Assembly (NCBI GenBank): GCA_020073525.1
Contig: JAIQFA010000035.1
Span: 1 to 47,032 of the forward strand
DNA length: 47,032 nucleotides
Reading direction: 5' to 3'
Origin: Terriglobia bacterium
Lineage (GTDB): Bacteria; Acidobacteriota; Terriglobia; Terriglobales; Acidobacteriaceae
A model generated the notes under the pieces. It was not told where the DNA came from. It was given only the letters and a program-made list of their open reading frames with translations, and ran no database searches. Shown piece after piece: positions 1 through 47,032 of this stretch (the stretch's first letter is position 1; every line of letters starts with the position of its first letter). Position numbers and translations under genes: made by a program.

Positions 1-2655
1 AAGCCGCGTCTCTACAGAAGAGACTATAAACAGATAGCGGAGTTGTCCCTCGTAGCGCCTCAGGAGCGAATATAGCGGTTCGGAGGCCGTGAGGTGCACC
101 TGGGCTTCGAGGCCCGTGCCAATCAGTTTGTTGTTGCGCGCCTCTTCGAGAGCCTTCAGTACGTCGTCGCGGACGGAGCGCAGCGTGTTCCAGTCATCAT
201 CGGTTTTGGACTTGGAGCTGCCTTCCGCGGTTATTTCAGCCGGGGAAGGGAACAACGCGAGGTGCACGCTCTCTTCGCGGCCTGCGGTCTGCGGGAGGTA
301 TTGCCAGATTTCCTCGCAGGTAAAGCTCATGATCGGCGCGAGCAGACGGACCAGCGCTTCGCCGATGCGCCAGACCGCGGTCTGTGCACTGCGACGGCCC
401 TGCGATTTCGGCGCTGAAATGTAGAGCCGGTCCTTGAGCACATCGAAGTAGAAGGCGCTCAAGTCGACGATGCAGAAATGGTTCACCCGGTGATAGATCC
501 TGTGGAAGGCGAACTCGTCGTATCCATTGCGAACGTCAGCCGCAAAAGAGCACGTCTGCCGCAGCATGTACTGGTCAAGTTCTTCCATCTTCTCGAACGG
601 CACCGCATCTTTCACCGGATCGAAATCGTAAAGATTGCTCAAGATGTAGCGGAAGGTATTGCGAATTTTCTTGTAGTTTTCGCCTACCCGCTGCATCAGC
701 GCTTCGGAGCCCACGACGTCTTCGCGGAAATCAACGGATGCAGTCCAGAAGCGTACGATTTCTCCGCCGAGGCGGCTGGCGATATCCACCGGATCGACGT
801 CGTTACCGCGCGACTTCGACATGGCCTGGCCTTTTTCGTCGAGCGTCCAACCGGGCGTGACGACGCCGCGATAGGGCGGGCTGGCGTGAGTGCCCATGGC
901 GCAGAGCAGGGAAGACTGGAACCATCCGCGGTACTGATCGCCACCTTCAAGGTAGAGATCGGATGGCCACGGATAGCTGGGCTCATCTGCGACTAATGCG
1001 AGATAGCTCGTTCCAGATTCCAGCCAAACGTCAAAGATGTCTGTTTCCTTTTCGAACTTCGTGCCACCGCAATGCGGACACTTTGTTCCGGCGGGAACGA
1101 TGGTGTCAGGTTCGGAAGTAAACCAGGAATCGGCGCCGGCGCGCGCGAAGAGTTCGACGACCTTGCGATTGATGGCATGGTCGTTGAGCGGCTTGCCGCA
1201 GCTCTCGCACAGAAAGACGGCGATCGGCACTCCCCAGACGCGCTGGCGCGAAATGCACCAGTCGGGCCGGGTTTGAATCATGTTCGAAAGCCGTTCTTCA
1301 CCCCACGCCGGATCCCATTTGACATTCTTGATTTCGCTGAGCGTGCGCGAGCGTAGCGTGTCGTCTTTCCCCTTGCCGCCGGGCATGGGCGTTTCCATCG
1401 AGATAAACCACTGCTCGGTGGCGCGGAAGATCACGGGATTATGGCAGCGCCAGCAATGCGGATACGAGTGCTGGGTCTTTTCGGTGTGCAGCAGTGCGCC
1501 GCGGCTCTTGACCAAGTCGATGATGGGCTGATTGGCGTCCCAGACGCGCTTGCCGTCGTACTCAGGCAGGCCGTTGCGCAGGATACCTTTTTCGTCCACG
1601 TTGCTGGTGGCGTCGAGGCCATACTTCACGCCGGTGACGAAATCTTCCGCGCCGTGCGAAGGGGCGGTGTGGACCACGCCGGTGCCAGTGTCCATGGTGA
1701 CGTAGTCGGCGAGCACGCCGAGAACTTTGCGGTCGAGGAACGGGTGCTGGAAGTTGAGGCGCTCGAGTTTGCGTCCGGGGAAGTGGGCGAGTTCACGCGG
1801 GTTGGCGAGGCCACATTTTTCGGCGGCATCTTTCGCCAACTTTGAAGCGACGATGTAGACCTCACCACCGGATTCGAGAGCAACGTATTCTTCGTCAGGA
1901 TGAAAAGCGACGGCCATGGAAGCGGGTAGCGTCCATGGAGTCGTGGTCCAGATGATGGTGGAAAGTTTCTTGCCGGCAAGGGCGGCATCGATAGTCGCCG
2001 GATCGTCGAGCAGCGCGTACTTCACCCAGACCGTTGAGCTGGTGTGATCCTCGTATTCGACCTCGGCTTCCGCGAGCGCGGTCTCGTCGTGCATGCACCA
2101 GTACACGGCGCGCAGGCCCTTGTAGACGAACTCATTCTCGTAGAAAGAGAAGAAAGTGGAGAGCACCACCGACTCATATTGCGGAGTCATGGTGGCATAC
2201 GGTTTGTCGAAGCGCCCGAAGACGCCAATGCGCTTGAACTGCTGCCGCTGCAGGTCGAGGAATTTCTCCGCGTACTTGCGGCATTCGGCGCGGACATCGG
2301 TCGGACGCATCTGGAGCTTCTTGCCGCCGAGTTCCTTGTCGACCTTGATTTCGATGGGCAGGCCGTGGCAATCCCAGCCTGGTACGTAGGGCGCGTCGAA
2401 ACCAGACATGGTTTTGGACTTGACGATGAAGTCCTTGAGGCACTTGTTCATGGCCGTGCCCAGGTGGATCGGTCCGCTGGTGTAAGGCGGTCCGTCGTGG
2501 AGGATGTAGGTGGACGCCCCCTTGCGCACCTCGCGGATGCGCTCGTAGATGCGCTGCTCCTCCCACCGAGCCAGTATTTTGGGCTCGTTTTGGGGCAGGC
2601 CTGCCTTCATGGGGAAGCCGGTTTTGGGCAAATTGATGGTCGATTTCAGGTCCAT
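1..2655 (-). CDS. ileS: Isoleucine--tRNA ligase, 3' end cut by window edge
   Basis: Cytoplasmic class I aminoacyl-tRNA synthetase that charges tRNA-Ile. The frame reads from ATG at 2655 (MDLKSTINLPKTGFPMKAGL, the typical IleS N-terminus) to the left edge without a stop, giving 885 codons, so only about the last 50 residues of a usual ~940 are missing. The HIGH-type signature is PPYTSGPIHLGT (HLGT at residues 64-67) and the KMSKS loop is AMSKS at 611-615, with Ala in place of the first Lys. Two CxxC pairs (CESCG and CPHCGG) precede the catalytic loop, as in many bacterial IleS. The window edge falls inside the C-terminal anticodon-binding region. Function is certain; the C-terminus cannot be judged. 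Confidence 0.97.
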   Translation of the reverse strand, partial: MDLKSTINLPKTGFPMKAGLPQNEPKILARWEEQRIYERIREVRKGASTYILHDGPPYTSGPIHLGTAMNKCLKDFIVKSKTMSGFDAPYVPGWDCHGLPIEIKVDKELGGKKLQMRPTDVRAECRKYAEKFLDLQRQQFKRIGVFGRFDKPYATMTPQYESVVLSTFFSFYENEFVYKGLRAVYWCMHDETALAEAEVEYEDHTSSTVWVKYALLDDPATIDAALAGKKLSTIIWTTTPWTLPASMAVAFHPDEEYVALESGGEVYIVASKLAKDAAEKCGLANPRELAHFPGRKLERLNFQHPFLDRKVLGVLADYVTMDTGTGVVHTAPSHGAEDFVTGVKYGLDATSNVDEKGILRNGLPEYDGKRVWDANQPIIDLVKSRGALLHTEKTQHSYPHCWRCHNPVIFRATEQWFISMETPMPGGKGKDDTLRSRTLSEIKNVKWDPAWGEERLSNMIQTRPDWCISRQRVWGVPIAVFLCESCGKPLNDHAINRKVVELFARAGADSWFTSEPDTIVPAGTKCPHCGGTKFEKETDIFDVWLESGTSYLALVADEPSYPWPSDLYLEGGDQYRGWFQSSLLCAMGTHASPPYRGVVTPGWTLDEKGQAMSKSRGNDVDPVDIASRLGGEIVRFWTASVDFREDVVGSEALMQRVGENYKKIRNTFRYILSNLYDFDPVKDAVPFEKMEELDQYMLRQTCSFAADVRNGYDEFAFHRIYHRVNHFCIVDLSAFYFDVLKDRLYISAPKSQGRRSAQTAVWRIGEALVRLLAPIMSFTCEEIWQYLPQTAGREESVHLALFPSPAEITAEGSSKSKTDDDWNTLRSVRDDVLKALEEARNNKLIGTGLEAQVHLTASEPLYSLLRRYEGQLRYLFIVSSVETRL

Positions 2656-2952
2656 CGGCACTCGTTAGGTTCTCCCAACTGATTGAATCTTTTCATTATA
2701 TAGGGAACGCGGAAGGACACGTCTGTTGGGGCAGCCGCACCCCGGTCGGAATTCAAAAAGTACTGTTTCGTGTCCAGAAAAAGCGTGTACAATTTTCAGC
2801 AGGTCGAACCCTGCACGCATCTAATTGACTGGGAAACATCGGGCCGGGTAGGTTCGCCCGTCTCACAGACGAATTTTTTACGGGCGTTGCGGAGCGCTCA
2901 CGCATCTAAATGAGCGTCCCGGTACCGTAAAAGCATTATTGCTTGAGAAACT
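2656..2952. other. Intergenic region between divergent ileS and tonB
   Basis: About 300 bases separate the divergently transcribed ileS and tonB genes and should hold both promoters. I see no small gene, tRNA or T-box-like specifier structure. A TACAAT hexamer at 2788-2793 could be a -10 for tonB, with a poor -35 (TTTCGT) 16 bases upstream. Nothing else is supported. Confidence 0.5.
2788..2793 (+). promoter_or_regulatory. Possible -10 box for tonB
   Basis: TACAAT lies 160 bases before the tonB start and matches five of six bases of the sigma-70 -10 consensus. The nearest -35 candidate (TTTCGT at 2766-2771) is weak, so this is a low-confidence promoter. Confidence 0.3.
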
Positions 2953-3948
2953 ATGGCAGAATTTGAAGCACCACAGAATCCGCTGGGTCCAGAACCCGAA
3001 CTGCATCTGCTCCTGACCAACCAGACTCTGGATGAGCCACTGTGGAAATCCCTGTTCCGCAACATTGACGACTTCTTCTTTCCCAAGAAACTTCCTCCGC
3101 TGGTCCTGACCTCGAAGCCCGTTCCGGTGCGCGACATCTGGGGTTTCTACAATTACAAGGGACGCGGCGCGGCCGGCTCGACCGTCATCCACATTCTGGC
3201 TCTGGCGCTCATCATCGCAGCCACCTACCTGGGAAGGAAGATTGTTGAGGTTGCCAAGCCGAAAGAAACCGTCCTGCTGATCGCACCCGACGACCTGCCT
3301 GTCTTGGAGCCCTCGAAGAGTCGAAGCGGCGGCGGTGGTGGTGGCGGCGATCGCGACAAACTGCAAGCATCGCCGGGACGTTTACCCAAGCAGTCCATGC
3401 AGCAGCTCACTCCGCCCATGGCGGTAGTGCGCAACCTGCATCCTCTGCTCGAAGTGCCGCCGACCATCGTGGTTCCGCCTCAGGTTCACCTGCAGCAGCC
3501 CAACATGCCCGATTTGGGCGACCCGATGTCGCATCTGCCGTCTGTGCCCTCGAATGGAACTGGCTCCGGCGGCGGTATCGGTTCCGGTAGCGGCGGTGGC
3601 GTTGGTTCAGGCGAAGGTCCTGGTTTCGGTCCTGGTCGCGGCGGAGGCACTGGCGGCGGCGTGTTCCACGTTGGCGGCGGAGTCTCGGCTCCCAAGAAGA
3701 TTTATGATCCCGACCCGGAGTATTCCGAAGAAGCCCGGAAGGCAAAATATCAGGGGACGTGCGTTCTGTACGTGATCGTGGGGTCAGATGGCCGGCCGCG
3801 CGACATCCGCGTATCCCGAACCCTAGGCTTGGGACTGGATGAAAAAGCGATCGAAGCCGTGAAGTCCTGGCGCTTCGAGCCTGCGTTGAAGGATGGCAAG
3901 CCGGTCGCGGTAGCGATTAACATCGAAGTCGATTTTCGATTGTATTGA
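2953..3948 (+). CDS. TonB-family energy transducer
   Basis: 331-residue inner-membrane protein expected to carry proton-motive-force energy to outer-membrane TonB-dependent receptors. It has a cytoplasmic N-terminal segment of about 70 residues, one membrane helix near residues 74-94 (VIHILALALIIAATYLG), a periplasmic linker with a very Gly-rich stretch around 200-240, and a C-terminal TonB domain from about 255 (PDPEYSEEARKAKYQG ... VKSWRFEPALKDGKPV). The Gly-rich linker replaces the Pro-Lys linker of enterobacterial TonB, a style common in acidobacterial TonB-like proteins. No exbB or exbD is adjacent. The ATG is preceded by TTGAGAAACT, a modest ribosome site. An intrinsic terminator follows closely. 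Confidence 0.9.
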   Translation: MAEFEAPQNPLGPEPELHLLLTNQTLDEPLWKSLFRNIDDFFFPKKLPPLVLTSKPVPVRDIWGFYNYKGRGAAGSTVIHILALALIIAATYLGRKIVEVAKPKETVLLIAPDDLPVLEPSKSRSGGGGGGGDRDKLQASPGRLPKQSMQQLTPPMAVVRNLHPLLEVPPTIVVPPQVHLQQPNMPDLGDPMSHLPSVPSNGTGSGGGIGSGSGGGVGSGEGPGFGPGRGGGTGGGVFHVGGGVSAPKKIYDPDPEYSEEARKAKYQGTCVLYVIVGSDGRPRDIRVSRTLGLGLDEKAIEAVKSWRFEPALKDGKPVAVAINIEVDFRLY

Positions 3949-3980
3949 ACCTGCAGAGAAAATTTTGGGAGCCCAGAAGG

Positions 3981-4008
3981 CGGCCGCGCAAGCGGCCGTT
4001 TTTGTTTT
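3981..4008 (+). terminator. Intrinsic terminator of tonB
   Basis: A perfect 7-bp stem CGGCCGC/GCGGCCG with a GCAA loop (3981-3998) is followed by TTTTTGTTTT. It begins 33 bases after the tonB stop codon and is a textbook Rho-independent terminator. Confidence 0.88.
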
Positions 4009-4132
4009 CAGCGAAGGAAACGACCGAGCGGGCAGCCGCGAAGCGGCGGTACAGGAAAGCCCGGCACGTTAATGCCGTCAGGTCAGATGTGGAATGAGGC
4101 GAGGCCGCTTCAGCGGACGGCACTTCTATCGT

Positions 4133-4954
4133 CTATTCCTTCAAGTCCACGTGCAGCACATTTTCTACAGGAAGGCCCAGGAATCGCGTTCCCATTCTTC
4201 TGAATTTATCCGCGGAATCGGTCGCAAAGAACTTGAGCCCGGGGACGCCTCTCCGCTTGCTTGTGTCGGAGAGCGGCTCGATCTGCAACTGGCGCGCCAC
4301 GTCATGCGCCGTCGACTCGGCCGAGTCCACGATGGCGACGTGCTCCGGCACCACTCGCCGCAACAGTGGCTTGATCAGCGGGTAGTGGGTGCAGCCAAGG
4401 ACCAGCACGTCGGCATCCTGCGCTTCGTCCGAAAAAGCTTCCGCCAGGTAAATCTTCGCCACCTGCTCGGTTACCGGATGTTCCACCCAACCCTCTTCGA
4501 CCAGGGGCACAAACAGAGGACACGCCTTCTCGCGCACCGCGACGCTGCGCATTTCGAGCGCCTGGCGGTAGGCATGGCTGCTGATGGTCGCATCCGTGCC
4601 GATGACGACCACTTTTCGCTTCCGGGTAGCAGCCACCGCGGCGTCCGCTCCCGGTTCGATGACACCGATCACTTCCACTGCCGCCGCCGCTTTGATTTCG
4701 GGCAGCGCCAGTGCCGTGGCGGTGTTGCAGGCGATCACGAGCAATTCCGCTCCGTGATCCTGTAAATAGCGCACCGCGCCGACCGCGTAGTGCGCGACCG
4801 TGGCCGCCGACTTCGATCCATAGGGCAGGCGGGCGGTGTCGCCGAAGTAGAGATAGTCGGCATCGGGAACCTGGCCGATCAGCGCCTGCAGCACGGTGAG
4901 GCCGCCTACGCCTGAGTCAAAGACGCCGATCTTCGGCCGACGTGAATTGGGCAC
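4133..4954 (-). CDS. murI: Glutamate racemase
   Basis: 273 residues. Cytoplasmic, cofactor-independent racemase that makes D-glutamate for peptidoglycan. The N-terminal signature IGVFDSGVGGLTVL holds the catalytic-site Asp13 and Ser14. The two catalytic cysteines are visible as VIACNTAT (Cys76) and LGCTHYPL (Cys188), so both half-sites are intact. The start is GTG at 4954. The upstream DUF4242 gene ends 12 bases away, so the two are probably co-transcribed. Length is normal for the family. Confidence 0.96.
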   Translation of the reverse strand: MPNSRRPKIGVFDSGVGGLTVLQALIGQVPDADYLYFGDTARLPYGSKSAATVAHYAVGAVRYLQDHGAELLVIACNTATALALPEIKAAAAVEVIGVIEPGADAAVAATRKRKVVVIGTDATISSHAYRQALEMRSVAVREKACPLFVPLVEEGWVEHPVTEQVAKIYLAEAFSDEAQDADVLVLGCTHYPLIKPLLRRVVPEHVAIVDSAESTAHDVARQLQIEPLSDTSKRRGVPGLKFFATDSADKFRRMGTRFLGLPVENVLHVDLKE

Positions 4955-4966
4955 AGTGATCAGATT

Positions 4967-5242
4967 TCAACCTTCCGCCGTGGTCGGACCGATGACCGAC
5001 CGGACTGCGGAAATGCGATTTGCCGGAAACCCTCCCTGGCGGGCATGCTCGCGAACCGCTTCTTCGTTGGGGGCAATGTAGATACAGTAGATTTTGTCGT
5101 CGGTGACGAAGCTTTCAAGCCACTGAACCTGCGGACCGATTTTCTGGAGAACGCCGCAGGACTTCTGCGAAATGGCCTGGAGTTCCTGTTGCGTCAACTT
5201 GCCGGCGTTGGGAATCTCGCGCTCGATGACATATTTTGGCAT
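4967..5242 (-). CDS. DUF4242 family small protein
   Basis: 91 residues from the ATG at 5242 (MPKYVIEREIPNAGKLT), chosen because AGGAG sits about 9 bases upstream; an in-frame start at 5302 lacks such a site. The sequence fits the DUF4242 family of ferredoxin-fold proteins, some of which are described as nickel-binding; the cellular role is unknown. Visible features are VQWLESFVTDDKIYCIYIAPNEEAVREHA and a C-terminal GFPANRISAVRSVIGPTTA. It precedes murI by 12 bases, probably in one transcript, but nothing links it functionally to peptidoglycan. Confidence 0.85.
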   Translation of the reverse strand: MPKYVIEREIPNAGKLTQQELQAISQKSCGVLQKIGPQVQWLESFVTDDKIYCIYIAPNEEAVREHARQGGFPANRISAVRSVIGPTTAEG

Positions 5243-5334
5243 GGTGCGCTCCTGTCTGTTTGGAGTTTTGACTGCTGTGACTGCGAAGCCGGATTCTAGC
5301 ACCGCCGGAACTCAGCCGACACCGCAAAGCGTTT

Positions 5335-6339
5335 CTATCTCAATGCGCTAACTTTTGTAGGCGCCGAGTCTACATCTTGAAACGAGAATGCGATTGAAAC
5401 ATTCGGATACTCCTTCCCGCCGATTTCCACATACGGATAGACAAAATAGTTCAGCGGCGGACCGTCCTGGGCGGGGGCGAGTTTCAGGTCGCGCCCTTGC
5501 GTGAACTGAACCCGGTTCACATCGTGTGCCCCAAAAAAGTAATCGTGTTTCTCCTGATGCTTCCAGGCCTCCGAAATATCGACCGGGACCCACCCCGTCG
5601 AATCCAGGTAGAACTCCGCCCAGCAGTGGTATCCGGGAATCTCGGCGGAATGTTTATCGGCCGGAAGCGGGAAGCCGATCTGAAAGCGAGCTGGAATCTT
5701 CTCCGCCCGCGCCATCGAAATGAAAACGGAGTGGAAATCGGTGCAGTTGCCATGCTTCGAATCGCAGGCCCACAGCGTGTCGCCGTGCCCCCAGCCGCTG
5801 CCGTTTTTGTCATATTTCATGGTGCGAAAAACGTATTCGTAGATGTCCTTCGCCCTTTCGAGGGGAGTGGTGGCACCCTTTGTTTCCTGCTCGGCCAATT
5901 GCGCAGGAACTCCGGTCACCGGCACCAGCCGGTCCGGCTCAAGAAAGCGCGCCAACTCGACGTGCGGCACTTTCGCAGACGGCGTGCCAGGAAGCGGTTT
6001 CCCGTTCACCAGCACCACGTGCTCCCTCCGCACGACGTCGTAGTCCACAGAGAACTTGTACTCGCTCTTCTCGGCTTTCGCGGTTTCGGCGTACAGAACT
6101 TCGTTCCCGTATTCCGGTTGGGGAACCTGCTTCAGTGGCAAGTCGCTGCTTTTGGAAGTAACTTTCACATCCTGGAAAGCGTCGGAGTGGGCCAAGGGAA
6201 TCTACACTCGCACGTGCTCGCCGGGGCTGACATTTTTCACGGTAAATGCATAGTGGAAAACGAAGTGGCGCTCGTTCTGGGCAAGAGCGGGCAACGACGA
6301 CAATACGAGCAACAGGGGAAGCAGAGATCGACGCAGCAT
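5335..6339 (-). pseudogene. Secreted transglutaminase-like protein interrupted by an in-frame TAG
   Basis: From ATG 6339, with AAAGGA 8 bases upstream, the frame encodes a clean signal peptide (MLRRSLLPLLLVLSSLPALA) and the start of the mature protein. It then meets TAG at 6204-6202 (codon 46) in the context HVRV-stop-IPLAHSDAFQ, and runs on open to 5335. Related proteins usually have a VxVWIPLP-like motif there, so the stop most simply replaces a Trp codon (TGG to TAG). The downstream part keeps the transglutaminase core, with the triad expected at Cys199 (HGNCTDFHS), His238 (GYHCWAEF) and Asp254 (VPVDISEA). A restart at TTG 6195 would lack export. It may be a pseudogene, a readthrough gene or a base error. 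Confidence 0.85.
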
Positions 6340-6665
6340 GACGCATCCTTTCGACGATGGATCGCTGGTTGAGAAGCGGCTACTGAGGAACAGGGAAACG
6401 GCCGACGGACGTTTTAGGTGGGACTAGCGTCAGGTGAAACCGCGGCCAGAGAGTCGAGGCGTGCACCGCATAGTTCCGCAGTCTGCCTGTTAAAGCGGCG
6501 TCCTGTCAAATCCAGCAGTACGATCAACCACCAAGGACACGAAGTAGCACTAAGGAAGCTCTTAGAGAATCAACCTTAGTGGACCTTCGTGTCCTTGGTG
6601 GTTGATGCGCAACCTTGATCTCGTGCAGTTGCTTGACCCATCCACCGCCCGTTATCCTTCTGGCC
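6340..6665. other. Intergenic region carrying a large palindrome
   Basis: This stretch separates the divergent transglutaminase and ftcD genes. Its only clear structure is the near-perfect 32-bp inverted repeat at 6523-6606, listed separately. No further gene is supported. The promoters of both neighbours should lie here, but I cannot place them. Confidence 0.6.
6523..6606. repeat. Palindromic element, 32-bp inverted repeat
   Basis: The left arm 6523-6554 and right arm 6575-6606 are reverse complements at 29 of 32 positions, around a 20-base spacer. The arms begin ATCAACCACCAAGGACACG and the motif recurs inside as a roughly 9-10 base period (CCACCAAGG, ACACGAAG, CACTAAGG). A related element lies at 20301-20363. 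Intergenic placement, symmetry and internal periodicity suggest a dispersed REP-like element rather than a terminator, since no T-run follows on either strand. Confidence 0.8.
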
Positions 6666-8141
6666 ATGCCCAGCACTCTTGTCGAATGCGTTCCTAATTT
6701 TTCGGAAGGCCGCGATAAGGCCAAAGTCGATGCCATTGTCGAAGCCATGAAGATTCCCGGCGTCTATCTTCTTGACCGGGAGATGGATTCCGACCACAAC
6801 CGCTGCGTGATCACCCTGGTCGGCGAGCGCGAAGCGATCCAGGAAGCGGCCATTCGCGGGGTAGGGAAGGCTGCCGAGTTGATCGATCTCACCAAGCATC
6901 AGGGGGCTCACCCCCGCATGGGCGCTGCCGATGTAGTGCCCTTTATCCCCATTGACGGCGTCACCATCGAAGACTGTGTCGCTATGGCGCGCCACGTCGG
7001 AGCCGAGATCGCGAAGCGTTTCCAGATTCCGGTCTATCTTTACGAAGCCGCCGCGGCCACGCCCGAACGGCAGAACCTGGAAAATATTCGTCGCGGCCAG
7101 TTCGAAGGCATCCGCGCCGACATTGCGACGAATCCCGCGCGCAAGCCCGATTTCGGCGAGCCCCGTGTGCATCCGACCGCAGGCGCTACGGTGGTCGGTG
7201 CCCGCAAATTTCTGGTGGCCTACAACGTCTTCCTGAATACGCCCGACGTCGACATCGCCAAGAAGATCGCGAAGGCCGTGCGCTTTTCGAGCGGCGGTCT
7301 GCGCTACGTCAAGGGAGCCGGATTTCTGGTGCGCGGCATGGCTCAGGTTTCGATGAACCTGACCGACTTCGAGCAGACCCCCGTGCACCGTGCCTTCGAA
7401 TTCGTGAAACGCGAAGCGGCGCGATATGGCGTGATCCCCGTATCAAGCGAGATCGTGGGCTTGGTTCCAAAGAAGGCGCTCGAGCAAGCGGCGGAATGGT
7501 TTTTGCAGGTCGAAAACTTCGATTCCTCGCTCATCCTAGAAAACCGCCTGACCGCAGTAATGGGCGGCAAGATGGCTGTTGGCGGCTTGCGCGCCGGAGT
7601 CGAGCCCTTCATCGAACAACTGGCCGCTCCTACCGCGACTCCCGGAGGCGGGAGTGCCGCCGCCGCTAGCGGAGCCATGGCCGCCGGACTCGCGAACATG
7701 GTGGCATCCATGTCGCGTGGCAAGAAGGCGTATGTGCAGTATGAAAGCCAGCTCAGCGAAGCGATCGCCCGTCTCAGCCAGCTTCGCGAAGAACTCAAAG
7801 CCGCCATCGACGCTGACGCCGAGTCCTACAACCTTGTCATGAAAGCCTATAAGTCGGCGAAGGAGTCGGCCGATGGGGACGCTGCGATCAGCGCTGCTCT
7901 CAAACAGGCAACGAGCATTCCGTTGGGCGTCGCGGAAAGAGTAGTCGAGGTGGCGAAGATCGCCGCCAATCTGAAGCCGATCACCAACTCGAACATGAAG
8001 TCCGATCTGACGACCGCGATCGCGCTGGCAAAAGCTGCCCTCGAAGGCGCGCTCGCGAATGTCGAGATCAACCTCGATTCGCTGAAGGACGAGGCGTTCG
8101 TCAACGACACTCGGAAGCGCGCGGCGGCGCTGAAACGGTGA
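6666..8141 (+). CDS. ftcD: Glutamate formimidoyltransferase fused to formimidoyl-THF cyclodeaminase
   Basis: 491 residues from ATG 6666 (MPSTLVECVPNFSEGRD, the canonical family start); an upstream in-frame ATG at 6615 adds unrelated residues. Residues 1 to about 300 form the formiminotransferase domain, which moves the formimino group from formiminoglutamate to tetrahydrofolate. Residues from about 310 on (FIEQLAAPTATPGGGSAAAASGA) form the cyclodeaminase domain, which releases ammonia and yields methenyl-THF. This is the last step of one histidine degradation route. The fused arrangement is that of the animal enzyme and also occurs in some bacteria. No other hut genes are adjacent. The large palindrome ends 60 bases upstream. 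Confidence 0.95.
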   Translation: MPSTLVECVPNFSEGRDKAKVDAIVEAMKIPGVYLLDREMDSDHNRCVITLVGEREAIQEAAIRGVGKAAELIDLTKHQGAHPRMGAADVVPFIPIDGVTIEDCVAMARHVGAEIAKRFQIPVYLYEAAAATPERQNLENIRRGQFEGIRADIATNPARKPDFGEPRVHPTAGATVVGARKFLVAYNVFLNTPDVDIAKKIAKAVRFSSGGLRYVKGAGFLVRGMAQVSMNLTDFEQTPVHRAFEFVKREAARYGVIPVSSEIVGLVPKKALEQAAEWFLQVENFDSSLILENRLTAVMGGKMAVGGLRAGVEPFIEQLAAPTATPGGGSAAAASGAMAAGLANMVASMSRGKKAYVQYESQLSEAIARLSQLREELKAAIDADAESYNLVMKAYKSAKESADGDAAISAALKQATSIPLGVAERVVEVAKIAANLKPITNSNMKSDLTTAIALAKAALEGALANVEINLDSLKDEAFVNDTRKRAAALKR

Positions 8142-8162
8142 AGATATGGGTGGACTCTCGGC

Positions 8163-8499
8163 ATGATTCAGAGAAAAGCATCTGGCGTGGCAGACTGTTG
8201 TTCTAACGGTCGTTCTGTTGTGCGGGTTGACGGGTTGCCTCAAATGGCGAGACGACGAGTTCAGCCCGAGGCAGCCGGACAAAGTGCTGTTCGAGCGGGG
8301 CATGTCTGCAGTGGAGGACGGCCGCTTTGATGTTGTGCGTATGACTCTTCAGACGCTCATCAACACCTATCCAGATTCCGAGTACGCCGACAAAGCGAAA
8401 CTAGTATTGGAGGATCTGCCAATCGCGAAGTGCGGCGAGACATGGCTGACTCCTCCGCAGTGCGACCGGGGACTTACGCCGCCGCCATCCACGAACTGA
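8163..8499 (+). pseudogene. Short BamD-like lipoprotein with apparent +1 frameshift in its signal peptide
   Basis: An open frame (TTG 8218 to 8499) encodes QPDKVLFERGMSAVEDGRF ... TLQTLINTYPDSEYADKAKL, which matches the start of acidobacterial BamD/YfiO-type tetratricopeptide lipoproteins. It then diverges into a short Cys-containing tail and stops, where BamD continues for over 200 residues. No normal start exists in this frame. Removing one A from the run at 8174-8177 joins it to ATG 8163 and gives MIQRKHLAWQTVVLTVVLLC then GLTGCLKW, a textbook lipoprotein signal with lipobox LTGC. So either one base was inserted (in nature or in assembly), or the protein starts at TTG and is not exported. 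Even repaired it would have only about 111 residues. Confidence 0.6.
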
Positions 8500-8702
8500 G
8501 CCGTATTTTTCGCGCAAATGACCCCGATTCCCGCGTTCTAAGACCATGCCGGCAGGACGCACTTTAGTTACGGTACCACCCCGCACATTAGGGACTAAAA
8601 TAGGTTAGAACACTGAAAGACTGCCAGAGATCACCAACGTCCGCTTTGCGGCTTGCATCTAAGCTGGCATACCTTTTTGAGGACTTCGTTTTGAGGAATT
8701 CT

Positions 8703-9632
8703 ATGAAGAATTTGTGTATTGCGGTTTTACTTCTGTGCGCAACAGCAGCCTTCGCCATGCCCATCGCCTCGTCGGCGCGTGCCATGGTGCCTTCTGAAAT
8801 TCAGCAACTGATCGGCGTCGACTACCGGGCGCTCAAAGATTCTCCGACGGCGATGGCTCTCAAACAACAGGTCCTGCCCGACAACCTGAAGGAACTTGAG
8901 ACGGCTCTGAAGGGCATTGGCATTGATGCCGAGCACGATCTCGACCAGCTCAACTTCGCTTCCTTCCGTACCGAGAAGAAGGGCATTCAAACTATCGGTG
9001 TAGCGGCTGGATCATTCTCTGCCAAGGCTGTTCTCAAGAAGATGAAGCTCAAGAAGATTGCCGGCACCAAGTACGGCACGTCTCTCATTTACCCCATGGA
9101 CAATGGTCTGGTGATGACATTCCTGGATGACAACACGCTGGCCTTCGGCACGCCGGCCTCGTTGCACAGCGCGCTTGACACGCGCGACGGCAAGCGCCCC
9201 TCGCTCGATTCCAATCCGCAAATGGCCGAACAGATGGCGGCTGTCGATGGTGCCCCCGTGTGGAGCATCCTCGATCAGAAGGGAACCCAGGCCATGATGT
9301 ATTCGGCGCTGGGCGATGCCGCCAAGGTTGCCGACTACGAGACCCTGAAGAAGCGCATTCTGGCTTCTCGCTACACCATGAACTTCCAGAGCGGAGTGAA
9401 TTTCGATCTCAGCGTGCTCACGTCCGACTCGATGACTGCTGCAACGCTCTCTACGATCGTCAAGGGCGGCATGCTCTACAAGAAGATGAATGCCACCCCG
9501 GCTGAGAAGACAGCCCTGGATGCGACCACGGTAGATTCCGACAGCGCAAATCTGCAGCTCCACTTCAAGAGCGACGACCAGAAGTTCCAGGCGTTGATGC
9601 ACTCGCCGCTGTTCGCCGCTGTCTCGCACTAA
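8703..9632 (+). CDS. Secreted protein of unknown function
   Basis: 309 residues from ATG 8703, chosen because TTGAGGAATTCT precedes it and a signal peptide follows directly (MKNLCIAVLLLCATAAFA with a likely cut after AFA). The upstream in-frame ATG at 8646 would bury the signal. The mature part has no cysteines or metal motifs that I recognise. It alternates charged helices and Gly-rich turns (IGVAAGSFSAKAVLKKMKLK; GLVMTFLDDNTLAFGTPASL), which looks like a soluble periplasmic or surface domain. I cannot assign a family. It is monocistronic: a strong terminator follows 28 bases after the stop. Confidence 0.85.
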   Translation: MKNLCIAVLLLCATAAFAMPIASSARAMVPSEIQQLIGVDYRALKDSPTAMALKQQVLPDNLKELETALKGIGIDAEHDLDQLNFASFRTEKKGIQTIGVAAGSFSAKAVLKKMKLKKIAGTKYGTSLIYPMDNGLVMTFLDDNTLAFGTPASLHSALDTRDGKRPSLDSNPQMAEQMAAVDGAPVWSILDQKGTQAMMYSALGDAAKVADYETLKKRILASRYTMNFQSGVNFDLSVLTSDSMTAATLSTIVKGGMLYKKMNATPAEKTALDATTVDSDSANLQLHFKSDDQKFQALMHSPLFAAVSH

Positions 9633-9660
9633 CGCTTCGTAGAATTCGAAGCAGGAATAG

Positions 9661-9692
9661 CGTCCCGGAAAGTTTCTCCGGGACGTTTTTTT
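9661..9692 (+). terminator. Intrinsic terminator
   Basis: CGTCCCGGA and TCCGGGACG form a 9-bp stem around a short loop, directly followed by seven T. It ends the transcript of the secreted protein encoded at 8703-9632. Confidence 0.9.
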
Positions 9693-9713
9693 GCGGTGAG
9701 CCGTTTCGTGTGG

Positions 9714-9753
9714 GGACGGGCGCCCCGCCCGTCCAAGCCGAGCGAAGCTCGGC
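9714..9753. repeat. Two adjacent GC-rich hairpins
   Basis: GGACGGGCG/CGCCCGTCC (9714-9722 and 9726-9734, 3-base loop) is followed 2 bases later by GCCGAGC-GAA-GCTCGGC (9737-9753). Both stems are perfect and neither has a T-run. This pair of tight hairpins between genes looks like a REP-type dispersed element. It lies just before the DUF885 gene. Confidence 0.65.
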
Positions 9754-9786
9754 AGGCTCTCACACAATCTCCGAATTCGCTATAAG

Positions 9787-11550
9787 ATGCCAGTCATGCT
9801 CAACGTGCGTCTTGTTTGCAGACGTCTTCTACCCCTGATGTTCGCGGCGTTCATTTTCGGATCTACGATCGACCAACCGCTGCTAGCGGAGGACAAGCCT
9901 GGTTCTCTCGAAACGCTGGCCAGTGACTTCTGGCAGTGGCGCGCCCGCTACCAGCCGTTTTCAACGGACGACATACCGCGCATCGAGCGTCCCATGGCGG
10001 GCCCACGGGATTGGTCCGCTGCTTCGATTGCGAAGCAGAAAACGGCTCTGGTTGATTTCGAAAAGCAGTGGAAACAGATCGACCCGACGGGTTGGAGCGT
10101 GGCGCGGCAAGTCGATTACCGGTTGATCGGCTCGGCGATCGCGCGGGTGCGCTGGGAGCTGGACGTCAATCTTCGGTGGAAGCGCGATCCGTCGTTCTAT
10201 CTCGATCAGACGCTCACTGCGCTGCTCGAAGCGCTACTGCAGCCTCCGCCGTTCGATGCATTGCGGAGCCGCGAGATTGTGGACCGCATGGAAAACATTC
10301 CTAAGATTATCGAGGACGGGAAGGCAAACCTCCGCGCGGTTCGGCCCTTTGCGGCATTGGCCATCGGAGAGCTTCAGCAGATTCGACCGGAACTAGAGCG
10401 AGTGGAGCGCGAGGTCTCGCCCCTGCTTCATGACAGCACTTCGGCGAATGACAGGCTGGCCACGGAATTTAAATCGGCGACGGAGAAAGCCATTCTTGCG
10501 TTGGAATCGTATCGGACATGGTTGCAAGCGCGCCTCGACACGATGCCTGAAAATGCGGCCGTCGGGCGGGAGAACTACGAATTCTTTCTCCACAAAGTTG
10601 CGCTTCTTCCGTGTAACCCCGAACAACTGCTGTCCATCAGTCGTCAGGAATGGGCCCGCTCGCTGGCCTTCGAGCAATACGAAAAGCAGCGGAATCAGGG
10701 ACTGCCCGAGCTCAAGCTGGCGGGCAATCTGCAAGAGGAGATCGACCGGGTAAAGCGGGACGAGCTCGCCGTCCGAAAATTTCTTGAAGACAAGGGCATT
10801 CTCACTGTGCCCTCCGAAGTTCGGCACTACACTCTCAGGCCCATGCCGGGTTATCTCGACGCGCTCTCGGATTTTGGAGAAATGGATGACTTTACTGGCC
10901 CGTCAAGGTTGAATGACGATGGCGTGCGCTGGGGCAGCCCGCCGTCGCTCCAACTGGGATATTTTTGGCTGGCGATGGCCAAGGATCCGCGGCCGGAAAT
11001 TACGCACGAGGGCGTGCCGGGACATTATTTTCAGATGAGTCTGTCGTGGCGGCATCCCGATCTGATTCGGCGCCACTACTACGATTCGGGAGCAAACGAA
11101 GGAATCGGCTTTTATGCCGAAGAAATGATGCTGCAGGCGGGGCTCTTTGATGACAGCCCGCGCAGCCGTGAAATCATCTACAACTTCATGCGCTTGCGTG
11201 CCTTACGAGTGGAAGTGGATGTAAAGCTTGCACTCGGGTCGTTTACTATGGCGCAGGCCGCCGACTACCTTGCGCAACACGTCCCCATGGATAAGAAGTC
11301 GGCGGAGGCAGAAGCGGCGCTCTTTGCTACCACTCCCGGACAAGCCATCAGCTACCAGATCGGAAAGAGCCAGATCCTGCATTTTCTCGCCGATGCCAGG
11401 CTGGCGCAGGGCGACAAGTTCAGCTTGCGCGCGTTTCACGATTTCCTGTGGACCAACGGCAACGTGCCAATTGCTTTACAACAGTGGGAGTACCTCGGGA
11501 AAGACGACGACCTGCAGATCATCGATAATAGAAACGATAATAGAAACTAA
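9787..11550 (+). CDS. DUF885 family secreted metallopeptidase-like protein
   Basis: 587 residues with an N-terminal signal sequence (RRLLPLMFAAFIFGS, cut probably near LLAED). The zinc-peptidase-like motif HEGVPGHYFQ (His407, Glu408, His413) and the later NEGIGFYAEEMM are the hallmark segments of the DUF885 family, whose members are thought to be carboxypeptidase-like. The substrate is unknown, and action in the periplasm is inferred from the signal. It lies 47 bases upstream of galK on the same strand, so it may share the transcript without an obvious functional link. The 3' end carries a short repeated string (GATAATAGAAAC twice). Confidence 0.9.
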   Translation: MPVMLNVRLVCRRLLPLMFAAFIFGSTIDQPLLAEDKPGSLETLASDFWQWRARYQPFSTDDIPRIERPMAGPRDWSAASIAKQKTALVDFEKQWKQIDPTGWSVARQVDYRLIGSAIARVRWELDVNLRWKRDPSFYLDQTLTALLEALLQPPPFDALRSREIVDRMENIPKIIEDGKANLRAVRPFAALAIGELQQIRPELERVEREVSPLLHDSTSANDRLATEFKSATEKAILALESYRTWLQARLDTMPENAAVGRENYEFFLHKVALLPCNPEQLLSISRQEWARSLAFEQYEKQRNQGLPELKLAGNLQEEIDRVKRDELAVRKFLEDKGILTVPSEVRHYTLRPMPGYLDALSDFGEMDDFTGPSRLNDDGVRWGSPPSLQLGYFWLAMAKDPRPEITHEGVPGHYFQMSLSWRHPDLIRRHYYDSGANEGIGFYAEEMMLQAGLFDDSPRSREIIYNFMRLRALRVEVDVKLALGSFTMAQAADYLAQHVPMDKKSAEAEAALFATTPGQAISYQIGKSQILHFLADARLAQGDKFSLRAFHDFLWTNGNVPIALQQWEYLGKDDDLQIIDNRNDNRN

Positions 11551-11597
11551 AGAGTAGAGGCCTTAAACGATCTTTCAGGAGGCGGCAGGTTCAAGAA

Positions 11598-12791
11598 ATG
11601 GTTGATGCCAAGCGGACGCTGGAGGACAGCACCGATCTTATGCGGCGCAGCTTCGTCGAGCGATTTGGCGGGTCGCCACGCATTTACCGGGCTCCGGGAC
11701 GAGTCAACTTGATCGGCGAACACACTGACTACAACGATGGATTCGTGATGCCCGCGGCCATCGGTTTCCATACTCGGATCGCGATCGCTCCTCGCTCGGA
11801 CCGGAAGCTCGTCGTTTACTCCGAAAATTACTCAGACCAGGTCGAGTTCGATCTCGATCATCTGCCAGCCAAGTGCGCCGGGCATTGGAGCGACTACGTG
11901 GTTGGTGTTGTAAAAATGCTGGTGCATGCAGGTAAGGAACTGCGAGGGGCACACCTGTTAGTAGATGGGAATGTGCCCCAGGGTGCGGGACTGAGTTCGT
12001 CCGCTTCGATTGAAGTCGCCGTCGGGTATGCTCTTCTCGATCTGGCCAACCCTGCGATTGAAGGAGAAAGTCTCGACCGAACGAAGCTGGCCTTGCTGTG
12101 CCAGCGGGCGGAAAACGAGTTTGTCGGCGCGCGCTGCGGGATCATGGATCAATTTGTTTCGAGCCACGGAGAACGCGGGAAGGCGCTGCTGCTCGATTGC
12201 CGTTCTCTCAAATACCGGCAGTTGCCGCTGCCCGACGGTGTGGCCCTAGCGGTCTGTAACACCATGGTCAAACACAGCATCGCCCAGGGGGAGTACAACC
12301 AGCGGCGGGCCGAATGCGAAGCCGGTGTGCGCGGCCTGTCCAAGCATTTGCCGAACGCGCGAGCCTTGCGGGATGTGACGCCGGAGGCGCTGGAGGCCTA
12401 TGGGGAGGAATTGCCGGACGTGGTCCGGCGGCGCTGCCGCCACGTGATTGGGGAAAACGCGCGTGTTCTTCAGGCAGCGTCGGCTCTAGAAATCGGGGAC
12501 TTGGCGGCGTTCGGAAAGCTGATGCGGGAGTCTCATCGAAGCCTGCGAGATGATTTTGAGGTGAGCTGCGCTGAACTCGATTTGATGGTGGAACTCGCCG
12601 AGCAGGTGGAGGGTGTTTATGGGACGCGAATGACGGGAGGCGGTTTCGGCGGCTGCACAATCACGCTGGTTCGGGCTGACTGCGTCGAAGCGTTTCAGCA
12701 GACAGTGCGGCAAGGCTATGAGCGTGGGACCGGCTGCAGACCGGAGATCTACGTCTGCTCCGCCGCGGATGGGGTAGGCCGGGTGGCTTGA
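11598..12791 (+). CDS. galK: Galactokinase
   Basis: 397 residues, GHMP kinase family. It phosphorylates galactose at C1 in the first committed step of the Leloir pathway in the cytoplasm. The galactokinase signature GRVNLIGEHTDYN (residues 34-46), the GHMP motif 2 PQGAGLSSSAS (about 130-140) and the C-terminal motif TGGGFGGCTI (about 350) are all intact. A strong AGGAGGCGG ribosome site lies upstream of ATG 11598. It is first of the compact galK-galE-galT set. Confidence 0.97.
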   Translation: MVDAKRTLEDSTDLMRRSFVERFGGSPRIYRAPGRVNLIGEHTDYNDGFVMPAAIGFHTRIAIAPRSDRKLVVYSENYSDQVEFDLDHLPAKCAGHWSDYVVGVVKMLVHAGKELRGAHLLVDGNVPQGAGLSSSASIEVAVGYALLDLANPAIEGESLDRTKLALLCQRAENEFVGARCGIMDQFVSSHGERGKALLLDCRSLKYRQLPLPDGVALAVCNTMVKHSIAQGEYNQRRAECEAGVRGLSKHLPNARALRDVTPEALEAYGEELPDVVRRRCRHVIGENARVLQAASALEIGDLAAFGKLMRESHRSLRDDFEVSCAELDLMVELAEQVEGVYGTRMTGGGFGGCTITLVRADCVEAFQQTVRQGYERGTGCRPEIYVCSAADGVGRVA

Positions 12792-12815
12792 AAGCCGCCT
12801 GAGAAAAGGGAGTGA

Positions 12816-13811
12816 ATGAAGGTTCTAGTCACGGGGGGAGCGGGCTACATCGGCAGCGTGGTTGCCGATGAACTCTTGCAGGCAGGACACCAGGTTGTCG
12901 CCTTCGATAACCTGAGTCGCGGCCATCGCCAGGCAGTGCCGAAAAACGCTGAGCTGGTCGTGGGCGACTTGGCGGACCGCGCTGGTCTTGACCAGTTACT
13001 GCGGTCGCGCGCGATTGATGCCGTCATGCATTTTGCGGCGCTGATCGAGGCGGGCGAGTCGATGAAGGCTCCGCAAGAATTCTTTCGCAACAACACTGCC
13101 AATGCGCTGACCCTGCTCGAGGCGATGCTCGCCGCGGGAGTAAAGCGTTTTGTGTTCTCGTCGACGGCCGCATTGTTCGGGAACCCCGAGCGCACCCCGA
13201 TTGAGGAGGACGATCGCCTTCAGCCCACCAACGCCTATGGTGAATCGAAGCTGCTGGTGGAGCGCATGCTGACATGGTTCCATCAGATTCATGGTCTTGG
13301 CTATGCCAGCCTGCGATATTTCAATGCTGCCGGTGCGTCCCGTCCCGACAAGGGTGAGGCGCACCAGCCCGAGACCCACCTGATCCCCCGGATCCTGCAA
13401 GTGGCACTCGGACGAACCAAACACGTCAATATCTTCGGCACCGACTACTCCACGCCGGATGGTACTTGCGTTCGCGACTACATACACGTCAGCGACTTGG
13501 CGCATGCGCACCTGCTGGCGCTGCATGCGCTGGAAAATTCTCCCAAGAACTCCAGCCCGCTGATCTACAACCTGGGCAATGGGCAAGGCTTCAGCGTGCG
13601 CCAGGTGGTCGAAGTGGCGCGCAACGTCACGGGCCATCCGATTCCCGTGATTGAATCGCCGCGACGGCCGGGAGATCCAGCGGTGTTAATCGCCAGCTCG
13701 GAAAAAATTCGGCGCGACCTGGGCTGGCAACCGAGATTTGGAGATTTGAAGTCGATTGTGGAGAGCGCGTGGCAGTGGCATCGCGCTTATCCCAATGGAT
13801 ACCCGGATTAA
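12816..13811 (+). CDS. galE: UDP-glucose 4-epimerase
   Basis: 331 residues, short-chain dehydrogenase fold. It interconverts UDP-galactose and UDP-glucose with tightly bound NAD. The nucleotide-binding motif GGAGYIGS is at residues 7-14, the catalytic serine region is FSSTAALFG (113-121), and the Tyr-Lys pair is YGESK (Tyr141, Lys145). It starts 24 bases after galK with AAGGGAG just before the ATG. Its TAA overlaps the galT start by one base. Length is typical. Confidence 0.97.
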
Positions 13812-14902
13812 TGGCATACAAAATTCAACCCATGAACTTTTCTGAACTGGCATCGCAGCCGCATCGCCGCTTCAATCCCCTGACCCGCGAATGGGTGCTG
13901 GTGTCGCCGCATCGCGCCCAGAGGCCGTGGCAGGGACAGGTGGAAAGCGTTCCGCCGGAAGCGGCAGCACAGTACGATCCAAATTGTTACCTCTGCCCCG
14001 GCAATGCTCGAGCGGGAGGAATGACCAACCCCGCCTACACCGAGACATTTGTCTTTGACAATGATTTCGCGGCGCTGAAGCCGGATACGCCTGCCGGCGA
14101 AGTTCAGGAGAAGGGACTGCTAGTGGCTCGAAGCGAAGCGGGACGGTGCCGGGTCGTCTGTTTCTCGCCCCGTCATGATCTTACGATGGCGCGGATGAGC
14201 GTCGCCGAAATACGACATGTTGTCGATACCTGGGTGCGAGAGTTCTCGGCACTCGCGCGCGATCCGAACATCCAGTCGGTGCAGATCTTCGAGAATCGCG
14301 GCGCGATGATGGGATGCAGTAATCCCCACCCGCACGGACAGATCTGGGCGAACCAATCTCTTCCCAATGAACTGGCGAAGGAACTGGCCGCGTTCGCCGA
14401 CTACCGGCAATTGCACGGCACGACTCTGTTGAACGATTACCTCGACCTTGAACTGAAGAAACAAGAACGATTGGTGTGCGCCAACAAGCATTTTGTTTTG
14501 CTGGTGCCGTTCTGGGCGGTCTGGCCGTTTGAGACTCTGCTGGTTAGCCGGAGATGCGTTTCGGCTCTCGACGAGCTGCATGACGAGGAGCGCACCGCCT
14601 TGGCCGAAATTCTTCGCCAAGCCACGGTTCGTTACGACAATTTATTTCGCACGTCGTTTCCTTACACCATGGGTTTCCATCAACGGCCAACCGATGGCGC
14701 TGAATATCCGGAATTCCACCTGCACGCGCATTTCTATCCGCCCCTGCTGCGCTCGGCAACGATCAAGAAATTCATGGTGGGTTACGAGATGTTGGGCATG
14801 CCGCAGCGGGACATTACCCCGGAAACGGCCGCACAGTGGTTGCGGGAAGTTCCGGCACAGCATTATCTGGATCTGCCGTTGCCCCCGATTTCTGCGCGTT
14901 AA
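13811..14902 (+). CDS. galT: Galactose-1-phosphate uridylyltransferase
   Basis: 363 residues. It transfers UMP from UDP-glucose to galactose-1-phosphate and completes the Leloir set. The active-site motif [10 protein letters not shown] (residues 170-179) has the nucleophilic His175 by family analogy. A CYLC pair (Cys59, Cys62) and the later [10 protein letters not shown] are consistent with the metal sites. The chosen ATG 13811 shares its A with the galE stop (TAATG), a translational coupling arrangement. A second ATG eight codons in (13832) is possible. Confidence 0.96.
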
Positions 14903-14970
14903 GTCTCACAGAAACAGTCGCCTACAGAGGCTGTTGGCAACATCAAACGACAGGACCCAAACATTTTGAT

Positions 14971-15010
14971 ACTTCGGATTCAAAGTTTGCATCGAAGCTG
15001 GTACCGAAGT
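14971..15010. promoter_or_regulatory. Inverted repeat upstream of the sulfur operon promoter
   Basis: ACTTCGG (14971-14977) and CCGAAGT (15004-15010) are inverted, with arm centres 33 bases apart, about three helical turns. The right arm ends 3 bases before the proposed -35 box of the sulfur operon, where a dimeric activator such as a LysR-type protein could bind. No regulator gene is nearby, so the role is a guess. Confidence 0.35.
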
Positions 15011-15013
15011 TTA

Positions 15014-15042
15014 TTGACCTCGGGAGTGGTTCAACCTACTAT
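15014..15042 (+). promoter_or_regulatory. Promoter of the polycysteine leader and sulfur operon
   Basis: TTGACC (15014-15019) and TACTAT (15037-15042) are separated by exactly 17 bases. They match the sigma-70 hexamers at five and four of six positions. The expected start point, about 7-8 bases past the -10 box, is A15050, the first base of an ATG. This predicts a leaderless message. Confidence 0.65.
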
Positions 15043-15049
15043 GCAGACT

Positions 15050-15139
15050 ATGTCGATGCAAAGTCTCTGCGCGATGTGCATGTGCGCTTGTTGTTGTTGT
15101 GCATGTGTGTGCCCTGGCGCGGGGAGGTTGCCGACTTAA
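15050..15139 (+). CDS. Polycysteine leader peptide (attenuator uORF)
   Basis: 29 codons then TAA. Nine are Cys (positions 7, 10, 12, 14-17, 19, 21), including four consecutive TGT codons at 15089-15100. It reads MSMQSLCAMCMC then ACCCCACVC then PGAGRLPT. It stands directly after a promoter whose predicted start is the A of this ATG, and no ribosome site sits close to it, so translation may be leaderless. In-frame ATGs at 15041 and 15056 are alternatives. It precedes a sulfite reductase/APS reductase operon and is followed by an intrinsic terminator, so it most likely senses charged tRNA-Cys by ribosome pausing. Polycysteine upstream ORFs that control sulfur genes are known from mycobacteria; I am not aware of one in this group. 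Confidence 0.8.
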   Translation: MSMQSLCAMCMCACCCCACVCPGAGRLPT

Positions 15140-15202
15140 AAGTTTTCTTTAGAAACCGGCACTTATAACCCACCGCCAGATAAACCTGGCGGTGGTTTTT
15201 TT
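15114..15202 (+). terminator. Attenuator: antiterminator strand and intrinsic terminator
   Basis: The terminator is a perfect 10-bp stem CCACCGCCAG/CTGGCGGTGG (15170-15179 and 15186-15195) with a 6-base loop and seven T (15196-15202). CTGGCG at 15114-15119, in the Pro-Gly-Ala codons just after the last Cys codon of the leader, repeats the 3' arm. It can pair with CGCCAG (15174-15179), and further G-C pairs are possible past a bulge (15121-15124 with 15170-15173). That pairing would break the terminator. It lies 21 bases before the reductase start codon, so a terminator for the distant galT is unlikely to be its only role. Confidence 0.82.
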
Positions 15203-15223
15203 GTTTTAGGGGACAAACAGGCG

Positions 15224-16954
15224 ATGGCGAACACAGCAACAGAAACCAAGGCACAGAGAGTCGAACGTCTCAAACGCGCCAAGAATCCATGGGACGGGCT
15301 GGAAGAAATCCGGCGCTTCGCGCGCGAAGGATTCGAGTCCATTCCGCCAGAGTGGATCGGGACCTACTTTCGTTGGTGGGGCGTTTACACGCAGGGGGAT
15401 GGAGCTGGCGTCACTGGCGGCAAAGGCGGGGAAGGCAAGGCTCTCCAACGCTTCATGGTGAGAATCCGCATTCCCAACGGTCTGTTGCGTGCCGAGCAGC
15501 TGCGAACCATTGCCGATCTTACCCGTCGCCATGCCAACGGAATTGCCGATATCACCGTGCGCCAGAATATTCAGTTGCACTGGGTCACGATCGAGGCGCT
15601 TCCGGAACTGCTCGAAGCGCTCGCACACGTGGGCTTGAATACGACCAGCGCCTGCGGCGATGTTACGCGAAATGTTACCGGCTGCCCGGTCGCGGGAGTC
15701 GATGCCGACGAGATTTGCGATGCTTCGTCTCTGGTGCTCGAAGCCTCGCGAATGCTCGCGGGCAATGCCGATTTCTACAACCTTCCCCGTAAATTCAAGA
15801 TCTCGATCACCGGTTGCCGCGTGTGGTGCCCGTACCCGGAGATCAACGATGTGGGGTTGACCGCGACTACGCGTGTGCTACGCGGGACACCTGAAGTCGG
15901 ATTCTCACTGCGCGTTGCGGGAGGTCTTTCTGCCGAACCTTACCTGGGAGCGCGATTGAATGCGTTTGTCCGCTGGCACCAAGTGCTGCCTGCCATTCGA
16001 GGGATTGCCGAACTGTTTCGCGACTCGGAGGTGTTACGCGAACATCGCGAGCGGGCGCGGCTGAAGTTTCTCTTCCTGCGGCATGGCTGGACGGCGGAGA
16101 GTTTTATTGACGAACTGCAGCGGCGGGTTGGATTTGCATTTGACCCTGCTGTCGAGGAACAGCCGCCAGCCGACGTTTATCGCGACCACGTGGGAATTCA
16201 TCCGCAAAAGCAGCCGGGCTATTGCTACGTAGGGGCCGCGGTTCTCCGCGGACGAATTACCGCCGAGCAAATGCACGCTGCCGCCGATTTGGCCGAGCGT
16301 TTTGCGTCCGGCGAACTGCGCACAACCAACATGCAGAACCTGCTGGTCGTCAATGTTCCCCGTCTGAATGCTGAAGACCTTGCCAAGGGATTGGACGGGA
16401 TTGGATTGAAAGTTGGCGGCTCGCCCTTCTTTCGCGGCACGGTCGCGTGCAGCGGCACGGAATTTTGCAAGCTGGCGATCACCGAGACGAAGAGCTTTTC
16501 CCGCTGGCTGGTGGAAGAACTGGAAGAGCGCCTGCCTGGCTTCGATCAGCACCTGAAGTTGCACGTGACTGGATGCCCGAATAGTTGCGGACAGCATTGG
16601 ATTGCTGACATTGGCATTGATGGCAAGAAGATGAAAATCGACGGCCGCCTCGTCGATGCCTACTACTTCTGCCTGGGCGGAGCGCTCGGTTTGCATCAGG
16701 CGACGGCACGGCCCGTGGGATATCGCTGTCCTGCAACCGAGGTTCCGGAGGCGATTGAAAGATTGCTCCGGCAATATCTCGCAGCTCGCGCACCGGGCGA
16801 GAACCTGCGCCAGTTCTTTTCCCGGCATACCGACACGGAGTTGCGGGAATTTCTGGCGGGCGCACCGGTGGATGCGGTTGCTCGTAATTTCCCGCCCGTG
16901 GGAGTGACGGAAACCGGAAGCTTAGCGCAAATAGCTGGAGGAGATGGTGACTAA
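15224..16954 (+). CDS. Ferredoxin-dependent sulfite (or nitrite) reductase
   Basis: 576 residues with the duplicated ferredoxin-like half-domains and siroheme/[4Fe-4S] domains of the NirA/SirA family. The cluster cysteines are visible as CSGTEFC (Cys409, Cys415) and CPNSC (Cys451, Cys455). It reduces sulfite to sulfide, or nitrite to ammonia, by six electrons in the cytoplasm. The operon partners (siroheme synthesis and APS reductase) and the polycysteine leader argue for sulfite. The ATG follows the attenuator terminator by 21 bases. Its end overlaps the next gene by 11 bases. Motifs alone do not settle the substrate. Confidence 0.93.
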   Translation: MANTATETKAQRVERLKRAKNPWDGLEEIRRFAREGFESIPPEWIGTYFRWWGVYTQGDGAGVTGGKGGEGKALQRFMVRIRIPNGLLRAEQLRTIADLTRRHANGIADITVRQNIQLHWVTIEALPELLEALAHVGLNTTSACGDVTRNVTGCPVAGVDADEICDASSLVLEASRMLAGNADFYNLPRKFKISITGCRVWCPYPEINDVGLTATTRVLRGTPEVGFSLRVAGGLSAEPYLGARLNAFVRWHQVLPAIRGIAELFRDSEVLREHRERARLKFLFLRHGWTAESFIDELQRRVGFAFDPAVEEQPPADVYRDHVGIHPQKQPGYCYVGAAVLRGRITAEQMHAAADLAERFASGELRTTNMQNLLVVNVPRLNAEDLAKGLDGIGLKVGGSPFFRGTVACSGTEFCKLAITETKSFSRWLVEELEERLPGFDQHLKLHVTGCPNSCGQHWIADIGIDGKKMKIDGRLVDAYYFCLGGALGLHQATARPVGYRCPATEVPEAIERLLRQYLAARAPGENLRQFFSRHTDTELREFLAGAPVDAVARNFPPVGVTETGSLAQIAGGDGD

Positions 16955-17558
16955 TCTGTTCCCAATGTTCATGAAGTTGACGGGTAAGAAGTGCCTAGTC
17001 GTGGGTGCGGGAAAAGTCGGCGAACCCAAGATCGGTGGGCTCATCGACACCGGCGCGCGCATTCACGTGGTTGCGATCGAAGCGAGCGACGCTGTTCGCG
17101 AATGGGCGCGCGCAGGGAAGATCGACCTGGAACTGCGAGCGTTCTCGCCGCACGACCTTGACGGAAAGTTTCTAGCGGTGGTCGCAACGGCTTCCGAGAG
17201 CCTGAATCGTCTGATTTATCGAGAGGCGCAGCAACGCAAGGTTCTGTGCAACGTGGTGGATGTTCCTGAGCTTTGCGATTTCTTCTATCCCTCTGTGGTG
17301 CGGCGCGGCGACCTGCAGATTGCAATTTCAACCGCTGGGCAGAGTCCATCGCTGGCGCAGAAACTTCGACAGCAATTGGAAAAGCAGTTTGGAGAGGGGT
17401 ACGCGCAGTGGGTTGCGGAACTCGGCGAAACCCGGCGACTCATTCTGGCCAGCGATCTCGATAAGGAACGCAAGTTGGAGTTGCTGCACTCATTGGCGAG
17501 CAGGGAAGCGTTCGAAGCGGCTCTGAAGGAAATTCCAGAATTGACGGCAAGACGATGA
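16944..17558 (+). CDS. Precorrin-2 dehydrogenase / sirohydrochlorin ferrochelatase
   Basis: 204 residues of the Met8/CysG N-terminal type. It oxidises precorrin-2 with NAD and may insert iron to complete siroheme, the cofactor of the preceding reductase. The NAD site is CLVVGAGKVGEPKIGGLIDTGA (residues 17 to about 38), followed by the typical VDVPELCDFFYPSVVRRGDLQIAISTAGQSP segment. GGAGGAG abuts the ATG at 16944, so GTG 16947 or ATG 16965 could be used instead. It overlaps the reductase by 11 bases and SUMT by 4 (ATGA). The C-terminal helical part is short but complete for a stand-alone enzyme. Confidence 0.92.
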   Translation: MVTNLFPMFMKLTGKKCLVVGAGKVGEPKIGGLIDTGARIHVVAIEASDAVREWARAGKIDLELRAFSPHDLDGKFLAVVATASESLNRLIYREAQQRKVLCNVVDVPELCDFFYPSVVRRGDLQIAISTAGQSPSLAQKLRQQLEKQFGEGYAQWVAELGETRRLILASDLDKERKLELLHSLASREAFEAALKEIPELTARR

Positions 17559-18418
17559 GCACGGAAAAGCGAGGGAGCATGAAGGGGAAAGTTTATCTGG
17601 TAGGCGCAGGGCCGGGCGATCCGGAGTTGCTGACGTTGAAGGCGCTCCGCCTGCTGCGAACTGCTGAGGCCGTGTTGCACGACGACCTGGTTTCTCCCGA
17701 GATACTGAAGCTGATTCCGGCGACGGCGCAGATTCACAATGTGGGCAAGCGATGCGGGAAAAAGAGAATTCTTCAGGGCGAGATCAACTACCTGATGGTC
17801 GCGTTGGCTGGTTCCGGGCTGCGCGTTGTCCGGCTGAAGGGGGGCGATCCGCTGATTTTTGGACGCGCCGGGGAAGAGCTCGAATTCCTCCGCGCAAACA
17901 GCATTCCTTTCGAGATCGTACCTGGCGTGACCTCGGCCATGGGTGCGGCGGCAACGGCACAGATTCCGCTGACGCATCGAAGGGCGTCTGACGCGCTTGT
18001 GCTCATCACCGCCCATCGGGCTTCTGAAAAAAACGCTACGGATTGGAGCAAGTTTGTCAGCAGTGGAGCGACGCTGGTGATTTATATGCCGGGACAGAAC
18101 TATTCGGATATTGCGAAGCGGCTGACTTCGGCCGGGCTGTCAGCCGACACACCCTGTGCCGTCATTTCGCGTGCCACCACCAAACATCAGCGGACGCATC
18201 GCACGACCGTCCTGGATTTGCATCGCGCGCCGCAACTCGCCTCCCCGACACTGCTGATCGTTGGCGAGGTCGTGCGCTTGACCGATCCCGCCGTCCTAGT
18301 GGAGGGGTTTGCGACGCCAGAGCTGTCGCCCGGCAAGGACAGCCGGCTTCCGGTGGCACTTTTCAACGACATTCCTAGCAGCAGTGCTGTGGGCACAGAT
18401 GAGGGGCCGATTTCGTGA
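17555..18418 (+). CDS. cobA: Uroporphyrinogen-III C-methyltransferase
   Basis: 287 residues. S-adenosylmethionine-dependent enzyme that makes precorrin-2, the siroheme precursor. Signature segments are VYLVGAGPGDPELLTLKA (near residues 13-30), HDDLVS, VRLKGGDPLIFGRAGEE and VPGVTSAMGAAATAQIPLTHR. It starts inside the previous stop (ATGA, 17555); ATG 17579 (MKGKVYLVG) is an alternative start. It lacks the uroporphyrinogen-III synthase domain found in some fusions. Its C-terminal tail of about 30 residues is poorly structured. The last bases overlap the next gene's GTG start. Confidence 0.94.
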   Translation: MSTEKRGSMKGKVYLVGAGPGDPELLTLKALRLLRTAEAVLHDDLVSPEILKLIPATAQIHNVGKRCGKKRILQGEINYLMVALAGSGLRVVRLKGGDPLIFGRAGEELEFLRANSIPFEIVPGVTSAMGAAATAQIPLTHRRASDALVLITAHRASEKNATDWSKFVSSGATLVIYMPGQNYSDIAKRLTSAGLSADTPCAVISRATTKHQRTHRTTVLDLHRAPQLASPTLLIVGEVVRLTDPAVLVEGFATPELSPGKDSRLPVALFNDIPSSSAVGTDEGPIS

Positions 18419-19131
18419 AAGACAAGATCGCAGAAGTGCAGATGACCGCAGAGAGTTGGAACCCGCAGAGGGTGCTGAGCTGGGCATTTGAAACCTTCGG
18501 CAACGATGTTGCCATCTCGTCGGCGTTTGGCGCCGAAGGTATGGTGCTGATCGATATGGCCTCCCGGATCCGCAAGGACTTCCGCCTGTTCACGATTGAC
18601 ACCGAATTTCTGTTTCCCGAAACGTACAACCTGATGGATCAGATTGAACAGAAGTATGAGATCAAGATCGAGAGAGTCTTTGCGCTACTCTCGCCCGAGG
18701 AGCAGGAGCGAGTTCACGGTGCGGCGCTATGGACGCGCGATCCCGACCAGTGCTGCAACCTGCGAAAGATTGAGCCGCTGCGGCGCAAGTTAAGCGAGCT
18801 CAGTGCTTGGATTACCAGCATCCGGCGCGATCAAACTTCGTTCCGCAGGAGTGCCGGCAAGGTCGAGTGGGATGCCAAATTTGGGCTGGTAAAAATCAAT
18901 CCAATCGCCGACTGGACCTCGAAACAAGTCTGGCGGTATCTCATGGAGCACGGCGTGCCCTACAACGCGCTGCATGATCAAAATTATCCGAGCATTGGTT
19001 GCACGCATTGCACGCGTGCCATCCGGCCCGGCGAGGATCCTCGAGCCGGACGCTGGCCCGGCATGAGCAAAACCGAGTGCGGGCTGCACGTCATCGAGCC
19101 ACTGCAGCCATCGCCGGGAGTGGATGCATAG
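18415..19131 (+). CDS. cysH: Adenylyl-sulfate (APS) reductase, thioredoxin-type
   Basis: 238 residues from a GTG at 18415 that overlaps the cobA stop (GTGA). It reduces adenylyl sulfate to sulfite and AMP with thioredoxin electrons. The cysteine pairs that bind the [4Fe-4S] cluster in APS-specific enzymes are present (Cys113-Cys114 in DQCCNLRK; Cys196 and Cys199 in GCTHCTR), so APS rather than PAPS is the expected substrate. The catalytic cysteine is in TECGLH (Cys222). It supplies sulfite to the operon's first enzyme. No sulfate permease or ATP sulfurylase gene is in the window. Confidence 0.95.
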   Translation: MKDKIAEVQMTAESWNPQRVLSWAFETFGNDVAISSAFGAEGMVLIDMASRIRKDFRLFTIDTEFLFPETYNLMDQIEQKYEIKIERVFALLSPEEQERVHGAALWTRDPDQCCNLRKIEPLRRKLSELSAWITSIRRDQTSFRRSAGKVEWDAKFGLVKINPIADWTSKQVWRYLMEHGVPYNALHDQNYPSIGCTHCTRAIRPGEDPRAGRWPGMSKTECGLHVIEPLQPSPGVDA

Positions 19132-19295
19132 CGGCCTCTGCTTCGCCGCGATCGCCAGTTCCAATTGTTTCTGTCCGGTGAGTGGCACTTATCTCTGATA
19201 GGATCACATGTCTCAACTCTTGCGACCGCGTGATGTTGCTGCGCGTGTCCTGCCAATCCGGAAACGCGTGCGGCGACAGAGATGATCAGACCACC

Positions 19296-20288
19296 ATGAT
19301 TCTTGCCGGAGATATTGGCGGCACAAAGTCGAATCTTGGATTGTTTGTCCAGCGGGGAAACACGCTGCATGGTGTCTTCCAGCGCCGTCTTGCAACCCGC
19401 GACTATGCCGGGTTCGAGGATCTGATCGAAGTTTTTCTTCAGCAAGCCAGAACAGAAGATAAGAATGTGAATCGCACAGCGATTGAAGCCGCTGGTTTCG
19501 GGGTGGCAGGCGTTGTAACTGGCGGCCGGCACTATTCTGAAAATCTGCCTTGGATTCTCGACGTTTCGGATCTCGCTCGAGGCTTGAAACTCAAGAACAT
19601 ACAATTGCTGAACGACCTGGCTGCCACGGCGTTGAGTCTCAATCGGTTGTCCTCGGCTGACTTGGTAATCCTCAATCCTGGGACACCTGTAACTAACGCG
19701 ACGCAAGGCGTGATTGCGGCGGGAACCGGGCTGGGAGAGGCCCTTCTGTTCTGGAATGGCAACAAATATCAGGTGGCGCCCGCTGAAGGAGGAATGGCGG
19801 ACTTTGCGCCACGAACCGAGCGGGAAATTCAACTGCTCGAGCATTTGCGAAAGCAGTTACCTCATGTATGTTGCGAGGAGATTGTCTCAGGCCGCGGTTT
19901 TCGTCGGATTCACGAATTCCTGAACCCGTCGGTGCGGCACGAATCGTTCGAATCTCCCGGCGCCAATGCAGCGGGTGAGATCACGCAGCTGGGGCTGGCA
20001 AAATCCTGTGCCGTTTGTGCTGAGACGCTGGACTTCTGGACGGAAATATTTGCTGGAGTAACCGGCAATTTTGCTCTACAAACCATGGCGCTTGGCGGCG
20101 TCTTTATTGCGGGGGGCATCGCGGTAAAAATCCTGCCCAAACTTCAAGGTGATACCTTCTTTAAGTCTTTCTGTGGCGTGGGGAAACTTGCGCCGGTGCT
20201 GGCGCGTGTCCCAATAGCGGTCGTTGTGAATGAGGATGCGCCGATGTTGGGGGCTGCGTATGAAGCGCTGAGCCACTCGCAGCCCTAA
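19296..20288 (+). CDS. glk: Glucokinase
   Basis: 330 residues from ATG 19296 (MILAGDIGGTKSNLGLF), the family's usual N-terminus; the frame is open further upstream to 19182, but those residues are not glucokinase-like. The phosphate-binding loop DIGGTKS, the segment LLNDLAATALSL, the AAGTGLGEALLFW loop, and ALGGVFIAGGIAVKIL near the end mark the Glk family of ATP:glucose phosphotransferases. It is separated from cysH by about 160 bases, so it is a separate unit. A sugar porter follows, which suggests uptake and phosphorylation of a hexose. No good ribosome site is visible. Confidence 0.92.
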   Translation: MILAGDIGGTKSNLGLFVQRGNTLHGVFQRRLATRDYAGFEDLIEVFLQQARTEDKNVNRTAIEAAGFGVAGVVTGGRHYSENLPWILDVSDLARGLKLKNIQLLNDLAATALSLNRLSSADLVILNPGTPVTNATQGVIAAGTGLGEALLFWNGNKYQVAPAEGGMADFAPRTEREIQLLEHLRKQLPHVCCEEIVSGRGFRRIHEFLNPSVRHESFESPGANAAGEITQLGLAKSCAVCAETLDFWTEIFAGVTGNFALQTMALGGVFIAGGIAVKILPKLQGDTFFKSFCGVGKLAPVLARVPIAVVVNEDAPMLGAAYEALSHSQP

Positions 20289-20299
20289 GTTGGTTGCTC

Positions 20300-20364
20300 C
20301 GTGAAACCCTGTGTACCCTGTGGTTGAAAAAGATCTCGAACCACAGGGTACACAGAGGTACACG
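20300..20364. repeat. Palindromic element related to the one at 6523
   Basis: The perfect inverted arms CTGTGTACCCTGTGGTT (20309-20325) and AACCACAGGGTACACAG (20339-20355) surround a 13-base spacer, and symmetry continues imperfectly outward. The right arm contains three 10-base units (ACCACAGGGT, ACACAGAGGT, ACACGGGGGT). Arm length, intergenic site and ACCAC start resemble the 6523-6606 element, so both probably belong to one dispersed family. Confidence 0.75.
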
Positions 20365-20407
20365 GGGGTAAGATCGGTTTCTTGAGGTCGAAGGGGTTGG
20401 CTACGCA

Positions 20408-22198
20408 ATGAGCGACGAAAAAGCTGGCTACAATCGTTTCCTCCTGCTGGTCGCAGGTCTGGGCGGATTGCTGTACGGCGTGGATGTTGGAATCATTGCC
20501 GGGGCTTTGCCTTATCTGCAGGCCACCTCCGGGTTCAACGCGGGTCAACTTTCTAACGTCGTTGCCGCCGTGCTCCTCGGCAGCGTGATTTCGACCCTGT
20601 TTGCGGGCGCTTTGGCAGATTGGATCGGGCGCAAGCCGCTGATGATGCTCAGCGGACTGCTGTTTGTTTTCAGCATTCCAACGATTGCGCTCGCGCATGG
20701 TTACGGGCCGTTGGTCCTTGGCCGCCTCTTGCAAGGCATCAGTGCCGGACTGATCGGCGTGGTGGTCCCGCTCTATCTGGCGGAATGTCTCGCGGCATCG
20801 AGCCGTGGTAAGGGAACGGGAATTTTCCAATGGCTGCTGACGCTTGGTATCGTGACTGCGGCTATTGTCGGCATGTACTTCAGCTTTCGCGTGGAAGAGG
20901 TATCTAAGCTGGGCGATCCCGCCAGACTCTTTGCCTTCAAAGATACGGCTTGGCGCAGCATTTTCTGGGTTTCGCTGCCACCCGGCATTTTGTTTGTGAT
21001 CGGCAGCCTCATGGTGTCCGAGTCTCCACGTTGGTTGTTTCGGCGCGGGAAAAGAGATGCCGCATACGCCGCGCTCTTGCGCTCGCGCGCCACTGAGCAA
21101 GCGGACACCGAGCTGGCGGAAATGGAGCAGGCGGCTGCGGCTGAGAAAGCCAAGAATTCAACTGGAGCGCAGACTCGGGAATCGCTTCTGCGTCGCAAGT
21201 ACGTGATCCCGTTTGTTCTGGCCTGCGTCATTCTTGCCTGTAATCAGGCGACCGGCATCAACTCCATCATCGGCTACAACACGAACATTCTGCTGCAAAG
21301 CGGACTGTCCGATGTCCAGGCACATTGGGGTTACGTTCTCTTCACGATCGTAAATTTCCTGATGACCATCGGCGGCGTTTTGCTGGTAGACCGCAAGGGA
21401 CGCAAGTTCCTGCTGTCGGTTGGCAGTGCCGGCATTATTGTTTCGCTCCTCTGCACCGGCATGCTATTTCGTCGGACGGAGAGCTTCCGTGTCGATTCTC
21501 GCGACGTGGTTCAGTCCATGGTCGGCACCGCTCAGAAGGTTACGTTGCAGTACGACGAGAACACGGCAAATACGCTCCTTGCTGCGGAGGGGGGCGCCGG
21601 TGATGCGATTCGCAAGCGAGCCACGTCGCTGGTTGTCATCTATTCGTATGGAGACTTTCGCGCCGCGACGAAGGTTGCGCGCTCTGACGACAAGGCCGCC
21701 GCCCCAATTGAGATTACGCGGGAAAGCTGCGTGCCTCCTAATAAAGTCGTCGCGTTTTTTTCGAATCCGTTCAGCGATCTTGAGGCCGCGCGCAACGCGC
21801 CCTTACATATTGACAATGCACTGATTACTCCGGTGCCGACCGCTCACAATGGCTGGCTGGTGGCTATTACACTCTTCGTTTTCATGGCGTTTTTCGCCAT
21901 CGGTCCGGGAGTATGCGTGTGGCTGGCGCTATCGGAGTTGATGCCAACCCGGATTCGCTCCAACGGCATGAGCATTGCGCTTCTGATCAACCAGGCGGTC
22001 TCAACAACGATTGCCGCCATGTTCCTGCCGACCGTCGGCAAGCATGGTTACTCGACGATGTTTTTTGGCTTTGCCGCCTGCACGGTGATCTACTTCATCA
22101 CCGCCGCAGTCTTCCTGCCGGAAACGAAAGGGAAGACTCTGGAAGAAATCGAAGCGCATTTTGAGGGGGCGGCGAGAAAAGTTCTGCCAACTGCGTGA
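20408..22198 (+). CDS. Sugar porter family MFS transporter with a large extracytoplasmic insertion
   Basis: 596 residues in the inner membrane. The sugar-porter signatures are present: DWIGRKPLMM after TM2, PLYLAECLAASSRGKGTG, PESPR-like SESPRWLF, the sugar-site QATGINSIIGYN, DRKGRKF and the C-terminal FLPETKGKTLEEIE. It should import a sugar, probably with protons. Between TM9 and TM10 (residues about 354-482) it carries roughly 130 extra residues of soluble, mixed sequence, where ordinary porters have a short loop; this part faces the periplasm. Its neighbour is glucokinase. The exact sugar cannot be told. Confidence 0.9.
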   Translation: MSDEKAGYNRFLLLVAGLGGLLYGVDVGIIAGALPYLQATSGFNAGQLSNVVAAVLLGSVISTLFAGALADWIGRKPLMMLSGLLFVFSIPTIALAHGYGPLVLGRLLQGISAGLIGVVVPLYLAECLAASSRGKGTGIFQWLLTLGIVTAAIVGMYFSFRVEEVSKLGDPARLFAFKDTAWRSIFWVSLPPGILFVIGSLMVSESPRWLFRRGKRDAAYAALLRSRATEQADTELAEMEQAAAAEKAKNSTGAQTRESLLRRKYVIPFVLACVILACNQATGINSIIGYNTNILLQSGLSDVQAHWGYVLFTIVNFLMTIGGVLLVDRKGRKFLLSVGSAGIIVSLLCTGMLFRRTESFRVDSRDVVQSMVGTAQKVTLQYDENTANTLLAAEGGAGDAIRKRATSLVVIYSYGDFRAATKVARSDDKAAAPIEITRESCVPPNKVVAFFSNPFSDLEAARNAPLHIDNALITPVPTAHNGWLVAITLFVFMAFFAIGPGVCVWLALSELMPTRIRSNGMSIALLINQAVSTTIAAMFLPTVGKHGYSTMFFGFAACTVIYFITAAVFLPETKGKTLEEIEAHFEGAARKVLPTA

Positions 22199-22231
22199 GC
22201 CGTGCAATGTGCCAATTGCGGAGCGTTTTTT

Positions 22232-22372
22232 CTACAGACGATTCTTCAGAATGCGTTCTATGTCCCTGTGGCCGTGAAGAATCGAAACAACTTGCAACGG
22301 CCTCGTCTCCGGTCGGTAGACGATAAGGTATGAGTAGACCGGAAAGAACTTCACCATTTCATTCGTCAAATC
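22232..22372 (-). pseudogene. ParE/RelE-type toxin, C-terminal remnant
   Basis: 47 codons including TAG (22234-22232) read DLTNEMVKFFPVYSYLIVYR then PETRPLQVVSILHGHRDIER, the typical second half of a ParE-like ribosome- or gyrase-targeting toxin. The first ~50 residues, with the start codon and N-terminal helices, are missing. The frame is entered directly from the end of the antitoxin gene, which it overlaps by seven bases. A deletion joining the antitoxin end to the middle of the toxin explains the arrangement. Confidence 0.75.
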
Positions 22373-22596
22373 GCGTCCAGGCGGTCTTCCGGAATTCCTT
22401 CGCCCCGATCGAGTTGCTCAATCCCTCGACGAATCTTTGCGTTGTTCGCTTCCCGGTTTTCCAAAAGCCAGCGATCTTGTTCCTCTTGAGTTTCAAGCAG
22501 GCGGAGCAACACCTCCTCGACACTGCTGGAACCGGTTGCTTGGATCTGCCTCTGGATTCTTGCTTGAAGGGCTGCGTCGCGGATCTCGATGTTCAT
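22366..22596 (-). CDS. ParD-like antitoxin
   Basis: 76 residues (MNIEIRDAALQARIQRQIQA ... IRRGIEQLDRGEGIPEDRLDAI). It resembles the antitoxins that pair with ParE: an N-terminal DNA-binding part and a C-terminal RRGIEQLDRGEGIPEDRL segment that normally wraps the toxin. Relatives usually continue a few residues past this point (a typical ending is LDAYLA-like), so the last residues were probably lost with the toxin's 5' half. It may still repress its own promoter. Confidence 0.72.
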   Translation of the reverse strand: MNIEIRDAALQARIQRQIQATGSSSVEEVLLRLLETQEEQDRWLLENREANNAKIRRGIEQLDRGEGIPEDRLDAI

Positions 22597-22668
22597 CCCT
22601 AGTCCTGCATCCGGTAGTTCCGCCCTCTTCGCATCCTAGCTGACGGGCCAGAAATGTCAACATTAGGT

Positions 22669-23676
22669 TCAGCCGTTTGCCAATACGTGCTGCAGTCCCT
22701 TGACAGCTTTCATGTACTGGGCGCGTTCAAAGGCTCCGGGATCGGGGCAACGGAGTTGGCTCATGCTGCCTTGCATCTGTTTCACAGATTCGTATTCGTG
22801 ATCTTCCATCCACTGCCGAACGCCTTCCTCTACATGACGAAGGTGCCCGATGCCATGGCGCAATAGCGCAGAGCACAGCATGGTCACGTCGGCGCCAACC
22901 ATGAGCAACTTGATTACGTCCTCGGGGGCATACACGCCGCTGGTAGCCGCCAGGTTGGCCCGGACGTGGCCGTAGAGAATGCCGATCCAAGTCAGGGGGA
23001 GTCGTAGCTCCTGCGGGCTGCTGAGCAGCACGCTCGGTTTGATTTCCAATTCTTCCAGGTCGATATCGGGTTGGTAAAAGCGGTTGAATAGCACCAGGCC
23101 GTCTGTGCCAAGTTGGTCGAGCCTCTTCGCCATATTCGCGAAATTGCTGAAAAACGGGCTGAGCTTGGCCGCTACCGGAATATGGACCGAAATCTTCACT
23201 TCCCGGAGAATGTCGGCATAGATCCTCTCTATCTCGGAGCCAAGGATCTCAGTGTTGGTCGGCAAGAAGTAGATGTTGCACTCGATGGCATCGGCTCCAG
23301 CCTGCTCGACCTGCTTGGCGTACCTGGCCCACCCGCCCAGCGTTGTTCCGTTAAGGCTGGCGATAATCGGAACGTCGACCGCGTCTTTGGCTTTGCGAAT
23401 GTGATTGAGATAGCCCTCGGGTCCAACGTGGAACTCGCTGGATTGGGGAAAGTAAGAAATCGATTCGGGAGAACTTTCCGTGCCGACGTTGAGATAGTGC
23501 TCAAACTCGACGCCTTCCTGACGCAGCTGCTCCTCGAAGAGGGAATAGAGCACGACAGCCGAAGCGCCGGCATCTTCGAGGGCACGGATTCCGCCGATCT
23601 CCTGGGAGAGCGGGGATGCGGAGGCAACCAACGGCGTGCGCAACTGCAGGCCAAGATACTTCGTGTTTAGATCCAT
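22669..23676 (-). CDS. Dihydroorotate dehydrogenase-like flavoprotein next to PFOR
   Basis: 335 residues, TIM-barrel flavoprotein of the PyrD family (MDLNTKYLGLQLRTPLVASA; IIASLNGTTLGGWARYAKQV; GADAIECNIYF; the late LLMVGADVTMLCSALLRHG). It lies 40 bases downstream of the PFOR gene on the same strand, a pairing seen in many anaerobes. The window has no pyrimidine genes around it, so a role other than pyrimidine synthesis is likely, perhaps in electron transfer with PFOR. The substrate is unknown. The start ATG 23676 is followed by the conserved N-terminus. Confidence 0.87.
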   Translation of the reverse strand: MDLNTKYLGLQLRTPLVASASPLSQEIGGIRALEDAGASAVVLYSLFEEQLRQEGVEFEHYLNVGTESSPESISYFPQSSEFHVGPEGYLNHIRKAKDAVDVPIIASLNGTTLGGWARYAKQVEQAGADAIECNIYFLPTNTEILGSEIERIYADILREVKISVHIPVAAKLSPFFSNFANMAKRLDQLGTDGLVLFNRFYQPDIDLEELEIKPSVLLSSPQELRLPLTWIGILYGHVRANLAATSGVYAPEDVIKLLMVGADVTMLCSALLRHGIGHLRHVEEGVRQWMEDHEYESVKQMQGSMSQLRCPDPGAFERAQYMKAVKGLQHVLANG

Positions 23677-23716
23677 GATGTTCCCTTCCTATGGTGTGTC
23701 CTGTCGGCCGTGATCG

Positions 23717-27331
<3,615 letters not shown>

Positions 27332-27438
27332 GACATCCCCTTCTGGACTTCTCTGGAGCCCCTGCCGTTCTGAGGGAACGGACACATAAAGCATGCCGGA
27401 TCAAGGTGATATTGTCGGGAACGTGGCGCACACGGGCG

Positions 27439-27454
27439 TGTGATCGGGGTCACA
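27439..27454. promoter_or_regulatory. Crp/Fnr-type operator upstream of nifJ
   Basis: TGTGATCGGGGTCACA matches TGTGA-N6-TCACA at all ten conserved positions. Its centre is 27446.5. A possible minus-strand -10 (GACAAT, 27417-27412) would start transcription near 27405, which puts the site at about -41.5, the class II activator position. Two related sites lie in this window. Confidence 0.75.
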
Positions 27455-27517
27455 AAGAGGAAAAAAGAGGAAATTGGAGAAGTTCGATTTCTTACCAGGT
27501 CTAATATCCGGAATTGC

Positions 27518-30268
27518 TCACAGTTCCAGGAAAGCCTGCACCGAACTGAGATCTTCGCCAGCGCGAACCCGAAAGCCAATGCGCTTCATGATGACCTGCA
27601 TCGCTATGTTGTCAGGCAACATTTCCGCGTGGACTTCGCTTAATTTCTCATCCCGGGCAATCTGGACGACACGGCGCAGTAACTCGTATCCCAAGCCCAG
27701 ATTTTGATATTGATCTGAGACCAGCACGGCGACTTCGGCTTCATTCTTGCCGTGAAGTTTATTAATTCGTCCAACGGCCATGATCTGGCGTTCACCTGTG
27801 TCGGGATCGGTGCGCTCGGCGACCAGGGCCATTTCGCGATCGTAGTCGCCGAAACAGATCCGCAGCAGCCGCTCATGGGCGATGCGGCGGCTCAGGCTGA
27901 GGGTGCAGAAGTAGCGCAAATAGACGCTGCGATCGGAGAGTGTCTCATGAAACTTCACCAGCAGCGGTTCGTCTTCCGGGCGGATGGGACGGATCGTAAC
28001 CGGTTTTCCGTTCTTCATGGTCCAGTTGGAAACATACTGCAGGGGATAGGGACGGATGGCCGGCTTGGGCAACTGCTCGGGGGTGACCTCGGTCCCGTGC
28101 AACACGATTCTGGCATCGAGGGCGAGCAGGCGCTCCGGAGAAGCGAGCAGCGGATTGATGTCAATTTCCTTGATCCAGCGCTGTTCGAGCACGAGCTGAC
28201 TGAAGCGGACTAACAGCTGCTCCAGAGCCGCCATGTCGACCGGTTTGCGCCCGCGGACACCTTTCAGCGCGGTGAAAATTCGAGTCTGCTCCATCATTCT
28301 CTGCGCGAGCGTGGTGTTCAGTGGTGGAAGCGCCAGGGCGCGGTCGCGATAGACTTCGACCAACTGGCCTCCGGAACCGAACAGGATGACGGGTCCAAAC
28401 TGTGGATCCACGCTGCTGCCGATGATTAGTTCGTAGCCATCGAACTGCACCATGGGCTGCACCGTCACGCCGGAGAATTGGTCAGCGCCGGCCTTTTCCG
28501 TGACGGAAGACTTGATGGCGCGATAGGCAGAGCGGACCGCTGTTGCATCCTGCAAGTTCAGTTTGACTCCGCCAACATCCGTCTTGTGCGTGATGGTTTC
28601 GGAAAGGACTTTCAGCACAACCGGGAAGCCAAATTGCGCGGCGATGGTCGCCGCATCGTCTTCGCTGGCCGCGGAGCGCGTCTCGTTCGTAGGAATGCCG
28701 TAGAGCGACAGTAGCCGCTTCGATTCCAATTCAGTGAGCAGAACGCGCCCGTTCTTTCGTGCATTCTGAATGATCTGCTCGACCTGTCGGCGGGATGCGC
28801 TCTCCATCTCAGACTGGTCAGCCAGCGTCGGAGTCTCGTAGAGTCCGCGCAGGTTGTAGGTGTAGCGCCACATATAGGTGAAAGCCCGCGCGGCAGTGTC
28901 GGGATAGGGAAAGGTTGGAATGCCCCCCGCATTCAGGGCAGCCTCGCCGGCGGCAACGCTGTTGCCTCCCATCCAGCTGGCAAGCACGGGCTTGCCTCCT
29001 TTGGCATAAGCTTTCATGCGCTCCGCAACCTGCAAAGGATCCGCCATGGCTTGCGGAACAAGGATGACCAGGAGCCCATCGCTGTTCGCGTCCTGGGAAG
29101 CAATTTCGAGGGCGCGAGCAAAGCGTTCGGAGTCAGTATCGGCGAGAACATCAATGGGATTGCCATGACTCCAGTGGGCTGGGAGGAACTCATCCAGCCG
29201 CTGCACAGTCTCTGGGGAAAGCTCGGCCAGCTCTCCGCCATTGGCCACCAGTGAGTCCGTGGCCAAGACCGCGGGACCGCCGGCATTGGTCAGGATCGTA
29301 AGCCGCGGGCCCTTGGGACGGGGCTGCTTACTGAGCACTTCCGCCATATAGAACAGATCCGCAATGTTGTGTACCCGCAGAACTCCGGAACGGCGGAAGG
29401 CTGCATCCAGCACTTCGTCGCTGCCCGCGAGCGCGCCAGTGTGCGATGCCGCGGCGCGTGCGGCCGCTTCTGAGCGGCCGGCTTTGATCACGATGATCGG
29501 CTTGGTGAGGGCGACTTCACGGGCCGCGGAGAGGAATGACCGCGCATTTCCCACGGATTCCATGTAGATCAGGATGCTCTTGGTGTGCGGGTCGTCGCCA
29601 AAGTAGTAGATCAAATCACCCCAACCCACATCCAGCATCGAACCGGTAGAAACGATGGCGCTGAATCCTACTTGTTCGCGGGCGCTCCAGTCGAGGATCG
29701 CGACCTGAAGCGCTCCACTCTGACTCAAGAACGCGACATTACCAGCCTTCGGTGGTTCTTTTACGAAAGTGGCATTCAGCCCGATCGCCGGGTTCATAAT
29801 GCCCAGGCAGTTGGGACCCATCAGGCGAATGGAACTGCGCCGTACGTGCTCTTGAATCTGTTGTTCGAGGGCAGCGCCTTCCGCGCCGCGTTCCCGGAAT
29901 CCGGCAGAAATCACGATCGCGGACCCGACGCCGGCATCCACGCACTCTCCAATGATCTGCGGGACGGTTGCCGCCGGGGTGGCAACGATTGCCAAGTCCA
30001 CCCGACCGGGAATGTCACGGATGCTCCCGTAGGTTTTGAGCCCGAGCACCTCCGGATGCTTGGCGTTGACGGCATACACTTTTCCGTGAAATCCGCCGTG
30101 CAGCAGGTTTTCGAGAACTGCCCGGCCTACGGTGGCGGGGCGACTGGTCGCTCCGATGACCGCCACAGACTTGGGAGCGAACATCGCGTCCAGTCCATAC
30201 ATTTCCCGGGATGTCGATTTCTCTTCGTGCGGCGATCGTTGCAGGAGGTCAGCCTCGGTCGAACTCAT
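27518..30268 (-). CDS. ADP-forming acyl-CoA synthetase fused to GNAT acetyltransferase
   Basis: 916 residues: CoA-binding domain ([20 protein letters not shown] from residue 29), succinyl-CoA-ligase-like domain, ATP-grasp domain (about 480-700), and a C-terminal GNAT domain from about 750 ([20 protein letters not shown]). The synthetase half keeps the phosphorylated His in [10 protein letters not shown] (His276), so it may make ATP from acetyl-CoA. The same architecture is found in Pat/PatZ protein lysine acetyltransferases, in which (from memory) the enterobacterial synthetase half lacks this His. It lies about 185 bases upstream of nifJ on the same strand, consistent with pyruvate to acetate energy conservation or with acetylation control. 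Confidence 0.92.
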
Positions 30269-30384
30269 AAAAATCCCTCATCCCTCAATCTTGCCACGGC
30301 GGAAAGCCGCCGCCTCGGTGAAACCTCACGGGTGAATGTACAGGGCTGGTTAACATCCCAAGGCTTCAGTTTTCGCGATGACCC

Positions 30385-31272
30385 TCAACCGCGAACTGTG
30401 AGCACGGGACAGATAGCGTGGGCCACAATATGCTGTGCCGTCGTGTGCGCCAGGTGGGTCACCGCACTTACTGCTCCGTGCGGATGCAAACCCATGACGA
30501 TCAAGTCTACTCCGTTGGCGCTGGAGAACTGCAGAATTCGCTCCGCCGGAAGACCGAACTGAACGAAGTAATCCGGATGACACCACAGGTCAGTATCCCG
30601 CGGGACCAATTCCTGCAACTGGCGGAACAGCAAGTCTGAAGTGGATTCGGAACTTGCCGCCCCCGGAAGAGGCCGCTGCAGCACGTGCAGCAACGAAAGC
30701 CGCGCCTGGTGTTCGTGAGCAATAGAAACGGCGTAAGAAGCAGCCGCCGAGGACTCCTCACCGAAATCGGTAGCCAGAAGAATCTGATTGAACTCGGACA
30801 CGCTCTTTTTCTGGTTCACGACATTGGGTCCTACCGTCAGAACTGGGCAAGAAGCCTGGCGGAAGATCTTTTCGGCGATGGAGCCCATCAGCAGCTTGCG
30901 GGTGCCGGTACGGCCGTGACTGCCAACCACGATCAGATCAATATCATGCTCGGCGACCATGCGGCGGAGCACGTCCCAGACATCGCCGATGCCAGAGAGT
31001 GCCTGGTGAGGCACGCCGCGCAGTTGTTCCTCAAGACGCGCCACTGCCTCTTCTTGCAACTCCTCTTCCTGTTGCATATGAGCGGGCCAGACTTCGGGCG
31101 CAACGAAAAGGTAGTCATCCGAGGAAAGGACGTGGGCGCCGTATAACCGCGCCCCATACTGATGGGCGATGGCCAGAGCATAGGGAAGGGCGGCATTGGA
31201 ATGCGGAGAGAAATCGGTGGCAAACAAAATATTGCTGATCGCGATTCGCTTGCCGGCTGCCAGAGTTTTCAT
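30385..31272 (-). CDS. Tandem-domain universal stress protein
   Basis: 295 residues with two UspA domains in tandem. Domain 1 begins ISNILFATDFSPHSNAALPYA and ends with the ATP-site loop VVGSHGRTGTRKLLMGSIAEKI (near 115-137). Domain 2 begins FNQILLATDFGEESSAAASYA and ends VMGLHPHGAVSAVTHLAHTTAQHIV, a degenerate loop (G-x2-G replaced). The ATP-binding pattern is kept in domain 1 only. GGAGG lies 7 bases before ATG 31272. It is paralogous to the next gene and co-oriented with the acyl-CoA synthetase. Family role: survival under hypoxia, starvation or redox stress. Confidence 0.92.
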   Translation of the reverse strand: MKTLAAGKRIAISNILFATDFSPHSNAALPYALAIAHQYGARLYGAHVLSSDDYLFVAPEVWPAHMQQEEELQEEAVARLEEQLRGVPHQALSGIGDVWDVLRRMVAEHDIDLIVVGSHGRTGTRKLLMGSIAEKIFRQASCPVLTVGPNVVNQKKSVSEFNQILLATDFGEESSAAASYAVSIAHEHQARLSLLHVLQRPLPGAASSESTSDLLFRQLQELVPRDTDLWCHPDYFVQFGLPAERILQFSSANGVDLIVMGLHPHGAVSAVTHLAHTTAQHIVAHAICPVLTVRG

Positions 31273-31375
31273 AGAGCGCCTCCACGATCTCCGTCGATAT
31301 TCGACCTCCCGCCGCGGACTATCCCACTTCCGCCTTATCGCTGCCGCTAATTCCTAGGCAGCGATGTGGTACCCG

Positions 31376-32290
31376 CTACCTCGAGCGTCCGCCATGCACC
31401 GTCAGCACGGGGCAGGCGGCTTGGGTCAATATATGGGCCGTAGTGCTGGCTAGGTGTGTGGCAAGGTCCAGCTTGCCATGCACCGGGTGCACACCGAGAA
31501 CGATCAAATCTGCAGCCTGCTCTTTCGCGATTTCCAGAATTCGCTCCGCGGGCGGGGCAAACTGCCGGCCGAACTCGAGCACGCTTTCCGCATGGCACCA
31601 GGGCTCGGCGTCCGGTGGCACGAGTTCGTTGAGACGGCGCATCAGCGACGCCTTGACGTACTCCAGGTCCACGATGCTTGCCGCCGGTTGTTCAACCACG
31701 TGCAGCACTACTAACCGCGCTTCGTCTTCCTCGGCCAGGGACACGGCATAGGGCAACGCGGCCAGGGAGTCGTTACTAAAATCGGTTGCGAAAACAATGT
31801 GCTGAAAGTGAATCTCACCATCCGGCTTGCTGGCCACGTGCGGTCCCACGCTCAGGACCGGACAATCTGCGCGCCGGAGCACTTCCTCGGCGACGGAGCC
31901 GAGAAATAGCTTGCCGACACCCGCGCGGCCGTGAGTGCCCACCACGAGCAAATCGATATCTCGTTCTGCGATGATCCTAGAGAGTGCATCTGCGATGTGG
32001 CCTCGCGGCGTCAGCACTTCATGAGGAAATCCCTGGAACTGTTTCTCCAATTGCTCAAGATACGCTTGCGTCTTTTTGCCTTCTTCTTCGATCAACGCCG
32101 GCCAACTTTCCGGCGACATCATTGCCATTTCTGCCTTGGTCGGCATGACGTGGGCCGCAAGTAACTTTGCCTCATAGCGGCGCGTGACCGCCAGGGCGTA
32201 CGGCAGCGCCGCATTCGAGCATGCGGAAAAGTCGGTGGCGAATAAGATGTTCTTGAGGGCGATTCGCTTACCAGCTTCGACGGTGTGCAC
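31376..32290 (-). CDS. Tandem-domain universal stress protein, second copy
   Basis: 304 residues from GTG 32290, chosen because GGAGGTG lies just upstream and because VHTVEAGKRIALKNILFATD aligns with MKTLAAGKRIAISNILFATD of the neighbouring paralogue. The frame is open to 32500, but the extra residues lack support. Domain 1 ends VVGTHGRAGVGKLFLGSVAEEVL, a full ATP-binding loop. Domain 2 ends VLGVHPVHGKLDLATHLASTTAHILT, again degenerate. The pair looks like a local duplication that has diverged. Confidence 0.91.
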   Translation of the reverse strand: MHTVEAGKRIALKNILFATDFSACSNAALPYALAVTRRYEAKLLAAHVMPTKAEMAMMSPESWPALIEEEGKKTQAYLEQLEKQFQGFPHEVLTPRGHIADALSRIIAERDIDLLVVGTHGRAGVGKLFLGSVAEEVLRRADCPVLSVGPHVASKPDGEIHFQHIVFATDFSNDSLAALPYAVSLAEEDEARLVVLHVVEQPAASIVDLEYVKASLMRRLNELVPPDAEPWCHAESVLEFGRQFAPPAERILEIAKEQAADLIVLGVHPVHGKLDLATHLASTTAHILTQAACPVLTVHGGRSR

Positions 32291-32414
32291 AAGGCACCTC
32301 CAGAGAAATGCTTCTAAGGAGACAGCCAGCGCTTTCCCGGTGCTGATCGTCTCCGTGACGACCACGTCATGCAGCAGCTCTGGCGAGCACGACAACCATT
32401 TGCCGGTTCGGGCT

Positions 32415-32909
32415 TTATCGGGAACCCCCTTCTTTGCCGGCAACTGGCAGAGCATGGCTGCTTTCCACCCCTGCTTCACGCACTTGCACGATTGGTTCAA
32501 ATTTCTGCTTGGCCGATAGTGCGCGCGACACCAGGCACAGCCCCTCGGCTTTGTGTAAAAGCTTGATGGCCCGAGCCTGTTCCTCTGGTTGTGAAATCGT
32601 CAAGTTCGCGCGAATGATGATTTCGGTGAAGTTGTAGCCTGAGTCTGCCTTTCGGATGTCCCCATCCACTTCCACCTGCAGGTCGGTGTACTCAAACTTC
32701 GAATTTTCCGCGACTGCCCGAAAAGTAGTCGTATAGCAACTGGCAACCGCGCAAAGCAGCAAGTCCTCCGGGGTCCACCTCCCGTCCAAGCCGCCGAAAG
32801 CCGGCGGCGAAGTGAAATGGATCGCGTTGGGAGCGGAACTGGACTTGGCAATGCCGGTGCGCCCAGAGGCCCACCAGGCGACGACTCGAAACCGATGCAC
32901 TTCTTCCAT
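32415..32909 (-). CDS. OsmC family peroxiredoxin-like protein
   Basis: 164 residues, OsmC/Ohr fold, which reduces organic hydroperoxides by a Cys pair. The expected cysteines are in LLCAVASCYTTTF (about residue 58) and EGLCLVSRAL (about 124), and the GGLDGRWTPEDLL segment is typical. It would detoxify peroxides in the cytoplasm. It lies between the stress-protein genes and tonB on the same strand, with gaps of 124 and 54 bases. OsmC rather than Ohr is judged from the overall pattern only. Confidence 0.88.
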   Translation of the reverse strand: MEEVHRFRVVAWWASGRTGIAKSSSAPNAIHFTSPPAFGGLDGRWTPEDLLLCAVASCYTTTFRAVAENSKFEYTDLQVEVDGDIRKADSGYNFTEIIIRANLTISQPEEQARAIKLLHKAEGLCLVSRALSAKQKFEPIVQVREAGVESSHALPVAGKEGGSR

Positions 32910-32963
32910 GGTCTTGTCACCCTTCCTTGTCTCCGCATTTGAAAATTACGCGGTTATCAAGCC

Positions 32964-33824
32964 TCAGTAAGAAAGTTGGAAATTTACGGTGATCGTGGTT
33001 TCCACTTCCACCGGTTCGCCATTTAGCAGGAATGGGCGGTAACGCCACTTCTTGACGGCCTCGATCGCTGCCGGTACCAGCATCGGGTGTCCGCTCACCA
33101 AGACAAGGTTCTGGATCTCGCCCGTCTTCGAGATAATGGCGGTGAGCTGGACTTGACCCTGCACCCGAGCCCCGACCGCAAGTGTCGGATACTTCGGTTC
33201 AATCTTCCGGATTAATCGCCCCTCAGTCACACCCTGCGAGACCCGGATACGTTTTGTCGGCACGGGAGCTACCAGCTTTGGTACGGCCGCGGGGGTCGGA
33301 GTGGAGCTGAGAATCCCGCCAATGACCCCACCCAGCTGGCCTCCGGGAATGCCGCCCGGAACTCCCCCGGGAACTCCGCCACCCGACAGGTCCGGTGGCG
33401 GCGCCTCTTCCTCCCGAATCATCCGCACGGTTTGCGGAATCCGCCCTGGAGTCCGCAAGCGCCCGTTCAGGATGTCACTCTCCACCACTCGCACGACTTT
33501 GGCCGCAGCTACCGATGCCGGCGGCGGCGGAGGCGGTGGGGGTGGAGGAGCCATCAAGAAGGTCAGCAGTTGCTGTTGCGGGAGAACATCCGTGTACATC
33601 AGCGGTACGATCAGGAGGACTCCCAACAGCAAGCATTGAACAACGAACGACAGTGCCGCCGATAGGGTACGTCGTCGTCGTTGCACGCTGCTTGTTTCCA
33701 GCAGAATGTCGCTAAACAACCCGTCGATCTGGACTTGCGGGACGGCGGTCACCTCTGGCCGCGGGCGCCCCTCCCCCACTGGTTTTTTAACCTCCGGCTT
33801 TCTGATTTCGGTTACGGTGCTCAT
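32964..33824 (-). CDS. TonB-family protein with polyproline linker
   Basis: 286 residues from ATG 33824, with GGAGGTCTCCC directly upstream; the frame is open to 33935 but without a ribosome site. An N-terminal cytoplasmic part of about 65 residues is followed by one membrane helix (LSFVVQCLLLGVLLIVPLMY), a run of ten prolines near residue 100, a Gly-Pro rich region (GGGVPGGVPGGIPGGQLGG), and a C-terminal TonB domain (IRKIEPKYPTLAVGARVQGQ ... AVKKWRYRPFLLNGEPVEVE). It is unlike the tonB at 2953 in linker and N-terminus, so the two are separate paralogues. Its receptor partner is not in the window. Confidence 0.9.
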   Translation of the reverse strand: MSTVTEIRKPEVKKPVGEGRPRPEVTAVPQVQIDGLFSDILLETSSVQRRRRTLSAALSFVVQCLLLGVLLIVPLMYTDVLPQQQLLTFLMAPPPPPPPPPPASVAAAKVVRVVESDILNGRLRTPGRIPQTVRMIREEEAPPPDLSGGGVPGGVPGGIPGGQLGGVIGGILSSTPTPAAVPKLVAPVPTKRIRVSQGVTEGRLIRKIEPKYPTLAVGARVQGQVQLTAIISKTGEIQNLVLVSGHPMLVPAAIEAVKKWRYRPFLLNGEPVEVETTITVNFQLSY

Positions 33825-33920
33825 GGGAGACCTCCGTCTGCACAGCTTCACTACACTCCCGTGCATATAGATTTTCGTCGCATCCAGGCTCTGGCGACCA
33901 TGTTTGACGTCACGGCATTT

Positions 33921-33936
33921 CGTGATCCTGATCACC
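33921..33936. promoter_or_regulatory. Crp/Fnr-type operator between tonB and the Crp/Fnr gene
   Basis: CGTGATCCTGATCACC is a palindrome matching TGTGA-N6-TCACA except for the outermost base on each side. It lies in the divergent tonB-crp intergenic region, 41 bases from the crp start. With the -10 box at 33950 it would overlap the -35 position, which suggests autorepression of the regulator gene. Confidence 0.7.
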
Positions 33937-33949
33937 GCGGGATCGGTGA

Positions 33950-33955
33950 TACAAT
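33950..33955 (+). promoter_or_regulatory. Possible -10 box of the Crp/Fnr gene
   Basis: TACAAT, five of six matches to consensus, 21 bases before the start codon. The palindrome at 33921-33936 covers the expected -35 region. No good -35 hexamer is visible. Confidence 0.45.
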
Positions 33956-33976
33956 TTGAGCTGAAAGCTTTGCCGA

Positions 33977-34690
33977 ATGCGGGCTCCCTACGGGCTGAAC
34001 ATCCTCGACAACTGCCTTACCTGCCCAACGCGGGAGGAGCACCTGTTCTGCAATCTCCCACCCGCCGCCGTGCAGAGATTGAACGAGATCCGATCCACTG
34101 CGGTCTACCCGAAATCCGCCATGCTATTCATTGAGGGACAGCAGCCGCGCGGCGTGTTTGTGCTTTGCACGGGAAAAGCGAAGCTTTCAACATCTTCGGC
34201 GGAAGGCAGGACCGTCATTACCAAAATCTCGGAAGCGGGCGATGTTCTTGGCCTTAGTGCTACGATTTCCAATCGGCCTTACGAAGTCACCGCCGAGATG
34301 ATCGAACCGGGCCAGGCAAATTTCATTACTCGCGATGCCTTGCTGCATTTTCTGCGGGAGTATGGAGAAGTGGCCCTGCGAGTGGCAGAGCAGTTAAGCC
34401 GCAACTATTACTCGGCCTACGAGGGAATCCGCACCCTGGGACTGAGTAACTCCCCATCCGAGAGATTCGCGAAATTATTGCTGGGATGGTTGCATGGCAC
34501 GAGCAATGGTGACCCGTTGCAGGTGAAGCTGACGCTGACTCACGAGGAAATCGCCGAAATTATCGGCACGACGCGGGAGACTGTCAGCCGCCTGTTCTCG
34601 CAGTTCAAGAAGAAACAAATCGTGCAATTGAAGGGTGCGACCCTAACCATCCGCAACAAGGCTGCGCTGGAAAAGATGGTTAACTCCTGA
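33977..34690 (+). CDS. Crp/Fnr family transcriptional regulator
   Basis: 237 residues: sensor beta-barrel (about 25-135), dimer helix (about 120-155) and a winged helix-turn-helix (about 160-225). The recognition helix reads TTRETVSRLFSQF. Arg200, Glu201 and Arg205 correspond to the Crp residues that read TGTGA half-sites, and the nearby palindromes match. Cys13, Cys16 and Cys25 near the N-terminus, with Cys64, recall the FNR iron-sulfur ligands, although the spacing differs. The Crp Arg-Ser cAMP pocket is not seen (GLSATISNRPYEVTAEM). An oxygen or redox signal is therefore more likely than cAMP. It is divergent from tonB and the only plus-strand gene I call right of 22.2 kb. Confidence 0.92.
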   Translation: MRAPYGLNILDNCLTCPTREEHLFCNLPPAAVQRLNEIRSTAVYPKSAMLFIEGQQPRGVFVLCTGKAKLSTSSAEGRTVITKISEAGDVLGLSATISNRPYEVTAEMIEPGQANFITRDALLHFLREYGEVALRVAEQLSRNYYSAYEGIRTLGLSNSPSERFAKLLLGWLHGTSNGDPLQVKLTLTHEEIAEIIGTTRETVSRLFSQFKKKQIVQLKGATLTIRNKAALEKMVNS

Positions 34691-34733
34691 GTAGCGGGGC
34701 TTCCTGGTCTGCGCTTGCATGATTCCGTGCGCC

Positions 34734-35111
34734 CTAGTCGGCACACGCTCGTTGGTGTTTTCCTTCGATCCTCCGAATTTCCCGTTGTAGCCAGTTGCGC
34801 AATGCTTCTACCATTTCTTCAGGCGTGCCGGTGCGGTAGAGGGAATCGACCGTCTGCCCTTTGTCGTTCAGAGGAATGAATCGGCAAGGTATGTCGCGCT
34901 CGCGGTGTTCCGGTGGGACCAGTTGCATCAGCAGGCATTCGCTGCAGGGATGCGGCCGATTGGACTGCTTAAAGTTCAGGCAGCTCGGAGAATCTTCGAA
35001 AATGTATGGGGCGCGCCACGGCGCATGGGGCGAGCGAGCATACCCACCCTCTTCCAGGAATTGCAGCTGGAACCGCAGGGTTTCGAGAATGTCGCGATCG
35101 TTATGTGACAT
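34734..35111 (-). CDS. Unknown protein with four cysteines
   Basis: 125 residues from ATG 35111 (MSHNDRDILETLRFQLQFLE); a GTG three codons upstream (35120) is possible. I recognise no family. It has an N-terminal helix, then four cysteines in SPSC (44), PHPCSEC (56, 59) and DIPC (76), and a C-terminal helix rich in Arg and Glu. The C-x11-C-x2-C-x16-C pattern could bind zinc or an iron-sulfur cluster. It follows the hydrogenase operon on the same strand after about 145 bases. A degenerate Crp-like palindrome (AGTGATCTCTGGCACA, 35193-35208) lies upstream. Confidence 0.75.
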   Translation of the reverse strand: MSHNDRDILETLRFQLQFLEEGGYARSPHAPWRAPYIFEDSPSCLNFKQSNRPHPCSECLLMQLVPPEHRERDIPCRFIPLNDKGQTVDSLYRTGTPEEMVEALRNWLQREIRRIEGKHQRACAD

Positions 35112-35192
35112 GGCATCCACTCAGGCCCACACGTCCAGCAGTGACCGTACTATTCGATCTTGCAAGACGAAGTGACCTGGAACACGGTTGAC

Positions 35193-35208
35193 AGTGATCT
35201 CTGGCACA
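35193..35208. promoter_or_regulatory. Weak Crp/Fnr-type site
   Basis: AGTGATCTCTGGCACA matches TGTGA-N6-TCACA at eight of ten positions. It lies 82 bases upstream of the four-cysteine protein start. Given alone it would not be convincing; it is listed because three better sites occur in the same region. Confidence 0.3.
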
Positions 35209-35256
35209 GGGTCGAGTTAAGCGAGAAACGGGGCCGGCCGCGGCAACCATGAATAG

Positions 35257-35784
35257 TCATTCCTGCGAACAGAGTTGTTCCTGGGGAAGCTCTTGCAGCA
35301 CGCGTTCCACGACGGTCGCCAGAGCGGCCTTGGCAGCCTGACCCACATGGGTTCCGGCCTTGACGTTTTGTGCTTCAATTCCGTAGACGATCAACTGGCG
35401 GGGCAACTGTTGCAAGACTCGGCTCAGCTCGACCGCTTCCGGCAGACTGAAGGTGTGAGTGGAATGTCGAAACATTGCCGCGGGCAAAGGGCGGGAGGTA
35501 GCATCAAAACGGCTTACCGTCCCGGGCGCCGCGCCCGAGCGCATGGCGTCAATCACGATTACGCAGTCCGCGTCCTTCCACAATTCCATCAGCCCGGCGC
35601 CTTCTCCCGTGTGTTCGATGACCGAACAGTGCTCCGACACTTGCTCGCGAATGCGCCGCGCTGCGATCAAGCCTACAGCGTCATCGCTGCGGTCGGCGTT
35701 GCCGATTCCAATCACCAGATTCGACCTTAACACCGGTTCCTTCTCCATAGATTCGCTTGTGGAATCCATTGGCCAGGGTCGCAT
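35257..35784 (-). CDS. NiFe hydrogenase maturation endopeptidase
   Basis: 175 residues of the HycI/HyaD protease family. It cleaves the C-terminal tail of the hydrogenase large subunit after nickel insertion. The signature LVIGIGNADRSDDAVGLIAA has the metal-sensing Asp (family equivalent of HycI Asp16), and VIDAMRSG and STHTFSLPEAVEL follow. ATG 35784 is immediately after the large subunit stop, and ATG 35748 (MEKEPVLRSNL) is an alternative start. It closes the hydrogenase operon, and its substrate must be the preceding gene product. Confidence 0.92.
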   Translation of the reverse strand: MRPWPMDSTSESMEKEPVLRSNLVIGIGNADRSDDAVGLIAARRIREQVSEHCSVIEHTGEGAGLMELWKDADCVIVIDAMRSGAAPGTVSRFDATSRPLPAAMFRHSTHTFSLPEAVELSRVLQQLPRQLIVYGIEAQNVKAGTHVGQAAKAALATVVERVLQELPQEQLCSQE

Positions 35785-37083
35785 TTAGCCGCGATCGATC
35801 TCTATCTTGAGAAAATGGGTAGCGCACGAAATACACGGATCGTAGTTGCGCACCGCCTGCTCGCAACGCCAGCGGAGTTCTTTCTCCGGAAGGCTCAGGA
35901 ACCTGGGGACAAAGTGCTCCAGATCCTGCTCGATGATCTTCTGATTTTGCGAGGTCGGAGGCACGATCTTGGCGTCGAGGATGGTGCCCGCTTCGTCGAT
36001 ACGGTAGCAGTGGTGCAGAATGCCCCGGGGCGCTTCAGTACAGCCATATCCCGTGGCCGCGTGCGGATGAATGTCGACCGCTGGTTTCTCCGGCGGCTCG
36101 TACTGCTCGATAATCCGCAATGCTTCGTCGCAGGCGTACACGATTTCCACGCTGCGGACGATGATGCTCTTGAAGGGGTTCCGGCACACCGGCCCAAGCC
36201 CCGCTTCCCGCGCCGCCTCCTGTGCCAGGGGAGACAGCCGGTCAAAGTTCAAGCTGTAGCGAGCCAGCGGCCCGACAAAGTACGCGCCGTGCTGCTTGAA
36301 CACCGAGTGCAGCGCATTGGAGTGTTGCACATGTTCCTCGGCGAAGTGAGCCTCGTACTCCCCGATCGGGATATCCAATCCGCTATTAGAAACCAGCCGC
36401 CCCTCGTTGAAGGGATATTCATCGGGATGACGCAAAGCGACAAAGATGTAATCCCGCTCAAAGTCCGGAAAGGGCAGGCCAGCCACAAAACGCACCGTTT
36501 CCAGCGCCGCGTCCCGCGCCCATTTCAGGCGTTCTGCCAGCCCAGACATTGCGCTGCGTGCCGGCAATTTGTAGAAACCTCCAACGCGTACGTTGATCGG
36601 ATGGATTTCTCTCCCGCCCAGTAGGGTGACGATCTGGTTTCCAACCTTCTTCAACTGCAAGGCGCGCTGGACGACCGCGGGATGGTCTTTGGCCAGTTGG
36701 ATCGCGTCCTGATAGCCAAGAAAATCGGGCGCGTGCAGCATGTAGACATGGAGCGTGTGACTCTCGATCCACTCCCCGGAGTAGAGGAGACGCCGTAAGG
36801 CCCGCAATTGCCCGTCAACCTTGATGCCGAACGCGTCTTCCATCGCGTGGACCGCGCTCATCTGGTACGCGACCGGGCAGATGCCGCAGATTCGCGCCGT
36901 GATATCGGGGGCTTCGGCAAAGTTGCGCCCGCGCAACAGGGCCTCGAAAAAGCGCGGCGGCTCGTAGATCTTCAACTGTACGTCCTGCACCTGATCGCCC
37001 TTGAGCTTGACGTAAAGTCCACCCTCGCCCTCGACTCGAGCCAGGGTGTCAACCTTGATCGTTCTAGCCGGCTGCTTGCTCAT
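35785..37083 (-). CDS. NiFe hydrogenase large (catalytic) subunit, group 3b type
   Basis: 432 residues from ATG 37083, which overlaps the small-subunit stop (ATGA). The nickel-iron ligands are RICGICP (Cys66, Cys69) and DPCISC (Cys417, Cys420). Residues after His423 (nine residues, FLKIEIDRG) form the tail removed by the protease encoded next. With the FAD/NAD subunit and the ferredoxin-like subunit it forms a cytoplasmic, probably NADP-linked, bidirectional hydrogenase of the sulfhydrogenase type. The subgroup is inferred from gene order and should be confirmed by phylogeny. It could either evolve H2 during fermentation or oxidise H2. Confidence 0.95.
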
Positions 37084-37868
37084 GTCCGCTCGCTCTCCTC
37101 GCTCGTCTTGCGGAACTGCCAGGCCCAGGCATTGAAGCTGCGGAAGGCGCGTGTGATCTCCGCGCTGTTCTGGCCCAGGACGCGGAATTGGTTGCACAGT
37201 GATCCCGTGTTGGGGCTCTCCATGGGGCCGAAGCAGCCGTAGCAGGCCCGGTCAAAGCTCGGGCACAGCGCGCCACAACCGGCATGGGTTACCGGTCCCA
37301 GGCACGCGAGACCTTGCGCCACCGCAATGCAGACATTGCTCTTGCGTTTGCACTCCAGGCAGACACTGTAGGTCGGGACATTCGGTTTGCGCCCCGCCAG
37401 CGTGGCCGTGATCAGTTCGATCAGCTGGTACTTGTTGATAGGGCAGCCGCGCAGCTCGAAATCCACGGGCACATGTTCGGCCACAGGTGTGGAGAGTTTC
37501 AGCGTATTGATGAATTTCGGAGTCGCGTACACGATGCGGATAAATTCATCCACGTCCTTCCAGTTGCGCAGCGCCTGAATGCCTCCAGCCGTGGCGCAGG
37601 CCCCAATGGTGATCAGGGTCTTGCACTGCCGCCGGACTTCCTGGATCCGGTGCGCATCGTGATGGGTTGTGATCGATCCTTCCACGAATCCGATGTCATA
37701 GGGACCCTTGAGCATGGCACTGGAGGCTTCGGGAAAATAGGCAATGTCAAGGGCGCCCGCCACGGCCAGCAGTTCATCCTCGGCGTCGAGCAAACTGAGC
37801 TGGCAGCCATCGCAGGAAGCGAACTTGAAGACCGCGATTCGTGACTTGCGTTTGATTTTAGAGCTCAT
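37080..37868 (-). CDS. NiFe hydrogenase small subunit
   Basis: 262 residues from ATG 37868 ([20 protein letters not shown]), preceded by GGAAAGAT; the frame is open to 37940 without support. It carries the proximal cluster site [13 protein letters not shown] (Cys19, Cys22) and further cysteines ([53 protein letters not shown]) for electron transfer. No twin-arginine signal is present, in line with a cytoplasmic enzyme. It overlaps the flavin subunit gene by 11 bases and the large subunit by 4. Confidence 0.94.
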
Positions 37869-38721
37869 ATCTTTCCAGTAGCGGCCGCATTCGGTCATAG
37901 CGAAAGATGGGGCCGTCCTTGCAAATGAAGTGCGGGCCATATTGACAGTGCCCGCAGAAACCGACGCCGCACTTCATGTTTCGTTCCATGGAGAGGTAGA
38001 TACTTTCCCGGGTGAGTCCGTGCGTTTCCAGATCGCGACCGACAAACCGCATCATGATCTCGGGCCCGCAGGCGAAGGCCAGCGAGCGCGCCGGTTGCAG
38101 CCGCGCATTCTTGAACAGCGTCGTCACCACGCCCACATGACCGCGCCAGCTCAAACCGCCATAGTCAACCGTCACCAGCACCTGCGTATCGTCTTCCCGC
38201 GCCCATGCCGTGAGTTCCTTCCGATACAGCAGGTCCCGGGGACTGCGCGCGCCATAGAGAATCACCAGCCGGCCATATTTTTCACGGTTCCGGAGAACCT
38301 CGTAAATCACCGGACGCAGCGGCGCCAAACCAATTCCTCCCGCGATCACCACCACGTCCCGGCCCTGGGCCTCCTCCACCGGCCATCCCGTCCCAAACGG
38401 GCCTCGCACCCCGACCGCATCACCTACGTTGCGGCTCACGAGCGCATGAGTGGCCTGACCGACGGAGCGCACGGTATACACCAGCCGATCATGCTCAGCC
38501 GGATCGCCACTGATGGAAATGGGCAACTCGCCGACGCCAAACACCCACAACATGCTGAATTGTCCCGGCTGGAACCGGTTGGCGCCCGTTCCGTTCGACC
38601 GCTCGAGCGTCAGGGTAAAAGTATCGGCCGTCTCCCCGACTACTTGCCGCACCGAGTACGGCCGCGGGAGCATCGGATCGTTCATGATCCGCTCCGATTT
38701 GACTGCTGTGGCCATGGTCAT
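37858..38721 (-). CDS. Hydrogenase FAD/NAD(P)-binding subunit (HydG-like)
   Basis: 287 residues of the ferredoxin-NADP reductase superfamily. The flavin-binding segment is near 40-70 ([15 protein letters not shown]), the NAD(P) loop is [20 protein letters not shown] (about 125-145), and the C-terminal cluster motif is [20 protein letters not shown], a [2Fe-2S] site as in dihydroorotate dehydrogenase electron subunits. It passes electrons between the hydrogenase module and NAD(P). ATG 38721 overlaps the stop of the cyclic-nucleotide-fold gene (ATGA). Confidence 0.93.
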
Positions 38722-39179
38722 CGCCCCACCGCGTACACGTCGAGCAACTGGAAGCGTGTCGCCTCGAGCCGCTGCTCCATGATCTGGGCAAAACGTTTCA
38801 ACATCTCATAACCGAGGTCGTGGTTCTGTTCGCACTTCGTGCGCAGACACTTGCCGTCCAGCGCGATCGCGCGCACGGTCTCGATGGCGTGCGCGTGCAG
38901 CCTCCACTGGTAGGGGGGCAGCAACCATGACCAGCCCAGAACTTCTCCCTGGCCCAGCGTGGACAGTATGACCGGCTTGCGTTGGGGGGCGAAAATTTCC
39001 AATGCCACCTTGCCGGACCGGAGCAGGTAGAACTCGTTGGCTTCCTCGCCCTCCTTGAAGATGTAAGTGCCCGCGTCAAACCGCACGTTGGAGGCGCACC
39101 CCGTCAGCAGGTTGGTGTAATACGACTCGAGACCGGCGAAGAAGGAGTGTTCGGCGATGACGCGCTCAAGGCTTTCCAT
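38718..39179 (-). CDS. Cyclic-nucleotide-binding-fold protein inside the hydrogenase operon
   Basis: 153 residues from ATG 39179 ([20 protein letters not shown]). The frame extends upstream but overlaps the ferredoxin subunit. It has one Crp-like sensor domain ([60 protein letters not shown]) and a short helical end, with no DNA-binding domain. It overlaps the upstream gene by 14 bases and the next by 4, so it is translated as part of the hydrogenase set. It may sense a ligand and gate the enzyme; which ligand is unknown. Confidence 0.88.
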
Positions 39180-40359
39180 GGTTGCCTTTCTTCGAAGAGG
39201 CTGGCGATTCCCGGATGGCGCGAACCTCCTCGGTGATATCAATGCCCACCGGGCACCACGTGATGCAGCGGCCGCAGCCGACGCAACCGGAGGCGCCAAA
39301 CTGGTCAATCCAGAAGGCCAGCTTGTGGGTCATCCATTGCCGGTACCGCGATTTGACGGAGCTGCGGATACTGCCCCCGTGAATGTAGGAAAAATTCTGT
39401 GTGAAACAGGAATCCCATTTGCGCCAGCGCTCGGCGTGCGTGCCGGTCACGTCGCTGACATCCTCCACGGTCGTGCAGAAGCAGGTTGGACAGACCATGG
39501 TGCAATTGGCGCAAGTGAGGCAACGTTGGGCGACGTTGTCCCACCGGGGATGATCGAAGCCCTCGTAGAGCAAGTCCCGAATGCCGGTCGTGTCCAGGCG
39601 GCGTTGAATCTGGGAAGTGGCGTGCTCGACGGCGGCCGCAGCTTCCTGACGCACCGTTTCCGTTGCCACGGATGGTTCGGGCGCCAAATCCGCCAGCACC
39701 TCAGCGCCTGCGTCGCTTCCTGCTTCGATTACAAATTCGTGCTTGCCGGGCCCGACCAACTCCGTGAGAACTAAATCGTAGCCTCCCCGCACCCGCGGCC
39801 CCGTGCCCATGGAAGTACAAAAACAAGTGGGCGCCGCTTGCGTGCAATTCACCGCCACGATGAAGACTCCCTGACGGCGCGCGGCATAGATGGGATCACG
39901 GTAGCGATCGCCCTGCAGAATGCGATCCTGCAACGTAATGGCGGCCAGTTCGCATGCCCGAACCCCCAGCAGCGCCCGCCGGGACGGAGCCGGCTCATTG
40001 TTCAGGATGCGAAAGGTTTGGCCGGTACGCTCCGCAGTCAGCAGACGGACTTCGGCGGGGTGCAGGTATTTCTTCCAGCTTTGTGGGCCGACCGTGTAAC
40101 CAAACAACGCCTCATCGTTGCGGCGTCGCACGCGGTAGTGCCCGGCTTGTTGTTCATCGGTCCAGCCCACCGGGAAATCAGAGAGGCTCTTTACGACGTC
40201 ATAAACGATAGCGCCATCGCGCAGCGTGGGTCCCAGTACCTCGTAACCCCTCTGGATCAACAAGTCCAGAAGACGCTGAAAATCCCGGCGTTCGAGTACG
40301 TATTGGCGGACTGCGTCCGGCATCAGAATCTCAGTTCTACGTTCCTGGGTGGCCTGCAT
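39166..40359 (-). CDS. Hydrogenase 4Fe-4S subunit (HydB-like)
   Basis: 397 residues of the anaerobic sulfite reductase A/HydB family. The N-terminal 250 residues hold the unusual [13 protein letters not shown] segment. Two 4Fe-4S clusters follow: [16 protein letters not shown] (near 275-290) and [16 protein letters not shown] (near 365-380). It relays electrons between the NiFe core and the flavin subunit. It opens the operon in the sulfhydrogenase order. ATG 40359 is used here; ATG 40323 ([13 protein letters not shown]) is also plausible. The upstream region has a degenerate Fnr-like palindrome (TTGAGCTTAATCAC, 40392-40405). Confidence 0.9.
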
Positions 40360-40693
40360 CGCTCACCGATCCTCACCTGACTCCTGCTAGCTTGAGCTTA
40401 ATCACTGCTTCTCTGCATTGACATGGCAACCGAGCCCTTCGTAAGCGGGCTCCAGTTCCACGCCGACACCTCTTCCCGAAACGAGACGTCGAACACGATT
40501 GTGTGAGCGAAGCGTGTGGCAGACGCGGCCCGGACAAGCCAGGGCAAGCCCCGCCGAGAACATGAGTCCAATGGAATTTGCGGGTTGAGGGGCAGCGTCG
40601 GAATGTGTACACGAGAGATCCTTTCTCCCGTTTCACCTTGGCCCGTGAATGCCCTCGGGTCAAGACTTTGGATGGATCGCGCGATCGCGCGGA
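40360..40693. other. Intergenic region upstream of the hydrogenase operon
   Basis: About 330 bases with the presumed hydrogenase promoter. No gene with convincing coding signs is present; the open frames here run antiparallel or lack starts. TTGAGCTTAATCAC at 40392-40405 is a weak Fnr/Crp-like palindrome. Nothing else is visible. Confidence 0.5.
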
Positions 40694-40951
40694 TCAATCC
40701 GCAATGTCAGTGTGTTGATCGAGAGCCAGTTCTTTCCTCAGCGTGTGTACCAACGATAGCGGAATCCGCAATTGTCTTATGTTGCCGGACCTGCGAGTAA
40801 TGCCTTCGATGGCAAACCCATTGCCGTCCGGAACGGGATTCGAAACCAGATGTAACTCCTCTCCATACAGTTTGATGTGTTTCCCTCTCGCGAAACCAAG
40901 CTCTTGAAGCCTTTCACAAATAGCCTCTCGCTCACCACTCGAATTGTTCAT
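40694..40951 (-). CDS. Small protein of unknown function
   Basis: 85 residues (MNNSSGEREAICERLQELGF ... IKLYGEELHLVSNPVPDGNG ... TRRSGNIRQLRIPLSLVHTL). It has a short helix then beta-rich sequence, consistent with a compact soluble domain, and a single Cys. I cannot name a family, though similar short proteins are to my knowledge found in acidobacterial genomes. It lies 51 bases downstream of the CoA-transferase gene on the same strand and may share its transcript. Confidence 0.6.
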   Translation of the reverse strand: MNNSSGEREAICERLQELGFARGKHIKLYGEELHLVSNPVPDGNGFAIEGITRRSGNIRQLRIPLSLVHTLRKELALDQHTDIAD

Positions 40952-41002
40952 GACAGCACGTGTGCGGATCGCTCCTTCGGGCTCTAACCGTGGCAGTAGA
41001 AA

Positions 41003-42340
41003 CTACACGGATGGCTTCGCCGCCTCTGCCAGCGGGCGGTGCAGCCATTTTGTCTTTTCGCAGTATTCGTAAAGCTCTTCCCGGAACTTGGGATGCGCGA
41101 TCTCGATCAGGGCTTTGGCCCGCTCCCGGATGGATTTTCCATGCAGGTAGGCCACGCCGTACTCCGTCACCACGTAGCGGATCAGGCCACGCGAGGTCAC
41201 GACACCCGCTCCCGGGCTTAGCATCGGCACGATTCTTGAAATGGTGCCTTGCTTGGCGGTCGAGGAGATGGCAATGATCGGTTTGCCACCCTTGGAGCGT
41301 GACGCTCCGCGGATGAAATCCACCTGCCCCCCGATGCCGCTGTAGAACTGGGTTCCGACGGAATCGGAGCAAACCTGGCCCGTCATATCGATTTGCAGGG
41401 CCGAGTTGATGGCCACCATGTTGTCGTTGCGGGCAATGAATCCCGGATCATTCGTATAGGCCGTGGGATGGAACTCGAAGATGGGATTGTTGTCGACGAA
41501 GTCGAACAGCTGTTTCGACCCCAACGCGAAACCAAGTATGATTTTGCGTGGTTTGAAGTTTTTACGCGCGCCCGTGATGACTCCTGCCTCAATCAGAGGA
41601 ATCACTCCATCGGATACCAGTTCGCTGTGTACCCCAAGATCTTTGCGATCGCTGAGGAAGGGAAGCACTGCGTCGGGAATCCCTCCAATTCCGGTCTGCA
41701 ACACCGCTCCGTCTTCGATCAGCCCCGCTACGTTGCGTGCGATGGCCACGTGCAGGTCGGTCACGGGTGACTTCTTGGTGGCGCAGAGGGGCCGGGAGGA
41801 TTCCACTACCACATTAATGTCGCTCACATGGATGAAGCTGTCGCCATAGGTTCGCGGCATCTGCCCGTTGACCTGCGCTACCACGTGCTTGGCACACTTG
41901 GCGGCCGTAAGCGTAGTGTCCACGCCCACGCCAAAGCTGCAAAAACCGTGCGAGTCCGGCGGAGATACCTCAATCAGCGCGACATCAATCGGCATGGCGC
42001 CGCTCTCGAAAAGTCCTTCAATCTCGCTGAGATAAATCGGCGTGTAGTCCGCCCGGCCTTCGTTGATGGCCTCGCGCACATTGCCGCCGATGAACATGGC
42101 GTTGTGCCGGAAATGTCCTTCCATCTCCCGCGCCACATAAGGTGCGCATCCCATGGTCATCATGTGGACGATTTCAACGTCGTGCACATAAGGACCGCGC
42201 CGCATCAGGGCTTCGACCAGGGTTTCCGGCTCGGCGCACCCCGGCTGGATATACACTCGCATTCCCGAATCGACGCAGCGCAGGGCTTCGTCTGCTGTTT
42301 TTACCTTCGTGGCGTATTCCATTTCCCAGGACATCGACAT
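41003..42340 (-). CDS. Acetyl-CoA hydrolase/transferase family protein
   Basis: 445 residues of the acetyl-CoA hydrolase / 4-hydroxybutyrate CoA-transferase family, two related halves. It would move CoA between acetyl-CoA and another carboxylic acid, or hydrolyse it. The expected catalytic Glu is in LGVHSELVSDGVIPL (near residue 240), and the conserved GIGGIPDAVLPFL, GIGGQVDFIRGASRSKGGKP and VTEYGVAYLHGKSIRERA segments are intact. It follows the RsbRD-like gene by 15 bases, so the two form one transcript. It could use acetyl-CoA produced by PFOR. Confidence 0.92.
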   Translation of the reverse strand: MSMSWEMEYATKVKTADEALRCVDSGMRVYIQPGCAEPETLVEALMRRGPYVHDVEIVHMMTMGCAPYVAREMEGHFRHNAMFIGGNVREAINEGRADYTPIYLSEIEGLFESGAMPIDVALIEVSPPDSHGFCSFGVGVDTTLTAAKCAKHVVAQVNGQMPRTYGDSFIHVSDINVVVESSRPLCATKKSPVTDLHVAIARNVAGLIEDGAVLQTGIGGIPDAVLPFLSDRKDLGVHSELVSDGVIPLIEAGVITGARKNFKPRKIILGFALGSKQLFDFVDNNPIFEFHPTAYTNDPGFIARNDNMVAINSALQIDMTGQVCSDSVGTQFYSGIGGQVDFIRGASRSKGGKPIIAISSTAKQGTISRIVPMLSPGAGVVTSRGLIRYVVTEYGVAYLHGKSIRERAKALIEIAHPKFREELYEYCEKTKWLHRPLAEAAKPSV

Positions 42341-42355
42341 CTCTTGCTGTCTCCT

Positions 42356-42835
42356 TTATGCACTCTTGGACGAGGCGCTGGTTTCCCGGAGAACCTGGTT
42401 CGCGATCTCCAGTTCGTAGCCGACCGAAGCATAGTAAATGGCTCGATCAAAGAACTGCTCCAGTAACTGCAGCATTTCCAGTTCGCCGAACACTTCCACC
42501 GGGCGCTCCAGGACCGCTTCCTTTTTGACGAACTCCCACAGGTTCTCCTTGGTCATGACGATCACCCAGATCACCTCGCTCATCGGTACCCGCTGGGCAG
42601 CCCGGCGCGCCCCGATCTCGAGATAACGCTGCTCCAACTGGGACTCATCCTTGGCGATGAGCCACTCTCCCAAATGATGGTAGATCTCGTACACCCGGTC
42701 TTTCAGTTCCTCGCCGGGGACGTTTTGCTGGTAGTGTTCGGTCAAATCGGAGTCCTGGACTCGATCCAGGAGGCAGGTGGCGAGCGATTGGGAGTGGGTC
42801 TCGATCAACCGAACGAGCCGATACAACATCATCAT
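42356..42835 (-). CDS. RsbRD N-terminal-domain-like protein
   Basis: 159 residues from ATG 42835 (the first of three consecutive ATG codons) with CCGGAGGATGTC upstream; the frame is open to 42895. The all-helical sequence resembles the RsbRD N-terminal domain (GEELKDRVYEIYHHLGEWLI, EIGARRAAQRVPMSEVIWVI, LLEQFFDRAIYYASVGYELE). In RsbR-type proteins this domain senses stress for a sigma factor partner switch, but here it stands alone without a STAS domain. It precedes the CoA-transferase gene by 15 bases, with a Crp-type site upstream. Confidence 0.82.
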   Translation of the reverse strand: MMMLYRLVRLIETHSQSLATCLLDRVQDSDLTEHYQQNVPGEELKDRVYEIYHHLGEWLIAKDESQLEQRYLEIGARRAAQRVPMSEVIWVIVMTKENLWEFVKKEAVLERPVEVFGELEMLQLLEQFFDRAIYYASVGYELEIANQVLRETSASSKSA

Positions 42836-42914
42836 GACATCCTCCGGTCCCCAGCTTAGCTCTTCAGTATCAACCTCCCAAGGATATGCAGCCATGACAG
42901 GCGCTACGTTCCCA

Positions 42915-42930
42915 TGTGATGACGGTCACA
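42915..42930. promoter_or_regulatory. Crp/Fnr-type operator upstream of the RsbRD-like/CoA-transferase unit
   Basis: TGTGATGACGGTCACA matches TGTGA-N6-TCACA at all ten positions. A minus-strand -10 candidate (CATATC, 42888-42883) would place the start near 42876 and the site around -46. It supports the later ATG (42835) for the first gene. Confidence 0.75.
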
Positions 42931-43052
42931 GGCCACGAAGATCGCCGTGAACTATCGCCATGGCCCTTAAGGACTTGCGATATTTGTGGGTCAAGCTGGC
43001 GCTACCAGCTGAGGTACGCTCGGCACCTCCTGCCGGGGTCGACGCTATGCGT

Positions 43053-43445
43053 CTAGACGAGCCTCTGTCCGTTGCGGATTTGTGCGCGGAGGACGTGCTG
43101 AATGAGTTGGCAAGCCTTCTTGACCTCAGGCATCGCCAGCGAAAAATAGACCTGCTTGCCCTCGCGTCTTCTGACGACAACGCCCGCCGATCTGAGCACC
43201 ATGGCGTGCTGGGAGAGGTTGGCTTTCGAGATTCCGAGTTCTTGTTGGATTTCAGCGGCTGACCAGTCGCGTTTGCCGAGGAGATCCAGGATGTGGAGAC
43301 GAGTAGAGTTGGCGAAAGCTTTGCAGATCAGCACCTGTCGCTCAAGAATCTCGTTTTCCACGTCAAATCGCTTGCGATCTTTTTTCATCGTCGGTCCATC
43401 GTCACTAGGAATGAGCTGTTGTCGCGAAACTGCGGTGGTCACCAT
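43053..43445 (-). CDS. ArsR-family transcriptional regulator
   Basis: 130 residues from ATG 43445, preceded by TAGGAGATAAC. The winged-helix signature is KAFANSTRLHILDLLGKRDW (from residue 42), the recognition helix is ISKANLSQHAMVLRSAGVVV, and the wing is RREGKQVYF. Cys41, in the helix before the DNA-binding domain, and Cys112, in the C-terminal helix, are the only two cysteines. They are placed much as in the sulfide-sensing ArsR proteins BigR and SqrR. No arsenic-type ELCVCDL motif is present. It is the last gene of the molybdoenzyme operon (33 bases after cytochrome b). Confidence 0.9.
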   Translation of the reverse strand: MVTTAVSRQQLIPSDDGPTMKKDRKRFDVENEILERQVLICKAFANSTRLHILDLLGKRDWSAAEIQQELGISKANLSQHAMVLRSAGVVVRRREGKQVYFSLAMPEVKKACQLIQHVLRAQIRNGQRLV

Positions 43446-43478
43446 GTTATCTCCTAAGCGAGGCCTGCAACCGGGAAA

Positions 43479-44318
43479 TCAGCGCGGAGCTCTATCTGTG
43501 CCCGGGTTGCTGTCGGGCTTCTCTTCCGTGGAGAGCGCATCGCTCTCTTCTTGGGCCCTCAGTTCTTCTCGCCACATCTGTTCTTGGACCTTAACCGCTC
43601 TCCACCACTTGAAATGGTGACGGTAAGCGTAAAGCTCGTCGACGGTCCCGGTAATCATGGAATAAAATGCCGGCTTTTCCTCGGGGAACACCGCTCCCAT
43701 GTAGACGTGGATCATCAGACCCGACACAATCGTGCCCACGGCGAAAAAGTGCAGAATCATGGCCCAGGCCACCATGGCAGCACCGAACCAGTGGAACGTC
43801 ATGGTGAGACCGGTGAGCATGATGAGTGGGATCATGGTGTACACGAGCAGGGCGAAAAGCTTCTGGCCGGCGTTGTAGACTCCCTGCGGCGGCAGAGGCT
43901 CTTTAGTTTGCCCCAGGAGCAACAGGGTGCGTACTTTGAGCCAGCGCAGGTCGTCCGCATCCAAACCGATTTCGTGTTGCAGCACTTCAATTCGAAGATA
44001 GTTGCGGAAGCCGAAGATTGCATACACAAGAAACACGGTGATCCAGGTCAAACCCACCGCCTCATGGAAGCGAAGCATGTTGGCCCGCGAGCCGAATATG
44101 CCTTCCATCGTTTGCAGGTACCACACAGGAGCGAAGCGGTAGTACGGAGAGACGATCAGCCCGGCCCCGGTGGCGAGTTCCAACAGCCAACTCGTGGCGT
44201 TGAACCAATGGAGAAGCACGATGGCGACGTGGTGCTTCTTGATCTGCCGTTGTGACATCGCCTCCGCTTGCTCACCGCTAAGCGGAGTCAGAACGGTCGG
44301 AATTGCGGATGCGCCCAT
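43479..44318 (-). CDS. Cytochrome b membrane subunit (FdnI-like)
   Basis: 279 residues, four or five membrane helices, homologous to the di-heme cytochrome b556 of formate dehydrogenase and related anchors. Candidate heme ligands are His30 and His37 (KHHVAIVLLHWFNATSWLLE), His85 (LRFHEAVGLTWI), and His180-His195 region (AMILHFFAVGTIVSGLMIHV). It passes electrons between the quinone pool and the ferredoxin subunit. It lies 9 bases downstream of the ferredoxin gene. The long cytoplasmic C-terminus (from about 232) is acidic and of low complexity. Confidence 0.9.
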   Translation of the reverse strand: MGASAIPTVLTPLSGEQAEAMSQRQIKKHHVAIVLLHWFNATSWLLELATGAGLIVSPYYRFAPVWYLQTMEGIFGSRANMLRFHEAVGLTWITVFLVYAIFGFRNYLRIEVLQHEIGLDADDLRWLKVRTLLLLGQTKEPLPPQGVYNAGQKLFALLVYTMIPLIMLTGLTMTFHWFGAAMVAWAMILHFFAVGTIVSGLMIHVYMGAVFPEEKPAFYSMITGTVDELYAYRHHFKWWRAVKVQEQMWREELRAQEESDALSTEEKPDSNPGTDRAPR

Positions 44319-44327
44319 ACCTGCTCC

Positions 44328-45059
44328 TTACTCTTCAAACTGTTTTTCGCCGGTCGAAAGTTGCCGGAAGAAGGCAACCGCCTGGCCGAGGAACGTTGCA
44401 CCGACTGCAAGATAGACGACTTTGTTCAGCAGGCTGCTCCAGATCTTTCCGGGGGCGATGGTCCGGGGCGGGCCAGGAGCAAAGCTTGCGAGCGCGAGTT
44501 CAGCGTGCTCCGGCTTGCCCGCGTAGTAAACGTTTGGGCCGATGGCAACCTTCGCAGTCTCCATGCGCTTCGCTCCGCTTCGGTACACTATGCGGAAGAC
44601 CTCGCTGGACGAATCCTGCAGGTCTCCGAATACTTTCGCGTGTGCGGGACATGTAGTCACACATGCTGGCTGCAACCCCTGGCCCAGACGGCTGGCACAG
44701 AAATCGCATTTGTCCACCTTGCCGATTCCGGCGTTCACATAGCGTGCTCCGTACGGGCAAGCGGCAACACAGGAGCCACACCCGATACAAAGATCGCGAT
44801 TCACGCGGACTATGCCATTCTGATCCTGATAGGTTGCACCGGTCGGACAGGCGGGAACACAAGTGGGCCGGTCGCAGTGGTTGCATTGCGACACATAAAA
44901 TGACGTTGAGAGTTTCGGAAATTCGCCCACGGTTCCGGTTTGCCTAACTTTCGTCCGGCTGAAGCCGTTCGGAACATCCCATTCGGACTTGCAGGCGACG
45001 GTGCACGACTGGCAGCCTACGCACCGTTCCTGGTCGATCACCATCGCATAGCGTGGCAT
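44328..45059 (-). CDS. Four-cluster ferredoxin subunit of a molybdoenzyme
   Basis: 243 residues with the four [4Fe-4S] motifs of the DmsB/PsrB/FdhB electron-transfer family: CVGCQSCTVAC, CNHCDRPTCVPACP, CIGCGSCVAACP, and CDFCASRLGQGLQPACVTTCP (residues about 13-150). A membrane helix near the C-terminus (NKVVYLAVGATFLGQAVAFF) resembles that of FdnH. It links the catalytic subunit with cytochrome b. It starts 4 bases after the catalytic gene stop. Confidence 0.93.
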   Translation of the reverse strand: MPRYAMVIDQERCVGCQSCTVACKSEWDVPNGFSRTKVRQTGTVGEFPKLSTSFYVSQCNHCDRPTCVPACPTGATYQDQNGIVRVNRDLCIGCGSCVAACPYGARYVNAGIGKVDKCDFCASRLGQGLQPACVTTCPAHAKVFGDLQDSSSEVFRIVYRSGAKRMETAKVAIGPNVYYAGKPEHAELALASFAPGPPRTIAPGKIWSSLLNKVVYLAVGATFLGQAVAFFRQLSTGEKQFEE

Positions 45060-45063
45060 TTTC

Positions 45064-47032
45064 CTAGCTCCTGTCCGCCGGCAGCACTCGAACGAAGTTC
45101 ACCCGCATTCCAGTCGCACCCATGATGGGATCGATGGACACGCGTGTGATCAGATCCGTGTCGGAAGCGCCCTTCTTGTACGCCTTGGTGAGTCCGCTGG
45201 CCCGCGTTCCGAAGCCGTGGACCATGTATGCACAGTCGTTGCGAATCCCTTCCGTCGCCCGCACCGCAATCGGCAGACACTGAGCGCCGTCCTGATTCTC
45301 CAAAATGACGACTTGCCCGTCCTTGATACTGAGCTTGGTAGCAACTCCGGCGTTGATCCATACCTGGTTTTCGGGCATCAAGTCGTCCAGCCATGAATTG
45401 TTCTGGGAGCGGGAAAACGAATGCATCGGGGCACGGCCGTAAATCAGCCGCAAGTATCCCGGCGGCGGTTGCTCGGGAGCCGTAAACTTCGGCAGGGGAT
45501 CGAAGTTCAGATCCTTCAGGACGGACGACACCAGTTCGATTTGGCCACTCTGCGTGGGAAAGATTGGCCCGTCTTCTTCTTTGCGATCGTCAATGTAGGG
45601 ATGGCCATCAAAGGACACTGCTCCCAGCGCCTTGAGCTCTGCCGCGTTGATGGCCAAGGGCGCCACCAGCCGTGCGAGATGCTCGTCGGGATCTTTCCAC
45701 GGAAAGTAATCCGCAAGCCCCATCCGATTCGCCAGCTGCTTTGCGATCCACCAACCCGGTTTTGACTCATACAAGGGTTCGATCGCGGGTTGTCGAATTG
45801 CAACGTAGGGACGCTTTGACGTGGTAACGAATGCCGGAGGATCGTAGCGCTCCAAGTAAGTCGCTTCGGGAAGAATCAAGTCGGCGTAGTTGGTTTGCTC
45901 CACAGGCAAGACATCGACGACAGCCATGAATTCCAATTGCTCGATTGCTTTCAGCGTGTTCTGCCGCTGCGGGATGCTTTCGAGGATGTTCTGTCCATAG
46001 ACAATCCAGCCCTTGATCGGATACGGACTGGCGTTCATTGTCGCCTGCACCAGGCCTTGGGTCAGGCCCTGCGACTCTTCGGTGGCCAAAGGATATTTGG
46101 TTCCTGCACCGTCGGCGCGTCCGCGCTCTGATTCCGGGAATGCTGGCAGAGGGATACGTCCTTGTTTCAGCTTGGTCGGCAGGAACATTCCTCCCTTGCG
46201 CCCATAGGCACCGAGTAAAACCGTCAGAATTGCCATGGCGCGGGCCCGCTGCGTGTCGTCTCCGTACCACGTCACATGCCTTCCGGGATGGATGGCCACG
46301 GCGGGTTTTGCGTCTGCCATCAAATGCGCGGTCTCACGAATCTGGGCGGCGGAAATCTCGGTGATTGACTCCGCCCACTCCGGCGTGAAGTCTCTAACAT
46401 GAGCCTCGAGTTCCTTCATCCCGGTGGCGTACTGGTCGATGTATTCCTTGTCGTAGAGGTTCTCCGCGATGAGGACGTTGGCCCACGCCAGCAACAGCGC
46501 GATATCCGTTCCGGGCTTGATGGGCAGCCAGTGGTCTGCCTTCGAGGCTGCGGTGGAGAAGCGCGGATCTACCACGATTAACTTCGCGCCGCCCTGCAAG
46601 CCGGTGATGAAATTCGTGACCTGCGAGGTGAAGACGTTCTCCCCGATGTGGCTGCCGATCAAAACGATGGCTTTCGCTTCTTCCAGGTCCACAGGCTCGG
46701 GGGAGTTGACGGCCCGCCCGAAGGTGAGTTGATATCCGACATCGCGTGGGCCGCGGCACTGCGCGAATGCGGGTTCGGCGCTGTTCGGGGTCCCGTAGGC
46801 TTTCATCAGCGTGCCAAAGAATCCTGCGGCTACGCCATGCGGGAAAAAGGCGACGCTTTCCGCGCCATATTTCTTCTTCAAGTCGGTGAGACGAGTAGAG
46901 AGCAAGTCGAGCGCCTCGTCCCAGGAAGCTCGCCTGAACTTGCCCTCACCGCGCTTTCCGGTGCGAATCATTGGGTATTTCAGGCGATCAGGATCGTAAA
47001 GCAGTTGTGTCCCAGCATTGCCGCGGGCACAC
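45064..47032 (-). CDS. Molybdopterin oxidoreductase catalytic subunit, 5' end outside window
   Basis: At least 655 residues of the complex iron-sulfur molybdoenzyme family; the frame is open to the right edge, where it still reads CARGNAGTQLLYDPDRLKYP, the usual sequence after the N-terminal 4Fe-4S cysteines, so roughly 60-90 residues plus any export signal are missing. The molybdenum ligand is probably the Cys in AFAQCRGPRDVGYQL, not selenocysteine. The pattern is closer to polysulfide, thiosulfate or tetrathionate reductases (PsrA/PhsA) than to formate dehydrogenase, although the membrane subunit is formate dehydrogenase-like. The substrate is uncertain. Confidence 0.92.
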   Translation of the reverse strand, partial: CARGNAGTQLLYDPDRLKYPMIRTGKRGEGKFRRASWDEALDLLSTRLTDLKKKYGAESVAFFPHGVAAGFFGTLMKAYGTPNSAEPAFAQCRGPRDVGYQLTFGRAVNSPEPVDLEEAKAIVLIGSHIGENVFTSQVTNFITGLQGGAKLIVVDPRFSTAASKADHWLPIKPGTDIALLLAWANVLIAENLYDKEYIDQYATGMKELEAHVRDFTPEWAESITEISAAQIRETAHLMADAKPAVAIHPGRHVTWYGDDTQRARAMAILTVLLGAYGRKGGMFLPTKLKQGRIPLPAFPESERGRADGAGTKYPLATEESQGLTQGLVQATMNASPYPIKGWIVYGQNILESIPQRQNTLKAIEQLEFMAVVDVLPVEQTNYADLILPEATYLERYDPPAFVTTSKRPYVAIRQPAIEPLYESKPGWWIAKQLANRMGLADYFPWKDPDEHLARLVAPLAINAAELKALGAVSFDGHPYIDDRKEEDGPIFPTQSGQIELVSSVLKDLNFDPLPKFTAPEQPPPGYLRLIYGRAPMHSFSRSQNNSWLDDLMPENQVWINAGVATKLSIKDGQVVILENQDGAQCLPIAVRATEGIRNDCAYMVHGFGTRASGLTKAYKKGASDTDLITRVSIDPIMGATGMRVNFVRVLPADRS

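What the first reader, a model, noticed from the sequence alone, without database searches (positions are those of the whole stretch)
15050..15139. Polycysteine leader peptide ahead of the sulfite/APS reductase operon
A 29-codon frame holds nine Cys codons, four of them consecutive TGT, just upstream of genes that make sulfide for cysteine. Cys is normally one of the rarest residues, so this density is very unlikely by chance. Such a peptide lets ribosome pausing report charged tRNA-Cys. Similar polycysteine upstream ORFs that control sulfur genes are known in mycobacteria; one in an acidobacterial-type genome would be an independent case.
Basis: partly seen in the sequence, partly recalled or inferred. 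Interest (0 to 1): 0.93.

Follow-up and report, generated by a model that had tools for sequence, protein, structure and literature searches.

The report
Cysteine-codon attenuator before sulfur genes
An acidobacterium carries, just before its sulfite-reductase genes, a tiny reading frame packed with cysteine codons and followed by a transcription-stop hairpin, a pair kept in most of the close relatives examined and predicted to let the cell turn those sulfur genes up when cysteine runs short.

Summary
A Cys-rich short frame plus terminator precedes sirA in 73 of 85 distinct acidobacteriotal loci, against 0 of 85 reverse strands, 0 of 425 shuffles and 0 of 11 loci of other phyla. It persists, with diverged sequence, in 23 of 40 more distant relatives (0 of 40 reverse strands). 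A promoter-like site puts the start codon 6-11 nt after the -10 box in 58 of 66 leaders, so the peptide is likely translated leaderless. Related attenuators carry Cys codons before other sulfur genes, Thr codons before aspartokinase and Ile/Val codons before ilvB. Best reading: a ribosome-mediated transcription attenuator sensing charged tRNA-Cys. Not tested at the bench. Known relatives: mycobacterial polycysteine uORFs (no terminator) and the Rhodobacterales cysS motif. New variant of a known kind.

The parts
15014..15042 (+). Promoter-like site: TTGACC (15014-15019), 17-nt spacer, TACTAT (15037-15042)
   Evidence: 9 of 12 matches; 1 found, 0.3 expected in shuffles; sites scoring at least 8 of 12 precede 66 of 72 non-redundant leaders
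15050..15139 (+). Leader peptide frame, 29 codons, 9 Cys; start codon 7 nt after the -10 box, so likely leaderless
   Evidence: 0 of 20,000 shuffles
15089..15100 (+). Run of four TGT (Cys) codons: predicted stalling site
   Evidence: in 63 leaders the longest Cys run holds 216 TGT and 23 TGC, against 72 and 608 in the sir genes of 57 of those loci
15083..15103 (+). Candidate small hairpin with most of the TGT run in its loop (TGCGC 15083-15087 with GTGCA 15099-15103)
   Evidence: 83.2% of cells paired over 63 leaders, 3 of 500 shuffles reach it; covariation reached by 16 of 500; modest support only
15114..15133 (+). Region 2: 5' side of the antiterminator (CTGGCG 15114-15119, GGG 15122-15124, TGCCG 15129-15133), overlapping the end of the leader frame
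15157..15161 (+). 3' arm of the inner antiterminator stem (CGGCA)
15169..15179 (+). Region 3: CCCACCGCCAG, shared by antiterminator and terminator
15170..15202 (+). Intrinsic-terminator-like hairpin: 10-bp stem (15170-15195; region 4 is 15186-15195) and seven T
   Evidence: over 63 leaders 97.4% of cells paired, covariation score reached by 0 of 500 shuffles
15224..16954 (+). sirA: NIR_SIR-family sulfite/nitrite reductase
   Evidence: Pfam PF01077, PF03460
16944..17558 (+). cysG N-terminal-type precorrin-2 dehydrogenase
   Evidence: TIGR01470
17555..18418 (+). cobA / cysG C-terminal-type uroporphyrinogen-III methyltransferase
   Evidence: TIGR01469
18415..19131 (+). cysH: APS/PAPS reductase
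   Evidence: TIGR00434

Best explanation
Window 15014-15202 holds a promoter-like site, a 29-codon frame with nine Cys codons and an intrinsic-terminator-like hairpin ahead of a sirA-cysG-cobA-cysH gene run, and it is predicted to work as a ribosome-mediated transcription attenuator that likely senses charged tRNA-Cys. Inferred course: RNA polymerase starts at or just before the ATG and a ribosome begins on the near-leaderless message. If Cys-tRNA is plentiful, the ribosome runs through the UGU codons to the stop codon (15137-15139), covers the 5' side of the antiterminator (CUGGCG...GGG...UGCCG, 15114-15133), region 3 (15169-15179) pairs with region 4 (15186-15195), and transcription ends at the U run before sirA. 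If Cys-tRNA is short, the ribosome stalls at the UGU run (15089-15100), leaves 15114 onwards free, region 2 pairs with region 3 before region 4 is made, the terminator cannot form, and the sulfite/APS reduction operon is transcribed. Shown by sequence and comparison: the frame, its recurrence, the terminator-like hairpin, the alternative pairing, the promoter spacing, the genes. Inferred: start site, translation, stalling, termination, response to cysteine.
For: Frame and chance. Terminator. Recurrence: Cys frame plus terminator in 73 of 85 distinct acidobacteriotal sir loci; controls 0 of 85, 0 of 425, 0 of 11; 23 of 40 more distant loci at a laxer hairpin score, controls 0 of 40 and 0 of 400 (16 of 40 at the stricter score). 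Geometry: 63 of 72 non-redundant leaders passed a start-position and terminator filter (9 skipped); they have 25-34 codons, 4-10 Cys, and the terminator 15-38 nt after the stop. Antiterminator: 90.1% of cells paired, reached by 0 of 500 shuffles and against 26-54% when slid; with the ribosome placed on the last Cys of the run, region 3 pairs with region 2 in the lowest-energy fold of 63 of 63 leaders (60 of 63 with it on the first Cys), 9 nt at the median against a mean of 5.5 nt in shuffles. Sensor matches pathway: among 45 sense-strand hits in 12 hand-picked genomes, leaders before sulfur genes have 4 or more Cys in 25 of 29 cases, those before aspartokinase or ilvB in 0 of 10, where Thr or Ile/Val codons mostly stand instead. 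A model of the antiterminator/terminator half alone (R2) found 16 sir leaders in 41 genomes, all 16 with at least 4 Cys in 12 codons upstream, but 11 of the 16 are in its training set; the 5 new ones have 5-8 Cys. The hairpin does not belong to the gal genes: galT is found in 2 of the 80 genome-contig loci, 52 of which hold over 3 kb upstream.
Against: No expression, start-site or ribosome data. Once region 4 is included, the lowest-energy fold of the window RNA downstream of a stalled ribosome holds the terminator, not the antiterminator (15104-15203), so the switch would have to be kinetic. The stalled-state fold energies are only moderately below shuffles (median z -2.73, 42 of 63 under -2, on the last Cys; -1.35, 21 of 63, on the first). 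The classical 1:2 pause hairpin seen in the fold of this one sequence is not supported across relatives (69.0% paired, same as shuffles). The antiterminator is conserved more than it covaries (covariation score reached by 157 of 500 shuffles, 61 of 500). 12 of 85 close loci and 17 of 40 distant loci miss the joint criterion; R2 has no match in 23 of 41 relatives; in the window's own genome model R1 finds a Cys leader only before sirA. Lack of a Shine-Dalgarno motif before the leader is not informative, since sirA starts lack the same motifs (4 of 63 against 2 of 63).
Confidence: 0.88

Rival explanations
1. Translational attenuation as in mycobacteria: the Cys frame would control initiation at sirA rather than termination.
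For: Cysteine genes of M. smegmatis are cited as regulated by translation attenuation through poly-Cys leaderless short ORFs (PMC13236596, passages); the promoter spacing suggests a leaderless frame here too.
Against: An intrinsic-terminator-like hairpin lies between the frame and sirA and covaries; the stop codon is 84 nt before the sirA ATG, with no overlap.
Confidence: 0.07
2. The Cys-rich nascent peptide senses a metal or redox state (a thiol sensor), not charged tRNA.
For: Nine thiols in 29 residues; redox status was also considered for the mycobacterial frames (PMC4633059, passage).
Against: Number and arrangement of Cys vary (4-10 Cys over 63 leaders); the related attenuators swap Cys for Thr or Ile/Val in step with the downstream pathway; the run strongly prefers one synonymous codon, which a peptide sensor would not need.
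Confidence: 0.04
3. The hairpin is only the terminator of the upstream gal genes and the Cys frame is incidental.
For: It lies downstream of galT on the same strand.
Against: Frame, promoter-like site and hairpin travel with sirA, not with galT: galT is in 2 of 80 loci, the pair in 73 of 85.
Confidence: 0.01

Closest known systems
Ribosome-mediated transcription attenuators (trp, his, thr, leu, ilv leaders of Proteobacteria; general features partly recalled)
   Same: Short frame rich in codons of the end product; terminator before the first gene; alternative antiterminator made from the end of the leader frame
   Different: Cysteine as the sensed amino acid, a sulfite/APS reductase operon, Acidobacteriota, likely leaderless frame; no conserved 1:2 hairpin found
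Polycysteine uORFs of Mycobacterium (Seliverstov 2005 PMC1262725 and Shell 2015 PMC4633059, passages; Canestrari 2020 not held, known from citations)
   Same: Cys-run short frame before cys/sulfur genes, leaderless
   Different: There no conserved terminator hairpin, and the regulation is cited as translational; here a conserved terminator-like hairpin and antiterminator
uORFC-8-2 motif, cysS of Rhodobacterales (PMC8632094, section read)
   Same: Cys codons in a uORF and an intrinsic terminator; proposed sensing of charged tRNA-Cys
   Different: Two tandem Cys codons, UGC dominant, only before cysS; here UGU-rich runs before sulfur assimilation genes in another phylum
Leaderless leader peptides of Streptomyces lividans, e.g. 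IlvL (PMC8079986, passages)
   Same: Leaderless leader peptide with termination that seems Rho-independent before an amino acid operon
   Different: Branched-chain amino acids, Actinobacteria; no cysteine leader in the passages seen

Membership tests
Ribosome-mediated transcription attenuator | Short leader frame rich in codons for the amino acid made by the operon | tested here: met
Ribosome-mediated transcription attenuator | Intrinsic terminator between leader frame and first structural gene | tested here: met
   By sequence; termination itself not assayed
Ribosome-mediated transcription attenuator | Alternative antiterminator pairing that excludes the terminator | tested here: met
   By conserved computed pairing only; covariation weak, and the full-length fold favours the terminator
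Ribosome-mediated transcription attenuator | 1:2 pause/anti-antiterminator hairpin | tested here: inconclusive
   Present in the fold of the window sequence, not supported across relatives; a small hairpin around the Cys run has modest support
Ribosome-mediated transcription attenuator | Response to the charging of the cognate tRNA in vivo | not testable with these tools
   Needs expression assays
Mycobacterial polycysteine uORF (translational attenuator) | Leaderless short frame with a Cys run | tested here: inconclusive
   Cys run met; leaderless start inferred from promoter spacing, start site not mapped
Mycobacterial polycysteine uORF (translational attenuator) | No conserved terminator hairpin before the operon | tested here: not met
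   Conserved terminator-like hairpin present; so not filed there
uORFC-8-2 cysS motif | Upstream of cysS, two tandem Cys codons at positions 14-15 | tested here: not met
   Before sirA with a run of four; definition read in PMC8632094
Known riboswitch or other Rfam leader family | Match above the family's gathering score | tested here: not met
   0 matches in the window, Rfam 15

The most novel reading that the evidence does not exclude
Acidobacteriota run amino-acid supply through one family of leaderless attenuators: an interchangeable sensor peptide (Cys, Thr, Ile/Val, perhaps Trp and Met codons) set on a shared CUGGCG / CGCCAG / CUGGCG switch. The cysteine version has spread over sulfite and APS reduction, sulfate activation, siroheme synthesis, sulfur transfer and sulfonate uptake, making a cysteine attenuation regulon, and its sensor runs are mostly UGU, the rare Cys codon there.
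Probability: 0.55. Interest if true: 0.75.

Novelty: new variant of a known kind. Interest (0 to 1): 0.64.

Why it matters
It would be a regulatory system for sulfur assimilation in a phylum for which predicted attenuators had almost no assigned function (PMC2965389, passage). It pairs cysteine sensing with classical terminator/antiterminator switching, which the mycobacterial case lacks, and the Cys/Thr/Ile-Val swap within related leaders gives an internal control for what the sensor codons do. The strong UGU preference makes the old question of synonymous codon choice in attenuators (PMC1183508, passages) testable for an amino acid that, as I recall, bacteria usually decode with a single tRNA.

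Tried and rejected
Classical 1:2 hairpin: drawn from the fold of the window sequence, not supported in 63 relatives. Shine-Dalgarno comparison of leader and sirA starts: uninformative. Other four-Cys-codon places of the genome: 32 looked at of 48 in all, none with a following terminator. First orientation error: loci from the genome search on the minus strand are not turned, so the first scan read 14 loci on the wrong side; corrected. A first recurrence count (77 of 92) still held duplicates and was replaced. Weak ilvB leader of the own genome at G000:C1 (L197): no clear sensor codons, not counted as support. Plasmid search with the leader DNA: no match. Structure prediction and protein-homologue searches were not used; they bear little on a cis-acting leader. 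Ten paper searches were made; no title or abstract start in their listings (at most 20 rows each) describes a cysteine attenuator in Acidobacteriota. Canestrari 2020 is not held, and Lopatovskaya 2010, a comparative attenuation study seen only in a reference list, was not looked up, so an earlier mention is possible.

Full report
What is there. Window 15050-15139 reads as a 29-codon frame with nine Cys codons, four of them consecutive TGT. It sits between galT (ends 14902) and a gene run that Pfam and NCBIfam identify as a NIR_SIR reductase, cysG N-terminal type, cobA/cysG C-terminal type and cysH. Upstream is TTGACC-17-TACTAT (15014-15042) and downstream, before the reductase, a 10-bp GC-rich hairpin followed by seven T (15170-15202). 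The leader RNA folds more stably than its shuffles (z -3.49). No Rfam family matches. The closest relatives found by sequence are MAGs named Acidobacteriaceae, Sulfotelmatobacter and Terriglobia, so I place the window in Acidobacteriota by inference.

Chance. In 20,000 dinucleotide shuffles of the intergenic region no frame reached the observed 8 Cys in 12 codons; the best was 6.

Recurrence. From the class search and the genome-contig scan I had 110 sir loci; 105 have at least 200 nt upstream and 96 of these are distinct. A short frame with at least 4 Cys in 12 codons, followed at 5-65 nt by a terminator-like hairpin, stands before 73 of 85 acidobacteriotal loci; on the opposite strand in 0 of 85; in 0 of 425 shuffles; and in 0 of 11 Rokubacteria and Methylomirabilota loci. 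For 40 more distant relatives (sir identity roughly 48-66%, taken), 38 have at least 3 and 26 at least 4 Cys in 12 codons (opposite strand 4 and 0 of 40; shuffles 39 and 7 of 400), and 23 meet the joint criterion with a laxer hairpin score, opposite strand 0 of 40, shuffles 0 of 400; at the stricter score it is 16 of 40. The leader sequences differ widely while the composition and place stay.

Geometry. In 72 non-redundant leaders, 66 have a -35/-10 pair scoring at least 8 of 12, and in 58 of those 66 the first in-frame start codon is 6-11 nt after the -10 box. If transcription starts about 7 nt after the -10 box, as usual, the message is leaderless or nearly so. A published survey predicts about 13% leaderless genes in three Acidobacteria genomes (PMC3160421, table passage). 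In the 63 leaders that passed a start-position and terminator filter (9 did not) the peptide has 25-34 codons and 4-10 Cys, and the terminator begins 15-38 nt after the stop.

Switch. The terminator stem is 97.4% paired over these 63 leaders with a covariation score that no shuffle reached. The end of the leader frame (CTGGCG, GGG, TGCCG) can pair with CGGCA and with CCCACCGCCAG, the left arm of the terminator: 90.1% of cells paired, against 26-54% for slid versions (92.0% over 58 leaders). These arms are so conserved that covariation is weak, which I count against certainty. Folding what a ribosome on the last Cys codon of the run would leave free, up to region 3, pairs region 3 with region 2 in 63 of 63 leaders (60 of 63 for the first Cys codon), 9 nt at the median against a mean of 5.5 (6.0) nt when region 2 is shuffled; the energies lie at a median z of -2.73 (-1.35). 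With region 4 added, the lowest-energy fold of the window RNA is the terminator form, so the model needs the antiterminator to form first. The classical 1:2 hairpin is not supported; a small hairpin around the TGT run has modest support.

Sensor-free model. A covariance model built only from the second half (R2, no Cys run in it) was run on 41 genomes. It gave 19 matches in 18 genomes and none in 23. Sixteen lie before sirA and all 16 have 4-8 Cys in 12 codons upstream; 11 of these are sequences of the training alignment, 5 are new and have 5-8 Cys. The other three are ilvB in the own genome and two in another family, with 2, 3 and 5 Cys.

A wider set. The full model R1 matches 172 of 399 genomes of the class at E 0.01 and 44 of 396 of a phylum-wide draw at E 0.001; these counts include leaders for other amino acids and partial, terminator-only matches. 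In 12 hand-picked genomes with many hits there are 57 matches; 12 lie on the opposite strand of another hit and were left out. For the other 45 I named the downstream gene by BLAST to a seed set and picked the likely leader by script (counts; seeds identified). Before sulfur genes (cysD 7, second NIR_SIR reductase 6, sirA 5, sulfurtransferase 4, cysG 3, and tauE, ssuA, rhodanese, a Cys/Met PLP enzyme 1 each) 25 of 29 leaders have 4 or more Cys. The exceptions are L155 (3), L196 (2, with four Met), L180 (masked bases) and L199 (another frame there has 8 Cys in 12 codons). Before aspartokinase (8) and ilvB (2) it is 0 of 10; six of the eight aspartokinase leaders have 6-9 Thr, L213 has 4, and for L210 the script's choice has none. 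The own-genome ilvB leader at C110 reads MQILIQPVRITIVVVGVVVNHEALAGGCAN; the second own-genome ilvB hit shows no such run. Six hits stand before other genes (peroxiredoxin with 7 Cys, a URO-D protein with 5, two outer-membrane beta-barrel-like proteins with 3 and 4, two unnamed). R1 contains Cys codons, so it favours Cys leaders; the Thr and Ile/Val cases are found through the shared second half. In the phylum draw six of seven f31 leaders have runs of six to eight Cys; six of the seven downstream proteins, the seed L226 included, are of the cysH type. A cysteine synthase leader (L228) and a Trp-Trp leader before trpE (L235) also appear.

Codon choice. In the longest Cys run of each of 63 leaders, TGT is used 216 times and TGC 23 times; the sir genes of 57 of those loci use TGT 72 and TGC 608 times, and nine genes of the window 12 and 46. 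Models of attenuation stress the choice among synonymous regulatory codons (PMC1183508, passages). With one tRNA for both Cys codons (recalled), slower wobble reading of UGU or avoidance of RNA structure are possible reasons; neither is tested.

What it works like and what it is. It works like the trp/his type attenuators and meets their defining sequence features except the 1:2 hairpin. It resembles the mycobacterial polycysteine uORFs in content and likely leaderless start, but those have no conserved terminator hairpins (PMC1262725, passages) and are cited as translational (PMC13236596, passages), so I do not file it there. The nearest proposed cysteine case with a terminator that I saw is the uORFC-8-2 motif before cysS in Rhodobacterales (PMC8632094, section read). 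Leaderless leader peptides with terminators are known for other amino acids in Streptomyces (PMC8079986, passages). My ten paper searches listed no such cysteine element for Acidobacteriota; two relevant papers were not read. I therefore call it a new variant of a known kind.

Noticed in passing
G000:C110 13156-13311 (-), locus L198 3720-3812 (-): In the same genome a similar attenuator stands before ilvB (acetolactate synthase) with a leader MQILIQPVRITIVVVGVVVNHEALAGGCAN rich in Ile and Val.
   Followed up: partly
L183, L193, L195, L202, L205, L209, L213: Leaders with 4-9 Thr codons and the same switch before aspartokinase genes, reminiscent of the E. coli thr leader (recalled).
   Followed up: partly
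L226, L229, L230, L232, L233, L234, L236: In another family of the phylum (f31) Cys-rich leaders, six of seven with runs of six to eight Cys codons, before cysH-type genes (seed L226; L229, L230, L232, L234, L236 match it, L233 was read in a wrong frame).
   Followed up: partly
L235: Leader ending ...SSCWWRVRAEVGAGR with a Trp pair before trpE.
   Followed up: no
L225, L239, L196: Leaders with several Met codons before Cys/Met PLP enzymes (MetY-like), possible methionine attenuators.
   Followed up: no
L154, L156, L157: Cys leaders of the same type before outer-membrane beta-barrel proteins with a carboxypeptidase-regulatory-like domain (L154; L156 and L157 similar to it); perhaps uptake of a sulfur compound.
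   Followed up: no
window 23717-27394 (-): Pyruvate:ferredoxin oxidoreductase, next to a dihydroorotate-dehydrogenase-like gene at 22669-23676.
   Followed up: no
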